In this document: piece after piece, positions 1 to 46,116 of the stretch
Numbering within the stretch: position 1 is the stretch's first letter
Layout: the number at the start of each line of letters is the position of its first letter
From: Candidatus Babelota bacterium
GTDB lineage: Bacteria; Babelota; Babeliae; Babelales; JACPOV01
DNA: 46,116 nucleotides
Reading direction: 5' to 3'
Assembly: GCA_022707425.1 (NCBI GenBank)
Contig: JAKJAQ010000006.1
Coordinates: 32,589-78,704, forward strand
Notes under the pieces: model-generated
What the model was told of the DNA's origin: nothing
What the model saw: only the letters and a program-made list of their open reading frames with translations
The model's database searches: none
Made by a program: the position numbers and the translations under genes

Positions 1-240
1 TTCGCCAATTGGAATTTGTTGAGCAGATTGATTAGATCTCCAACTGATAAGTCCGCCAATTCGTTCAATAAAGGATCGACCAGGAGTGTCATTATTGTTT
101 GAATGATTTAAAACTATACCTTCGCTGGTAATTAATAGCGGAAGAGTGTTTATTGCATTTAATGATGAATTGGTGTCTTCTTCCATTGAATGCAATGAAA
201 AAAATAGGCATAGACCAAAACAATACAATGATAATCTCAT
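1..240 (-). CDS. Exported hypothetical protein, N-terminal part only
   Basis: The open frame begins at an ATG at 238-240 and runs off the left edge, so only the first 80 residues are visible. Residues 1-18 form a hydrophobic signal peptide ending in Leu-His-Ser, followed by Met-Glu-Glu-Asp, a junction seen in several other proteins of this window. The visible mature part is Asn/Ser-rich, has no cysteine and shows no domain I recognise. A purine-rich GAGAGGGGGA element lies just upstream of the ATG as ribosome binding site. The next gene upstream on the same strand is separated from it by a terminator hairpin, so this gene probably has its own promoter. Function unknown. Confidence 0.75.
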   Translation of the reverse strand, partial: MRLSLYCFGLCLFFSLHSMEEDTNSSLNAINTLPLLITSEGIVLNHSNNNDTPGRSFIERIGGLISWRSNQSAQQIPIGE

Positions 241-304
241 TATTCCCCCTCTCATTGTGTGATTCTCTTAAGTTAGTGTGAGAGGATTATGCCAAAATTG
301 CAAT

Positions 305-348
305 AAAAAAAGAGAATGTTGTCTACTAAACAACGTTCTCTTTTTTTT
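305..348. terminator. Bidirectional intrinsic terminator
   Basis: An 11-bp stem (311-321 with 331-341, one G-T wobble) with a 9-nt loop is flanked by six A on the left and a run of eight T on the right. The hairpin therefore has a U-tract when read on either strand. On minus it would end transcripts of the small Cys-rich gene that stops at 359, separating it from the truncated gene below 240. No plus-strand gene is seen to its left. Confidence 0.8.
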
Positions 349-358
349 ATGTGTTATA

Positions 359-619
359 TTATTTATTGTTTTTTAACTTGCAGCGTTCTTCGTATTTTTC
401 AAGATCCCACGGTTTGCAATAACAATAATTTCCATAGGGATCATTTTCTACATACACCGGATTATCATCAGGTCGGCGATCACGAAAACCGCAAATTCCG
501 GAACAATAACATTGATTACTTGCGCTGCATTCTTCCTGCGAGGTTATTCGCTTACGCGCCTCGACATTAAGAGTACAAAGCGAAATCGCTGCAATGAAAA
601 ATATTAAAAACCGTTTCAT
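359..619 (-). CDS. Small Cys-rich exported protein
   Basis: 86 residues. A signal peptide covers about residues 1-21 (Lys-Arg, then a Phe/Ile-rich core, ending Val-Glu-Ala). The mature part of about 65 residues has seven cysteines, two of them in CYC arrangements (near residues 38 and 67), and many charged residues, which suggests a small disulfide-stabilised fold. ATG at 617-619 has AAGGA six bases upstream. It is followed by a bidirectional terminator and preceded by two other very small genes on the same strand, so the three may be co-transcribed. I do not recognise a family; it could be an envelope or secreted protein. Seven cysteines is an odd number, leaving one unpaired or available for an intermolecular bond. 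Confidence 0.8.
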   Translation of the reverse strand: MKRFLIFFIAAISLCTLNVEARKRITSQEECSASNQCYCSGICGFRDRRPDDNPVYVENDPYGNYCYCKPWDLEKYEERCKLKNNK

Positions 620-652
620 AATTTTCCTTCATCGATTTCTGCTCGCACTAAT

Positions 653-871
653 TTAATATCCGTTTCCGTTGTCATTATTATTATTTTTGTTGCCACCTTG
701 TTGTGGTTTTTGTCCTTGCTGAGGGTTTTGCTGTTGTTTTTGACCATGTTGTGGTTGTTGTTGAGCACCACCTTGTTTTTGTTGGCCTTTGTGTTGTTCC
801 CAAGATTTTTGTTGATCTTGTTTTTGACCACCTTGTTGTTGCTGACCATTATAATTTTTTTTGTTATCCAT
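653..871 (-). CDS. Gln/Gly/Asn-rich low-complexity protein
   Basis: 72 residues, dominated by Gln with Gly, Lys and Asn, and ending in an Asn run and a Gly-Tyr. There is no signal peptide, no cysteine and essentially no hydrophobic residue, so it should be soluble and disordered. The ATG at 869-871 has GGAAA eight bases upstream, which supports translation. A second long frame on the same strand (616-849) is a by-product of the repetitive base composition and lacks such a site. The neighbour at 918-1070 is a Lys-rich disordered protein, so this is a pair of small low-complexity cytosolic proteins. Possible roles are stress-related or nucleic-acid associated; nothing in the sequence decides between them. 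Confidence 0.65.
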   Translation of the reverse strand: MDNKKNYNGQQQQGGQKQDQQKSWEQHKGQQKQGGAQQQPQHGQKQQQNPQQGQKPQQGGNKNNNNDNGNGY

Positions 872-917
872 GAGATTTCCTTTTTTTTGATAACTTAGTA
901 TCTGTTTTAAATATCAC

Positions 918-1070
918 TTAAGCGTATTTACGTTTTGCTTTACGCTTTGATGATGCTTTTTTAGCAGTTTTTTTGGTTTTGGTTTTTCTAGAAGCAGTTT
1001 TTTTCTTTTTGCTGTCTCCTAAAAGATCCCAAAAAAAGACCATATTGTTATTTTTTTTGTGACGTACCAT
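918..1070 (-). CDS. 50-aa Lys-rich histone H1-like tail protein
   Basis: A short frame of 50 codons plus stop. Residues 1-20 contain a small hydrophobic patch (MVFFWDLLG, residues 10-18). Residues 20-50 are almost entirely Lys, Arg, Thr, Ala and Ser, including KTKKTAKKA, and end in KRKYA. Such Ala-Lys-Thr tails resemble the C-terminal tails of bacterial histone H1-like proteins, so DNA or RNA binding is likely, but the protein is much shorter than those. The ATG at 1068-1070 has GGA of AAAGGATAAATCC upstream. It lies upstream of the Gln-rich gene on the same strand, 46 nt apart. That this is a real gene is inferred from the ribosome binding site, the non-random composition and the clean start and stop. 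Confidence 0.65.
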   Translation of the reverse strand: MVRHKKNNNMVFFWDLLGDSKKKKTASRKTKTKKTAKKASSKRKAKRKYA

Positions 1071-1430
1071 GGATTTATCCTTTTTTTATAAGAAAGTAAT
1101 TATGATCATTCATTACTATCATAATAACAAATTGACAAGTAGAAAATCAATCTGAGCAAGTACATTCTCAAAAATTATCAGCTTTTTTTATAGTTTCAGA
1201 CAAAAATAGGCAATCATACATGCTTTATTAGAAATATAAAAATCATAATCAAGGAATAAAATACAATAACGAATAAATGTAAAATAATATTAAGCTCTTG
1301 TGTCATTGGCATTATAGCCATTATTTATATCACAAGAAAGATTGCTGTTAATAAAAATGTTGATTTTACTGTGCGCAGGTTGGTACGTATACATTAATAG
1401 AATTTATCAAATTATTTAAAAGGAACACGC
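1071..1430. other. AT-rich intergenic region
   Basis: 360 nt without a convincing gene on either strand. It separates the minus-strand small-protein cluster from the plus-strand UPF0391 gene and should hold promoters for both. TTGATT at 1360-1365 followed 18 nt later by TACGTA is a weak plus candidate with a leader of about 35 nt. A TTGTCA on minus (1132-1137 read in reverse) lacks a good -10 box. No hairpin followed by a T-run, tRNA-like cloverleaf or repeat was seen. Confidence 0.5.
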
Positions 1431-1601
1431 ATGTTATTAGATTGGGTAGTAATCTTTCTTATCTTGGCGTTAGTTGCTGGTGTATTTGGTTTTGGTGGAT
1501 TTGCTTCGCAGTTCGCCGGCATTGCACAAATTTTATTTGGACTTTTCTTAATTTTATTTGTGATTTCGCTCATTCAACGATTTATGTATCGTCGCCCGTA
1601 A
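1431..1601 (+). CDS. Small two-helix membrane protein, UPF0391/DUF1328 type
   Basis: 56 residues. Two hydrophobic helices (about 3-24 and 30-50) are joined by a short [10 protein letters not shown] turn, with a Gly-Phe-Gly-Gly before the turn and an Arg-rich end (QRFMYRRP). The pattern [21 protein letters not shown] and the length match the UPF0391 (YtjA/DUF1328) family of small inner-membrane proteins of unknown function. AGGA at 1421-1424 precedes the ATG. The stop at 1599-1601 lies one base from the stop of convergent ruvC. The overlapping frame at 1442-1624 uses a TTG start and lacks these features. Function in the family is unknown; a link to envelope stress is only suspected. Confidence 0.85.
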
Positions 1602-1602
1602 T

Positions 1603-2115
1603 TTATCGATTCATTTGCAAGTAATTGTGTGCAAGTGAATTTTTTTGTTTGCTTTTCCATAAGCCGCACAGCGTAATAGCTATAGCATCGGTTACATCAG
1701 CTTTTTCAACGATTGAAATTGCAGGAAAAAGCCGATAAATAACGCGTGCTACTTGTTCTTTTTCTGCGCCGCCAAAACCTGTGACTGCGAGTTTTACTTC
1801 TCGTGGCGCAAATTCATATAATTCTGCTTTGTGTTTATCTGAAAGAAGATACAAAATGCCGCGCAAATAGCCAAGTTTTAAGAAATTTTGTGCATTTTTG
1901 CCCAAAAATGGTGTTTCAAGTGCAATTGCTTCTACGTGATGTTTGTTTATTTTTTCTTCAAAAAAAGCGTGAAAAATACCAATTCGTTCTGGTAACGATT
2001 TTGTTGTTGGTAATTTTAGGTAGCCATGTTCGCGCAAGATTGTTTTCCCCATTTCATTTGAAATGACACCAAAACCGGTAATGGAGAATCCTGGATCAAT
2101 GCCTAAAATTACCAT
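1603..2115 (-). CDS. ruvC: Holliday junction endonuclease RuvC
   Basis: 170 residues, usual length for RuvC. It nicks four-way DNA junctions symmetrically during recombination, working with RuvAB in the cytosol. The four acidic metal ligands are all present: D7 in GIDPG, E67 in ALETPF, and D140 and D143 in ADVTDA, at the same spacing as E. coli D7/E66/D138/D141. Other family signatures are the LKLGYLRG helix and FAPREVK before the Gly-rich loop. ATG at 2113-2115 has GAGGAG upstream. The start lies 7 nt inside the preceding exported-protein gene, so translation is probably coupled. ruvA and ruvB are not in the window. Confidence 0.96.
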   Translation of the reverse strand: MVILGIDPGFSITGFGVISNEMGKTILREHGYLKLPTTKSLPERIGIFHAFFEEKINKHHVEAIALETPFLGKNAQNFLKLGYLRGILYLLSDKHKAELYEFAPREVKLAVTGFGGAEKEQVARVIYRLFPAISIVEKADVTDAIAITLCGLWKSKQKNSLAHNYLQMNR

Positions 2116-2411
2116 GAATATTTTCTCCTCATTTTATTAATGAGCATTATGGATCTACGGATTTGCGTATGCAAATATCCTTCTATTACACTCGGTAGCG
2201 GATATTGATTTTGTGTGATATGTATAAATTCACATAAACTATGCTCACATGGAATCGTACAAAATGGTTTTACGTTAATGGTGGTAAATGCCGAACTATC
2301 TATTGAATTAAGTTTATTTACTAAGGTATCAATAGTCTTTTGCAAATTATCATCTATAGCATGTAGGCTAAAAAAAAATAAAAAAGGAATTATTAATTTA
2401 AAAACAAACAT
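2109..2411 (-). CDS. Small exported hypothetical protein
   Basis: 100 residues from the ATG at 2409-2411. A signal peptide (about residues 1-18, Phe/Leu/Ile-rich, ending Leu-His-Ala) is followed by Ile-Asp-Asp. The mature part has three cysteines (FCTIPCEHSLCEF, near residue 50-60) and a basic C-terminus. The start codon overlaps the stop of the upstream gene as TGATG, and the last 7 nt overlap ruvC, so the three genes form one translationally coupled unit. A TTG one codon earlier is less likely as start. No family recognised; the role is unknown and the placement ahead of ruvC looks operon-driven rather than functional. Confidence 0.8.
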   Translation of the reverse strand: MFVFKLIIPFLFFFSLHAIDDNLQKTIDTLVNKLNSIDSSAFTTINVKPFCTIPCEHSLCEFIHITQNQYPLPSVIEGYLHTQIRRSIMLINKMRRKYSW

Positions 2412-2914
2412 CAATCTTCCTTTAAATCGGTTATCAATGTTTTAATGGCCAATGCATTTTTTTGAGATTCATTGTCAGGCAGTTCTGTCATTATGAGCTT
2501 AAGAAATCCATCAAACGCAAATGCTATAGTTATTGGAATCAAAATTTTAGGATCATCTGCTAAATATGCTATAAAACCACCGGTAATGCCGCCAATGAGA
2601 CGCGCATAGCCATCAACGGTATTAATGTCGGGAAAGCAACCATTTCGTTTTGGTTCTGGAGCGACTTCAATTACGTTGGCAGCAATTTTTTCGAGATTTT
2701 CTTTATTTTTTGACGCGAATTCTCGATGGTCAACGAGCCATCGTTGTGTTTCTTCAAAGTTGCGATCGCGAATTAAGGTTTCAATCGCGAGTAATTTACT
2801 GCTGTTTTCTTTATTGCGTTGTCGTAATGGCGTAACCGTTGTCTCATCTTCCATGCCGTTCAGAATATTGATTGAACAACAGATATACACCAATAAAGTT
2901 AAAATGTGTTTCAT
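2411..2914 (-). CDS. Exported hypothetical protein with hydrophobic C-terminal segment
   Basis: 167 residues. The signal peptide (about 1-20) ends in Leu-Asn-Gly-Met followed by Glu-Asp-Glu, the Met-acidic junction common in this window. Residues 25-95 are helical and charged, with many Lys/Glu/Arg. A Gly/Ile/Ala-rich stretch follows at about 107-140 (GGITGGFIAYL, then a DDPK turn and an Ile/Ala-rich segment), resembling one or two short membrane or amphipathic helices. The ATG at 2912-2914 has a strong GGAGGGGG site upstream. Stop and next start overlap (TGATG). It follows dnaB by 31 nt on the same strand. No known family recognised. Confidence 0.85.
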   Translation of the reverse strand: MKHILTLLVYICCSINILNGMEDETTVTPLRQRNKENSSKLLAIETLIRDRNFEETQRWLVDHREFASKNKENLEKIAANVIEVAPEPKRNGCFPDINTVDGYARLIGGITGGFIAYLADDPKILIPITIAFAFDGFLKLIMTELPDNESQKNALAIKTLITDLKED

Positions 2915-2945
2915 ATGCCCCCTCCTTTTAAAGATCTATGAACTC

Positions 2946-4322
2946 TTATTCATCGTACTCAAGATCTTCAAAACGAGTCAATTCTCGCACAAAATTAAGC
3001 ATAATCGTCCCGGTAGGACCATTTCTTTGTTTACCAATAATCAGTTCGGCAAGTAACGGATTTTCTGTATCTTGATTATAAACACTATCTCGATACAAAA
3101 ACATTATTACATCAGCATCTTGTTCAATAGCTCCTGATTCGCGCAGGTCGGATAAAATTGGGCGTTTGTCGACGCGGCTATCAACGGCACGTGAAAGCTG
3201 TGAAAGTGCAACAATTGGTACTTCAAGTTCTTTAGCGAGCGCTTTGAGCGATCGCGAAATTTCAGAAACTTCTTGATGTCGATTTTCGTGCTTTTTAACC
3301 GTACGAACGAGTTGTAAGTAGTCAATTACAATAAATGAAAGTTTGTGTTCTTGCTTTAGTTTTCTCGCCTTTGCGCGCAACTCCATCAGTTCAAGCATAG
3401 CAGTATCATCAATAAACAATTTGAGCGAAGCAAGCTGTGCGGCAACGTTTGTTAATTCAAGCCATTCATCTGAAGTGATTGTTGCATTGCGAATATTTTG
3501 ATGTGAAATTCCAGCTTGAGTTGAAAGTAACCGTAACGTTAATTGTTCTGCAGACATTTCAAGAGAAAAAAAACCAACAGTATATCCTTGTGCTGCAGCA
3601 TGAGCAGCAAGATTAAGCGCAAGAGCCGTTTTACCCATTGAAGGACGTGCGGCCAAAACAACTAAGTCCCCTTTTTGAAAACCAGAAGTCATCATATCAA
3701 GTTTTTTAAAACCGGCTGGCACACCAGTAATTCCTTTACTATGACTTTTGATATCTGAAAGATGTTCGAACGTTTTTTTTAGCCAAATATTGAGTTGAAC
3801 AAAATTTTGATTAGTGCGCTTGTTAGAAATTTGAAAAATCGTCTGTTCAGCCTGATCAAGCATTACATCAATATCTTTTTCATTCTGATCATAGCAAGAA
3901 GTAATAATATGCGTTGCTGAATTGATCAGTTCGCGCAGAACTGCTTTTTCTTTAATGATGCGTGCATGGTGGGTTACCATACCAACCGCTGGAATATCTT
4001 CTTGCAACGAAAGCAAATATGAAATGCCCCCTATTTCTTCCAGTTGCTGACTTTTTTTGTTAAGTGAGTCCTGCAACGTTACTAAATCAATTCGTTTTTG
4101 TTGGGCAGCCAATTCGCTCATCGCTTGAAAGATAAGTTGATGAGCATTGTTATAAAAATCTCGCGATGCAATAATTTCTACTATTTGATGAATATATTCA
4201 TCATTCAAGAGTAAAGCACCCAAAACCGCTTTTTCGGCTTCGGGGCTATGCGGCAAATTTTTACCCAATAACTTTTCTGGCGGTGCTGATTTTTGAAATG
4301 ATCGAGTGGCATCGTATGCCAT
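2946..4322 (-). CDS. dnaB: Replicative DNA helicase DnaB
   Basis: 458 residues, normal for DnaB. It is the hexameric ATP-driven helicase that unwinds DNA ahead of the fork and recruits primase. The N-terminal helical domain begins at LPHSPEAEKAVLGALL. The RecA-like domain has Walker A at about residues 224-231 (ARPSMGKT; GRPSMGKT is usual), then GFFSLEMS, Walker B in FIVIDYLQL, and VPIVALSQLSR. The C-terminus has the DLRESGAIEQDAD motif and GKQRNGPTG. The ATG at 4320-4322 lies 11 nt after rplI, the same rplI-dnaB order seen in many bacteria. No intein is present. All expected motifs are intact. Confidence 0.97.
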   Translation of the reverse strand: MAYDATRSFQKSAPPEKLLGKNLPHSPEAEKAVLGALLLNDEYIHQIVEIIASRDFYNNAHQLIFQAMSELAAQQKRIDLVTLQDSLNKKSQQLEEIGGISYLLSLQEDIPAVGMVTHHARIIKEKAVLRELINSATHIITSCYDQNEKDIDVMLDQAEQTIFQISNKRTNQNFVQLNIWLKKTFEHLSDIKSHSKGITGVPAGFKKLDMMTSGFQKGDLVVLAARPSMGKTALALNLAAHAAAQGYTVGFFSLEMSAEQLTLRLLSTQAGISHQNIRNATITSDEWLELTNVAAQLASLKLFIDDTAMLELMELRAKARKLKQEHKLSFIVIDYLQLVRTVKKHENRHQEVSEISRSLKALAKELEVPIVALSQLSRAVDSRVDKRPILSDLRESGAIEQDADVIMFLYRDSVYNQDTENPLLAELIIGKQRNGPTGTIMLNFVRELTRFEDLEYDE

Positions 4323-4333
4323 AAAGTTCCTGC

Positions 4334-4783
4334 TTATTCAGCTTCGGGAGTAACGGTCAGTTTTATTTTTGGCTGCAAACGGTTAGACAGTTTTACCGTA
4401 ATTTCGTAGTTCCCTTTTTCGGTAATTCTTTTATCAAAGATAACCTGATTTTTTGAAACGTGGATATCTTTTTGTGCCAATAATTCAGCAATTTCTTTAT
4501 CAGAGACTGAACCGAATAATTTATGCCCATTGGCCATTTTACGTTTTAATGTAATTTGTGTGTTCTTAATTTTATCAGCAAGCATTGAGGTTTCAGTAGC
4601 AATTACCTCTTTGCGATGCTCAATCGTTTTTTTCTTCTTTTCGTAAAAAGCCAGATTTTCTGGTGTAATTTGGACGCCGAGTTTAAGAGGAATAAGGTAA
4701 TTGGCGCCATACCCATCTGCAACTGAAATAATTTCACCTGCTACACCGATTTTTTCAACATTTTTTAATAGATATACTTTCAT
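4334..4783 (-). CDS. rplI: 50S ribosomal protein L9
   Basis: 149 residues from the ATG at 4781-4783, typical for L9. The N-terminal domain (MKVYLLKNVEKIG, then GYGANYLIP) binds 23S rRNA; a long central helix rich in Lys/Glu joins it to a C-terminal domain that contains HKLFGSVS. The frame continues 14 codons further upstream, but that extension (His/Arg/Lys-rich) is foreign to the family. The internal ATG has AAAGG in front and gives the family's conserved first residues, so it is chosen as start. It sits directly upstream of dnaB with 11 nt between them. Confidence 0.96.
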   Translation of the reverse strand: MKVYLLKNVEKIGVAGEIISVADGYGANYLIPLKLGVQITPENLAFYEKKKKTIEHRKEVIATETSMLADKIKNTQITLKRKMANGHKLFGSVSDKEIAELLAQKDIHVSKNQVIFDKRITEKGNYEITVKLSNRLQPKIKLTVTPEAE

Positions 4784-4867
4784 TGCGTGCCTTTCATGCC
4801 GATCTTTATGCTCTTTTTTTATCATACCGCTTAATCAAAAAAAAGAACAGTCGCCTTCAACAATGCA

Positions 4868-6205
4868 TTAGTTGAGATGATAGATGATTCCTCTTTTAGA
4901 AATAAAGAGTTGAAAATAGTGAGAAATATAGAGAATATCGGTATTCCAACGAAGGGCATTAAGTCGCGCTAATGCGACCAAAAGATGTAGCGAGGCATGC
5001 ATAGAAAACCAAGAATCATTAATCAAACCGAGCACTGTAACCGGTGGGGTGTATGGCTTTTGGTAGGCAAAAAAAAGTTCTGAACAAATAAATGGAAAAA
5101 GCGGTGGTATGGTGGAATTATCTGCATAAAAAGGAGTGCGGCCACAAGTGCCTTGGCAGGTTACCTTTTTTGTGGTAAAAAATGTGCAGAGAGAATTGAA
5201 ATTGCAATAGAGTGCTGGACGTTCGGTAAAAATGAGCGGTGTGATTTTGTCATAAATTTGAGTTATGCGACTTTGTTTGAGTAAAACTGCACTGTTAAGG
5301 TATTTATTATTTTCAATTCGTTGTGTTCCAATAATAAATGACCTGTTTGGGTTTAATCCGTATTCACTCCACATCTCAATAAGTTGTTTACATTTATTAA
5401 TTGGCCAGGTAAATGTTGATTCTGGTGCAATAATTAAAGCGATTGTACTGTCCTTCCGTTTGATTTGTTCTAATTGATCTAAAATATCGTGCGCTCGCTG
5501 CCATGGATCAGTTGTTTTCTCCATATTTAGTACATTTAAGGTAGCAATGTGTTGTAACCATGCAGGTTTATTTTCATGCGTGTGGCCTGCATATAATATA
5601 ATAATGAGAAAAAATAGCGTAATAACTGATGCAGAATATTTTTTCTGGGTTACGAACAATGCTAACACTCCCTGTAGGGCAATTAATAACAGTATCAACC
5701 CTTCCACTGTTATTGATGATAACAACAGTGGAGTAGCCGTGAAAAACAGTGGAATAAAGAATAGACACATTGGCAATCCTGCACTCCATCCAAAAATGAT
5801 CAAAGAAAAGCGATAAAGAAAATAAGAATAAAGGCTCAACGCAAGACAGAAAAATAATACGGTTATTCGCTCATTATTCCATTTGAGTGCTAACCATTGT
5901 GCAATAACAAATACGAACATTTGCGTAGCTGAAAGGTACGCAACAAGAAAAAACCAAACAACCAGCCGGGCATCCCCTTGTGCATGTTGATAAATAACCA
6001 ATGCTATCGGTAACAACACAAGCCCAGTGCTAACAAAACTCCAACAAAAAAAATCGGTAGCGGTACACTGAGCAAGAAATGGTGAGATGATTATGCACAA
6101 AAAGGGAACAAAACAGATAAGTGAAATCCACCCAAAGAATGGTGCTGTCAAAAAAGGAATCGTACAAAAAATAGCAGTTAAAAAAAATAGGTGTCTTTGG
6201 TTCAT
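4868..6205 (-). CDS. lnt: Apolipoprotein N-acyltransferase (Lnt), divergent
   Basis: 445 residues. Lnt adds the third acyl chain to the N-terminal Cys of lipoproteins at the outer face of the inner membrane. The first 205 residues contain six or more hydrophobic helices; the rest is a nitrilase-like domain followed by a short tail. The catalytic triad is visible as E262 (APESTF), K320 (YDKITPL) and C374 (FICSELF), with NDSWFS further on, matching E. coli E267/K335/C387 in order and context. Family motifs around Lys and Cys are loosened (YDKHHLVPFGE is usual), so the enzyme is divergent. ATG at 6203-6205 overlaps the previous stop as ATGA; an in-frame TTG two codons earlier is less likely. It ends the pilin-like operon, which is an uncommon context. 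Confidence 0.85.
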   Translation of the reverse strand: MNQRHLFFLTAIFCTIPFLTAPFFGWISLICFVPFLCIIISPFLAQCTATDFFCWSFVSTGLVLLPIALVIYQHAQGDARLVVWFFLVAYLSATQMFVFVIAQWLALKWNNERITVLFFCLALSLYSYFLYRFSLIIFGWSAGLPMCLFFIPLFFTATPLLLSSITVEGLILLLIALQGVLALFVTQKKYSASVITLFFLIIILYAGHTHENKPAWLQHIATLNVLNMEKTTDPWQRAHDILDQLEQIKRKDSTIALIIAPESTFTWPINKCKQLIEMWSEYGLNPNRSFIIGTQRIENNKYLNSAVLLKQSRITQIYDKITPLIFTERPALYCNFNSLCTFFTTKKVTCQGTCGRTPFYADNSTIPPLFPFICSELFFAYQKPYTPPVTVLGLINDSWFSMHASLHLLVALARLNALRWNTDILYISHYFQLFISKRGIIYHLN

Positions 6206-6654
6206 GCACAAACAAAATTAATAACTGAGTGCGTAATTTTGATTCCGGTGATTTCTTGATGCGATTCCTGTACAATTTTGCATGAACATTTCATGATTCG
6301 ACGATGATCGTGAGACACAACTAATTCAAGAAATAGTTGATTAGGATTAACTCTTTTAATAAGAGCTTGAGCCGTTTTTTTTTGTGATCGCATTGGCAGT
6401 GAAAATGTAATGTTATTTCCTGTTTTAATCAATCGGTGCATTATGTGGTCAAAACGGTTTTTTGTCAACGCAATTAACTCCAATCCTGCTGTGTACGTAT
6501 CGTAATATGCTTGTTGAAACAATGCTTGTTCACGAGCAAGTTGGTTCATGTACGTTACTGATCGCCACGTAATCGTTGTAAAGATGATCAAAAAACTAAC
6601 TAGCATCAAAATGAATACCGAAGCAAAACCGCTTACCGAGAATATTATTTTCAT
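6202..6654 (-). CDS. Pilin-operon protein with N-terminal membrane anchor
   Basis: 150 residues. One long hydrophobic helix near the N-terminus (about 4-29) is followed by a soluble domain with HDHRRIMKCSCK near residue 118. The region before the helix (SVSGFASVF) has a Gly-Phe like a prepilin leader but lacks the Glu at +5, as in some tip minor pilins (PilX/GspK type). The start is set by an ATGA overlap with the upstream prepilin gene; a longer frame starting at 6684 is disfavoured. Position third in a row of pilin-like genes supports a role in the same fibre or secretion pseudopilus. The exact family is uncertain. Confidence 0.75.
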   Translation of the reverse strand: MKIIFSVSGFASVFILMLVSFLIIFTTITWRSVTYMNQLAREQALFQQAYYDTYTAGLELIALTKNRFDHIMHRLIKTGNNITFSLPMRSQKKTAQALIKRVNPNQLFLELVVSHDHRRIMKCSCKIVQESHQEITGIKITHSVINFVCA

Positions 6655-7172
6655 GAAAGTTCCAGGAGGCGCGGCACTGCCCATTGTTCAAGTTGATAGA
6701 CACAATTATTATTAATTTTAATTTTTGCATTGAGAACGAGTGCTTTAATATGTTGTGGTGTTTTCGTGCTCATGGTTATCTCAAAACGTCCCTCATGAAT
6801 GTTATCAAGAATCATACTTTTATGTTTTCTATGCCATTGTTCATTGTGAGCATTATAGGTGCCAGTAATTTTCCACAGCTTGTGATCTTCAATGCGCAAT
6901 CCAATATCTTCACCGGCAGTTGAAATAACCACATTGGTTTCAGTTATTTTTTTCCACATTGAGCGTTGTGCTGGTAATTTGTTCACAATTCGCAAAAAAA
7001 GTGTTGAAGCAAGATGAATGGAAGCTGATTTCGTGGCGGTTGAGCTTAGCGAAGAAAGAAACGTTATCCTAGTTAGGCACTGCGTAATAGTGAGCCAACT
7101 TAAAAAAGTTGCAATCGCACAATAAATAACAATTTCTAACAAAAAATAGCCCGGAACCTGTTTGTTACTCAT
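6651..7172 (-). CDS. Type IV prepilin-like / pseudopilin protein
   Basis: 173 residues from the ATG at 7170-7172. The N-terminus reads a short leader ending PG, then YFLLEIVIYCAIATFL: Gly at -1, an aromatic at +1 and Glu at +5, the prepilin peptidase signature (PilD type) followed by a hydrophobic helix. The rest is a hydrophilic domain of about 130 residues with two Trp near the middle. GGAGGA lies four bases before the start; the ATG sits inside the end of the upstream gene (8-nt overlap), so the two are coupled. A longer in-frame start at 7235 would add an untypical leader. It is likely a minor pilin or type II secretion pseudopilin. Confidence 0.82.
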   Translation of the reverse strand: MSNKQVPGYFLLEIVIYCAIATFLSWLTITQCLTRITFLSSLSSTATKSASIHLASTLFLRIVNKLPAQRSMWKKITETNVVISTAGEDIGLRIEDHKLWKITGTYNAHNEQWHRKHKSMILDNIHEGRFEITMSTKTPQHIKALVLNAKIKINNNCVYQLEQWAVPRLLELS

Positions 7173-7572
7173 AGATTCCTCCATGCACTGTGTAAGTTTT
7201 TCGTTCTCCTTGAGCTGTTTTCCATGCTGCGACAAGTGTTATGTAAGAAAAATAGGTTTGATGGTCCGGTTTTCCAATGAGATGATTTATCTGTTCAAGC
7301 GGCACTGAGGTCGTATGCCAATTAAACTCGATGGAATCTTTTTGCATTCGTTGTTTTCTTTGTAACGTACGATCAATTTTTAGTTGTTCGAGCAATGAAG
7401 CACTCAGACTGGTTACTTGAAACAGCCTGAGCGTATCTTTTTTTTTGTTAATAATAAGATTGTGCCACGAGATTAAAATAGTCGTGCTTAAGAGGAGTGC
7501 AACAAGCGCAACCATTAATTCTATTAATAAAAAACCGCAAAAATGAGTGGTTGTTTTCATCTTTTTGTACAT
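7165..7572 (-). CDS. Type IV prepilin-like / pseudopilin protein
   Basis: 135 residues. The leader is basic and ends in Cys-Gly, followed by FLLIELMVALVALLL, which has Glu near +5 and a hydrophobic helix to about residue 35: a clear prepilin N-terminal methylation motif. The C-terminal domain is about 95 residues long with many Gln and Thr. Start choice is uncertain: ATG at 7570-7572 or the ATG four codons later (7558-7560), which gives the more typical MKTTTHFCG leader; neither has a strong ribosome binding site. First gene of the pilin-like, lnt run. The prepilin peptidase, ATPase and secretin genes are not in the window. Confidence 0.82.
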   Translation of the reverse strand: MYKKMKTTTHFCGFLLIELMVALVALLLSTTILISWHNLIINKKKDTLRLFQVTSLSASLLEQLKIDRTLQRKQRMQKDSIEFNWHTTSVPLEQINHLIGKPDHQTYFSYITLVAAWKTAQGERKTYTVHGGIYE

Positions 7573-7591
7573 TCAAATCTACGATAATTGT

Positions 7592-7620
7592 TTGAAATTA
7601 ACTGTGTGGCCGAGTATGCT
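7592..7620 (+). promoter_or_regulatory. Promoter candidate for the exported J-like protein
   Basis: TTGAAA (7592-7597), a 17-nt spacer and TATGCT (7615-7620). A start near 7627 would give a leader of about 32 nt with AGGA at 7651 before the ATG at 7659. The -10 box belongs to a TAnGCT group found four times in this window. Confidence 0.5.
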
Positions 7621-7658
7621 GGTAACTATTATTACCCATACCAAAGTATGAGGACATT

Positions 7659-9734
7659 ATGAAGAAATTTGGTTTTTTACTGTTTGCTGTTATTTTTTCA
7701 ACGTCATTGCTTTTTGCGGGATTGCCTCCCAAAGCTGGTGCGCCAAGCACGATTCCCGATTTACCTCCCTTGAGCGAAGAGGAATTGGAGCTGTTTTCAC
7801 AAATTTTTGAAAACATGGATGAAGAGACGCTTAATGCGCTTGCTAAAATTGGTGAAGATTACATAAAAGAGATGGAGGCACAAGGCAAAGATCCGTATGA
7901 GATCTTTAAAGAGCCAATGATTCAGCCAACCCCTCCCCCGCTGCCAAAGCCTGACATTCAAAAACCAATCGTTCAACCCATTATTTTAATGCCACCTCAA
8001 AAAGTTGAAGAATTGCGTTCATGGTTAAAAGATATTGGCTATTTTTTACCAAGTATTCAGCATAAATCGGCAAGTAATCGTGAAACTGCTGCCATGATCA
8101 AACCATGGAAATATCACATTGAAGATGTTGTCTATTTCATGCATGTGCTTGAACAAGAAAAGTTGTTTCGTTATCTTTTTGACAAAGATTTTGACCAGCT
8201 CTTAATTGGACTAAAACAATTACACCAATCTCTTTCATCATTAGAGCCACGATTCTCAGTACCTGAAGTTACACTTGAGTCTGATCGCAGTTATGCGGTT
8301 TTAGGTTTAACACCAGGTGTTTCGTTTATTGAAGTACAAAATCGTTATCAGCAACTCTTGCGTGATAAAAGCCCAATGCTGATAAAAAAACAGTTGGTTG
8401 GTAAATCTTCTGACCAAATAGCAAAAGCACTTGAAATTAATGAAGATGAAATCGATTCAATCAACAATGCTTACCAAATGATTATGAACAAGCAAGAAGC
8501 GTTAGAAACGCTCAGTAACATTTTAGATTCATTTTCAGCTGCGATTTATACGAACAATTTGATTGAAAATGCAAAAAAAGTATTAGCAAAATATGAACCA
8601 GATGCATTAAAAGTTAAAGAAGAACAAGAAAAACGAGAAGCTGCAGCACGCAAAGAACAAGAAGAAGTAATTAAACGCCGACCAGTTGTTTCGCCTCGTT
8701 ATTGGGGTGGTGACATTGATTATGGAAGACCTGGTGGTGGTGGCGGCTTTGAAAAACCACCGTTTATTCCACCTGCACCATATATTCCAGCTGAGCAAGG
8801 CAAAAAAGGTGAAATAACTCCTACTCCATCACCTGAAAAGAAAGACGGAAAAAAAGATGGCAAGAAGGACGACAAGAAAAAAGATGAAAAAAAGAAAGAA
8901 AAAGAAGAAGTCGATCTAAAGAAAAATGCTGAGCAAAAAGCAAAACCTAACATTAATTTGCCAAAGTTGAGCAAAAATGTTGAGGGTAAAATTGATAACC
9001 TCAAAGATTTATTTGGTGAATTGTCAGACTTTGTTAATGAAAAAACTCCGATAACGCGTGGCAAAGAAACAATTACGCAAGCACCAAAAGAGTTGTTTGC
9101 CGATTTCGCGGTCTATGTATCTGCCCCCATTGCAACTCCATATGATGTAACTAATCCTGCACTTGTTCGCGCAAAACGCATTATTAATGCATTAACCCAA
9201 ATAACCCAAATGATTCATCAAATAAAAAAAGAGATTCGTTCTGATCGCGATCTCAAGCGTTTAGAAAAACGTGAATACCGGCAAGCGATACAACAACTGT
9301 TATCTTTTTATGAACGCGAACTTTTTAATAAAGAACTGAAAGAATTAGTACAGTTGAAAGTAACACCAGAATTTAAAGTGCTCATACCAACTTCGGGAGA
9401 ATTTAAAGATATTACTCCGGAAATGAAATATATGTTATTTGGGGTGAATGAATTTGGCGATCAGCTTGAAACACCTCAATATCAGGTAATTAAAGCAATC
9501 AATCCACCAATTGTTACTCCCGTAGAAGAACAAGAAAAACCGCAAGAAGAACAAACTGAAGTTATTCAACTACAGCAACCGGCTGTTCAATACATTGATC
9601 ATATGGGTAGTTTTAAAGCGGCCTATAATGAATTACTAAAAGAAGTTAAACCAGAGCTTGAGCAATCTCAAGCTCTGGATAATGAACCAAAGAAAAATAA
9701 TGATGTTCAACCAGTAGAATTGCCTAAAAATTAA
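7659..9734 (+). CDS. Exported Pro/Lys-rich protein with J-like segment lacking HPD
   Basis: 691 residues. A signal peptide (1-20, ending Leu-Phe-Ala) is followed by a Pro-rich acidic region with the repeated element QP/KP (about 88-115). Residues 208-280 look like a J domain: SYAVLGLTPG, then EVQNRYQQLLRD, and later INNAYQMI, but the HPD tripeptide is replaced by Lys-Ser-Pro and the loop after it is longer. A coiled, charged stretch (310-350), a Gly/Pro segment with GGGGG and a Lys/Asp/Glu-rich linker (about 385-425) lead to a helical C-terminal domain and a Gln/Pro/Glu-rich tail. AGGA precedes the ATG. It is convergent with ileS: the two stop codons share the palindrome TTAA. No known family for the whole; probably envelope or secreted. 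Confidence 0.9.
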   Translation: MKKFGFLLFAVIFSTSLLFAGLPPKAGAPSTIPDLPPLSEEELELFSQIFENMDEETLNALAKIGEDYIKEMEAQGKDPYEIFKEPMIQPTPPPLPKPDIQKPIVQPIILMPPQKVEELRSWLKDIGYFLPSIQHKSASNRETAAMIKPWKYHIEDVVYFMHVLEQEKLFRYLFDKDFDQLLIGLKQLHQSLSSLEPRFSVPEVTLESDRSYAVLGLTPGVSFIEVQNRYQQLLRDKSPMLIKKQLVGKSSDQIAKALEINEDEIDSINNAYQMIMNKQEALETLSNILDSFSAAIYTNNLIENAKKVLAKYEPDALKVKEEQEKREAAARKEQEEVIKRRPVVSPRYWGGDIDYGRPGGGGGFEKPPFIPPAPYIPAEQGKKGEITPTPSPEKKDGKKDGKKDDKKKDEKKKEKEEVDLKKNAEQKAKPNINLPKLSKNVEGKIDNLKDLFGELSDFVNEKTPITRGKETITQAPKELFADFAVYVSAPIATPYDVTNPALVRAKRIINALTQITQMIHQIKKEIRSDRDLKRLEKREYRQAIQQLLSFYERELFNKELKELVQLKVTPEFKVLIPTSGEFKDITPEMKYMLFGVNEFGDQLETPQYQVIKAINPPIVTPVEEQEKPQEEQTEVIQLQQPAVQYIDHMGSFKAAYNELLKEVKPELEQSQALDNEPKKNNDVQPVELPKN

Positions 9735-12649
9735 ATGAGTTTTTGGCAGCGGTTGCACAAATGTTCAGGATGTTGTGTTACATCCCAATGCCAGCAGCGA
9801 GGACATTTGCTGCCATAGGCATGTTCCACCTTAACACTAAGACCGGTTAACTCAGATTGGTTTAGTTCTGATTCTTTTGATACCACAATAAATTGCGAAA
9901 CAATTAAAAATTCTTTGAAAAATTGTTCAATAGTTTGTTTATGTTGTTCAAGTGTTTTGATGAAATCGTTCAAAATGACTGTTTGTTGTTCATTTAGACC
10001 AAAATAAACAGTGACGCGTGCTTCCAGAGAATGTTTGATTGTTCCAACTTCACGCTGTTGTTCGATTGCTTTCAAAATTGCAGAACGAATTTTTTTGAGC
10101 AATTCCCATTGTTCTTCGCGTTCAGCAATAAAGCTCATTTGATCAATTTTTTGTGCCGTTTCTTGTGCGCGCCCTTCAAATGGATACCAGTCAGTACCAG
10201 CAACTGCATGTTGATCAATTTGTGCCATCATTGATTGCAAAATTTCTTTAAGATCGTTGAACGATTGCAAATGAATCGATTGATCTTTATTTTTTTGATA
10301 TTCATCAGAAATATATTCTGCAGTAAATGACAAAATTGGTGCCATTAATTTGGTTAATGTATCTAAAATGTGCCAACACGCAGTTTGTGCTGAACGGCGT
10401 TCATGACCATGTGCTTTTTCTACATACAAACGATCTTTTACTACATCTAAATAAAACGAACTCAGTTCTTTGGCACAATACTCAGAGAGTTGATGAAAAA
10501 CACCAGTAAAATCCATTCGTTCATAAGAGGCACGAATCGAATTGTTTACAAAAAAAAGTTGTTCAAGTGCATAATGATCAAGAACGGTCATTTGATCAAA
10601 CACAACTGCATCTTTTTCAATGTCAAAATCATACAAATTTGAAAGCAAGAAGCGGCAGGTGTTGCGAATTTTTCTGTACACTTCTGCCACATTGCCCAAC
10701 AGTTCTTTAGAAACAACCGCATCACCACCATATTCACTGCTTGATGCCCATAATCGTAAGCCGTCAGTGCCAATTTGTGCAATTAACTCATCAGGACTTA
10801 CTACGTTGCCAAGCGATTTGGACATTTTGTGACCTTTTTGGTCAACCGTAAATCCATGTGTAACAAACGATTTCGTGCACGCTTTTCCCTCAAGCACTAA
10901 ACTCGTGAGCAATGAACTTTGAAACCAGCCGCGATGTTGATCAATACCTTCAAGATACACATCTGCAGGAAATGCTAATGCTGGATTATGTGCTAACACT
11001 GCATAATGACTAATTCCTGAGTCAAACCATACATCTAAACTATCCCGCTCTTTTGCAAAGGCAGTACCATTACATTTTGTGCATGAAAATTTAAATGGCA
11101 GTTCATGAACATTAATTTCAGACCAATATTCAATTCCTTGTTTTTCAACACCGCGAGCTACAAACTCAATTAATTCGCTCGTGATTATTACTTGGTCACA
11201 ATTGGTACAAACAACGGCAGGAATTGGTACTCCCCACAATCGTTGGCGCGACAAACACCATTCTAAACGACCACCAATGGTAGCACTCAAATAATTTTTT
11301 GAACGCTCAGGAACGAACGTAATTTCGTTAATAGCATTAAGCGCTTTTTCTTTCAAATTGTTCTGTGATAAATTACAAAACCATTGATTGGTAGCACGGA
11401 AAATAAGACCATTGTGGCAGCGCCAGCAATGCGGATAATTATGTTTAATTGATCCTTTGAAAAATAAATTTCCATTTTCAGCTAATTTTTTAATTACCCA
11501 GATTTGGCCTTCGGCAACTGGCATTCCTTCAAGTTCGTGCGGTTCGATGCTAACTTGATAGCGACCATCACTGCTTACCGGACTAAAAATTTCGAGATTA
11601 TTTTTTACGCCAACTTCATAATCTTCAGGGCCGCATCCCGGTGCACAATGAACACATGCAGTGCCATCTTCAAGCGAGACTGAATCATCAAGAATAATGG
11701 GTACCTGTAGCTGCGTAATGAACGGATGTTGTACCTTATGGCCACCAAGTTGTTCCGCAGTCACTTGAGCAACTACTTCTTTTGTAATTCCGGCAGTTGC
11801 GCACAATTTATCAACCAGGGTGCTTCCAACAATAACATAACGATCACCAGATTTTATAATCTGGTACGTAGCACCTGGTTTAATGAGAACAGCGCGATTG
11901 AGCGGTAAAGTCCATGGTGTTGTTGTCCAAATAAGTAAACTCACTTTGTGATGAGCAAGTTCTGGCGCTAATTTTTTGATCGTTTCACCCGTTAACGGAA
12001 ATTCTACATAGAGTGATGGATCTTTTCGTTCTTTATACTCAATTTCTGCCGTTGCAAGAACGGTTTGATCGGAAGAACACCAAGGCACTGTTTTTTTCTT
12101 TTTTTCAATGTAGCCACCTTCAACAAATTTACCAAATGCCCGAATTGCCATCGATTCATAGTGCGGATTCATGGTTAAATAAGGATGATCCCAATCCATC
12201 ACCACACCCAAACGGATAAACTCTTCTCGTTGAACGTTTACCCATTCATTTGCATAGGCTCTACATGCTTGAATGAGCGCCAATCCAGTAAGTCCTGGTT
12301 GTTCTTTAATTACTTTGATTTCGGTTGGCAATCCATGGCAATCCCATCCTGGGGTTACCGGAACATGTTTGCCGGCCATGCGTTGTGCTTTGGTTGCAAT
12401 ATCTTTTAAAATTTTATTGTACGCATGCCCCAAGTGAATATGACCATTTGCGTAGGGAGGGCCATCATGCAAAATATATTTTTCGTTCCCTTGGTTTTTG
12501 TTAAACGTCTTTTCATACAAGTTGTCACGTTTCCAGCGTGCAATTAATGCTGGATCGTCAACTTTATGGTTAGGACGAATTGGGAACTTTGTTGTGGGTA
12601 AATTGAGCGTATCTTTAAAGCCACCAACCGATTTTTGTTCTTCGGACAT
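9731..12649 (-). CDS. ileS: Isoleucyl-tRNA synthetase
   Basis: 972 residues. It charges tRNA-Ile with isoleucine and edits valine. The class I signature HIGH appears as HIHLGH (residues 61-73, within PPYANG...), and KMSKSLGN lies near residue 606. The editing domain contains TTTPWTLP and the later HCAPGCGPEDYEVG. The C-terminal zinc-binding module has CPRCW and CNRC in the last 25 residues, as in bacterial enzymes of the E. coli type. Two ATG are in frame at the start; the second (12647-12649) is preferred because AAGGA sits five bases in front of it and would overlap the first. It has its own promoter, divergent from murD, and its stop overlaps that of the convergent gene at 9734. Confidence 0.97.
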   Translation of the reverse strand: MSEEQKSVGGFKDTLNLPTTKFPIRPNHKVDDPALIARWKRDNLYEKTFNKNQGNEKYILHDGPPYANGHIHLGHAYNKILKDIATKAQRMAGKHVPVTPGWDCHGLPTEIKVIKEQPGLTGLALIQACRAYANEWVNVQREEFIRLGVVMDWDHPYLTMNPHYESMAIRAFGKFVEGGYIEKKKKTVPWCSSDQTVLATAEIEYKERKDPSLYVEFPLTGETIKKLAPELAHHKVSLLIWTTTPWTLPLNRAVLIKPGATYQIIKSGDRYVIVGSTLVDKLCATAGITKEVVAQVTAEQLGGHKVQHPFITQLQVPIILDDSVSLEDGTACVHCAPGCGPEDYEVGVKNNLEIFSPVSSDGRYQVSIEPHELEGMPVAEGQIWVIKKLAENGNLFFKGSIKHNYPHCWRCHNGLIFRATNQWFCNLSQNNLKEKALNAINEITFVPERSKNYLSATIGGRLEWCLSRQRLWGVPIPAVVCTNCDQVIITSELIEFVARGVEKQGIEYWSEINVHELPFKFSCTKCNGTAFAKERDSLDVWFDSGISHYAVLAHNPALAFPADVYLEGIDQHRGWFQSSLLTSLVLEGKACTKSFVTHGFTVDQKGHKMSKSLGNVVSPDELIAQIGTDGLRLWASSSEYGGDAVVSKELLGNVAEVYRKIRNTCRFLLSNLYDFDIEKDAVVFDQMTVLDHYALEQLFFVNNSIRASYERMDFTGVFHQLSEYCAKELSSFYLDVVKDRLYVEKAHGHERRSAQTACWHILDTLTKLMAPILSFTAEYISDEYQKNKDQSIHLQSFNDLKEILQSMMAQIDQHAVAGTDWYPFEGRAQETAQKIDQMSFIAEREEQWELLKKIRSAILKAIEQQREVGTIKHSLEARVTVYFGLNEQQTVILNDFIKTLEQHKQTIEQFFKEFLIVSQFIVVSKESELNQSELTGLSVKVEHAYGSKCPRCWHWDVTQHPEHLCNRCQKLI

Positions 12650-12672
12650 GACCATCCTTCAAAAAATAAATT

Positions 12673-12702
12673 TTGCAAATCGAAGTTTTTGACCAGTATA
12701 CT
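12673..12702 (+). promoter_or_regulatory. Promoter candidate for murD
   Basis: TTGCAA (12673-12678), an 18-nt spacer and TATACT (12697-12702). The predicted start near 12709 leaves a leader of about 43 nt containing AAGGA six bases before the murD ATG. The -10 box overlaps that of the opposite promoter because AGTATACT is a palindrome. Confidence 0.5.
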
Positions 12703-12723
12703 AAAAAAGGCTTTTTTTGACCA
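12695..12723 (-). promoter_or_regulatory. Promoter candidate for ileS
   Basis: Read on minus: TGGTCA (12723-12718), a 17-nt spacer and TATACT (12700-12695). The start would be near 12688, giving a leader of about 39 nt. It shares the palindromic -10 octamer with the murD promoter, so RNA polymerase could not occupy both at once. Confidence 0.45.
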
Positions 12724-12751
12724 CAGCATGATTGCAAGATAAGGATATTCA

Positions 12752-14113
12752 ATGGATGTACAGCACAAAAAAATCGGTATTTGGGGATTTGGCATTGTTG
12801 GTAAGGCTGCAGCTGCCCTTCTTTCAACCCAATCAGTCTCTATAACCATTATGGAAAAAAGAGAATTGACGCAACAAGAAAATGCTTTAATCAATCAGTA
12901 CCACGCAACCTCTATTCATCAAGATTCAGTCAACGATTTTTTTGATCAAAATGATCTCATTCTTATGAGCCCAGGAATTGACCCTCGTCCGTATGCACAA
13001 CAGTATAAACACAAATTTATTACCGAACTTGATTTACTCAGCAGCGCGTTTACCAAACCAATTATTGCCATTACAGGAACGGTAGGAAAAACTTCGGTAA
13101 CTCATTTTCTTTCAACCTTACTGAATCGGACCATGCGAGTTGCAACAGCGGGCAATATTGGCATCGGAATGCTTGATTTGATAAACAAACAAGAGCAGTT
13201 CGATTGTGCGGTATTAGAAGTTTCAAGTTTTCAGCTTGAATATTGCAGACAATTTCAACCACACTTGGCAATTATTACCAATCTTTATTCGAATCATCTG
13301 GATAGACACGAGACAGTCGAAAATTATTTAGCAGCGAAGTTACACATTCTCTCTTCACAAAAAAAAGAACAGCAAGCTTTATTACCAATTGATTTAGTGT
13401 CTTTCAAATCAGTGCATGATTTAGTCAAACAGCATCCTGAAGGTTTTTCATTTTTTTCTTTACACAAACCATCAATTTCATTTGATTATCAACTGTTTTG
13501 GATTGAAAATAATCAGATATTCTGCAAAAAAAATGGGATCGAAAACAGCATTGCTCACGTAACACAATTTCCGCAAACTTCGTTTGCTATTAATTGGTTA
13601 ATTGTTGCTGCTGCATTAGATATTCTTGGACAACCATTTAATTTTGATTCATCAGTTGATGTTGAAAGCGATATTTTACATCATCGGTTGGAAAAAATTG
13701 AAACGACACAAAAAATTACTTTTTACAACGATTCAAAATCAACGGTTCCTGAATCAACGTTAGCAGCCGTACACTCATTTAATAATCAACCAATTGTGCT
13801 TATTGTTGGAGGATTAAGTAAAGGGGTTGATCGTGCATCATTATTAATTGCACAATTACCCAAAAATGTGGTGCATGTAATTTGTTTTGGTACCGAAAAA
13901 GATCAACTTTTTACCGCTTGCACACAATATGGCATTATTGCATCACGTTACGAAACATTGCAAGAAGCTTTTATTGCAGCATGTACCTATGCAAATGAAA
14001 CAATACCAGTTCTATTTTCTCCAAGTGGTTCAAGTTATGATTTATTTAACAATTATCAAGAACGAGGCAATGCATTTAAAAAATTGATTAGAGATTGTTT
14101 TACTGTTGTGTAA
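12752..14113 (+). CDS. murD: UDP-N-acetylmuramoylalanine--D-glutamate ligase MurD
   Basis: 453 residues, normal length. It adds D-glutamate to UDP-MurNAc-L-Ala in peptidoglycan precursor synthesis, in the cytosol. The N-terminal Rossmann-like domain starts with IGIWGFGIVGKAA. The central ATPase domain has the P-loop GTVGKTS near residue 107 (GTNGKT or GSNGKS is usual; the Asn is Val here), GNIGIG, EVSSFQLE and NHLDRHETVENY. The C-terminal domain has NDSKSTVPEST (NDSKATN usual) and GGLSKGVD. AAGGA lies six bases before the ATG. It heads a run with the PafA-like phosphatase (22 nt gap) and a small exported gene. ftsW lies 2.8 kb further on. Confidence 0.95.
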   Translation: MDVQHKKIGIWGFGIVGKAAAALLSTQSVSITIMEKRELTQQENALINQYHATSIHQDSVNDFFDQNDLILMSPGIDPRPYAQQYKHKFITELDLLSSAFTKPIIAITGTVGKTSVTHFLSTLLNRTMRVATAGNIGIGMLDLINKQEQFDCAVLEVSSFQLEYCRQFQPHLAIITNLYSNHLDRHETVENYLAAKLHILSSQKKEQQALLPIDLVSFKSVHDLVKQHPEGFSFFSLHKPSISFDYQLFWIENNQIFCKKNGIENSIAHVTQFPQTSFAINWLIVAAALDILGQPFNFDSSVDVESDILHHRLEKIETTQKITFYNDSKSTVPESTLAAVHSFNNQPIVLIVGGLSKGVDRASLLIAQLPKNVVHVICFGTEKDQLFTACTQYGIIASRYETLQEAFIAACTYANETIPVLFSPSGSSYDLFNNYQERGNAFKKLIRDCFTVV

Positions 14114-14135
14114 AAAAACCAAAAAAGGGACCGTA

Positions 14136-15779
14136 ATGAACATTTTAAAGCGAAAAATAATGTATTTATTTCTTGTGCATAATTTTTTGTGCGTCGCACA
14201 ACCTAAATTAGTTGTTTGTTTAGTAGTTGACCAACTTTCTCAATCTAATTTAATGCGACTTGCGCCATTTATGAATGGTGGCATCAAAAAATTACTCACT
14301 CAGGGCATTGTATATCACAATGCTTCATGGCCAAGCTCAATAGCTGCTACGGGCCCTAATCATACCGGATTGGTAACGGGTACCGTGGGTGCTATTCACG
14401 GGATAATTGCAAACGATTGGTTTGGTCGCGATGGCGTCAAAATTGATTGCGACAGCGATACATCGGAACGAGCAGCAGTATTCTCACCATCCGGTTTTTA
14501 TGCGTTTGGCAAATCAGCGCGCAATATAATGGTGGACACGGTTGGTGATCAAGCAATGATTGCAAATAATTCGTGCGCACCATTCACCGTTATTTCAGTT
14601 AGTTTAAAAAGTCGATCAGCAATTGCAATGGCTGGCCATCTGGGTAAAGCGTTCTGGTTTGATACTCATGCAGGTAGATTTACTTCAAGCAAAGCTTATT
14701 TTGCACAATTTCCCCCATGGATGAATGAATTTAATAACTCAATAAAGAATATAAAAGAATATACGTGGCACCTCCTTTTTGAAAAAAATAGTTGTACCTA
14801 CGATTTTGTTGACCCTGATACGTATGCACATTCGCGCATCGAATCGTTGCTCAATAAAAAACTTGATCAATCGCTCACGACAACAAAAGAATTTTATTCA
14901 ATGCTCATTGAAACACCAAAAGGTCACGAACTTGTTTTAAATGCTGCTTACGCTGCATTAGAACAAAGTATGTTAACGAACTCAAATGCAACGGTTTTGC
15001 TGTTTGTTGGATTAAGTGCTGTTGATAAAATGGGCCATTTATTTGGTGCAGATAGTTATGAATATTGTGATAGCTTGTTTCAACTTGATGCCTACGTTCA
15101 ACAATTCATGAAAAAAATTGAAACAAAAATACAAAGTAAAGATACTTTGTTTATTTTAACTTCTGATCACGGCAGCATGCCCATTCCAGAACTTTTGCAA
15201 AAAAAAGGATTTTCATTGGCGCGGCGCATAGTGACAACAACGTTAGTTGAACAAATTAACAGTTTTGCAGAAAAAAAATTCGGCATTCATCAGCTGCTTC
15301 AAGAAATCGACACGCCAAATATTTATTTTGATTTAAAACAGTGGATCACACTCGAAAAAGAAAAACAAAAAAAGATTATTAAGGCACTAAAAAGATTTTT
15401 GAAAAAACAGAAAGGATTTAAAAATGTATGGAGTTATGAAGAATTAGCTCACGGCAATTTTAATAAATATAATCAAGCGTTGATTTATAAGAATCAATTA
15501 TTTCCGGAGCGCTCTGGCCAACTTATTTTTCAAGTGTATCCTTATGTATACGTGAGCAAATACACTAATGGCACCGGGCACAAAACTCCCTATGCCTATG
15601 ATACTCATGTGCCGCTTATTGTGTATCAACCAACTATATTGGAAAACAAAAAAATAATGCAATCAGTTTTTGTTCAACAAGTTGCATGCACTCTTTCTGC
15701 GTTGCTGCATATTCCACAACCATCAGCAGCAACGTTTAGTATATTACCGGGAATTTGTGAAGGAAAAAAACATGATTAA
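14136..15779 (+). CDS. PafA-like exported alkaline phosphatase / phosphodiesterase
   Basis: 547 residues, alkaline phosphatase superfamily. A signal peptide (about 1-21) precedes LVVCLVVDQLS, whose Asp is the first metal ligand. The nucleophile Thr is T72 in AATGPNHTG, followed by GIIANDWF as in PafA (GNDW). Later ligands are DKMGHLFG, TSDHGSMP and the final His in GTGHKTP or DTHVPL. The enzyme should hydrolyse phosphate esters outside the cytosol and supply phosphate. ATG at 14136 with AGGGA five bases upstream is preferred to an in-frame TTG at 14106. It follows murD closely; the next gene overlaps its stop by 8 nt. Substrate range cannot be told from the sequence. Confidence 0.88.
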   Translation: MNILKRKIMYLFLVHNFLCVAQPKLVVCLVVDQLSQSNLMRLAPFMNGGIKKLLTQGIVYHNASWPSSIAATGPNHTGLVTGTVGAIHGIIANDWFGRDGVKIDCDSDTSERAAVFSPSGFYAFGKSARNIMVDTVGDQAMIANNSCAPFTVISVSLKSRSAIAMAGHLGKAFWFDTHAGRFTSSKAYFAQFPPWMNEFNNSIKNIKEYTWHLLFEKNSCTYDFVDPDTYAHSRIESLLNKKLDQSLTTTKEFYSMLIETPKGHELVLNAAYAALEQSMLTNSNATVLLFVGLSAVDKMGHLFGADSYEYCDSLFQLDAYVQQFMKKIETKIQSKDTLFILTSDHGSMPIPELLQKKGFSLARRIVTTTLVEQINSFAEKKFGIHQLLQEIDTPNIYFDLKQWITLEKEKQKKIIKALKRFLKKQKGFKNVWSYEELAHGNFNKYNQALIYKNQLFPERSGQLIFQVYPYVYVSKYTNGTGHKTPYAYDTHVPLIVYQPTILENKKIMQSVFVQQVACTLSALLHIPQPSAATFSILPGICEGKKHD

Positions 15780-16191
15780 CTACTTTTTCTTTTTATTAAT
15801 TATGTGCATAAATTGCAATGGCATGGACACGAGTGAAACAAAAAATGAAACTAGTTATAAGATTATTCAGGGACGACTGCAAGGTTTTATTGTGATGGTG
15901 CACGGCATTATGCAAAAACACACATCAATTAAAACAATTACCGATTCAACAACATTACGCGAACAACTGGTAGTCGATTATTTTTCTGATCTGATGTTAG
16001 CCGCTCAAGATAATGATTTAGAGAATGCTTATCATCTTGCGTTAAATGGAAAAGAACACAAGTTTCCAAATTATGCTGAATTGCAAGGCACCATTTATTA
16101 TGCAATTCATCGCGGACATCCATTATTACTGCATGAAAGTTGGCTAACGAAAAATTTAGCAAGCCCTAAACGATTGAAAAAGAAAAAATAA
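15772..16191 (+). CDS. Small exported hypothetical protein
   Basis: 139 residues from the ATG at 15772, whose first 8 nt overlap the phosphatase stop; AAGGA lies seven bases before it. The signal peptide (1-18) ends Cys-Asn-Gly-Met, followed by Asp-Thr-Ser. The mature part is helical; residues 75-125 (AAQDNDLENAYHLALNG, then ELQGTIYYAIHRGH) look like a single ankyrin-like helix pair, but one repeat is not enough to be sure. It ends in a Lys-rich tail. Longer in-frame starts inside the phosphatase gene would mask the signal peptide. It converges with the AhpD-like gene, 9 nt between stops. Function unknown. Confidence 0.8.
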   Translation: MINYFFFLLIMCINCNGMDTSETKNETSYKIIQGRLQGFIVMVHGIMQKHTSIKTITDSTTLREQLVVDYFSDLMLAAQDNDLENAYHLALNGKEHKFPNYAELQGTIYYAIHRGHPLLLHESWLTKNLASPKRLKKKK

Positions 16192-16200
16192 CAAAAAAAG

Positions 16201-16800
16201 TTATTTTCTCACATAGCCATGTTCGCCAACAATCTTACCGATTGCATCATATGCCGATTGTTCAGTTGGTGTAAATGCAGCAAGGCCATCAACGTAGCGA
16301 TTGTACATGCAAAATGCTGCAGCAATAAGTACGGTGTCATGAATTTCTTTATCGGTTGCACCGTGCTCTTTTGCTTGCGCAACTGTTTCTTGTGTGACCA
16401 TGCGTCCACTTTGTTGTACTTGGCCTGCCAACGTGAGCAGTGCTTTCATTTTTTCTGAAACTGGAGCGGTTGCCACGTCATTTTTAACTGCTTGCACAAT
16501 TGTTTGATCGCCATTTAAATGATGCGTGGCAATAGCACTGTGCGAATTACAGCAAAAATTACAATTATTGCGATAGGAAACGTATGAAGCAATCAGTTCA
16601 CGTTCTCCACGCGAAAGTGTTGATTCATCATACAATAAAATCTGAGCCAATTCTCGTAACGGTTGTGCCGTTTCAGGTCGAAAAACAAAGAGTGAACTGA
16701 TTCCTGGAATAGTTGCAGGCACTGAAATATGCGGTGCTTGCGCATTGGTTGAAGTTGAAAAAAGAAACAACATAACAAATAGATTTTTTCCGTATTTCAT
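16201..16800 (-). CDS. Exported AhpD-like (carboxymuconolactone decarboxylase family) protein
   Basis: 199 residues. The signal peptide ends near Asn-Ala-Gln (about 21). The AhpD-like active-site pattern Cys-x-x-Cys-x-x-x-His is present as C80-N-F-C83-C-N-S-H87 after a RGERELIASYVS helix, as in alkylhydroperoxidase-like proteins that reduce peroxides through a thiol pair. An extra Cys at 84 is unusual. AhpD proteins are normally cytosolic, so the export signal is notable and would need an envelope electron donor; thioredoxin-like proteins occur elsewhere in this window. The ATG at 16798-16800 has GGAG seven bases upstream and is preferred to the ATG 12 codons earlier. Divergent from ftsW. Confidence 0.85.
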   Translation of the reverse strand: MKYGKNLFVMLFLFSTSTNAQAPHISVPATIPGISSLFVFRPETAQPLRELAQILLYDESTLSRGERELIASYVSYRNNCNFCCNSHSAIATHHLNGDQTIVQAVKNDVATAPVSEKMKALLTLAGQVQQSGRMVTQETVAQAKEHGATDKEIHDTVLIAAAFCMYNRYVDGLAAFTPTEQSAYDAIGKIVGEHGYVRK

Positions 16801-16867
16801 TGTTTTTCTCCTTTTTTTACTTACCTTACTGTGCATCTTTTTTTGTATTCAATAAAAAGTAATATAT

Positions 16868-16897
16868 TTGACACTGCAAATGCATCTCGTGTACCAT
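16868..16897 (+). promoter_or_regulatory. Promoter candidate for ftsW
   Basis: A perfect TTGACA (16868-16873), an 18-nt spacer and TACCAT (16892-16897). A start near 16904 gives a leader of about 33 nt to the ATG at 16937, which supports that start over the upstream TTG. Confidence 0.5.
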
Positions 16898-16936
16898 GAG
16901 CGATGAATAAATAGCACATTGAATCGATTGTTTTTC

Positions 16937-18043
16937 ATGTTCTCATCACACAAACAATTACAAACCGATCTGCGCATTTTTGTTGGCGTCGTTATTGCCC
17001 TTCTTTTGTTGGGCCTTGTCTTTATTTATTCTGCAAGTTCAGTTTTTGCACTCGAAAAATGCGGTTCTGCACACTATTTCATTAAAAAACAATTTGTTGG
17101 ACTCATTCTTGGTGTGTGCGCATTGCTCTGTATGCGTTTTACTCCTCTGTGGCTGATTAAACATATGAGCTCGGTAGCATTTATTGCCACCTTGGGTCTC
17201 ACCGCACTCACATTAGTACCCGCACTCAGCCCTTCAATTCATGGCTCACATCGCTGGCTCAACCTCGGTTTTTTTTCATTTCAGCCGAGTGAGCTGCTTA
17301 AAATTACTTTTATTATTTTTATGGCTTCGTATATTGCTAAACGAAAACAGCGATCCCGCAGTGCTGCGGTAAACTATTTTCCTTTTTTAGCACTTCTTGG
17401 CATCGCCTGTTTGTTGTTGCTCAAACAGCCCGATTTTGGCATGACCGTTACCATTGCACTCACCGTTTTCTTAGTCTTTTTTATCATGCAGATTAACACC
17501 AAACTGTTGTTGTGGGCGGTTGGGTTAAGCATTCCCCTTGGATTAGCGCTCATTTATTTGCGCAGTTACCGCTGGAAACGCATTGTAACGTTTTTCAATC
17601 CATGGAGTGACCCGCAAGGTGCCGGTTTTCAACTCATTCAATCACTCATTGCAATTGGTTCGGGGAGTTGGTGGGGAGTGGGCATTGCCAATTCACGCCA
17701 AAAGTTTTTTTATCTGCCCATGCAACACACCGATTTTATTTTTGCGATAATTGCTGAAGAAACTGGTTTTATCGGCGCACTATTTTTGATTTTTCTGTAT
17801 GTACTTTTTTTGTATGTTGGCATTCGCATTGCGTGGCGAATGACCGATTTGTTTAGCATTATCGTCACACTCGGATTTGTCATCATGACCAGTTTGCAAG
17901 CAACGATTAATATTGCCGTTACCACCGGTTTGCTGCCCACCAAAGGAATCGGGTTGCCGTTTGTCAGTTATGGTAATTCATCGCTTATTTGCAGCCTAGC
18001 TATGGTTGGCCTCATTATGAACTGCGTCGCCGATTCGCGCTAA
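16937..18043 (+). CDS. ftsW: Peptidoglycan glycosyltransferase FtsW (SEDS family)
   Basis: 368 residues with about ten membrane helices. SEDS proteins polymerise lipid II glycan strands; FtsW acts in division with a partner class B PBP. Motifs: IYSASSVFA near the start, GSHRWLNLGFFSFQPSELLK, LKQPDFG, RIVTFFNPWSDPQGAGFQLIQSLIAIGSG, the catalytic-region HTDFIFAIIAEE (D266), and TGLLPTKGIGLPFVSYGNSS near the end. The last motif with Gly-Asn-Ser-Ser and the division-type GSGSWWGVG favour FtsW over RodA, but this is not decisive. ATG 16937 is chosen from the promoter distance; no clear ribosome binding site precedes it, and a TTG at 16919 is an alternative. Confidence 0.9.
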   Translation: MFSSHKQLQTDLRIFVGVVIALLLLGLVFIYSASSVFALEKCGSAHYFIKKQFVGLILGVCALLCMRFTPLWLIKHMSSVAFIATLGLTALTLVPALSPSIHGSHRWLNLGFFSFQPSELLKITFIIFMASYIAKRKQRSRSAAVNYFPFLALLGIACLLLLKQPDFGMTVTIALTVFLVFFIMQINTKLLLWAVGLSIPLGLALIYLRSYRWKRIVTFFNPWSDPQGAGFQLIQSLIAIGSGSWWGVGIANSRQKFFYLPMQHTDFIFAIIAEETGFIGALFLIFLYVLFLYVGIRIAWRMTDLFSIIVTLGFVIMTSLQATINIAVTTGLLPTKGIGLPFVSYGNSSLICSLAMVGLIMNCVADSR

Positions 18044-18089
18044 TAAATTATTAATACTCAAATAGAATTTAATCGCCCAAATGGGCCTG

Positions 18090-18119
18090 TTGACACATTC
18101 TTTTATTATTTGGTAAGCT
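18090..18119 (+). promoter_or_regulatory. Promoter candidate for exported gene at 18157
   Basis: Perfect TTGACA (18090-18095), an 18-nt spacer and TAAGCT (18114-18119). A start near 18126 gives a leader of about 31 nt. A small GC-rich inverted repeat (GCCCA/TGGGC, 18075-18086) sits just in front and could be an operator or the end of the ftsW transcript; it has no T-run. Confidence 0.45.
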
Positions 18120-18156
18120 ATATTATATTTGAATTTTTTTACAAAATGGATCAGTT

Positions 18157-19017
18157 ATGCGTTTATTTTTATTCTTATCGTTAATTATCATAGGCCATTC
18201 TGCATTTTGCATGGATCAATCTGGCAAAAATAATATTAATTCAGCAAAAGAACTGGTTGAGAAGTATGGAAAATTAATTTTCTCACACCAGAATCAAATT
18301 AATCATTTTACACCACAACAGATGAAAAAAATTATTAGAGAACGAGATTGTTTTGTCGTACCCCTTTCTTTTGATGATATTCCACATGATGTGAGAAACA
18401 TTATTTTAAATGAATATCAAAAAAATGGTGCACGAATAGCACCTATTTGGGACAAAGAAAAACAACAGTTAACTATTATGACCTTTGCTCCTGATAAGGC
18501 AAAAGAAACTCCAATCATTAATGATCCTCAAGCACTTGAGAAGTTTAACGCGCGTTTAACCAATGATGTTCAAACTGGTGCATTGTTAACTGAACAACAA
18601 TTTAATAATATTAAAGATGTTCATTATGCTGTATGGAGCAACAAGCCATTTCATTCTAAATTTTTTGGTGCACCAATTGACAAAAGAAAAGAAGAAATGA
18701 ACAATTGTCACATGCAAAAAAGTCATGCAGATATTAAGTCGGTTCGTAGACTTGAAAAAACTCGCGGCCACTATTTAATTGAATTCAATCTCTATTTTTC
18801 GATGCAACAAAATGGAAAAACTGGAATTTTGAGTGCAGAAGACACTAAACAATTGGCACTCTATGATTCAGTATCTAAAAAAACTACCTATCTTGGTTGT
18901 CCTGACCCAAGCTGGAAAAACTTTGATAGCGTCAAATCTGTAAACGTAGAACCGATCTTGGCTACAAAACTGTTCAGAAAAACCCTACAAGAAATTGACA
19001 CTAAAAATAATAAGTAA
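18157..19017 (+). CDS. Exported hypothetical protein
   Basis: 286 residues. The signal peptide (about 1-18) ends Ala-Phe-Cys-Met, followed by Asp-Gln-Ser. The mature part is Lys/Asn/Gln-rich with only three or four cysteines, includes FDDIPHDVRNIILNEYQKNG (residues 71-90) that resembles an F-box-like or LRR-cap helix, and a mixed alpha/beta C-terminal half (GHYLIEFNLYFSM). No transmembrane segment follows the signal. The next gene, 69 nt further, also starts with a signal and has DTPFARIVDDVKNLIFHHY, a similar short helix near its mature N-terminus, so both may share an N-terminal module. No family identified. Confidence 0.85.
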   Translation: MRLFLFLSLIIIGHSAFCMDQSGKNNINSAKELVEKYGKLIFSHQNQINHFTPQQMKKIIRERDCFVVPLSFDDIPHDVRNIILNEYQKNGARIAPIWDKEKQQLTIMTFAPDKAKETPIINDPQALEKFNARLTNDVQTGALLTEQQFNNIKDVHYAVWSNKPFHSKFFGAPIDKRKEEMNNCHMQKSHADIKSVRRLEKTRGHYLIEFNLYFSMQQNGKTGILSAEDTKQLALYDSVSKKTTYLGCPDPSWKNFDSVKSVNVEPILATKLFRKTLQEIDTKNNK

Positions 19018-19086
19018 CCTTTTTTTCTATCATCTCCTGCATATTCTTCTTTATAGTAATAAATAAGGGATAACGGGGGGGGAGAT

Positions 19087-20676
19087 ATGATAAAACGGGA
19101 CACGATGGTGCTCCTGTTGATACTTTTTTGCCGGGTATTAACAGCAATGGAGCATACTCATAATACATTGATACAAACAAATACCGTTCCGCCATTACTT
19201 GATACACCTTTTGCCCGTATTGTTGATGATGTTAAAAATCTTATTTTTCATCACTATCAATTAGCAAATGGCAAATCGTTTATTTCTGACCAGTTCTATG
19301 TTCGATTCGGAAAAAGAAAGGCATATATTGAAATTCCAACACCAATTGAACAGTTTCCGCGTCAGCGACATGCTTTTTATCAAATTGAGGAAGGGTTACC
19401 TGGGTTAAACTCGTTAAATTTTGAGTTCATAAAAAAAAAGTTTCGCACCTATTATATTATAGAAAAAAGTTGGGAAAACCCAGTAGCCTTATTTTCAGAA
19501 AAACGTAACGTTGACCTTCAATCAAACTATCTGCCGGTCCCTTCACAGGCTATTATTAACAATAACGGTTTTGTCGCATTTCAAGTTATAAAGCCATCTT
19601 CCACGAGTAAAATTTATCTGATCAATATTGACAAGATAATTAAACGTTCTACCGTCGATTATTTAGCGCACTCTCTGTTCAACAAGAAAAAACTGCTTAA
19701 TTTAGGCAAGAAAGAATTTCTTGCTGCCGGCATTTCTCCTTTTGCACAAATGATATTGACCCTTTCGCGAAATCCAGAAAGACAACATATCGTTCGCATA
19801 CGCAGTTTTTCTGGTAATAGCGACAAATCCAAAAAAATATCATTTGATAAAAATCTTGCTGTGCGATCATTATGGTGGGGGCCACAGAACAGTATTATTG
19901 CGTATCTTTTAAAATCGAAATCGTTATCAATTGGGCAAGTACAAGATGAACAATCGGTCGAGAGTTATTTAATTATTTATGATACAAAAAATGATATGGT
20001 ACATCAGCACATTGATCTTGGCAAGTGGATAAACGACGATCCAGAAGGAGAGCGTTTTTTTCAAAATGCTCAACAATTTTATCGTTTTTATCTGAAAAAT
20101 GATCAAAACAATATCGATAATGAACAGGAACATGCAGAAACCCACGTTGGTAAGCGAGCATCGCCACTTATTAATCGTGCTACTTTTTTATATCCTACGC
20201 AACGGTTTGTCGATCTTCAATTCTCAGTAGAAATTGCATTTGGCAAGGCCATTACTATTCATGATTTTTTAACTGCATTTCCTGCCTATGTTCTGTATGA
20301 TTATGAACAAAAAAAGTTATTTACGATCGATACACCAACAGAGCGAGTTCTCGATGTTTCAAGGCGTAAAAGCACTCATAGTTTAACAGTTTCTTCCAAT
20401 GCTGATTTAAAAAAGATGGTCTATTATTTTATTAACAATCCCGGTCATTTATTTCTCATCAATGAAGCATATAATTGGTTACATGATGAAAATCGCTCAA
20501 CTGATCAAGGTAACGAAATTCTTAAACTTATTCACAATAAAAATTTAGTATCTAATAAATGGCAATTATTGTGGGCTGCAACGGTTGGCAAAAAATATGA
20601 TAATAATTATTTTAGAAAAATACATGAATTAGTTAAGAATGGTACCAGTGGTCAATCACCTAAGAATCGCTCATAA
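19087..20676 (+). CDS. Exported hypothetical protein, possible beta-propeller
   Basis: 529 residues. The signal peptide (about 1-20) ends Leu-Thr-Ala-Met, then Glu-His-Thr. A helix with FARIVDDVKNLIFHHYQ follows. The central part (residues 130-330) has recurring short strands such as FVAFQVI, KIYLINID, QMILTLSRNPERQHIVRI, RSLWWGPQNSIIAYLL and SYLIIYDTKND; such strand-turn units occur in WD40/TolB-like propellers, but the repeats are too loose to prove it. A strong GGGGGGAG site precedes the ATG. It converges with the LigD polymerase gene and overlaps it by 17 nt. Role unknown. Confidence 0.85.
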   Translation: MIKRDTMVLLLILFCRVLTAMEHTHNTLIQTNTVPPLLDTPFARIVDDVKNLIFHHYQLANGKSFISDQFYVRFGKRKAYIEIPTPIEQFPRQRHAFYQIEEGLPGLNSLNFEFIKKKFRTYYIIEKSWENPVALFSEKRNVDLQSNYLPVPSQAIINNNGFVAFQVIKPSSTSKIYLINIDKIIKRSTVDYLAHSLFNKKKLLNLGKKEFLAAGISPFAQMILTLSRNPERQHIVRIRSFSGNSDKSKKISFDKNLAVRSLWWGPQNSIIAYLLKSKSLSIGQVQDEQSVESYLIIYDTKNDMVHQHIDLGKWINDDPEGERFFQNAQQFYRFYLKNDQNNIDNEQEHAETHVGKRASPLINRATFLYPTQRFVDLQFSVEIAFGKAITIHDFLTAFPAYVLYDYEQKKLFTIDTPTERVLDVSRRKSTHSLTVSSNADLKKMVYYFINNPGHLFLINEAYNWLHDENRSTDQGNEILKLIHNKNLVSNKWQLLWAATVGKKYDNNYFRKIHELVKNGTSGQSPKNRS

Positions 20677-21577
20677 GTTGATCAAGTTTTTTTCGTGCTT
20701 TTTTGAGTGATTGTTTTGTTTTGAAAAAATCTTTCCATGGATCGCCAACTTTTTTTAATCGCGCAAAAATGTTGTTGATATTGTATTTTTGCGAAGAATC
20801 GAGTGTATCTGATTCTACTTCTTTCCACGCAAGCGGTGTTGCAATCGGTGCACCTGGTTTTGGCCTTACTCCAAAGGGCGTAACTGCCGTTGCACCAAAT
20901 CCATTGCGCAAATAATCGATAAATACCTTTTTACCTCGCTTGTTTTTGCGTAGTTCAAGCGTTGTTGTTTTCGGGTTTTGTGAGACAACCAATTCCGCTA
21001 CGTGATATGCAAAATCACGAACCGCATCATAATCTTCTTTTGCATTGAGTGGTACCACCACATGCACGCCATGAGACCCAGTGGTCATGACAAATGATTT
21101 AAGATCAAGCTCATCTAAAACTGCTTTTACTGCTAATGCAGTTTGTTTTACTAAATCAAACCGTTTTACATCTGAAGGATCAATATCAAAAATCATCCGA
21201 TCGGGATAAGCAAGATTACTTGTTTTACTTAACCATAAATGTGGAGTAATGCAATTTTGATTTGCTAAATAAACAAGCGTGGCTGCGTTATTACACACCA
21301 CATAATTAGTAAAGCCACCTTCCTCTTTTTTTACTTTCGCTCGTTTGATCCACGAAGGAAAATAGGCCGGTGCATCTTTATGATAAAATCCCTCTTCTTT
21401 GATTCCGTAGGGATAACGCACCATCGTGAGCGGCCGATTTTTCATATAGGGTAAAATATACTGAGCAACATCGTAATAATAGTGTACCAAATCACCTTTA
21501 GTAATCTTGGAAGGTGCAAACAGTATTTTTTCAGGATGCGTAATTTCTATTTTGTGTTGATTTGATTCAATAAACAT
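20660..21577 (-). CDS. ligD: LigD-type polymerase/primase domain protein
   Basis: 305 residues, the polymerase module of the NHEJ ligase LigD (archaeo-eukaryotic primase superfamily) as a stand-alone gene. It adds nucleotides, often ribonucleotides, at broken DNA ends. The N-terminal part has THPEKILFAPSKITKGDLVHYY and RPLTMVRYPYG; the catalytic Asp pair is in FDIDPSD (near residue 130), followed by TTGSHGVHVVVPL and later FIDYLRNG, TPFGVRPKPGAPIATPL. ATG 21575-21577 has AAGGAG six bases in front; a longer frame to 21676 overlaps the previous gene and is rejected. It is 10 nt after the phosphoesterase gene. Neither a ligase domain nor Ku is in the window. Confidence 0.92.
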   Translation of the reverse strand: MFIESNQHKIEITHPEKILFAPSKITKGDLVHYYYDVAQYILPYMKNRPLTMVRYPYGIKEEGFYHKDAPAYFPSWIKRAKVKKEEGGFTNYVVCNNAATLVYLANQNCITPHLWLSKTSNLAYPDRMIFDIDPSDVKRFDLVKQTALAVKAVLDELDLKSFVMTTGSHGVHVVVPLNAKEDYDAVRDFAYHVAELVVSQNPKTTTLELRKNKRGKKVFIDYLRNGFGATAVTPFGVRPKPGAPIATPLAWKEVESDTLDSSQKYNINNIFARLKKVGDPWKDFFKTKQSLKKARKKLDQLMSDS

Positions 21578-21587
21578 TACACTCTCC

Positions 21588-22247
21588 TTATTTGTTCTCG
21601 CGAGCAATTTGTTGCATGGTGCGTTTACTGAGAGCAGAACGTTGATTGATTTTTGACTTAGGCGTTCCTGGCACATCTTTCATTTTTATCATCAGCCATT
21701 CATTTTTGGTGTCCGGTTTTTTGAATTTGATGAGTGCGAAATTCCCTTTTAATTTCGCGCCATCCAAATTTACTTCAACTTGTCCATTTTTCAGTGATTG
21801 TTCAATTGGTACTATTTTTTCATTGTGTGTTTTAATATTGTTGAAAGTGCCATAATCCCACACCATGACCGTGCCGCCGCCATATTCCCCTTGTGGGATA
21901 ATTCCTTCAAACTGTGCATAGCTCATTGGATGATCTTCGGTCATGATTGCTAAATGTTTTTCACCAACTTTTGTAGGTGGCCCTTTTGGCACGGCCCATG
22001 AAACGAGGACGCCATTAATTTCGAGTCGAAAATCGTAATGCAGATGCGATGCTGCATGTTTTTGAATCACAAAAATCCGTTTATTTTTTTCTTTTTTCTT
22101 TGTTATTTTTCCGCTTGGTTCAGGAGTTTTTGAAAAATTACGTTTCGATTGGTAGTTGGTTAATTTTTTTTTAGTCGTAGCCATTGTTTTATTTTGTACT
22201 CCGCTAATTATTAATCCAATTCCAATAATGAATAGTATTTTTTTCAT
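21588..22247 (-). CDS. LigD-type 3'-phosphoesterase protein with signal-like N-terminus
   Basis: 219 residues. The core is the LigD 3'-phosphoesterase domain, which trims 3' ends at double-strand breaks. KRNFSKTPEPSG (35-46) is the usual start of the domain; the metal ligands are H64, H70 and D72 with R74 in KHAASHLHYDFRLE, followed by DHPMSYAQFEGIIPQGEYGGG and LIKFKKPDTKNEWLMIK. Ahead of this lie 21 residues (MKKILFIIGIG... to Asn-Lys-Thr) that look like a signal peptide, which is unexpected for a DNA repair enzyme. A second ATG at 22182-22184 (MATTKKK) would remove it; neither ATG has a clear ribosome binding site. Upstream of the polymerase gene, same strand. Confidence 0.88.
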   Translation of the reverse strand: MKKILFIIGIGLIISGVQNKTMATTKKKLTNYQSKRNFSKTPEPSGKITKKKEKNKRIFVIQKHAASHLHYDFRLEINGVLVSWAVPKGPPTKVGEKHLAIMTEDHPMSYAQFEGIIPQGEYGGGTVMVWDYGTFNNIKTHNEKIVPIEQSLKNGQVEVNLDGAKLKGNFALIKFKKPDTKNEWLMIKMKDVPGTPKSKINQRSALSKRTMQQIARENK

Positions 22248-22398
22248 ATGTTTTTATTAATGAGTTATAAATTGTATTATATTGTTCATACCTTTTTTTA
22301 CTTACTTGCCACAATTGTTTGCAACGCAGAAATAAAAGATGCGTAGGAATGCACTATTTTGTACAACATAATTTTGAATTATCAGACACATAAAATGC

Positions 22399-22427
22399 AA
22401 AAAAAGAGCGGGGAAAATTCCCCGCTC
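22399..22427 (-). terminator. Intrinsic terminator after the gene at 22456
   Basis: A GC-rich inverted repeat GAGCGGGGAA/TTCCCCGCTC (22406-22427) followed on the minus strand by seven T (22405-22399). It lies 29 nt beyond the stop of the membrane-protein gene at 22456 and insulates the LigD genes from it. Confidence 0.9.
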
Positions 22428-22455
22428 AAAACTATTTTTTAGAAAAAACGCTTAG

Positions 22456-23316
22456 TTATGCTGTTTTTTCTTGATTGCCAAATGTTGGAAGAGATGGTAT
22501 TGCATTTTTCACCAATTGTGGAAAGTTTTGCAATTTGGTTTTTACGCCATCAAAAAAATTCATTACCATTTCTTTATCTGCACCAGCCAAGTACAGAGCC
22601 CCTGCTGCTGCAGAAAGACCTGCAACACCGGTAACTGCCGCTGCACACCATGGATGATTTTTCATCGAAACACCAATTTTTCTCAACGTACCTTTTTTGT
22701 AAAGCACGTAGCAGAAGGTACCAATTGCCAATACGCCGATCGCCCCTGCACCATATAATACTTGTTGGTTGTGTCCTAATGCACTGAAACTAAACCAGCT
22801 ATCTTTATTCACTGATTCTTGATTTTGAGTAGATTCCTGATTGTTATTATTATTCTTTGGTTCTTCCGCTGTATCAATCTTCGGAGCTGAAGCGGCTGCA
22901 ACTGCTGCTTGATTGCTATTCTGAGTTTCAATAACTCTTACAGCTTCTATTTTTTGTTCTATGTTCTCAGCTGCTAACGTTACAGCTGCTTGAGAGACTT
23001 GCGGAGCGGATACTGAATTATGGGTAGAAGCTACAGATGAATTGTTCGTATCCGTATTTTCATCAGCACGCGGACCGAAACCAAATTTCTGCATCATATT
23101 TTTCGCTTTGATCCATGCTTCATGAGCTGTATTTTCAAGTGTTTCATGCAAAGCAAAATTAATCTCATTACTTTCATTTTTCTTTGCTTCTTCAACAGAT
23201 TTACTTAAATTTTCATCGCCCATTGCGCTCAATGAAAACGCGTTCAAAGCGAAAACCATCCCTAAACCAATGCTTAATACTCTCTCTCTTTTTGCATTAA
23301 CTCCATGATGTATCAT
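22456..23316 (-). CDS. Exported/membrane hypothetical with two C-terminal helices
   Basis: 286 residues. A basic N-terminus and hydrophobic core (about 13-31) end in Leu-Ser-Ala-Met, then Gly-Asp-Glu. Residues 35-190 are acidic, Asn/Gln/Ser-rich and mostly disordered. Two hydrophobic helices follow (about 192-212, with YGAGAIGVLAIGTFCYVLY, and 225-245, WCAAAVTGVAGLSAAAG), then an amphipathic tail. GGGAT precedes the ATG at 23314-23316. It is 37 nt after the gene at 23354 and ends before a strong terminator, so it is the last gene of the pepA transcript. No family recognised; topology suggests a large periplasmic loop. Confidence 0.85.
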   Translation of the reverse strand: MIHHGVNAKRERVLSIGLGMVFALNAFSLSAMGDENLSKSVEEAKKNESNEINFALHETLENTAHEAWIKAKNMMQKFGFGPRADENTDTNNSSVASTHNSVSAPQVSQAAVTLAAENIEQKIEAVRVIETQNSNQAAVAAASAPKIDTAEEPKNNNNNQESTQNQESVNKDSWFSFSALGHNQQVLYGAGAIGVLAIGTFCYVLYKKGTLRKIGVSMKNHPWCAAAVTGVAGLSAAAGALYLAGADKEMVMNFFDGVKTKLQNFPQLVKNAIPSLPTFGNQEKTA

Positions 23317-23353
23317 GAGTATCCCTTTTGATTATAAATAGTAAAAAAATAAT

Positions 23354-23818
23354 TTATTTTGAATGATGCGTTGAATACCAACCAAAACCACACAAGCTAG
23401 CAACGATCACACCACCAATGATAATTTTCTTTTGGTGACGCTCAAAAAAAGACATTTCTTGTGGTATGGATGGAATATGAGTGCTACCAACTTCATTTAC
23501 AAATTCATCACGCTTGATCTCGTTCACGCCATTAGTTGGTAGTTGTTCGAGTTCATTTTTCTGTTCAACAACTCCTTGTGCTAGTTCTTCTTTTTTAACA
23601 GATTGCATTACCTCTAAGTCAGCTCGTTGTTCTTCTATTTCTCTTATTCTTTCTTCAACTTGCTTCGGGTTCTTAACCCAATTATCTTTGTTAGTTAATT
23701 TTATTTTTAATTTGACTGAACGATCACCCCAGCGTGGTCCCAAAAAGTTTTCTTCTTCATACGCACATGCAGCTGTTGCAATCAAAAGCATTGCTGCAAC
23801 TAAATTTAATTTCATCAT
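23354..23818 (-). CDS. Exported single-helix anchored hypothetical
   Basis: About 154 residues. The signal peptide ends near Ala-Cys-Ala; an acidic, Glu/Lys/Gln-rich coiled region (about 45-95) is followed by a C-terminal hydrophobic helix (about 130-147, IIIGGVIVASLCGFGWY) and a His/Ser/Lys end, giving a periplasmic protein with a C-terminal anchor. Several starts are possible: ATG at 23828, 23818 and 23815; the pair MM at 23818/23815 follows GGAAAA and is preferred. It starts 18 nt after pepA. The C-terminal anchor resembles in plan that of the next gene. Function unknown. Confidence 0.75.
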   Translation of the reverse strand: MMKLNLVAAMLLIATAACAYEEENFLGPRWGDRSVKLKIKLTNKDNWVKNPKQVEERIREIEEQRADLEVMQSVKKEELAQGVVEQKNELEQLPTNGVNEIKRDEFVNEVGSTHIPSIPQEMSFFERHQKKIIIGGVIVASLCGFGWYSTHHSK

Positions 23819-23835
23819 TATTTTTTCCATGTATG

Positions 23836-25362
23836 TTATTTTGTTTTTGTCCAATTCATCGCCAACGCAACAAGCAAACGCATTCCTGCACCAGTTGCAC
23901 CAGTGTCATAGTAACTAATATCAGGAACCGCAAATGCTGAACCTGCAATATCTAGATGCGCCCACGGTGTTTCATCCACAAACGCTTGCAAGAAAAATGC
24001 TGCAGTAATGGCACCTGCTCGATATTTTGCATTACCACTATTACACAAATCAGCAACATCGGCACGCACAGCTGCTTTAAAATCGTTGTCCATCGGCAAA
24101 CGCCAAACGCGGTCACCAGTCAATTGTGCTGCTTTTTCAATTCGCTGTGCCATATCATCATGCTGCGTCATTAATCCGGTAAAGAATGGCCCAAGTGCAT
24201 AGGAGCATGCGCCAGTTAATGTAGCAATATCAATCATTGCATCTGGCTTGTAATGCTTTACTGCATAGGCAAGTGCATCGGCCAAAATGAGTCGCCCTTC
24301 AGCATCGGTATTTTTTACTTCTGCTGTTTTTCCGTTGTAAAAACGAATAACATCACCGGGTTTGGTTGCGGTACCACTTGGTAAATTTTCAGAAGTTGGC
24401 ATCAACGCAATAATATTCACGTCTGGTTTGAACTGCGCAAGAACTTGCATTGCACCAATAACTGCCGCTGCGCCAGCCATGTCATCTTTCATGGTTTCCA
24501 TCGCTGTTGCAGGTTTAATGCTCAATCCACCTGAATCAAAGGTAATTCCTTTACCAACAAACGCAATTGTTGGTGCATCATTTTTTGCAGTACGATATTC
24601 TAAAATTGCAAGCTTACAATCTTCATGCGAACCGGCAGAAACAGCACCTAAACCGCCCATGCCCATTGCCACAATTTCTTTTTCACCAAAAACGGTCGCT
24701 TTTAAACCAAATTCATTGGCAACATCTTGCGCATAACCGGCCAACATAGCTGGCGTTAAACGTGACGGTGGTGTATCAACCCAGTGGCGAACTTTATTAA
24801 TTGCTTGTGCAATAATTGAGCCGTGCGCAATACCGTCTTCAAGTTCTTGACGATTTGCATGAGCCGATACGCAACAATCAATCGACAATTCTTTGCGCAC
24901 CTTGTTTTTTTGATCAGAAATAAAATCGTCAAAACGGTATGCAGCCATCGAGGCACTAATGACCATTTGTTCTGCAACATAATAATCTGATTGCCCAAAG
25001 AGAGTTGCGGCTGGCAGATCAAGAGAACATGCATCAATTTTTCTACTTTGCATTGCACGAACTAACGATCCGCATGCACGGCGAAATTGTTCAATATCAA
25101 TCTTGTTGTGTTTGTTAATCTTACCAAGGCCTACACAAAAAATTGTTTTAGGCTGACCATTAACTGAAATTGCTATTGGTGCAACTTTTCCTTGCTGTCC
25201 AGAAAAATCAACTTGCTTTAAATAGGCTTCAAGTGCCGGAAAATAACGACGAGAAACTTCTTCTAATTCTTTAGAAAATGGTTGCTCGCTCGCGATAAAA
25301 AAAGCAAGGCTTAGCGCTTTTGATTCTGCCAAACAACAACTTGCAAAACGAAACGTAATCAT
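23836..25362 (-). CDS. pepA: Leucyl aminopeptidase (M17 family)
   Basis: 508 residues, typical M17. It removes N-terminal residues from peptides in the cytosol using two metal ions. The catalytic C-terminal domain has VGKGITFDSGGLSIKP (Lys and Asp ligands), the family signature NTDAEGRLILADAL at about residue 350 with its Asp/Glu ligands and Arg, then DIATLTGAC and DTPWAHLDIAGSAF near the end. The N-terminal domain is shorter and less conserved, as usual. ATG at 25360-25362 has GGACC upstream. It heads a run of three minus-strand genes after the terminator of the giant gene. Confidence 0.95.
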   Translation of the reverse strand: MITFRFASCCLAESKALSLAFFIASEQPFSKELEEVSRRYFPALEAYLKQVDFSGQQGKVAPIAISVNGQPKTIFCVGLGKINKHNKIDIEQFRRACGSLVRAMQSRKIDACSLDLPAATLFGQSDYYVAEQMVISASMAAYRFDDFISDQKNKVRKELSIDCCVSAHANRQELEDGIAHGSIIAQAINKVRHWVDTPPSRLTPAMLAGYAQDVANEFGLKATVFGEKEIVAMGMGGLGAVSAGSHEDCKLAILEYRTAKNDAPTIAFVGKGITFDSGGLSIKPATAMETMKDDMAGAAAVIGAMQVLAQFKPDVNIIALMPTSENLPSGTATKPGDVIRFYNGKTAEVKNTDAEGRLILADALAYAVKHYKPDAMIDIATLTGACSYALGPFFTGLMTQHDDMAQRIEKAAQLTGDRVWRLPMDNDFKAAVRADVADLCNSGNAKYRAGAITAAFFLQAFVDETPWAHLDIAGSAFAVPDISYYDTGATGAGMRLLVALAMNWTKTK

Positions 25363-25414
25363 ACTGGTCCTAACTCATTCACACATTTTTTTTCAAAACT
25401 GGTTACAGTATATC

Positions 25415-25445
25415 AAAAAATGGCCGAGTTTCTACTCGGCCATTT
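25415..25445 (-). terminator. Intrinsic terminator after the giant exported gene
   Basis: A 12-bp stem (25418-25429 with 25434-25445), loop TTCT, followed on minus by a T-run to 25415. It lies 26 nt beyond the stop of the 1,920-aa gene and upstream of pepA. The loop-proximal part CCGAGT/ACTCGG is GC-rich. Confidence 0.9.
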
Positions 25446-25470
25446 GTCAATCGCACACAGAGTACGTTTT

Positions 25471-28400
25471 TTATCGCATGATTGGTAAAATAGGTGCAGA
25501 TTTTTTAATCGCACCTTTATACACAAGACCAGGTTTTAATTTTGCCTGCACCTTATTGATCATTAAAGGATTACCAAATTGATCATACGCAAGTTTTCCG
25601 TTCGGATCTTGTACGGGGGTCACCGAAACACCTAACCGTGCAAGCAACGTATCAAGTTGGCTTGGCATAAAGGCAACAGTTGGATAGGCACCAACAGAAG
25701 CGGTTGTTGGATCAAATAAAATGCCGGTTGCTAAATCTACATACCATCCATTGAGTCGGTCTTGATAATATGACCAGCCAACATCTTGTGCACCAGAAAG
25801 TAAGAAAAGATAACGATCATGTGCGGGATCATAAAATATTCTGTTTACCGTTGTTTGCAATATATTTTGTACATCTTTATTTGCCGGAATATTTTTAATC
25901 ATGCTCAGATCAACGGGTGCCAAATTATCAGCGGTTGGCACATTGTTGACTAAACGATTTAATCCTTTGGTATCAATTACCGCATTTAATTTCCATGCAC
26001 AAAGTTTCCAATAACTCAATTTTAAACGCTCAAGTGCACTTGCACCAATTGGACAGGTTGTTGGTTCATCAGGATCTAAAATACTGGTGTCATAGAGATA
26101 ATCGTAGGTGATGCCACCATCAACAATTGATAACCAATGAGCAGTCACCAACGTAGAAAATGCTTTTTGTTGTTTAGTAACCGTGATTGCGCCAGTTGTT
26201 CCATCGCTCTTAGTGTATGAACCGGTATATTGATTAGCACCCGACGATTTTAGCGTTATTAAATTCTGTTTATAAAGTATCATCTGCAATGCAAGGTCTG
26301 CATTTCCATCCCACACAATTAAAACAGGATTGAGTGGATTATCGGCAGAAACATAGGTTCCATTTGTTCGTGCGTAACGCATTTGAGAATCGAACAACAC
26401 TCCCGGCAAATACGTAGCAACAAGTTCAAGTTGTTCAGTAAGTGCATCTTGTATCCAAATATCATACTGTTTTGCACTGCCATCATCGTTTAATGATTGT
26501 ACAATATAAGCAATACTGCCATCATCATTATTGCCAACCGTGTATTTGTAGCTTTTGCCATCTGCAGCACGAACAATCGTTGCGGTTGTCCAGGTATGAT
26601 AAAGTCCATCATTGCCAATGAATACAACGGTGAACAATCCTTGCGAATCTTGACCGGTAAAGAATAGATCTTTCTTTGTTGAATCTTTATTAATAAATGT
26701 TTGATTTTCTCGTAACCGCGGTTTGCCATCAAGATTAAATACATAGCCGGCAATCATATCAATGTAATATTGCTTGGTTCCCATTATTACTTTAACAAAG
26801 TATGCACTGATTGCGCTGTTATAATAAAATTCATAACTTAATTTTGGCGATGTAGGTAAATTAGCATTTTTAATTGCTTGTGCACTTTCCGCTAACAATT
26901 TAAAGGTATTATATTTAATTGCTGCATCCAAATACGCCTGATTAAGCGTGGTATTTGTTGGGCTCTTAAGATACGCATTATACGCACTGCGCATATTCAT
27001 GCGTGCTAAATCTATCATTTTTTCAAGACCGCCAGCTTCAACTTTAATCATTGAATCAATTGGAATTGCAGGATGATCAGAAGCTAGATCGAGTTTTTGT
27101 GAACCATCAGGATTCACCACAATGCCCGCATAGGCACGCAGATTAGCAAGAGCCCACCCGGTCAAACGGGCGACTGCATTTCCTTGACCATCATAACTAA
27201 TACCAACATTATTATCTTTCCCGGCATCGCCAACATTATAATCAATGTACACTTTTGGTGAATCTGGTGAGACAAAATAATATTTGTTGTTATACGATTT
27301 TATGTAGCGCGGTGGGGTCATGGTTACAAAATCTTGAACAAATGCAGCACTATCAAGATTCGCTTTTAAGTTTGCGTTTAACGGTGCGTATAATCTTGCT
27401 TCAGCTTCTTGTTCACTTGCAATTTGTTCACGTTCTTTTTGAATCGTGTCATAAGCGCTTTGCGTTAAAGCAACAATGCGCGATTTTAATGCACTGTTAC
27501 CAAAACTTTGTCCCCATGTTTTTTCAAGCAAGGCAAATATTTTTTCAATAAATCCTTGAGTAATATCAAGACCTTGACCAAACATGCGCAAGTTTTGTTG
27601 GAACGTACCGCCACGATCATACAATGCACCGGTAACTAAACTTAATACCAAGGTGGTATTTGGTCCTAATTTATTGCCATAAATCCATTTAGTTGCATCT
27701 TCAACGGGTCCTTCAATGGTGACAAAATAATTAGTGATGCTGCTTCCAAGCGCTTTCGGATCCATGCTTAATGGATCTTTAATCGATGTTGCATCACCAT
27801 ACACAAAATAACCATTTTTTAAATCATCTTGATTAATATAAAATTTGAATCTTCCAAATTCAGTGTCAGGTCCATATTGTTGCTGCCCTAGTGATTCCTC
27901 ATAAGCACTCTCTGATGTTTTAATTTTACTGAGCAATGTTGGCAAGAACGGTGTCCGCTGCGCTTTTTGCACAAGTTGGTCAATTGTCATCAGTGTTTTT
28001 ACCGATTGCCCTTGCGCTTGACCATCATAAACATTGCCATTTGACAAACTGATTGCGTACCGTTGCGGTGAAGATAGATTATATTCGGTTGCAAAATCCG
28101 GTGCTGCACCATCAGTATCACTTGAAAGTGCTAAAAATTCACCAGGATATTGGGCAGAGGTATAGATATAATTACCATTTTTTACATCAGGAATTCCCGT
28201 TGCATACAATAAAATGTTGCGCACTAAATCGGTGGTGAATCGATAGGGCCCCAATTCAATTTTAAATAATTGTGGATCTTGCAATACTGCTGCTTTCCAA
28301 CTGGTATGCACACTATCAAGCATCGAGCGAATTTCCGGCGCACTTGATGCCAAAAGATCACCAATATGAACATTATTCGTGCGATCAACAAAAAGACCTT

Positions 28401-31233
28401 GATTTGATAATGCCCATTGTTCAGGTAATGGTAATACTTTACTTGCTGCCGTTGGGTCACCTTGTGCTGTTTGCGCTCCAGCTTTTACTAAAATAGCTTG
28501 TTGATCTGTTGTTGGTTTGGTTGGATTTAATTCAGGATCCATAAACACCGAATATTGTGGCGCTGTTCCTGAAAACAACGGTTGCCCTTTCTGTGTATCT
28601 TGTGCTCCAGTTGCGAGAATAAAATTGCCAAGCGCCGTTTTATACACCCAAAAAGTAACATTCTTCATATACGGTGAAAAACTACTATCATAAAATCTCG
28701 AACTTATCAGACTCACAAAAAGTATTACATTGTCATTGGGTAATTGTACGACAATTGGTTTCTTATTTTCATCAAGACCAATCGCCACCACATAATCGTT
28801 CGCACCATTTTCAAGCAATGGTGAATCGACTTTGTAAATAAAAATATTTTTATCAACTAATGTTTTATCAATCGAAAATTGTGCACCACCAAATTTAAAC
28901 GGTCCATATTTTAATTGTTGCGAAACAACTGTCCACTGATCTTGATAAAATTTTTGCATCCATGAAACTTGTTCACCAATGTCAGGATCGATGAATGACA
29001 TAATATTTTTCACAAAATCTGGCGTTGCAACCGTTGCCTTACCATCAATTGTGTACATTTTACCAGAAAGCAAACTCACCAATTGAAAATCTTTAGCATT
29101 CGGATTCAATTGATAGGTTGGTGTACCAAATTGAGAACCTATCCCTGAAGGGAGCAGCAATGGTGCCAATGGATCTTGGGAGTCTTGATATAAAATAACA
29201 TAATCGGTTGCAATTTTGCTAAGCGGATTATTTGGTCCCAATTGTTTAATAATCGCTTGCATGTCGGGCGTATCCTGTGTTTGATACACATATCCTTTGG
29301 GTGGAACACTCCACGCAATATACGGATAATTTTTTGCACCTTGTACCGGTTGTCCGTTTGCAATCTGTTTCATTTGATCGGATGAAAGTGCTTTAAATGC
29401 AGATAATTTAAATGAACCAAACGGCGCTGAATTAGAAAAAACAGCAATTGCACCATCAAGCACTTTTCCGTACCAATAACCAGTAGGAAGTGCATATAAA
29501 CTTGTTTGATTTTTTTCCTGATCAAGTTGATCAGCAATTATCTGACTTCCTTTGTAACCAGTTTGCTGATTACGATTTTCTTCGTAAACTTCGCCACTTA
29601 TTCCATGTGCAACTGTGCCAGCCATTTCATCAAGATGATATTGTAACGGTTTAAATCTGCTGCGATCATCAGCATTTAAAAACGGAATTGTCTGACTTTT
29701 TGCATCAACTGGTAATCCATCACCAATAAAATGATATCCGGTGTTGAGATGTACCATTTGATTTGAAAAATTTGCATCAGTAATTGCAGAAGTTACATAA
29801 TCATCATAATCGGTAATTGAAACAAAATAGTTTGCATTTTGCAAAAATGTATCAGTATCTGCATCAGCATTTCTTTGCGAAACTTCAGTGGTTGAAGGTT
29901 GATTGATGCCAACATAAAACGGTTTTGATGAAAGTGGTGCCCAATAATTAATTAAATTGATCGGAATTTGCATCCACACATTACCAAATCGTTGTGGTCG
30001 TTGCAATTGGCTGTATTGTGCTTTTCTAGCCATTTCTTCTTGTATCGGTCCAATCACAAAATTAGGAATTGCAAACGTAAAACCTGCAATCAAGTTGGAA
30101 ATAAGTTGTTCTTTGATGATACCTACAATTTTTTCTTTTGCTTTAAGCCCCAGCGCTTCAAAACGATCCGATTTTTCAATCCAATCTTTTTTTGCAGCAT
30201 CATAAGCATCTTTTGTAACTCGTTCTTCTTCTTGTGCGTCACTTAATTTTTTTTGAGCAGCGACTTTATCTTGCGCATCAGCTAATTCTTTTTTTGCAGT
30301 TTCAACATTTTTTTGTGCAGCCTCATACTCACTTGTTGCCTTTTTATATTCTTTGAGGGCCTGAGTTCGCTTAGATTCTACTACTTTTTGTTCTGCCTCA
30401 GTCGTTTTTCCTTGCGCATCAGTTACTGCTTGCTTATCTTGCTCAATCGTATTTTGGTCAGCACCTTTTGCTTTATCAGTAGTTAATTTTTCTTGTGCCG
30501 TATTCTCATTGCTTTGTACTTGTTTGAGCGTCGTCTCTTTTTGAGTTATGTCTTCTTGATAAGCAGTGTCAAGTTGCGTGTTTGCTTTGACTAAATTCTC
30601 TTCACTTGTTTTAATCGATGTTTCATCTTTAAGTTGTGTTTTGGCATAATCAACGTCAGATTTTGCATTTTCTACCGCAGTTTCAGCATCGGTGATTGCT
30701 TTTTCGCCGGGAGTTTCAACAGTTGTAGGTGCACTAAACCCCGTTGGCTCTGGAACGATTGTTTTTTCGGGAAAGTTGGCCAAAACATCTGCCTCTGCAC
30801 CAAACTTTGTTAATGTTTCTTGTTTTAAAGGAGAAAATCCTTGTTCTTGTGCAATCGATTTAACATCAGAAATAAAATTTATTTTCGCTGTGCTCAAATT
30901 GCTTTGTAACGTTTTTGGAAAGTCGACTTCAAATTGTCCATTTTTAATCGAAATACCAGAATCTTCGAATGCTTTGGTCAGTTGATCTTTGAACGCTTGT
31001 TGTGTTTCTTCAGGAAGTTTCCCAATATCTTCAACCGAAACGCCCATGCCATCAGCGACTGTTTTTGCCATCGAGTTAATTGCTTCTGGAGTTAATTCAC
31101 CTGCTCCTTCTAGACCAGCTCGCTCTGCAGCTCCTTCAACTGCTTCTCCCGCAAATTCCATCGCATAGATAACTGAAGACACGCTCATTAACAATAAAAT
31201 GAGAACACTTATTTTTATGCCAAATTTTTTCAT
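25471..31233 (-). CDS. Giant exported protein with coiled coil and repeated motif
   Basis: 1,920 residues from the ATG at 31231-31233, with GGGAGAG in front; a longer frame to 31287 adds residues before the signal peptide and is rejected. The signal ends Val-Ile-Tyr-Ala-Met, then Glu-Phe-Ala. An acidic Gly/Glu/Ala region, then a strongly charged coiled coil at about 175-360 (Lys/Glu/Ala/Gln/Asp), then a hydrophobic segment near 370-390. The remaining 1,500 residues are Tyr/Asn/Gly-rich beta-type sequence with a recurring unit: a GxFKF start, a Gly/Asn-Tyr-Phe/Ile-Val-Tyr strand, and a closing motif of the type Leu-x-Ser/Thr-Gly-x-x-Tyr-Asp (near residues 730, 845, 1065, 1200, 1495, 1610 and 1835). 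No known domain recognised. Its size and export suggest a surface or host-facing protein. It has its own promoter and terminator. Confidence 0.92.
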   Translation of the reverse strand: MKKFGIKISVLILLLMSVSSVIYAMEFAGEAVEGAAERAGLEGAGELTPEAINSMAKTVADGMGVSVEDIGKLPEETQQAFKDQLTKAFEDSGISIKNGQFEVDFPKTLQSNLSTAKINFISDVKSIAQEQGFSPLKQETLTKFGAEADVLANFPEKTIVPEPTGFSAPTTVETPGEKAITDAETAVENAKSDVDYAKTQLKDETSIKTSEENLVKANTQLDTAYQEDITQKETTLKQVQSNENTAQEKLTTDKAKGADQNTIEQDKQAVTDAQGKTTEAEQKVVESKRTQALKEYKKATSEYEAAQKNVETAKKELADAQDKVAAQKKLSDAQEEERVTKDAYDAAKKDWIEKSDRFEALGLKAKEKIVGIIKEQLISNLIAGFTFAIPNFVIGPIQEEMARKAQYSQLQRPQRFGNVWMQIPINLINYWAPLSSKPFYVGINQPSTTEVSQRNADADTDTFLQNANYFVSITDYDDYVTSAITDANFSNQMVHLNTGYHFIGDGLPVDAKSQTIPFLNADDRSRFKPLQYHLDEMAGTVAHGISGEVYEENRNQQTGYKGSQIIADQLDQEKNQTSLYALPTGYWYGKVLDGAIAVFSNSAPFGSFKLSAFKALSSDQMKQIANGQPVQGAKNYPYIAWSVPPKGYVYQTQDTPDMQAIIKQLGPNNPLSKIATDYVILYQDSQDPLAPLLLPSGIGSQFGTPTYQLNPNAKDFQLVSLLSGKMYTIDGKATVATPDFVKNIMSFIDPDIGEQVSWMQKFYQDQWTVVSQQLKYGPFKFGGAQFSIDKTLVDKNIFIYKVDSPLLENGANDYVVAIGLDENKKPIVVQLPNDNVILFVSLISSRFYDSSFSPYMKNVTFWVYKTALGNFILATGAQDTQKGQPLFSGTAPQYSVFMDPELNPTKPTTDQQAILVKAGAQTAQGDPTAASKVLPLPEQWALSNQGLFVDRTNNVHIGDLLASSAPEIRSMLDSVHTSWKAAVLQDPQLFKIELGPYRFTTDLVRNILLYATGIPDVKNGNYIYTSAQYPGEFLALSSDTDGAAPDFATEYNLSSPQRYAISLSNGNVYDGQAQGQSVKTLMTIDQLVQKAQRTPFLPTLLSKIKTSESAYEESLGQQQYGPDTEFGRFKFYINQDDLKNGYFVYGDATSIKDPLSMDPKALGSSITNYFVTIEGPVEDATKWIYGNKLGPNTTLVLSLVTGALYDRGGTFQQNLRMFGQGLDITQGFIEKIFALLEKTWGQSFGNSALKSRIVALTQSAYDTIQKEREQIASEQEAEARLYAPLNANLKANLDSAAFVQDFVTMTPPRYIKSYNNKYYFVSPDSPKVYIDYNVGDAGKDNNVGISYDGQGNAVARLTGWALANLRAYAGIVVNPDGSQKLDLASDHPAIPIDSMIKVEAGGLEKMIDLARMNMRSAYNAYLKSPTNTTLNQAYLDAAIKYNTFKLLAESAQAIKNANLPTSPKLSYEFYYNSAISAYFVKVIMGTKQYYIDMIAGYVFNLDGKPRLRENQTFINKDSTKKDLFFTGQDSQGLFTVVFIGNDGLYHTWTTATIVRAADGKSYKYTVGNNDDGSIAYIVQSLNDDGSAKQYDIWIQDALTEQLELVATYLPGVLFDSQMRYARTNGTYVSADNPLNPVLIVWDGNADLALQMILYKQNLITLKSSGANQYTGSYTKSDGTTGAITVTKQQKAFSTLVTAHWLSIVDGGITYDYLYDTSILDPDEPTTCPIGASALERLKLSYWKLCAWKLNAVIDTKGLNRLVNNVPTADNLAPVDLSMIKNIPANKDVQNILQTTVNRIFYDPAHDRYLFLLSGAQDVGWSYYQDRLNGWYVDLATGILFDPTTASVGAYPTVAFMPSQLDTLLARLGVSVTPVQDPNGKLAYDQFGNPLMINKVQAKLKPGLVYKGAIKKSAPILPIMR

Positions 31234-31277
31234 ACACTCTCCCACCAAGCGTAAATAAATTTTTCTTGTTTGGCTGC

Positions 31278-31307
31278 AGCGTATCACAGTTATTTTTTGT
31301 GTCGCAA
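31278..31307 (-). promoter_or_regulatory. Promoter candidate for the giant exported protein
   Basis: On minus: TTGCGA (31307-31302), an 18-nt spacer and TACGCT (31283-31278). Start near 31271, leader about 38 nt to the ATG at 31233, which agrees with that start codon. Confidence 0.45.
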
Positions 31308-31318
31308 TGATTACTGCA

Positions 31319-31353
31319 TAAAAAAAGGCATTCCAATTAGAAATGCCTTTTTT
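31319..31353 (-). terminator. Intrinsic terminator after the thioredoxin-like gene
   Basis: Stem GGCATT/AATGCC (31327-31332 with 31342-31347) extended by A/T pairs, loop of nine bases, and T-runs when read on either strand. It follows the stop at 31376 by about 25 nt and insulates the giant-gene promoter. Confidence 0.85.
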
Positions 31354-31375
31354 TGCTCAACGGTAAAAAAATTAT

Positions 31376-32035
31376 TTACCAACCAAAACCGAATCCAACG
31401 CCACCGCGTCGACCACCAAAGCCAACACCTACGCCAAATCCTGGTCCCCAATAGCGACGACCGTAATATCCTCCATATGGATAATATGAAGGATAGTAAT
31501 CATAATCATCGTAATATTCAGGATATGAATAACGTACAACGCGCCGCTCACGCACAGGACGTGTATATCTTATAACTTTCCTTTGCGTTTTGATCACTGG
31601 CGCAATTTTGCTTATCGAACTTCCCAAATAAGTTTCAATAAAATCTTTCATTGCTTGTCCAGATAAAAAACCTTTTCGATTTTGCAATGGTTGGCCGTTT
31701 TTAACAATCATGAGAACTGAAGGCTCATCATCATCAATATTAAATTGTTTGGCGATCTCTGAGCCACGATCAAGATTGACCGATATAAATGCAACACGCG
31801 CTTGTTGGTACCGCTCTTGATTACTTAATTTAATAAATGCTGCTTTCATTTGTTCAACTTGATCAAATTCTACAGCCGATTCATCTGAATCATATTGATT
31901 AAAATAAACAACTGCTAAATCATGTTCGTTAAGCACGGTGTTAAATTTATCAATCGTCCGTGGTGCAAAAAAATCTGCATTAATACCATTAATGCATAAC
32001 ATACTTAAAATAATAGTTATCCCTAACCGTTTCAT
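31376..32035 (-). CDS. Exported thioredoxin-like protein without CxxC, Gly/Tyr-rich tail
   Basis: 219 residues. The signal ends near Ile-Asn-Ala (about 20). Residues 22-145 follow the thioredoxin plan: LAVVYFNQYDSDE (strand then the active-site loop position), ARVAFISVNLD, IAKQFNIDDDEPSVLMIVKNGQPLQN with the cis-Pro-like position, then GFLSGQAMKDFIETYLG. The active-site Cys pair is absent, so it cannot act as a disulfide exchanger and more likely binds a partner. The tail (about 150-219) is Arg/Tyr then Gly/Phe/Arg-rich, with runs such as GVGVGFGGRRGG. GGGGAT precedes the ATG. It is 10 nt after the hydrolase gene and ends at a terminator. Confidence 0.85.
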   Translation of the reverse strand: MKRLGITIILSMLCINGINADFFAPRTIDKFNTVLNEHDLAVVYFNQYDSDESAVEFDQVEQMKAAFIKLSNQERYQQARVAFISVNLDRGSEIAKQFNIDDDEPSVLMIVKNGQPLQNRKGFLSGQAMKDFIETYLGSSISKIAPVIKTQRKVIRYTRPVRERRVVRYSYPEYYDDYDYYPSYYPYGGYYGRRYWGPGFGVGVGFGGRRGGVGFGFGW

Positions 32036-32045
32036 AGTTATCCCC

Positions 32046-33113
32046 TTATTGAATTTTGATATCCGATACTACCTTTTTTTGTTGTTTTTTCTTCGCAAGA
32101 TCTCCATTTAATACTTGCTTAATAAAATTATTTACTTTGTATGCATATTTATCTGGATTGAAAAAAATCGAATCAAAATGATGACGACCTTTTGTGATCC
32201 ATAAACGTGTATACCCACTCGCACTATCATATAAATTATGAGCTGCTTGCACGGTCACTTTTTCATCGTTGTAACAATGAATAATAAAACAAGGTACCGT
32301 AATTTTTTTTATAGAATCTGAAGGACTAATAGGATAAATATAGGTATTGGTTGCTGTTGCATCCATGTGTGCAACCGTTTTAAGAATTGTTTTTATGAAC
32401 GATTGTACATACGGATTAAATGCATATTTTTCAAGCCATTTGCGGCCTGGCACATCAAATGTATAACCAAATAAACTAATTTTTAAATGTTCCATGCATC
32501 GTTTTAAAATATTTTCACTTTTGTCATACGGGCAATCAAGAATGAGTGCATCAAATAATTTTTTCTGCTCACTGCTTCCATCTTGATTTTCAATCGCATC
32601 AGCATAAGCTTGAATAGCAGCAACTGCACCCATTGAAAATCCATACGCAATAAGTGGTAATTGATTTAAATCTTCTCGCGAACGAATATAAGAAACAGCA
32701 CCAGCTACATCAAGAGCTTCATCACGACCGAAAGTACAACAATGATCTGGTGCAATATGTTCACCATGTGCACGAAAATCGAACATCATCACATTATATT
32801 CAGGAAAAAGCATGCGCCGCAAAAAACCAATATCGAATTTATTACACATAAAGCCATGGCACACTAAAATGGTTGCTTTGGCTTTTGGTTTTTTCATTAA
32901 AAGTCCATGCCGAGCAATTATTTGACCATTAACACCCCGATGAGCATAAAACGTTACATACTCCATTGAGCCACCATCCAAATATTTCTTCTGATTTTCC
33001 AATAGGATTGCATCGGGCATGATTGGGCTCAATTCAGCGCGCAAAGGGCAAAAAAACCCTATTAAACAAAGGAAAATGGGCATGAGCCGTGAATAGACCA
33101 TTATTCGTACCAC
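32046..33113 (-). CDS. Exported alpha/beta hydrolase
   Basis: 355 residues from GTG at 33111-33113. The hydrolase fold shows the oxyanion region VCHGFMCNK, FDFRAHGEH, the nucleophile elbow YGFSMGA, the acid loop IIHCYNDEKVT and the His in GRHHFDS, in the right order for a Ser-Asp-His triad. A signal peptide ends near Pro-Leu-Arg-Ala. It resembles exported YqkD/BD-FAE-type esterases; the substrate is unknown. The GTG has AAGGA six bases in front and lies about 37 nt from the predicted transcription start; an ATG at 33146 would leave only about 4 nt of leader. It is co-transcribed with the thioredoxin-like gene. Confidence 0.87.
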   Translation of the reverse strand: MVRIMVYSRLMPIFLCLIGFFCPLRAELSPIMPDAILLENQKKYLDGGSMEYVTFYAHRGVNGQIIARHGLLMKKPKAKATILVCHGFMCNKFDIGFLRRMLFPEYNVMMFDFRAHGEHIAPDHCCTFGRDEALDVAGAVSYIRSREDLNQLPLIAYGFSMGAVAAIQAYADAIENQDGSSEQKKLFDALILDCPYDKSENILKRCMEHLKISLFGYTFDVPGRKWLEKYAFNPYVQSFIKTILKTVAHMDATATNTYIYPISPSDSIKKITVPCFIIHCYNDEKVTVQAAHNLYDSASGYTRLWITKGRHHFDSIFFNPDKYAYKVNNFIKQVLNGDLAKKKQQKKVVSDIKIQ

Positions 33114-33156
33114 ACTATTTCCTTTTAATAAAACCAATTGAGGCATCTTTATAAAA

Positions 33157-33186
33157 ATTTTAGCATCAAAAGTTTTCTATTTGCAA
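33157..33186 (-). promoter_or_regulatory. Promoter candidate for the exported hydrolase operon
   Basis: On minus: TTGCAA (33186-33181), an 18-nt spacer and TAAAAT (33162-33157) preceded by TGC, an extended -10. The expected start near 33150 supports the GTG start at 33113. Confidence 0.5.
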
Positions 33187-33244
33187 TAATAGCAATTACG
33201 AAAATCGGGTGATTGGCATGAAAAGAAATGGGTCGAAATTGAAG

Positions 33245-33286
33245 ATCCAGTCTTTTTTGACTCATTTGTATCAAAAAAGACTGGAT
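33245..33286. repeat. Perfect 16-bp inverted repeat after the TrxR-Trx gene
   Basis: 33245-33260 and 33271-33286 are exact reverse complements, separated by 10 nt. It starts 21 nt beyond the stop at 33307. The stem contains six A-T pairs (TTTTTT/AAAAAA), but no T-run follows outside it, so it is an unusual terminator or an RNA-stabilising hairpin. Confidence 0.8.
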
Positions 33287-33306
33287 TTATGAAAATGATG
33301 AAATTC

Positions 33307-34758
33307 TTATGAATCTTTAAGCAATTTTAAAATAAACTCTTCAAGTTGTTTTCTGCTCATTGATTGATTGTAGCGAGCCACCAGTTGTTTTTCATTGAAT
33401 ACTAACATGCATGGAATAGTTGGCACATGATATTCCTGCGCAATTTCAGGAGAAATGCTGGTATCCACCTTTAAGAATGCCACTTGGTCTGCAAATTGGT
33501 GTGCTACTGCTTCAACTGCGGGCAGCATACGCATGCAACTTGGGCAATGTGGTGCATAGAAATCAATAACTACTAATCCTTGTGCCGCATCGATTATGTC
33601 TTTAATTTCTGCAACTGTTTTCATGAGTGGAATTTCGGCTCGTTCTTCAGGAACCCCAGAAACATATCTTTTTTCTAGTTGCGCCGCAATGTTGGTAGAA
33701 AAACCATGTTCTTGTAAAAACGCTACTGCATCCAGCGCTGCTTTAATGCCATCACCGGCAGCAACGCCTGCTTGCCGATAACGATGATCGGTCACATCGC
33801 CTGCGGCAAATATGCCTTTAAGTGAAGTTGCTTGCGTACGATCGGACATAGCGATCGTGCCTTCTGCATCAATTTTTAAAAATTTCTTAAATAATTTACT
33901 GTTTGGATCATGCCCAATTGCTAAGAATACTCCACTCACCGGCATCGTAGATAACGTATCGCTTTTACTGTCAAACACTTCTGCACCAGTCACCTGCGAA
34001 CCATCACCAATTACTGAACGAACTTGCGAGTTGAATTTTACTTCGATTGAAGGGTATTCGTGCAAACGATCTTGCATCGATGCTGCCGCTCTCATACTTG
34101 CACCGCGTACTAAAATGGTAACTTTTTTTGCATATGAAGCTAATTGAACCGCTTCTTCAATGGCAGAATCACCACCCCCAATAACAATGACTTCTTTGTC
34201 TTTATGAAATGGTGCATCACACACTGCGCACGTAGTGACCCCTTTTCCCCAATATTCTTTCTCTCCTGGAATTCCTAACGTTCGCGGTGTTGAACCGGTT
34301 GCAATAATAACGGTAAGTGCGCGCAATGTTTTACCATTTTCGGTGGTAAGTTCAAAAGGCCACACATTAAAATCTACTTTAACTACTGAATCATTAATTA
34401 TTTCAACACCAAATTGCTGCACTTGTTCTTGCAAATCGTTCATTAAATCGGTTCCGAGAATTTTTGTTCGTCCAGGCCAGTTTTCAATATAACTTGTTTT
34501 GGTTAATGCACCACCACGTTCATTGCCCGCAATTACCACCGTTTTAATTTTTGCGCGTGCACCATACAATCCAGCGCTTAATGCTGCTGGCCCTGAACCG
34601 ACAATAATGAGCGGAACGATATCATTCGTTTCTAATGCTTTTCGCATATCAATAGTTGGTTGCGATCGCCAATGCCAAATTAATGCACTTGCACCACTCG
34701 CGCCTAAAAGCACAATTGCCATTACAACAACAATCTTAATAATTTTGTTTTGCGACAT
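33307..34758 (-). CDS. trxB: Membrane-tethered thioredoxin reductase-thioredoxin fusion
   Basis: 483 residues: an N-terminal hydrophobic helix (9-28), thioredoxin reductase (about 47-355) and thioredoxin (about 380-480). The reductase has the FAD site GSGPAAL (54-60), the redox pair C177-A-V-C180 followed by DAPFH, the NADPH site GGGDSAIEEA and GIFAAGDVTD. The thioredoxin carries C405-P-S-C408 (WCGPC is usual) with cis-Pro in PTIPCML. TrxR-Trx fusions are known (Mycobacterium leprae), but the leading membrane helix is unusual. The ATG at 34756-34758 has AAGGA six bases upstream, so the helix is translated. Topology decides whether the enzyme faces NADPH inside or works outside. Divergent from an 11-Cys exported protein. 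Confidence 0.94.
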   Translation of the reverse strand: MSQNKIIKIVVVMAIVLLGASGASALIWHWRSQPTIDMRKALETNDIVPLIIVGSGPAALSAGLYGARAKIKTVVIAGNERGGALTKTSYIENWPGRTKILGTDLMNDLQEQVQQFGVEIINDSVVKVDFNVWPFELTTENGKTLRALTVIIATGSTPRTLGIPGEKEYWGKGVTTCAVCDAPFHKDKEVIVIGGGDSAIEEAVQLASYAKKVTILVRGASMRAAASMQDRLHEYPSIEVKFNSQVRSVIGDGSQVTGAEVFDSKSDTLSTMPVSGVFLAIGHDPNSKLFKKFLKIDAEGTIAMSDRTQATSLKGIFAAGDVTDHRYRQAGVAAGDGIKAALDAVAFLQEHGFSTNIAAQLEKRYVSGVPEERAEIPLMKTVAEIKDIIDAAQGLVVIDFYAPHCPSCMRMLPAVEAVAHQFADQVAFLKVDTSISPEIAQEYHVPTIPCMLVFNEKQLVARYNQSMSRKQLEEFILKLLKDS

Positions 34759-34789
34759 TTTGATCCTTATAAAAATTTTTTTATGGTAA

Positions 34790-34818
34790 TTTTTAGCTCA
34801 TGCGATCTTAATTGACAA
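34790..34818 (-). promoter_or_regulatory. Promoter candidate for TrxR-Trx
   Basis: On minus: TTGTCA (34818-34813), a 17-nt spacer and TAAAAA (34795-34790). The leader is about 25 nt. Its -35 box overlaps the -35 box of the opposite promoter almost completely. Confidence 0.45.
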
Positions 34819-34841
34819 ATAAATTAAGAGTCATGTACCTT
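34812..34841 (+). promoter_or_regulatory. Promoter candidate for the 11-Cys exported protein
   Basis: Perfect TTGACA (34812-34817), an 18-nt spacer and TACCTT (34836-34841). Start near 34848, leader about 48 nt with AAGG eight bases before the ATG. It overlaps the minus promoter of TrxR-Trx. Confidence 0.4.
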
Positions 34842-34895
34842 AATACGCGATTGTTAGTAATAGTATAAATAACTCCCTTATAAAAAGGCAAAGCG

Positions 34896-35498
34896 ATGAA
34901 ATTATTTTTCAAATTGTTCTATGCATTATTAATTGGTTCATCAATGAATGGTGTCATTCTTGCTGACACGGTCACACTTCCATGCGATTCTGAAAACAAA
35001 AAAAATGAATGCATGAATGATTGCTCAGCAGTAGATTGCGCAAATGAAATGAGACCATGCGAAGACAAAACTCCATGTTGCCAAATGCAAACAAAAAACG
35101 ATGAAGCTTCAACCGCTGTTGTTGCTCCAACAAGCTTAAATGCTCAAAATTCCACCATATGTTCTGTGGTAAAAAAAGTTGCACCTCTTTGTTTTGCCAT
35201 AGGCTTTCTCATGGCATACCATAAGCTTTCTGAAGTCGATGAAAAAATCGAGAAAAAAGCAACTGTTGCAACAACTAATACAAACTCAGCGACCGCTACA
35301 ACAACATCAACCGACGAAACCGCGAATAACGCGAAATCGGTGGTGAAAGCAATCAGTTCATGCTATAGCAAAACTATTGAAGACATAATGAAAGCTATCG
35401 TCGCTGTTTTTGCAACAGATATCATTAAAGAGTTCCTTAAAGAAGTAAAAAAGACCGGAACAGATTTCATTGCAGAAAATACATCTTTCGCCTGCTAA
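34896..35498 (+). CDS. Exported Cys-rich protein
   Basis: 200 residues. The signal peptide ends near Ile-Leu-Ala (about 23). The mature protein has 11 cysteines: seven within residues 30-65, including Cys-Cys, two flanking the hydrophobic stretch at about 89-107 (IC...LCFAIGFLMAY), one at about 155 and one as the last residue. A Thr/Ala/Asn-rich linker (125-150) and an amphipathic helical C-terminal domain follow. No family recognised. It is divergent from the TrxR-Trx gene with overlapping -35 boxes, so it may be a disulfide-bearing partner of that redox system; this is inference. A strong terminator follows. Confidence 0.85.
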   Translation: MKLFFKLFYALLIGSSMNGVILADTVTLPCDSENKKNECMNDCSAVDCANEMRPCEDKTPCCQMQTKNDEASTAVVAPTSLNAQNSTICSVVKKVAPLCFAIGFLMAYHKLSEVDEKIEKKATVATTNTNSATATTTSTDETANNAKSVVKAISSCYSKTIEDIMKAIVAVFATDIIKEFLKEVKKTGTDFIAENTSFAC

Positions 35499-35525
35499 GA
35501 ACTGCAAACAAAAACAGAACTATCC

Positions 35526-35556
35526 AACCCTCAGGTTTTAGGCCTGAGGGTTTTTT
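35526..35556 (+). terminator. Intrinsic terminator
   Basis: Ten-bp stem AACCCTCAGG/CCTGAGGGTT (35526-35535 with 35543-35552), a seven-base loop, and T to 35556. It lies 28 nt after the stop of the Cys-rich gene. Confidence 0.93.
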
Positions 35557-35595
35557 ATTTACCCCGTGCCATAGCCTAAAGCGAGCCCCCCCTCG

Positions 35596-35624
35596 TTGAC
35601 AGTTTTTGCCATTTCAGATAGAAT
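35596..35624 (+). promoter_or_regulatory. Promoter candidate for the FtsH-like operon
   Basis: Perfect TTGACA (35596-35601), a 17-nt spacer and TAGAAT (35619-35624), the closest match to the sigma-70 consensus in the window. Start near 35631, leader about 48 nt, AAGGG nine bases before the ATG at 35679. Confidence 0.65.
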
Positions 35625-35678
35625 AATTCAGTACAATATTTAGAATAAATGGTACGATAAAAATAAGGGTAAATTTTC

Positions 35679-38282
35679 ATGAAATTTTCTAGTAGAATTA
35701 AATGGGCACTTTATTGCCTTGGTTTCCTTACTGCGCAATCGGGCTTTGGTCCTCTTTATGCAGATGATCAAAACAGCCAAATACCATCACAAGAACAAGT
35801 AATTGAAGAAAAACAGGAAGAAACAACCGTTGCTCAAAAACAATTACAAGAAGATTTATTAGAACTTCATTTACGCCCTACGCTTGAACTCTATAAAAAA
35901 TTAGATTTTGTATTAGAACTTTTAGCGCAAGTGATCAATAACAATCAGGTGCGCGGCTGCAAGAAAACTGAAGCGCTTGAACACCTCAAAGAAATTCGAG
36001 GCTTAGTAATTCAATTACAAGCTGGCGCATCTCAATTTAATGATCCCAAAACTATTCAAATTCTCAATATTATTTTTGAACAAGTAGCAAAACATATCCA
36101 ATCATTAGTAAAAAATAGTTTTACAGAATTTAAACAACTCGATCTTGATGCAGCAATCAATCGCGCAATTGGTAATCAAGAAATTTCTTTTGATGAAATT
36201 CGTGCCTTTACTGAAAAAAATGAAAAATTACTGAAAATCGTAGAAGCTGAAGCTACCAGTGTTGGCCTTTCAAAATTAAATCAAGTGTACCGCCGCGCTG
36301 AAAAATTTGTTGTTGATCATCGCATTTTACCGCGCGCGGGATTAGCACTTTTAGGATCGGCATTTTTGTGGTTTTTAATTTCAAGCATTCGCAACGAACA
36401 ACCTAACCCAAAATTTGAACAACATATAAGATCTGAACTGCAAGATCTCGCAAAAATAAAAACTGCATTACAACAGAACGCAATACCAGAAAATGTTATT
36501 GCAGACACACTGAATCAACTTGCTCAAGCAAAACCAGATATCATTGAACCCGAAACAATTGTTAAAAGCGATTTTATCAAATTACTTCAAGGATACACGG
36601 GTGAGTTTCCGCGATTTGATGATAAAAACCATGTGGTGAATTTCGATAAATTAAAAGCACCCGGTACTATTGCCCTCTATTTAAAAGAGATTGGTATAGC
36701 TAATTTTATACTGCCTGCAATGCTTACCTGGAATATGTTTAGCGATGTTGCAAAAAACCAATTTAATGGTATCAAAAACTGGACCGGCAAACAGTGGGAA
36801 ATTCTCCGCAGCTATTTGCGTGGTGGACCGGTTATTCGCAAAATTGAAACCTGGAACCGCGATCCTCGTTACCGTTTTAGTGATGTGATTGGTAAAGGTC
36901 ATATCAAACAAGTATTAACACGCGTTGTTGAATATATTCGTGATCATGAACGCTTTGATCGCGCTGGTATTGTTCCTGCGGCCGGCTATTTACTCGCAGG
37001 CCCTTCACGCTCAGGTAAAACATTTATGGCCGAAGCGCTTGCTGGTGAAATTAAAGATGCATTGGCACTCAAAGGGATTACCGATAAATTTAATTATCTT
37101 AACTTCACTGCAGCTGAAGTACTTGAAATTGGTATTTCTAAAGTAATGGCTTATGCACAATTCAATGCTCCGTGCGTTCTCTTTATTGATGAAATCGATA
37201 TGCTCGGTGCACAACGTGACCGCAATGCACAATTGTTGTCTGAATTGTTGACTGCAATGAGTGGTGCAATGATGAGCAATGATAATTCTCGCCAAGTGAT
37301 TGTATTGGCTGCAACGAACGCGCCACAAAATCTTGATTTTGCACTGTTGCAACCAGGCCGTTTTGAAAAAACGTTGTGGTTCACTCACCCAACTTTTGAA
37401 GAACGTGCATTGTTCTTGGTAAAAGAACTTGATAAACGCAGCATTATGACCGTTGATCCTGAATATATTTACAAGTTAGCAAAAGAAACGGAAAATATTT
37501 CATTTGAAGGACTGCGTTCAATCATCATCACCGCGCTGCAATATGCGCGCGCAGAAGGCACCACACTTAATGCTGCACATCTTGAACGTGCATTTGATGA
37601 AGAAATTCGTTTAATTTTACATGAAGATCCGCGCCTTAGCCCGGAAGAAAAAAAATTGATTGCAGTGCATCAAGCAGGACATGCGTTAGCAGCTTCATTG
37701 CTCAATAGTTCACTTGCCGTTGCAAAAGTAACTATTTGCCCAGTAAACGTAAAACCTAAAGAAGAACCGGTGTGGATGAAATATGTTGATGAAAAAGAAA
37801 AACAAGAATCGGTTGAATATGGTAAAATGTTCACCATTCGCAAAGAACGTTCTGGCAATTTTAGTAGCCATGAAGATCTGATTGCAGAATGCACCATCGA
37901 TCTTGCAGGTTATGCAGCAGAAAAATTGTTGCTGGGCAACACTGCCTACACCTACCACCGCCACGATAATCAAAAAGCGTTGGCAATGGCAAAATACATC
38001 ACCTTTAAAGGGATGAAAGAAGATCAATTGCCAAAAGAAGTGCGTACACAAATGCATAATGAAGCGTACAAATTGGTGCAGGAGTGTGAGGCAAAAGTGA
38101 GCGAGTTGTTGTCACAAAACATCGATAAGCTCAAACTCATTGTCGCTGCACTTGAAAAATATTACATCTTAACAGGTGATGAACTTGAATATTTATTGAG
38201 TGGAAAAAAAATAGAATCTGAAATAGCTGCCACAACGGCAGCTGAACAATCAGCACTTGAAACTGCGCCTGCAGTTTCATAA
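35679..38282 (+). CDS. FtsH-like AAA+ protein with mutated protease motif
   Basis: 867 residues. An N-terminal signal or anchor (about 1-28), a helical domain of about 185 residues, a membrane helix (217-237), a linker of about 160 residues, an AAA+ domain and an FtsH-type C-terminal domain: the FtsH plan with enlarged periplasmic and linker parts. Walker A is G441-PSRSGKT448 (GPPGTGKT usual), Walker B FIDEID (D504/E505), second region of homology ATNAPQNLDFALLQPGRF with Q558 for the first Arg finger and R561 kept. The zinc motif is H664-Q-A-G-H668: the catalytic Glu of HEAGH is Gln. The third-ligand region (HRHDNQKALAMAK) is kept. It should bind ATP but probably does not cut proteins, so it may be an unfoldase or adaptor like plastid FtsHi. 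It heads an operon with two small exported genes. Confidence 0.92.
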   Translation: MKFSSRIKWALYCLGFLTAQSGFGPLYADDQNSQIPSQEQVIEEKQEETTVAQKQLQEDLLELHLRPTLELYKKLDFVLELLAQVINNNQVRGCKKTEALEHLKEIRGLVIQLQAGASQFNDPKTIQILNIIFEQVAKHIQSLVKNSFTEFKQLDLDAAINRAIGNQEISFDEIRAFTEKNEKLLKIVEAEATSVGLSKLNQVYRRAEKFVVDHRILPRAGLALLGSAFLWFLISSIRNEQPNPKFEQHIRSELQDLAKIKTALQQNAIPENVIADTLNQLAQAKPDIIEPETIVKSDFIKLLQGYTGEFPRFDDKNHVVNFDKLKAPGTIALYLKEIGIANFILPAMLTWNMFSDVAKNQFNGIKNWTGKQWEILRSYLRGGPVIRKIETWNRDPRYRFSDVIGKGHIKQVLTRVVEYIRDHERFDRAGIVPAAGYLLAGPSRSGKTFMAEALAGEIKDALALKGITDKFNYLNFTAAEVLEIGISKVMAYAQFNAPCVLFIDEIDMLGAQRDRNAQLLSELLTAMSGAMMSNDNSRQVIVLAATNAPQNLDFALLQPGRFEKTLWFTHPTFEERALFLVKELDKRSIMTVDPEYIYKLAKETENISFEGLRSIIITALQYARAEGTTLNAAHLERAFDEEIRLILHEDPRLSPEEKKLIAVHQAGHALAASLLNSSLAVAKVTICPVNVKPKEEPVWMKYVDEKEKQESVEYGKMFTIRKERSGNFSSHEDLIAECTIDLAGYAAEKLLLGNTAYTYHRHDNQKALAMAKYITFKGMKEDQLPKEVRTQMHNEAYKLVQECEAKVSELLSQNIDKLKLIVAALEKYYILTGDELEYLLSGKKIESEIAATTAAEQSALETAPAVS
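36978..37055 (+). repeat. P-loop segment duplicated at 38811-38888 (copy A)
   Basis: 78 nt encoding AAGYLLAGPSRSGKTF and the next ten residues of the AAA+ domain. It matches 38811-38888 at 66 of 78 positions without gaps. See copy B. Confidence 0.9.
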
Positions 38283-38298
38283 CGATTGAGGATAATTA

Positions 38299-38757
38299 AT
38301 GAAAAAACTACTTTTATTATCACTATTATTTAATGCATGTTGTTTTGCTCAACCTAATAATTGGAATATGCGTCCAACTTTTGATGAGCTATCTACAAAT
38401 GAAAAGCTGCTGGTTGAAGGATGCGGTGTACCTCTTTCTGACATTAGATTCCCTCATTTGAACAAAGTTAGTGATGAATTGAATTTAAAAAAACCACATT
38501 GTGCAACAGTTCTTGATTTTTTGACCCGTTACAACTCAAAAAAACAAGTTTTAGATGACCTCACCAAAGTATCGACACGCGAATTATTGCCTTGTAAGTA
38601 TCTAATACCCAATGAACTAATGGAACCATATCAGAAACGGTTCGAACAACTTCAAGATCAATTAGAATTTTACAAAGAACAAGTAAAACAGCTCGATCAA
38701 GAAGCAATTCAACTACTTGATAAAATAACTGCAGCAAAAAATCACAAGGATAATTAA
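38299..38757 (+). CDS. Small exported helical protein, first of a related pair
   Basis: 152 residues. The signal ends near Cys-Phe-Ala (about 17). The mature part shares with the next gene the order LLVEGCG, then PHC(A)xVLxFL, then a Gln/Leu-rich coiled segment (about 110-145) with QLDQEA. GAGGATAATTA precedes the ATG, 16 nt after the AAA+ stop. Its stop overlaps the next start by one base (TAATG). It lacks the P-loop segment of its neighbour and so shows what the unmodified family member looks like. Probably a partner or client of the FtsH-like protein, judged only by the operon. Confidence 0.85.
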   Translation: MKKLLLLSLLFNACCFAQPNNWNMRPTFDELSTNEKLLVEGCGVPLSDIRFPHLNKVSDELNLKKPHCATVLDFLTRYNSKKQVLDDLTKVSTRELLPCKYLIPNELMEPYQKRFEQLQDQLEFYKEQVKQLDQEAIQLLDKITAAKNHKDN

Positions 38758-39317
38758 TGAAAAAATTAATATTGTTACTTTTTAGTGCTGGCCTTTTTTC
38801 ATCTCATTTTGCTGCTGGTTATTTACTTGCAGGTCCTTCACGATCGGGTAAAACATTTATAACCGAAGCACTTGCTGATGAAATAAAACCTATAGAATTA
38901 TGCGATCGAGTTCTCGGCTACAGTAATCGACAACCCCATATAGATACGTTTAACAACCAAGTATTATTAGCTGAAGGTTGCGGAATAGCACATTCTTCTC
39001 GATCTGTTGGATACGATAAAAAAAGATATCCACACTGTGCCCAGGTTCTTGCATTTTTAGAAGAATACAGCAATCAACTTGCACAACTTGATCAAAAAGC
39101 AAAAGAATTACACACGGTAATTGAAGCAAACAATGTGAAATACGATAATATCATTGAATTCTATGTGCAGATTTTTTCTCAAGCTGATCAAAACAGTTCT
39201 GTTGAAGAAAAGATTCCATATAAACAAAGTCCCGATTCATTTAATGATGCAGCCATGGATCATTACATAAAATTCGCAGAAGAATTAAAAGAAAAAGGCA
39301 TCTCAACATCTGAATAA
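38757..39317 (+). CDS. Small exported protein carrying a copied P-loop segment
   Basis: 186 residues. The signal peptide covers about 1-18. Residues 19-44 (AAGYLLAGPSRSGKTF onward, to EIK) are 23 of 26 identical to the P-loop region of the AAA+ protein upstream. From residue 71 on it follows the neighbour at 38299: LLAEGCG, PHCAQVLAFL, then a coiled segment with LDQKAKEL. No Walker B, sensor or rest of an AAA+ fold is present, so ATPase activity is unlikely. The start has AAGGATAATTA in front, identical over 19 nt with the previous gene's start region. A terminator follows. The segment may be a mimic that binds whatever recognises that surface, or a chance gene fusion; see findings. Confidence 0.87.
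   Translation: MKKLILLLFSAGLFSSHFAAGYLLAGPSRSGKTFITEALADEIKPIELCDRVLGYSNRQPHIDTFNNQVLLAEGCGIAHSSRSVGYDKKRYPHCAQVLAFLEEYSNQLAQLDQKAKELHTVIEANNVKYDNIIEFYVQIFSQADQNSSVEEKIPYKQSPDSFNDAAMDHYIKFAEELKEKGISTSE
38811..38888 (+). repeat. P-loop segment duplicated from 36978-37055 (copy B)
   Basis: Aligned codon by codon with copy A there are 12 differences in 78 nt. Nine are synonymous and three change residues (Met to Ile, Ala to Thr, Gly to Asp). The frame is preserved and the segment lies directly behind the signal peptide. Confidence 0.9.
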
Positions 39318-39336
39318 TTTATTCACAAAAACTCAT

Positions 39337-39372
39337 AAAAGAGAGCAGCTTAAAAAAACTGCTCTCTTTTTT
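39337..39372. terminator. Bidirectional intrinsic terminator between convergent genes
   Basis: Stem GAGAGCAG/CTGCTCTC (39341-39348 with 39359-39366), extended by A/T pairs, with AAAA before and six T after. It serves the exported-protein operon on plus and rpiB on minus; the T-run touches the rpiB stop codon. Confidence 0.9.
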
Positions 39373-39817
39373 ATTTTATCGCATCAATTAATTCAATTCT
39401 TTTTTTGTAGCGGCCTTCTTTAAATTGCGCTGACAACCATTCGCGCACACATTCAAATGTTTGTGCTTGCGTCAAATAATCTGCGGGCAGCGCAATCATG
39501 TTGGCATTGTCATCTTCTTTTGCTAAACGCGCAATTTCAGGTTTCCACACCACCGCTGCATAGATGCCGGCAAATCGATTTGCTGTAATTGCCATACCTA
39601 CTGCGGTACCGCACAGCAGCACGCCACCATGTGCTTGTTGCTGCTGCATTTCGTGCACTGCAGCAACGGCAAAAACCGGATAATCTGACCGTTCGCTTGT
39701 TGGTGCACCAACATCGATCCATGAAACGGTGATTAAACTAAACTGCGTTTGTTTTTTTAGAAACTCTTTGAGTTCATAGCCGCGATGATCGGCACCAATC
39801 ACTAATGAGATGTGCAT
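39371..39817 (-). CDS. rpiB: Ribose-5-phosphate isomerase B
   Basis: 148 residues. It interconverts ribose 5-phosphate and ribulose 5-phosphate in the pentose phosphate pathway. Motifs: GADHRGYELK (D10, H11) at the phosphate site, SDYP (45), and the catalytic Cys in LLCGTAVGMAITANR (C69, E. coli C66). At the place of E. coli H99 (EHNDAN) the sequence is EDDNAN, so the ring-opening His is Asp102 here. GGAG lies six bases before the ATG at 39815-39817. It is 12 nt after the lipoprotein gene on the same strand. The substitution may alter activity or preference towards other aldoses. Confidence 0.93.
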   Translation of the reverse strand: MHISLVIGADHRGYELKEFLKKQTQFSLITVSWIDVGAPTSERSDYPVFAVAAVHEMQQQQAHGGVLLCGTAVGMAITANRFAGIYAAVVWKPEIARLAKEDDNANMIALPADYLTQAQTFECVREWLSAQFKEGRYKKRIELIDAIK

Positions 39818-39829
39818 TATATCTCCATT

Positions 39830-40525
39830 TTATGTTCGTAAATCATATGAAAGAATATCGCAATCTTTTTTTCTCACCGGCAACACCCATCCTTCTGGTG
39901 ATAAATACCAACGCATTCCTGCTTGGCGATCAACTTTTTTAAACCAAAGATCAATATATTTCGTTGTTGAATCAATCAAAAATTCGCCATCAATATCACG
40001 CGCATCAAATTTGACTAAATAACTCTTTTTAAAATTGGTAAGACGAATACCAAAGAATAGTTGATATTCAGGAGCAAGTTCATCAATTAATTTTATTTCC
40101 ACCGGTTGATAGACACAACCATCAATCTCTAAATAAATTGACCATACCGAATTTTTATCATTGAGTGCTGTTTTGCCATCATCTGAAATTGCTGCAAGCA
40201 GATAAAAAGAAATATAATAATTATTTTCTTCAAGTTGGCGGCGTTCAAATTCTTCATAGCGTTCGTCACACAATCCATGCTTTTGTGCATATACTTGAGC
40301 ATACATACAGCGTACTTCATCTGAAAGCCACAGCGCATCAAAGTGTGCTAAGGTGTCGAATTGATCATAAATATGCAGCGATCGAATATTGCGACGCACA
40401 ATGTTTGAGTCATACGTCAATTTGCGCCCTTGAGGAAGTTGTTCCTTTGCCCAATTAATGTACCGGCATCCGGGAAGAAACAAAGTAAACAAAACGAGCG
40501 CGGCCAAACCATTTGGTATCTTCAT
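39830..40525 (-). CDS. Lipoprotein, function unknown
   Basis: 231 residues from the ATG at 40523-40525. The signal peptide ends in the lipobox LPGC (Cys near residue 20), so the mature protein should be lipidated, needing Lgt, Lsp and the Lnt-like enzyme encoded at 4868-6205. The mature part is mixed alpha/beta with a His/Asp-rich early segment (SLHIYDQFDTLAHFDALWLSDE) and a basic, Trp-containing end. A longer frame to 40615 would bury the lipobox and overlaps the divergent gene; rejected. AGAGG precedes the start. It is divergent from a LolC/E-like permease, which fits a lipoprotein-handling neighbourhood. Confidence 0.85.
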   Translation of the reverse strand: MKIPNGLAALVLFTLFLPGCRYINWAKEQLPQGRKLTYDSNIVRRNIRSLHIYDQFDTLAHFDALWLSDEVRCMYAQVYAQKHGLCDERYEEFERRQLEENNYYISFYLLAAISDDGKTALNDKNSVWSIYLEIDGCVYQPVEIKLIDELAPEYQLFFGIRLTNFKKSYLVKFDARDIDGEFLIDSTTKYIDLWFKKVDRQAGMRWYLSPEGWVLPVRKKDCDILSYDLRT

Positions 40526-40569
40526 AAATGTGCCTCTTTTTTTTATGCTAAGGTAGAAGTTCGTTACGT

Positions 40570-40598
40570 AGCCTAAAAAAATAGTCCATTCTTGACAA
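40570..40598 (-). promoter_or_regulatory. Promoter candidate for the lipoprotein-rpiB operon
   Basis: On minus: TTGTCA (40598-40593), a 17-nt spacer and TAGGCT (40575-40570). Start near 40563, leader about 38 nt, which supports the short start at 40525. Confidence 0.45.
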
Positions 40599-40614
40599 GA
40601 AAAGATCATCACCA

Positions 40615-41838
40615 ATGTTTCATCTCATTTCTCTCCTTGCTCATCGTTATTTATTGGAAGCTACGCACCAGCGCACGCTCAATAGCATGGTAAAAATTTG
40701 TTTTTTTTCTATTGCCATCGCCACTGGTGCACTCGCGCTCACCAATTGTGTTATGCGCGGTTTTGAAAAAGCCACCTATCAAAAATTAAAAAACATTCAT
40801 GCCGATATTATTGTCGAATCGTTCGAAGAACCGATCGATCCGGAATTTATTGCCCAATTTGCACAACGAAACTCAAAAAAAATTGCTGCTTTTAGTATTT
40901 CAAAAACTGCACAAGCACTGGTTACTTCATCAAACACTCAGCGCGAATTGCCACAAGCAGTACTCATCAAGGGAATCGATCCATCACAAGAAGCACAGAC
41001 CACCGCACTGGAATCGATGATCATCACATCGCACAAAAGCAAGACATTACAAAGTGCACTGGACAATAAACGAATTGTTATTGGCAATAAATTGGCGCAA
41101 CTGTTGAATGTTACAATTGATGATACGCTTAACCTTTTTTTTGCAAATGAATTTCACACAAGTTCACGAAAATTAACACTTGAAAATAGCACAGCGCGCA
41201 TTGGTGGGATTTTTAAAACAGGAATTGAAGAGTTTGATGCGTCAATGATAATTATCTCTCTCGATTTTTTTGACGATTTATTTGATCAAGAATTTCCTGC
41301 GGCGGCAATTGCACTTTCTGCTGGTGTTGATGCAGAACAATACATTGCACAATTGCGTTCACAACTTCCTTATCAGGTACATTCATGGAAAGATCTATAT
41401 CCTGCAATTTGTGATGCATTGCGTTTGGAAAAATATGCCATGACCACCATTTTATCACTCATTGCTCTCGTTGCGAGCATGACTATTATTTCACTTATCT
41501 TCATGCTCATTAGCCACAAGCAGCGTGATCTTGCAATTTTACTTTCAATGGGTTGTTCTGTTGGCGCGTTACGATTTTTATTCGTCACTATTGCAGCATG
41601 CATTAGCATTCCTGCTTGTTTGTTTGGACTGTTCAGCGCTTATTGCATTGGTTTTATAATACGCAACTATTCACTTATTGAATTACCTGACGTGTATTAT
41701 ATTTCACATTTGCCGATCGAACTTGAACCACTTAATTTTTTACTCATTGGTATCGGCGTTATTCTTTTAACATTGCTAGCTTCTCTTCTTGCATTACGCA
41801 CACTAAAAGATCTACAACTTTCTTTGTTGTTACGTTAA
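40615..41838 (+). CDS. LolC/LolE-like ABC transporter permease
   Basis: 407 residues. The FtsX/MacB-type layout: a membrane helix near the N-terminus (about 26-47), a large periplasmic domain (about 48-270), then three helices (about 278-300, 325-350 and 378-400). The N-terminus LISLLAHRYL and the loop SHKQRDLAILLSMGCSVGALRFLF after the second helix (KxRDIAILxxMG in LolC/E) place it with permeases that pull lipoproteins from the inner membrane for transfer to LolA. No ATPase (LolD) follows; pgk comes next, 15 nt later. The ribosome binding site is weak. Whether it is LolC, LolE or a single LolF-type cannot be decided. Confidence 0.85.
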   Translation: MFHLISLLAHRYLLEATHQRTLNSMVKICFFSIAIATGALALTNCVMRGFEKATYQKLKNIHADIIVESFEEPIDPEFIAQFAQRNSKKIAAFSISKTAQALVTSSNTQRELPQAVLIKGIDPSQEAQTTALESMIITSHKSKTLQSALDNKRIVIGNKLAQLLNVTIDDTLNLFFANEFHTSSRKLTLENSTARIGGIFKTGIEEFDASMIIISLDFFDDLFDQEFPAAAIALSAGVDAEQYIAQLRSQLPYQVHSWKDLYPAICDALRLEKYAMTTILSLIALVASMTIISLIFMLISHKQRDLAILLSMGCSVGALRFLFVTIAACISIPACLFGLFSAYCIGFIIRNYSLIELPDVYYISHLPIELEPLNFLLIGIGVILLTLLASLLALRTLKDLQLSLLLR

Positions 41839-41853
41839 AAAAAGGAATTGAGT

Positions 41854-43059
41854 ATGAATTATCGCTATTCAACATTGCATTCAACATTACCTGAATTTAA
41901 TGTGAACAAAAAAAGAATCATCGTTCGCGCAGATTGCAACGTCCCCCTCAAGAATGGAAAAATCGAAAACGATTTCAGATTACGTGCACTGCTCCCCACG
42001 CTGCAATTTATTGCACAGCGTGGAGGAAAAATTATTCTCATAACACATCTTGGTAGACCACAACACCAAGAACCTGCACTTTCAACACAACAATTAGTTT
42101 CATGGTTTGAACAACAAGGTTTTTCTGTCCGATTTGCAGCAACGGTTCAACGAGCACACGAGTTAAGCAATGAATCTAACTCATCACTCGTTTTACTGGA
42201 AAATGTACGTTTTTTTCCTGGTGAAACAACCCATGACAACAATTTTGCACAACAACTTGCGCAATGTGGTGATTTTTACATTAACGATGCGTTTGCAACA
42301 GTGCATCGAGATCAAAGCTCGTTAACACTTACCCCATTGTTTTTCCCGCGAGAAAAACGATCGATTGGTTTTCTTATTGAGCGCGAAATTCATGCGCTTA
42401 ACCGTCTCATCAATTCTCCTGAGCAACCATTTTTGGTTCTCTGCGGTGGCGGAAAAATTGAAACAAAAATTCCATTAATAGCTTCATTGCTTGATCAAGA
42501 TGCTACGATTGCTTTGCTCCCGGCAACCGTTTTTACTTTTTTAAAAGCAGAAGGCCATGAAGTTGGTGCATCACTTGTTGAAACCGATCAGTTATCATCG
42601 GTGCATGCATTACTGGCACAAACAAAATATAAAAATAAATTTATTTTTCCTGCCGATTATTTAGTTGCGCCAACCATAACCGATGCCACATGGAATCTTT
42701 CGTTTGTGCCGGCTGCACAGTTTCCAAAAAACTATTACGGCATTTCGATTGGTCCCCACACGGTCAATACACTCAAAAAATATATTGAGCAAGCACAAAC
42801 TATTTTTTTTAATGCAGCAGTTGGATTCCCGCAACACCCAGAAACCGTAGAACCAATAAATGAACTTCTCAAAGCAATTGGCAATTCGCATGCCTACTCA
42901 GTCATTGGTGGCGGTGATTCAGTTTCGTTTGCAGTTAAAGCAGGAGTCGCTGACCAGATTGGTTTTCTTTCAACCGGTGGTGGAGCAACCCTTGCCTATG
43001 TAGGCAAACAACCATTGCCAGGTCTTGATCCGTTCCTTACCCAATCGGACAAAAGCTGA
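41854..43059 (+). CDS. pgk: Phosphoglycerate kinase
   Basis: 401 residues, typical. It transfers the phosphoryl group of 1,3-bisphosphoglycerate to ADP in glycolysis. Motifs in order: IIVRADCNVPLKNG, ITHLGRP, LLENVRFFPGE, INDAFATVHRDQSS, LCGGGKIETKIPLI (GGAKVxDKI usual), GPHTV, and near the end the nucleotide-binding IGGGDSV and STGGGATLAYV. The ATG at 41854 has AAGGA seven bases upstream; a TTG at 41848 is too close to it. It is co-transcribed with the permease. The last 23 nt overlap the convergent hypothetical gene. Confidence 0.96.
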   Translation: MNYRYSTLHSTLPEFNVNKKRIIVRADCNVPLKNGKIENDFRLRALLPTLQFIAQRGGKIILITHLGRPQHQEPALSTQQLVSWFEQQGFSVRFAATVQRAHELSNESNSSLVLLENVRFFPGETTHDNNFAQQLAQCGDFYINDAFATVHRDQSSLTLTPLFFPREKRSIGFLIEREIHALNRLINSPEQPFLVLCGGGKIETKIPLIASLLDQDATIALLPATVFTFLKAEGHEVGASLVETDQLSSVHALLAQTKYKNKFIFPADYLVAPTITDATWNLSFVPAAQFPKNYYGISIGPHTVNTLKKYIEQAQTIFFNAAVGFPQHPETVEPINELLKAIGNSHAYSVIGGGDSVSFAVKAGVADQIGFLSTGGGATLAYVGKQPLPGLDPFLTQSDKS

Positions 43060-43567
43060 AAAGATGAATGCAGTTTTGCATATGCTCAGCAAGCTCTTCC
43101 AGTTCACCATGCACATGATCGAATACAAAAATTCCTTTATTATCATGTTTCATTCGCCACGAATAATGTTTAGGTTGCACGAAATTGAGTTCGTGAGCAA
43201 TTTTATGCACTGCTTCTTTTTCATCATGCCCATTTCTGGCCATGCTTTTTTGCTCAATTGAACGAATTAGCTTATTAAAAGGTGAACTTATCATATAGGA
43301 ACTATATTGATCAGCATCCTGCCAAACATTTGAAATTCCGTGACTGTCACCTTTATGGACGCCAGCTATTCCTTTAAAACAATCAAAATCGGGATTGTCT
43401 ACGAAAAATGCGGCACGGGTAAGATTAAATCCATTTTCATGGCATAAATCGGACAATACAAACGCTGCAACATTTTCTCTTCCGTGAATTGAAATCATTC
43501 TACCCGGAATCTCGCTTAAATGTCGCAATATTTGATTATGTTTATTAAGATCACACATTTGCTTCAT
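43037..43567 (-). CDS. Hypothetical cytosolic protein
   Basis: 176 residues with no signal peptide or membrane helix. It contains five cysteines and nearly a dozen histidines, and the blocks ISIHGRENVAAFVLSDLCHE, AAFFVDNPDFDCF and GIFVFDHVHGELEELAEHM. The spread of His and Asp might indicate a metal-binding or nuclease-like enzyme, but no motif I can name is present. ATG at 43565-43567 has AGGTAG upstream, and a promoter of the form TTGCCA-18-TAAATT lies about 100 nt earlier on minus. It is convergent with pgk, overlapping its last 23 nt. It may be conserved in related bacteria. Confidence 0.75.
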   Translation of the reverse strand: MKQMCDLNKHNQILRHLSEIPGRMISIHGRENVAAFVLSDLCHENGFNLTRAAFFVDNPDFDCFKGIAGVHKGDSHGISNVWQDADQYSSYMISSPFNKLIRSIEQKSMARNGHDEKEAVHKIAHELNFVQPKHYSWRMKHDNKGIFVFDHVHGELEELAEHMQNCIHLFSFCPIG

Positions 43568-43679
43568 GTATACTACCTTTTTTTTGAGGTTTTGCTCTCT
43601 GTTTCTCCTTTTTTCTGCTTCGTATTTCTCAGGACATAGTTAATTTACTACGACCATCCCTTCTTTGGCAAATCCCCCG

Positions 43680-43781
43680 TTACTCCTTTTCTCCACCGCT
43701 TTTGGTAGCAAATACCTTTTGCAACAAGCGTATCAAAGCGGCTCGGGCAAAATCAACAATCACGGCCCATTGTCCATCCAG
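43680..43781 (-). pseudogene. Possible coding remnant in the intergenic region
   Basis: On minus an open frame runs to a TAA at 43682-43680 and reads like protein: LDGQWAVIVDFARAALIRLL, then QKVFATKSGGEKE. A GTG at 43763-43761 is the only start codon within 80 nt upstream and would give just 27 residues. The stretch is clearly richer in GC than the flanking sequence. It may be the end of a lost gene or of a mobile element; no inverted repeats or target duplications were seen. Confidence 0.3.
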
Positions 43782-43838
43782 GCTTACTTTTGAGCTAATT
43801 TTCGTGTAAAGTAAATTTAGGAAGGATACGTTTGCTCT

Positions 43839-44930
43839 ATGATGCGGTATTTTAGTTTTTTAATGTACATACATTTTGTTTTTCTGTGCAGTTTTCTTTG
43901 CTGCATTTCTGTTCATGGTCGCAGTCCATTTCGCACCCCAGAACCGCACCTACCGGTGCTTCTTACGAACTGGTCAAACGAAACAAAGAAATATGAACTT
44001 GCCAGTTCCTACCTTCAAGAAGGACCGTTGTTCCATTTATACGATCCGGTTCATTTTAAACAACATCTTTTGCCCACAACTAACATCGCATTTCGCTATG
44101 ATCCTGAACAATCAGTGAATGGAACTGAACTTGCCAATCTCATCGAAACATTACTGGTTGAAATAAAAAATAAAAAACAAAAAAAATTTAAACATTTTAA
44201 AGTAATAAAAAAACGAGATTTTAATTTCAAAAAACAAACCGGCTTTTTAGTGCTCAAATTTAGAAACTATCCTTTTGTGTTGAAGTTATTTATCACTTCG
44301 CCAGAACAATTTCTCAAACCGTTTGACTATGGTTTTGAGTCATGTTGCTTTTTTATTATGGGAGGCGGAGTAAATCGCTATTTAAGTGGTTTTACTCGAA
44401 TTAAAAACCTTGAAAGACTCAAAGAATACATTGCAAAAAATGAAGATTGGCGACCCAAAATAGATTTTCCCCGCAAATGGTTTTGGATTCCACGCAACAA
44501 TCGATCGTTCACCATCACCGGTTTTAATATAGGTACCATCGGAACAACGCATCAAATTGAATTGCCGTCTGCCTACGCATTAGTATGTGATGAAATTAAT
44601 ATTGGCCATACCTTTTCACTTACCTGTAAAGAAAATCGTGATACCGCTCTTGAATTGAGCAATTTTTTGCAACAACAAATCGATCCCCACATCAATAATT
44701 TTGTGATCGATAAAATAAATAAAAAAATTGTATTGATTGATACTGAACATTTTCCCACCATGGTTGGTCTTGAACAACCAACTAACTGTACTAATTATCT
44801 TACCTGGTATTTAGATTTATCCTGGAAAATGTTTCAAGACTCTTTTTGTAGAACAAAACGCACACGGAGAGAGTTCCAAACGCGTGCAAGAAATTCTATG
44901 AATTTTTTTTCAACTGCCTATTATTCTTAA
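43839..44930 (+). CDS. Exported protein with kinase-like signature
   Basis: 363 residues. The signal peptide covers about 1-27 (Phe/Cys/Leu-rich, ending Val-His-Gly). Several elements follow the order of a protein-kinase-like fold: FVLKLFI with K149 at the place of the ATP-binding Lys, a LERLKEYIA helix, AYALVCDEI like a hinge (near 250), then D282-PHINNF and IVLID301-TEHF, matching the catalytic Asn and the DFG Asp of APH/AarF-like kinases. The HRD Asp is not evident. This is a resemblance, not proof. AGGAAGGA lies 12 bases before the ATG. The glycosyltransferase gene follows after 30 nt. If exported and active it would act on envelope or host molecules. Confidence 0.8.
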   Translation: MMRYFSFLMYIHFVFLCSFLCCISVHGRSPFRTPEPHLPVLLTNWSNETKKYELASSYLQEGPLFHLYDPVHFKQHLLPTTNIAFRYDPEQSVNGTELANLIETLLVEIKNKKQKKFKHFKVIKKRDFNFKKQTGFLVLKFRNYPFVLKLFITSPEQFLKPFDYGFESCCFFIMGGGVNRYLSGFTRIKNLERLKEYIAKNEDWRPKIDFPRKWFWIPRNNRSFTITGFNIGTIGTTHQIELPSAYALVCDEINIGHTFSLTCKENRDTALELSNFLQQQIDPHINNFVIDKINKKIVLIDTEHFPTMVGLEQPTNCTNYLTWYLDLSWKMFQDSFCRTKRTRREFQTRARNSMNFFSTAYYS

Positions 44931-44960
44931 AAGCGCATAAAAAAAATTGGGAGTGAAGCA

Positions 44961-46116
44961 ATGTCCTTTGTATTTTTATTTTTTTTAATAAGCATCATAC
45001 CATTCAAGCTTAATGCTTATAAGTATCCAGCATTGGTTGAACAAATTTCATTATCTGAACATGAAGAAGATTTATGCAAAAATTGTACCTATGATGAGCT
45101 TTTTTCTGCTGGACGAATTTTTAAAATTGCTGGCCAACCTGAAGAAGCAATGCGATTTTTTAGGCCCGCACTTTTCAAATTACCTGAAGAACTTTCCATT
45201 AATTGGGATCTTGGTGACATGTATTTGCTCAATGGCGATTTTCAACGAGGCATGGCCGGGTTCAGAGCCCGCTGGCAGCGCGAATCAATTCATAAAAAAA
45301 AATTGTGGAATGGTGAAACAGTTGCTCACAAAACAATTCTTGTGTATTGCCAATGGGGATTTGGCGATACTTTTATGTATTTGCGGTATTTGCTGTTGTT
45401 AAAAAACGAAGGAGCACGCGTAATTTGCATTTGCCAAAAACCGTTGATCCAACTTCTTTCATTTTGCACCTTCATTGATCAGTTAATTCCGCTCGGATCA
45501 AATGAAAAACTTCCTGAATATGACTACCAAACTCCAATCACTTATTTGCCTGAAGTGTTCGGTACCACCATTGAAACTATTCCTCAGCCAATTCCGTATC
45601 TTTTCGTTTCTCAAGAACACATTGATTATTGGTCAGAAAGAATTAAAGATGATCATCATTTCAAAATTGGTTTGTGCTGGAATGGAGAAAATCGCCCCGA
45701 TCCACAAACGTGGACACGTTCTATTGCTCTTGAAAAATTAGTGCCAATTTTACAATTACCAAACACAACATTTTATAGTTTGCAAACTGGCTCCGGACTT
45801 GAACAGATAAATACGTTACCAAGCACTTGTTCGCTCAACACATTCGATGATAATTTTGACAAAGATCACGGAGCATTTGTTGACACCGCAGCTCTTATGA
45901 AGAATCTTGATCTGGTGATTACTATTGATACATCAATTGCTCACCTTGCCGGCGCACTTGGGATTCCGGTATGGGTAATGATTCCTTATGCCAATGAATG
46001 GCGTTTTTTTAGAGATCGGGCCGATTCTCCTTGGTACCCTACCATGCGTCTTTTTAGACAATCAGCGCGTAACGATTGGCAAACACCAATTGAACAGATT
46101 ATGATATCCTTAAAAT
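44961..46116 (+). CDS. Exported TPR/GT9-type glycosyltransferase, C-terminus cut by the window
   Basis: 385 codons from the ATG at 44961 without a stop, running off the right edge. GGGAG lies eight bases upstream. Residues 1-19 look like a signal peptide ending Leu-Asn-Ala. Residues 45-110 hold one or two TPR units (AGRIFKIAGQPEEAMRFFRP, then WDLGDMYLLNGDFQRGMAGF). The catalytic part resembles heptosyltransferase-like GT9 proteins fused to TPRs: VYCQWGFGDTFMYLRYL, KIGLCWNGEN, and the donor-site block TIDTSIAHLAGALGIPVWVM followed by EWRF and DSPWYP. Such enzymes are normally cytosolic, so the export signal is odd. It forms a pair with the kinase-like gene. Confidence 0.87.
   Translation, partial: MSFVFLFFLISIIPFKLNAYKYPALVEQISLSEHEEDLCKNCTYDELFSAGRIFKIAGQPEEAMRFFRPALFKLPEELSINWDLGDMYLLNGDFQRGMAGFRARWQRESIHKKKLWNGETVAHKTILVYCQWGFGDTFMYLRYLLLLKNEGARVICICQKPLIQLLSFCTFIDQLIPLGSNEKLPEYDYQTPITYLPEVFGTTIETIPQPIPYLFVSQEHIDYWSERIKDDHHFKIGLCWNGENRPDPQTWTRSIALEKLVPILQLPNTTFYSLQTGSGLEQINTLPSTCSLNTFDDNFDKDHGAFVDTAALMKNLDLVITIDTSIAHLAGALGIPVWVMIPYANEWRFFRDRADSPWYPTMRLFRQSARNDWQTPIEQIMISLK

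Follow-up and report, generated by a model that had tools for sequence, protein, structure and literature searches.

Short segments such as the P-loop beta-alpha unit probably passed from one protein to another early in evolution; most known cases are ancient, and their donors have been lost. The Rickettsia palindromic element is an in-frame insertion in genes that belongs to a repeat dispersed through the genome. In the FtsH proteins, the AAA domain faces the cytoplasm. Segments of 20-80 residues, named bridging themes, have been described as common to unrelated domains (Kolodny et al. 2021, PMC8136508), and P-loop prototypes, about 50 residues long and containing a single Walker A motif, possess a phosphoryl-transfer activity (Vyas et al. 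2023, PMC10119929). The FtsH/M41 family also comprises the plant FtsHi pseudoproteases (PMC8197885).

The locus described here is from a Candidatus Babelota bacterium. As in the bridging themes, a sub-domain P-loop beta-alpha segment is found in an unrelated protein context, but its donor is recognisable at the DNA level, next door, and its host is an orphan of no known fold. Like the P-loop prototypes, this graft is a beta-P-loop-alpha unit outside an NTPase domain; unlike them, it is natural, shorter and apparently located behind a signal peptide. The source gene combines AAA and M41-like domains and reads HQAGH for HEAGH, as in an inactive member of the FtsH/FtsHi group; it differs by being bacterial and by its long N-terminal part of about 190 residues, and the graft itself is no FtsH. 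The in-frame copying of a short stretch from a neighbouring gene also recalls partial gene duplication and short-tract ectopic recombination, yet these 78 nt, apparently old or from another allele, still encode a peptide with 88% residue identity. The graft is real and lineage-specific, and is most readily understood as a piece of a domain that was copied, within the genus, to a permissive region of an exported orphan protein. As one can name the gene that donated it, the family that received it and the insert-free state, its fate is open to direct study. If the peptide is under selection, it would provide a rare natural test of the abilities of a bare P-loop unit.

The window, i.e. the whole stretch of 46,116 nucleotides analysed here, contains as its best repeat a 79-nt direct repeat (36977-37055 and 38810-38888, 85% identical) whose copies are 1.8 kb apart. 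The corresponding codons align without gaps and in the same frame, with 66/78 nucleotides and 23/26 residues identical and nine of the 12 base differences synonymous, exactly the figures of an earlier note on this DNA. Third positions have drifted while the residues stayed. No exact run exceeds 14 nt, and the similarity ends abruptly on either side. By the well-established order of elements in the AAA fold (beta1-Walker A-alpha1), the graft begins just ahead of beta1 and stops where alpha1 ends, without the Walker B, the sensors or the arginine finger. An assembly artefact is very unlikely as the origin of the match, because the differences are scattered along the entire segment. Another AAA+ paralogue of the genome, envisaged in the earlier note as a source, finds no support: in the 1.03-Mb genome, the DNA of the graft matches the adjacent AAA+ gene with an E of 5.7e-19, no further match to the recipient gene, whatever the part, is better than 9e-4, the 186-residue protein matches nothing but this AAA+ protein and its own sibling, and no better donor was found by DNA or protein searches. 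The Rickettsia palindromic element was considered as a model for the graft and set aside, given that the genome has just one other copy, within the AAA+ gene.

Table 1. Features of the AAA+ gene, the two small genes and their surroundings (positions in the window)
Feature	Position	Strand	Basis or remark
FtsH-like AAA+ gene, 867 aa	35679..38282	+	Pfam, TIGR01241, motif scan, hydropathy
Source-like segment AAGYLLAGPSRSGKTFMAEALAGEIK: beta1, Walker A (GPSRSGKT), alpha1	36978..37055	+	Repeat search, alignment
Start context AGGATAATTAATGAAAAAA	38289..38319	+	Repeated at 38747-38777, 87% (repeat search, family D3)
Sibling small exported protein, 152 aa, without P-loop segment	38299..38757	+	ORF, alignment
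Small exported protein, 186 aa, graft at residues 19-44	38757..39317	+	ORF, protein search
Grafted segment AAGYLLAGPSRSGKTFITEALADEIK: residues 19-44 of the 186-aa protein	38811..38888	+	Repeat search, alignment
Part common to the 186-aa protein and two proteins of genome G004	38895..39122	+	RV[LI]G ... LLAxGCG ... YPxCxxVLxFLxxY
Terminator-like hairpin (AGAGAGCAG ... CTGCTCTCTTTTTT)	39338..39375	.	Between small gene and convergent rpiB; sequence

The AAA+ gene encodes a protein with a signal-like N-terminus, a part of about 190 residues that is likely periplasmic, a transmembrane segment (216-237), an AAA domain and an M41-like domain, as seen by hydropathy and Pfam (AAA 1.6e-21, Peptidase_M41 5.6e-13). 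Its score against the FtsH model TIGR01241 (160 bits) lies under the cut-off of 600 bits and, while the AAA and M41 parts are both matched, HQAGH replaces the HEXXH of FtsH. No clear break indicative of a mosaic structure was detected in this gene. The HQxGH variant (residues 664-668; loci L024-L028, L033 and L038) is shared by the four members of the genus, the present genome (G000) included, and by at least four further genomes of the order (G005, G035, G044 and G048); the remaining orthologues did not fit the motif pattern. A second FtsH-like protein of the same genome (L087, G000:C14, 947 aa) retains HEAGH. The HQxGH protein is a conserved FtsH paralogue that is probably dead as a protease.

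The recipient gene is intact, and its start codon overlaps the stop codon of the sibling (TAATG). The two small proteins are 39% identical and have in common a lysine pair followed by a hydrophobic stretch, and the EGCG and PHC cysteines. As pointed out in the earlier note, the sibling lacks the insert and shares the signal peptide and these cysteines; it also shares the start context, a repetition to be expected if the small gene was tandemly duplicated. In the larger protein, a complete Walker A motif of the GxxxxGK[ST] type (GPSRSGKT, residues 26-33) is present with all eight residues kept. The same note had stated that no AAA+ fold accompanies it, and this was confirmed: Pfam AAA covers residues 22-44 only (profile positions 1-23 of 131), at 12.4 bits for a cut-off of 21.2, and by this profile the Walker B, the sensor and the arginine finger are absent from the protein. 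Its hydrolysis of ATP remains unlikely, as no AAA+ fold surrounds the graft. A collinear BLAST alignment of residues 19-146 to the AAA+ protein was rejected as evidence of a longer homology, being carried by the 26-residue segment; without it, the comparison gives E values of at least 0.24, at the level of chance. AlphaFold assigned a pLDDT below 50 to residues 1-86 and predicted no P-loop fold there, which, with two sequences, is weak evidence, and no convincing PDB relative of the conserved part of the protein was found.

The earlier note had proposed a search of related genomes, and this recovered the family of the small protein but not the P-loop segment. Relatives were found only in G004, from another genus of the family, in the form of two small exported proteins. 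The better one matches residues 47-122 with an E of 9.3e-9; a family profile gives 6e-39 and 2e-36 for the pair by construction, since both are members of the profile. The part shared with them holds two conserved cysteines, and the 186-residue protein has the traits of this EGCG/PHC family in G000 and G004, namely the signal peptide, the two conserved cysteines and VLxFLxxY. In place of the P-loop, the G004 proteins have about 25 residues of different sequence (DENASDDNQPVFVKLTPEEKQLIE in one of them) between the signal peptide and RV[LI]G, and the sibling exhibits a third, shorter arrangement. The site of the graft is consequently variable in the family, and the P-loop state is derived and lineage-specific. 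No relative beyond G004 was detected in the 101 genomes of the order or among phages, plasmids, and viral and genome contigs, the other matches in the order being weak (E of at least 0.0028), and the two small genes form an orphan tandem pair. On the 4.8-kb contig L057 of G004, one of the two relatives lies amid a row of signal-peptide genes (176-1542, minus strand), adjoined by a 147-residue ubiquitin-like-looking and an ankyrin-looking protein with signal peptides, as judged by eye. These neighbours would fit a small protein that is exported and perhaps directed at a host.

The comparison of gene order with other genomes gives the same polarity. Among G000-G003 and G005, only G000 has the small genes between the stop codon of the AAA+ gene and the hairpin. 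In G001, G003 and G005 the convergent rpiB follows the AAA+ gene directly and in G002 a terminator does, with no reading frame for a hidden small gene in the 242 bases remaining on the contig. Because rpiB or a terminator follows the AAA+ gene in all of these genomes, the pair is most simply an insertion in the G000 lineage. The sibling starts about 17 bases past the end of the AAA+ gene, and this short gap suggests that the small genes and the AAA+ gene are co-transcribed.

The hydrophobic stretch of the small protein resembles a Sec-type signal peptide by hydropathy. Cleavage at HFA↓A would be poor (His at -3); the LLA↓G site within the graft conforms to the -3,-1 rule, and the protein may owe its cleavage site to the graft. 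The best explanation, held with about even confidence, is that the beta1-Walker A-alpha1 stretch of the genus's FtsH-like AAA+ gene was transferred, in frame, to a rapidly evolving orphan gene, itself an earlier arrival in the AAA+ operon. There it would have taken the place of a permissive linker that joined the signal peptide to the cysteine-bearing conserved part. The peptide would now most likely be the N-terminal segment of an exported protein, its hydrophobic strand perhaps lengthening the signal region or giving the cleavage site, followed by a helix. Judging from the signal peptide and the topology of FtsH, it would stand outside any ATPase, the AAA+ ring being across the membrane, and the two would not meet. 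This explanation is supported because the match is unique and in frame, the sibling and the relatives lack the segment, and the pair lies behind the AAA+ gene.

The origin of the copy can be approached through its divergence. Since AAGYLLAGPSR, which opens the segment, is shared among the sampled AAA+ segments only by G000 and G003, the source of the graft belongs to the genus; measured against the age of protein families, the graft is recent. The data agree with two histories: copying in cis long ago, followed by constraint, or more recent copying from a different AAA+ allele or lineage. In a form of the second that is less likely than the best explanation, the donor was the AAA+ gene of a different lineage within the genus, or an older resident allele that has meanwhile been displaced. 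The segment would then be a recent arrival whose synonymous differences are those between orthologues and whose peptide is too young to have decayed, and no selection is needed. The graft does behave as a third orthologue, with 63/78 identities to G003, compared with 64/78 between the source and G003 and 66/78 between the graft and the source. At four-fold sites, graft and source differ in 8 of 15 (0.93 substitutions per site, with a lower bound of 0.33 and an open upper bound), nearly the divergence seen between orthologues from separate species, the raw difference between G000 and G003 being 0.60-0.66 (45/75 in the AAA region). A tree of the 78 nt favours this origin, leaving the graft outside the G000-G002 pair and beside G003/G001 (bootstraps of 84 and 82), but it is decided by a few A/T-ending third positions, and the A/T-richness shared by the graft and G003 (GC3 of 8% and 15%) may mislead. 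Two replacements, A36T and G41D, fall at positions conserved in AAA+ proteins (A or V in 19/19 segments, G in 17/19), as expected once the AAA+ constraint is lost. Against a foreign donor, the nearest sequence is that of the adjacent gene of the same operon. The earlier note also suggested that the peptide seems to have been kept by selection after copying. The synonymous excess behind this claim stands, with changes at 9/25 synonymous and 3/53 other sites (Fisher p 0.0012) and, for G/C to A/T differences, at 7/8 and 3/32 (p 4.7e-5), both tests being silent on which side, graft or source, the constraint acted. Selection on the small protein is nevertheless unproven, because the source gene is strongly constrained and the synonymous divergence is near the between-species level; the excess may reflect constraint on AAA+ genes rather than on the small protein. 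Polarised with G003, G002 and G001 on an alignment read by eye, the graft branch carries the two replacements and about four synonymous changes and the source branch one synonymous change, the remaining differences being unplaceable. In a neutral simulation, no more than two residues are altered in 8% of the cases with six changes and in 0.4% of those with ten, and the result thus depends on the unplaced sites. Had the copying taken place in cis once the lineage had split off, the four-fold divergence would imply a long residence, and the small number of replacements assignable to the graft branch, two, would point to strong selection on the peptide, beyond the need of a filler, contrary to the best explanation. 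A function proper to the graft is possible though unproven; that it is an old, natural, minimal beta-P-loop-alpha unit, kept by selection while synonymous sites neared saturation and functioning outside any NTPase domain, is unlikely.

Such a function could take several forms. The earlier note suggested a decoy or dominant regulator, in which the graft would mimic the AAA+ protein's nucleotide-binding surface, acting on the hexamer or on its partner. The eight retained Walker A residues, the shared operon and the excess of synonymous over replacement differences are in agreement with it, the last being confounded by the constraint on the source gene. A decoy appears very improbable, because the small protein should be exported and the AAA ring, behind its transmembrane segment, is cytoplasmic if the topology is FtsH-like; graft and ring should be in different compartments, as homology and hydropathy indicate. 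Moreover, the Walker A motif is a buried nucleotide pocket and no docking surface, and A36T and G41D alter conserved positions of alpha1. By analogy with the designed P-loop prototypes, the graft alone might bind phosphate, nucleotide or nucleic acid, which would suit its coincidence with the beta1-Walker A-alpha1 element and the activity of the prototypes. It counts just 26 residues, though, no confident fold is predicted for its host, and in simulations isolated Walker A peptides have no privileged phosphate binding (PMC11959459), so that autonomous binding seems hardly more plausible than a decoy. A role of the repeat at the DNA or RNA level, as a recombination switch between the 79-nt copies or by base pairing, is the most far-fetched: the repeats are direct, in frame and close to one another, but their longest exact run is short and it is the residues, not the third positions, that were maintained.

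A gene at 33307-34758 (minus strand), conserved as a neighbour in G001-G003, specifies a protein that resembles thioredoxin reductase, is anchored in the membrane and has a thioredoxin-like part (CPSC) at its C-terminus; it adjoins a run of cysteine-bearing exported proteins. Upstream of the AAA+ gene, the product of 34896-35498 (plus strand) is an exported protein with a cysteine-rich N-terminal stretch, of 200 residues here versus 117 at the same position in G001 and G003.
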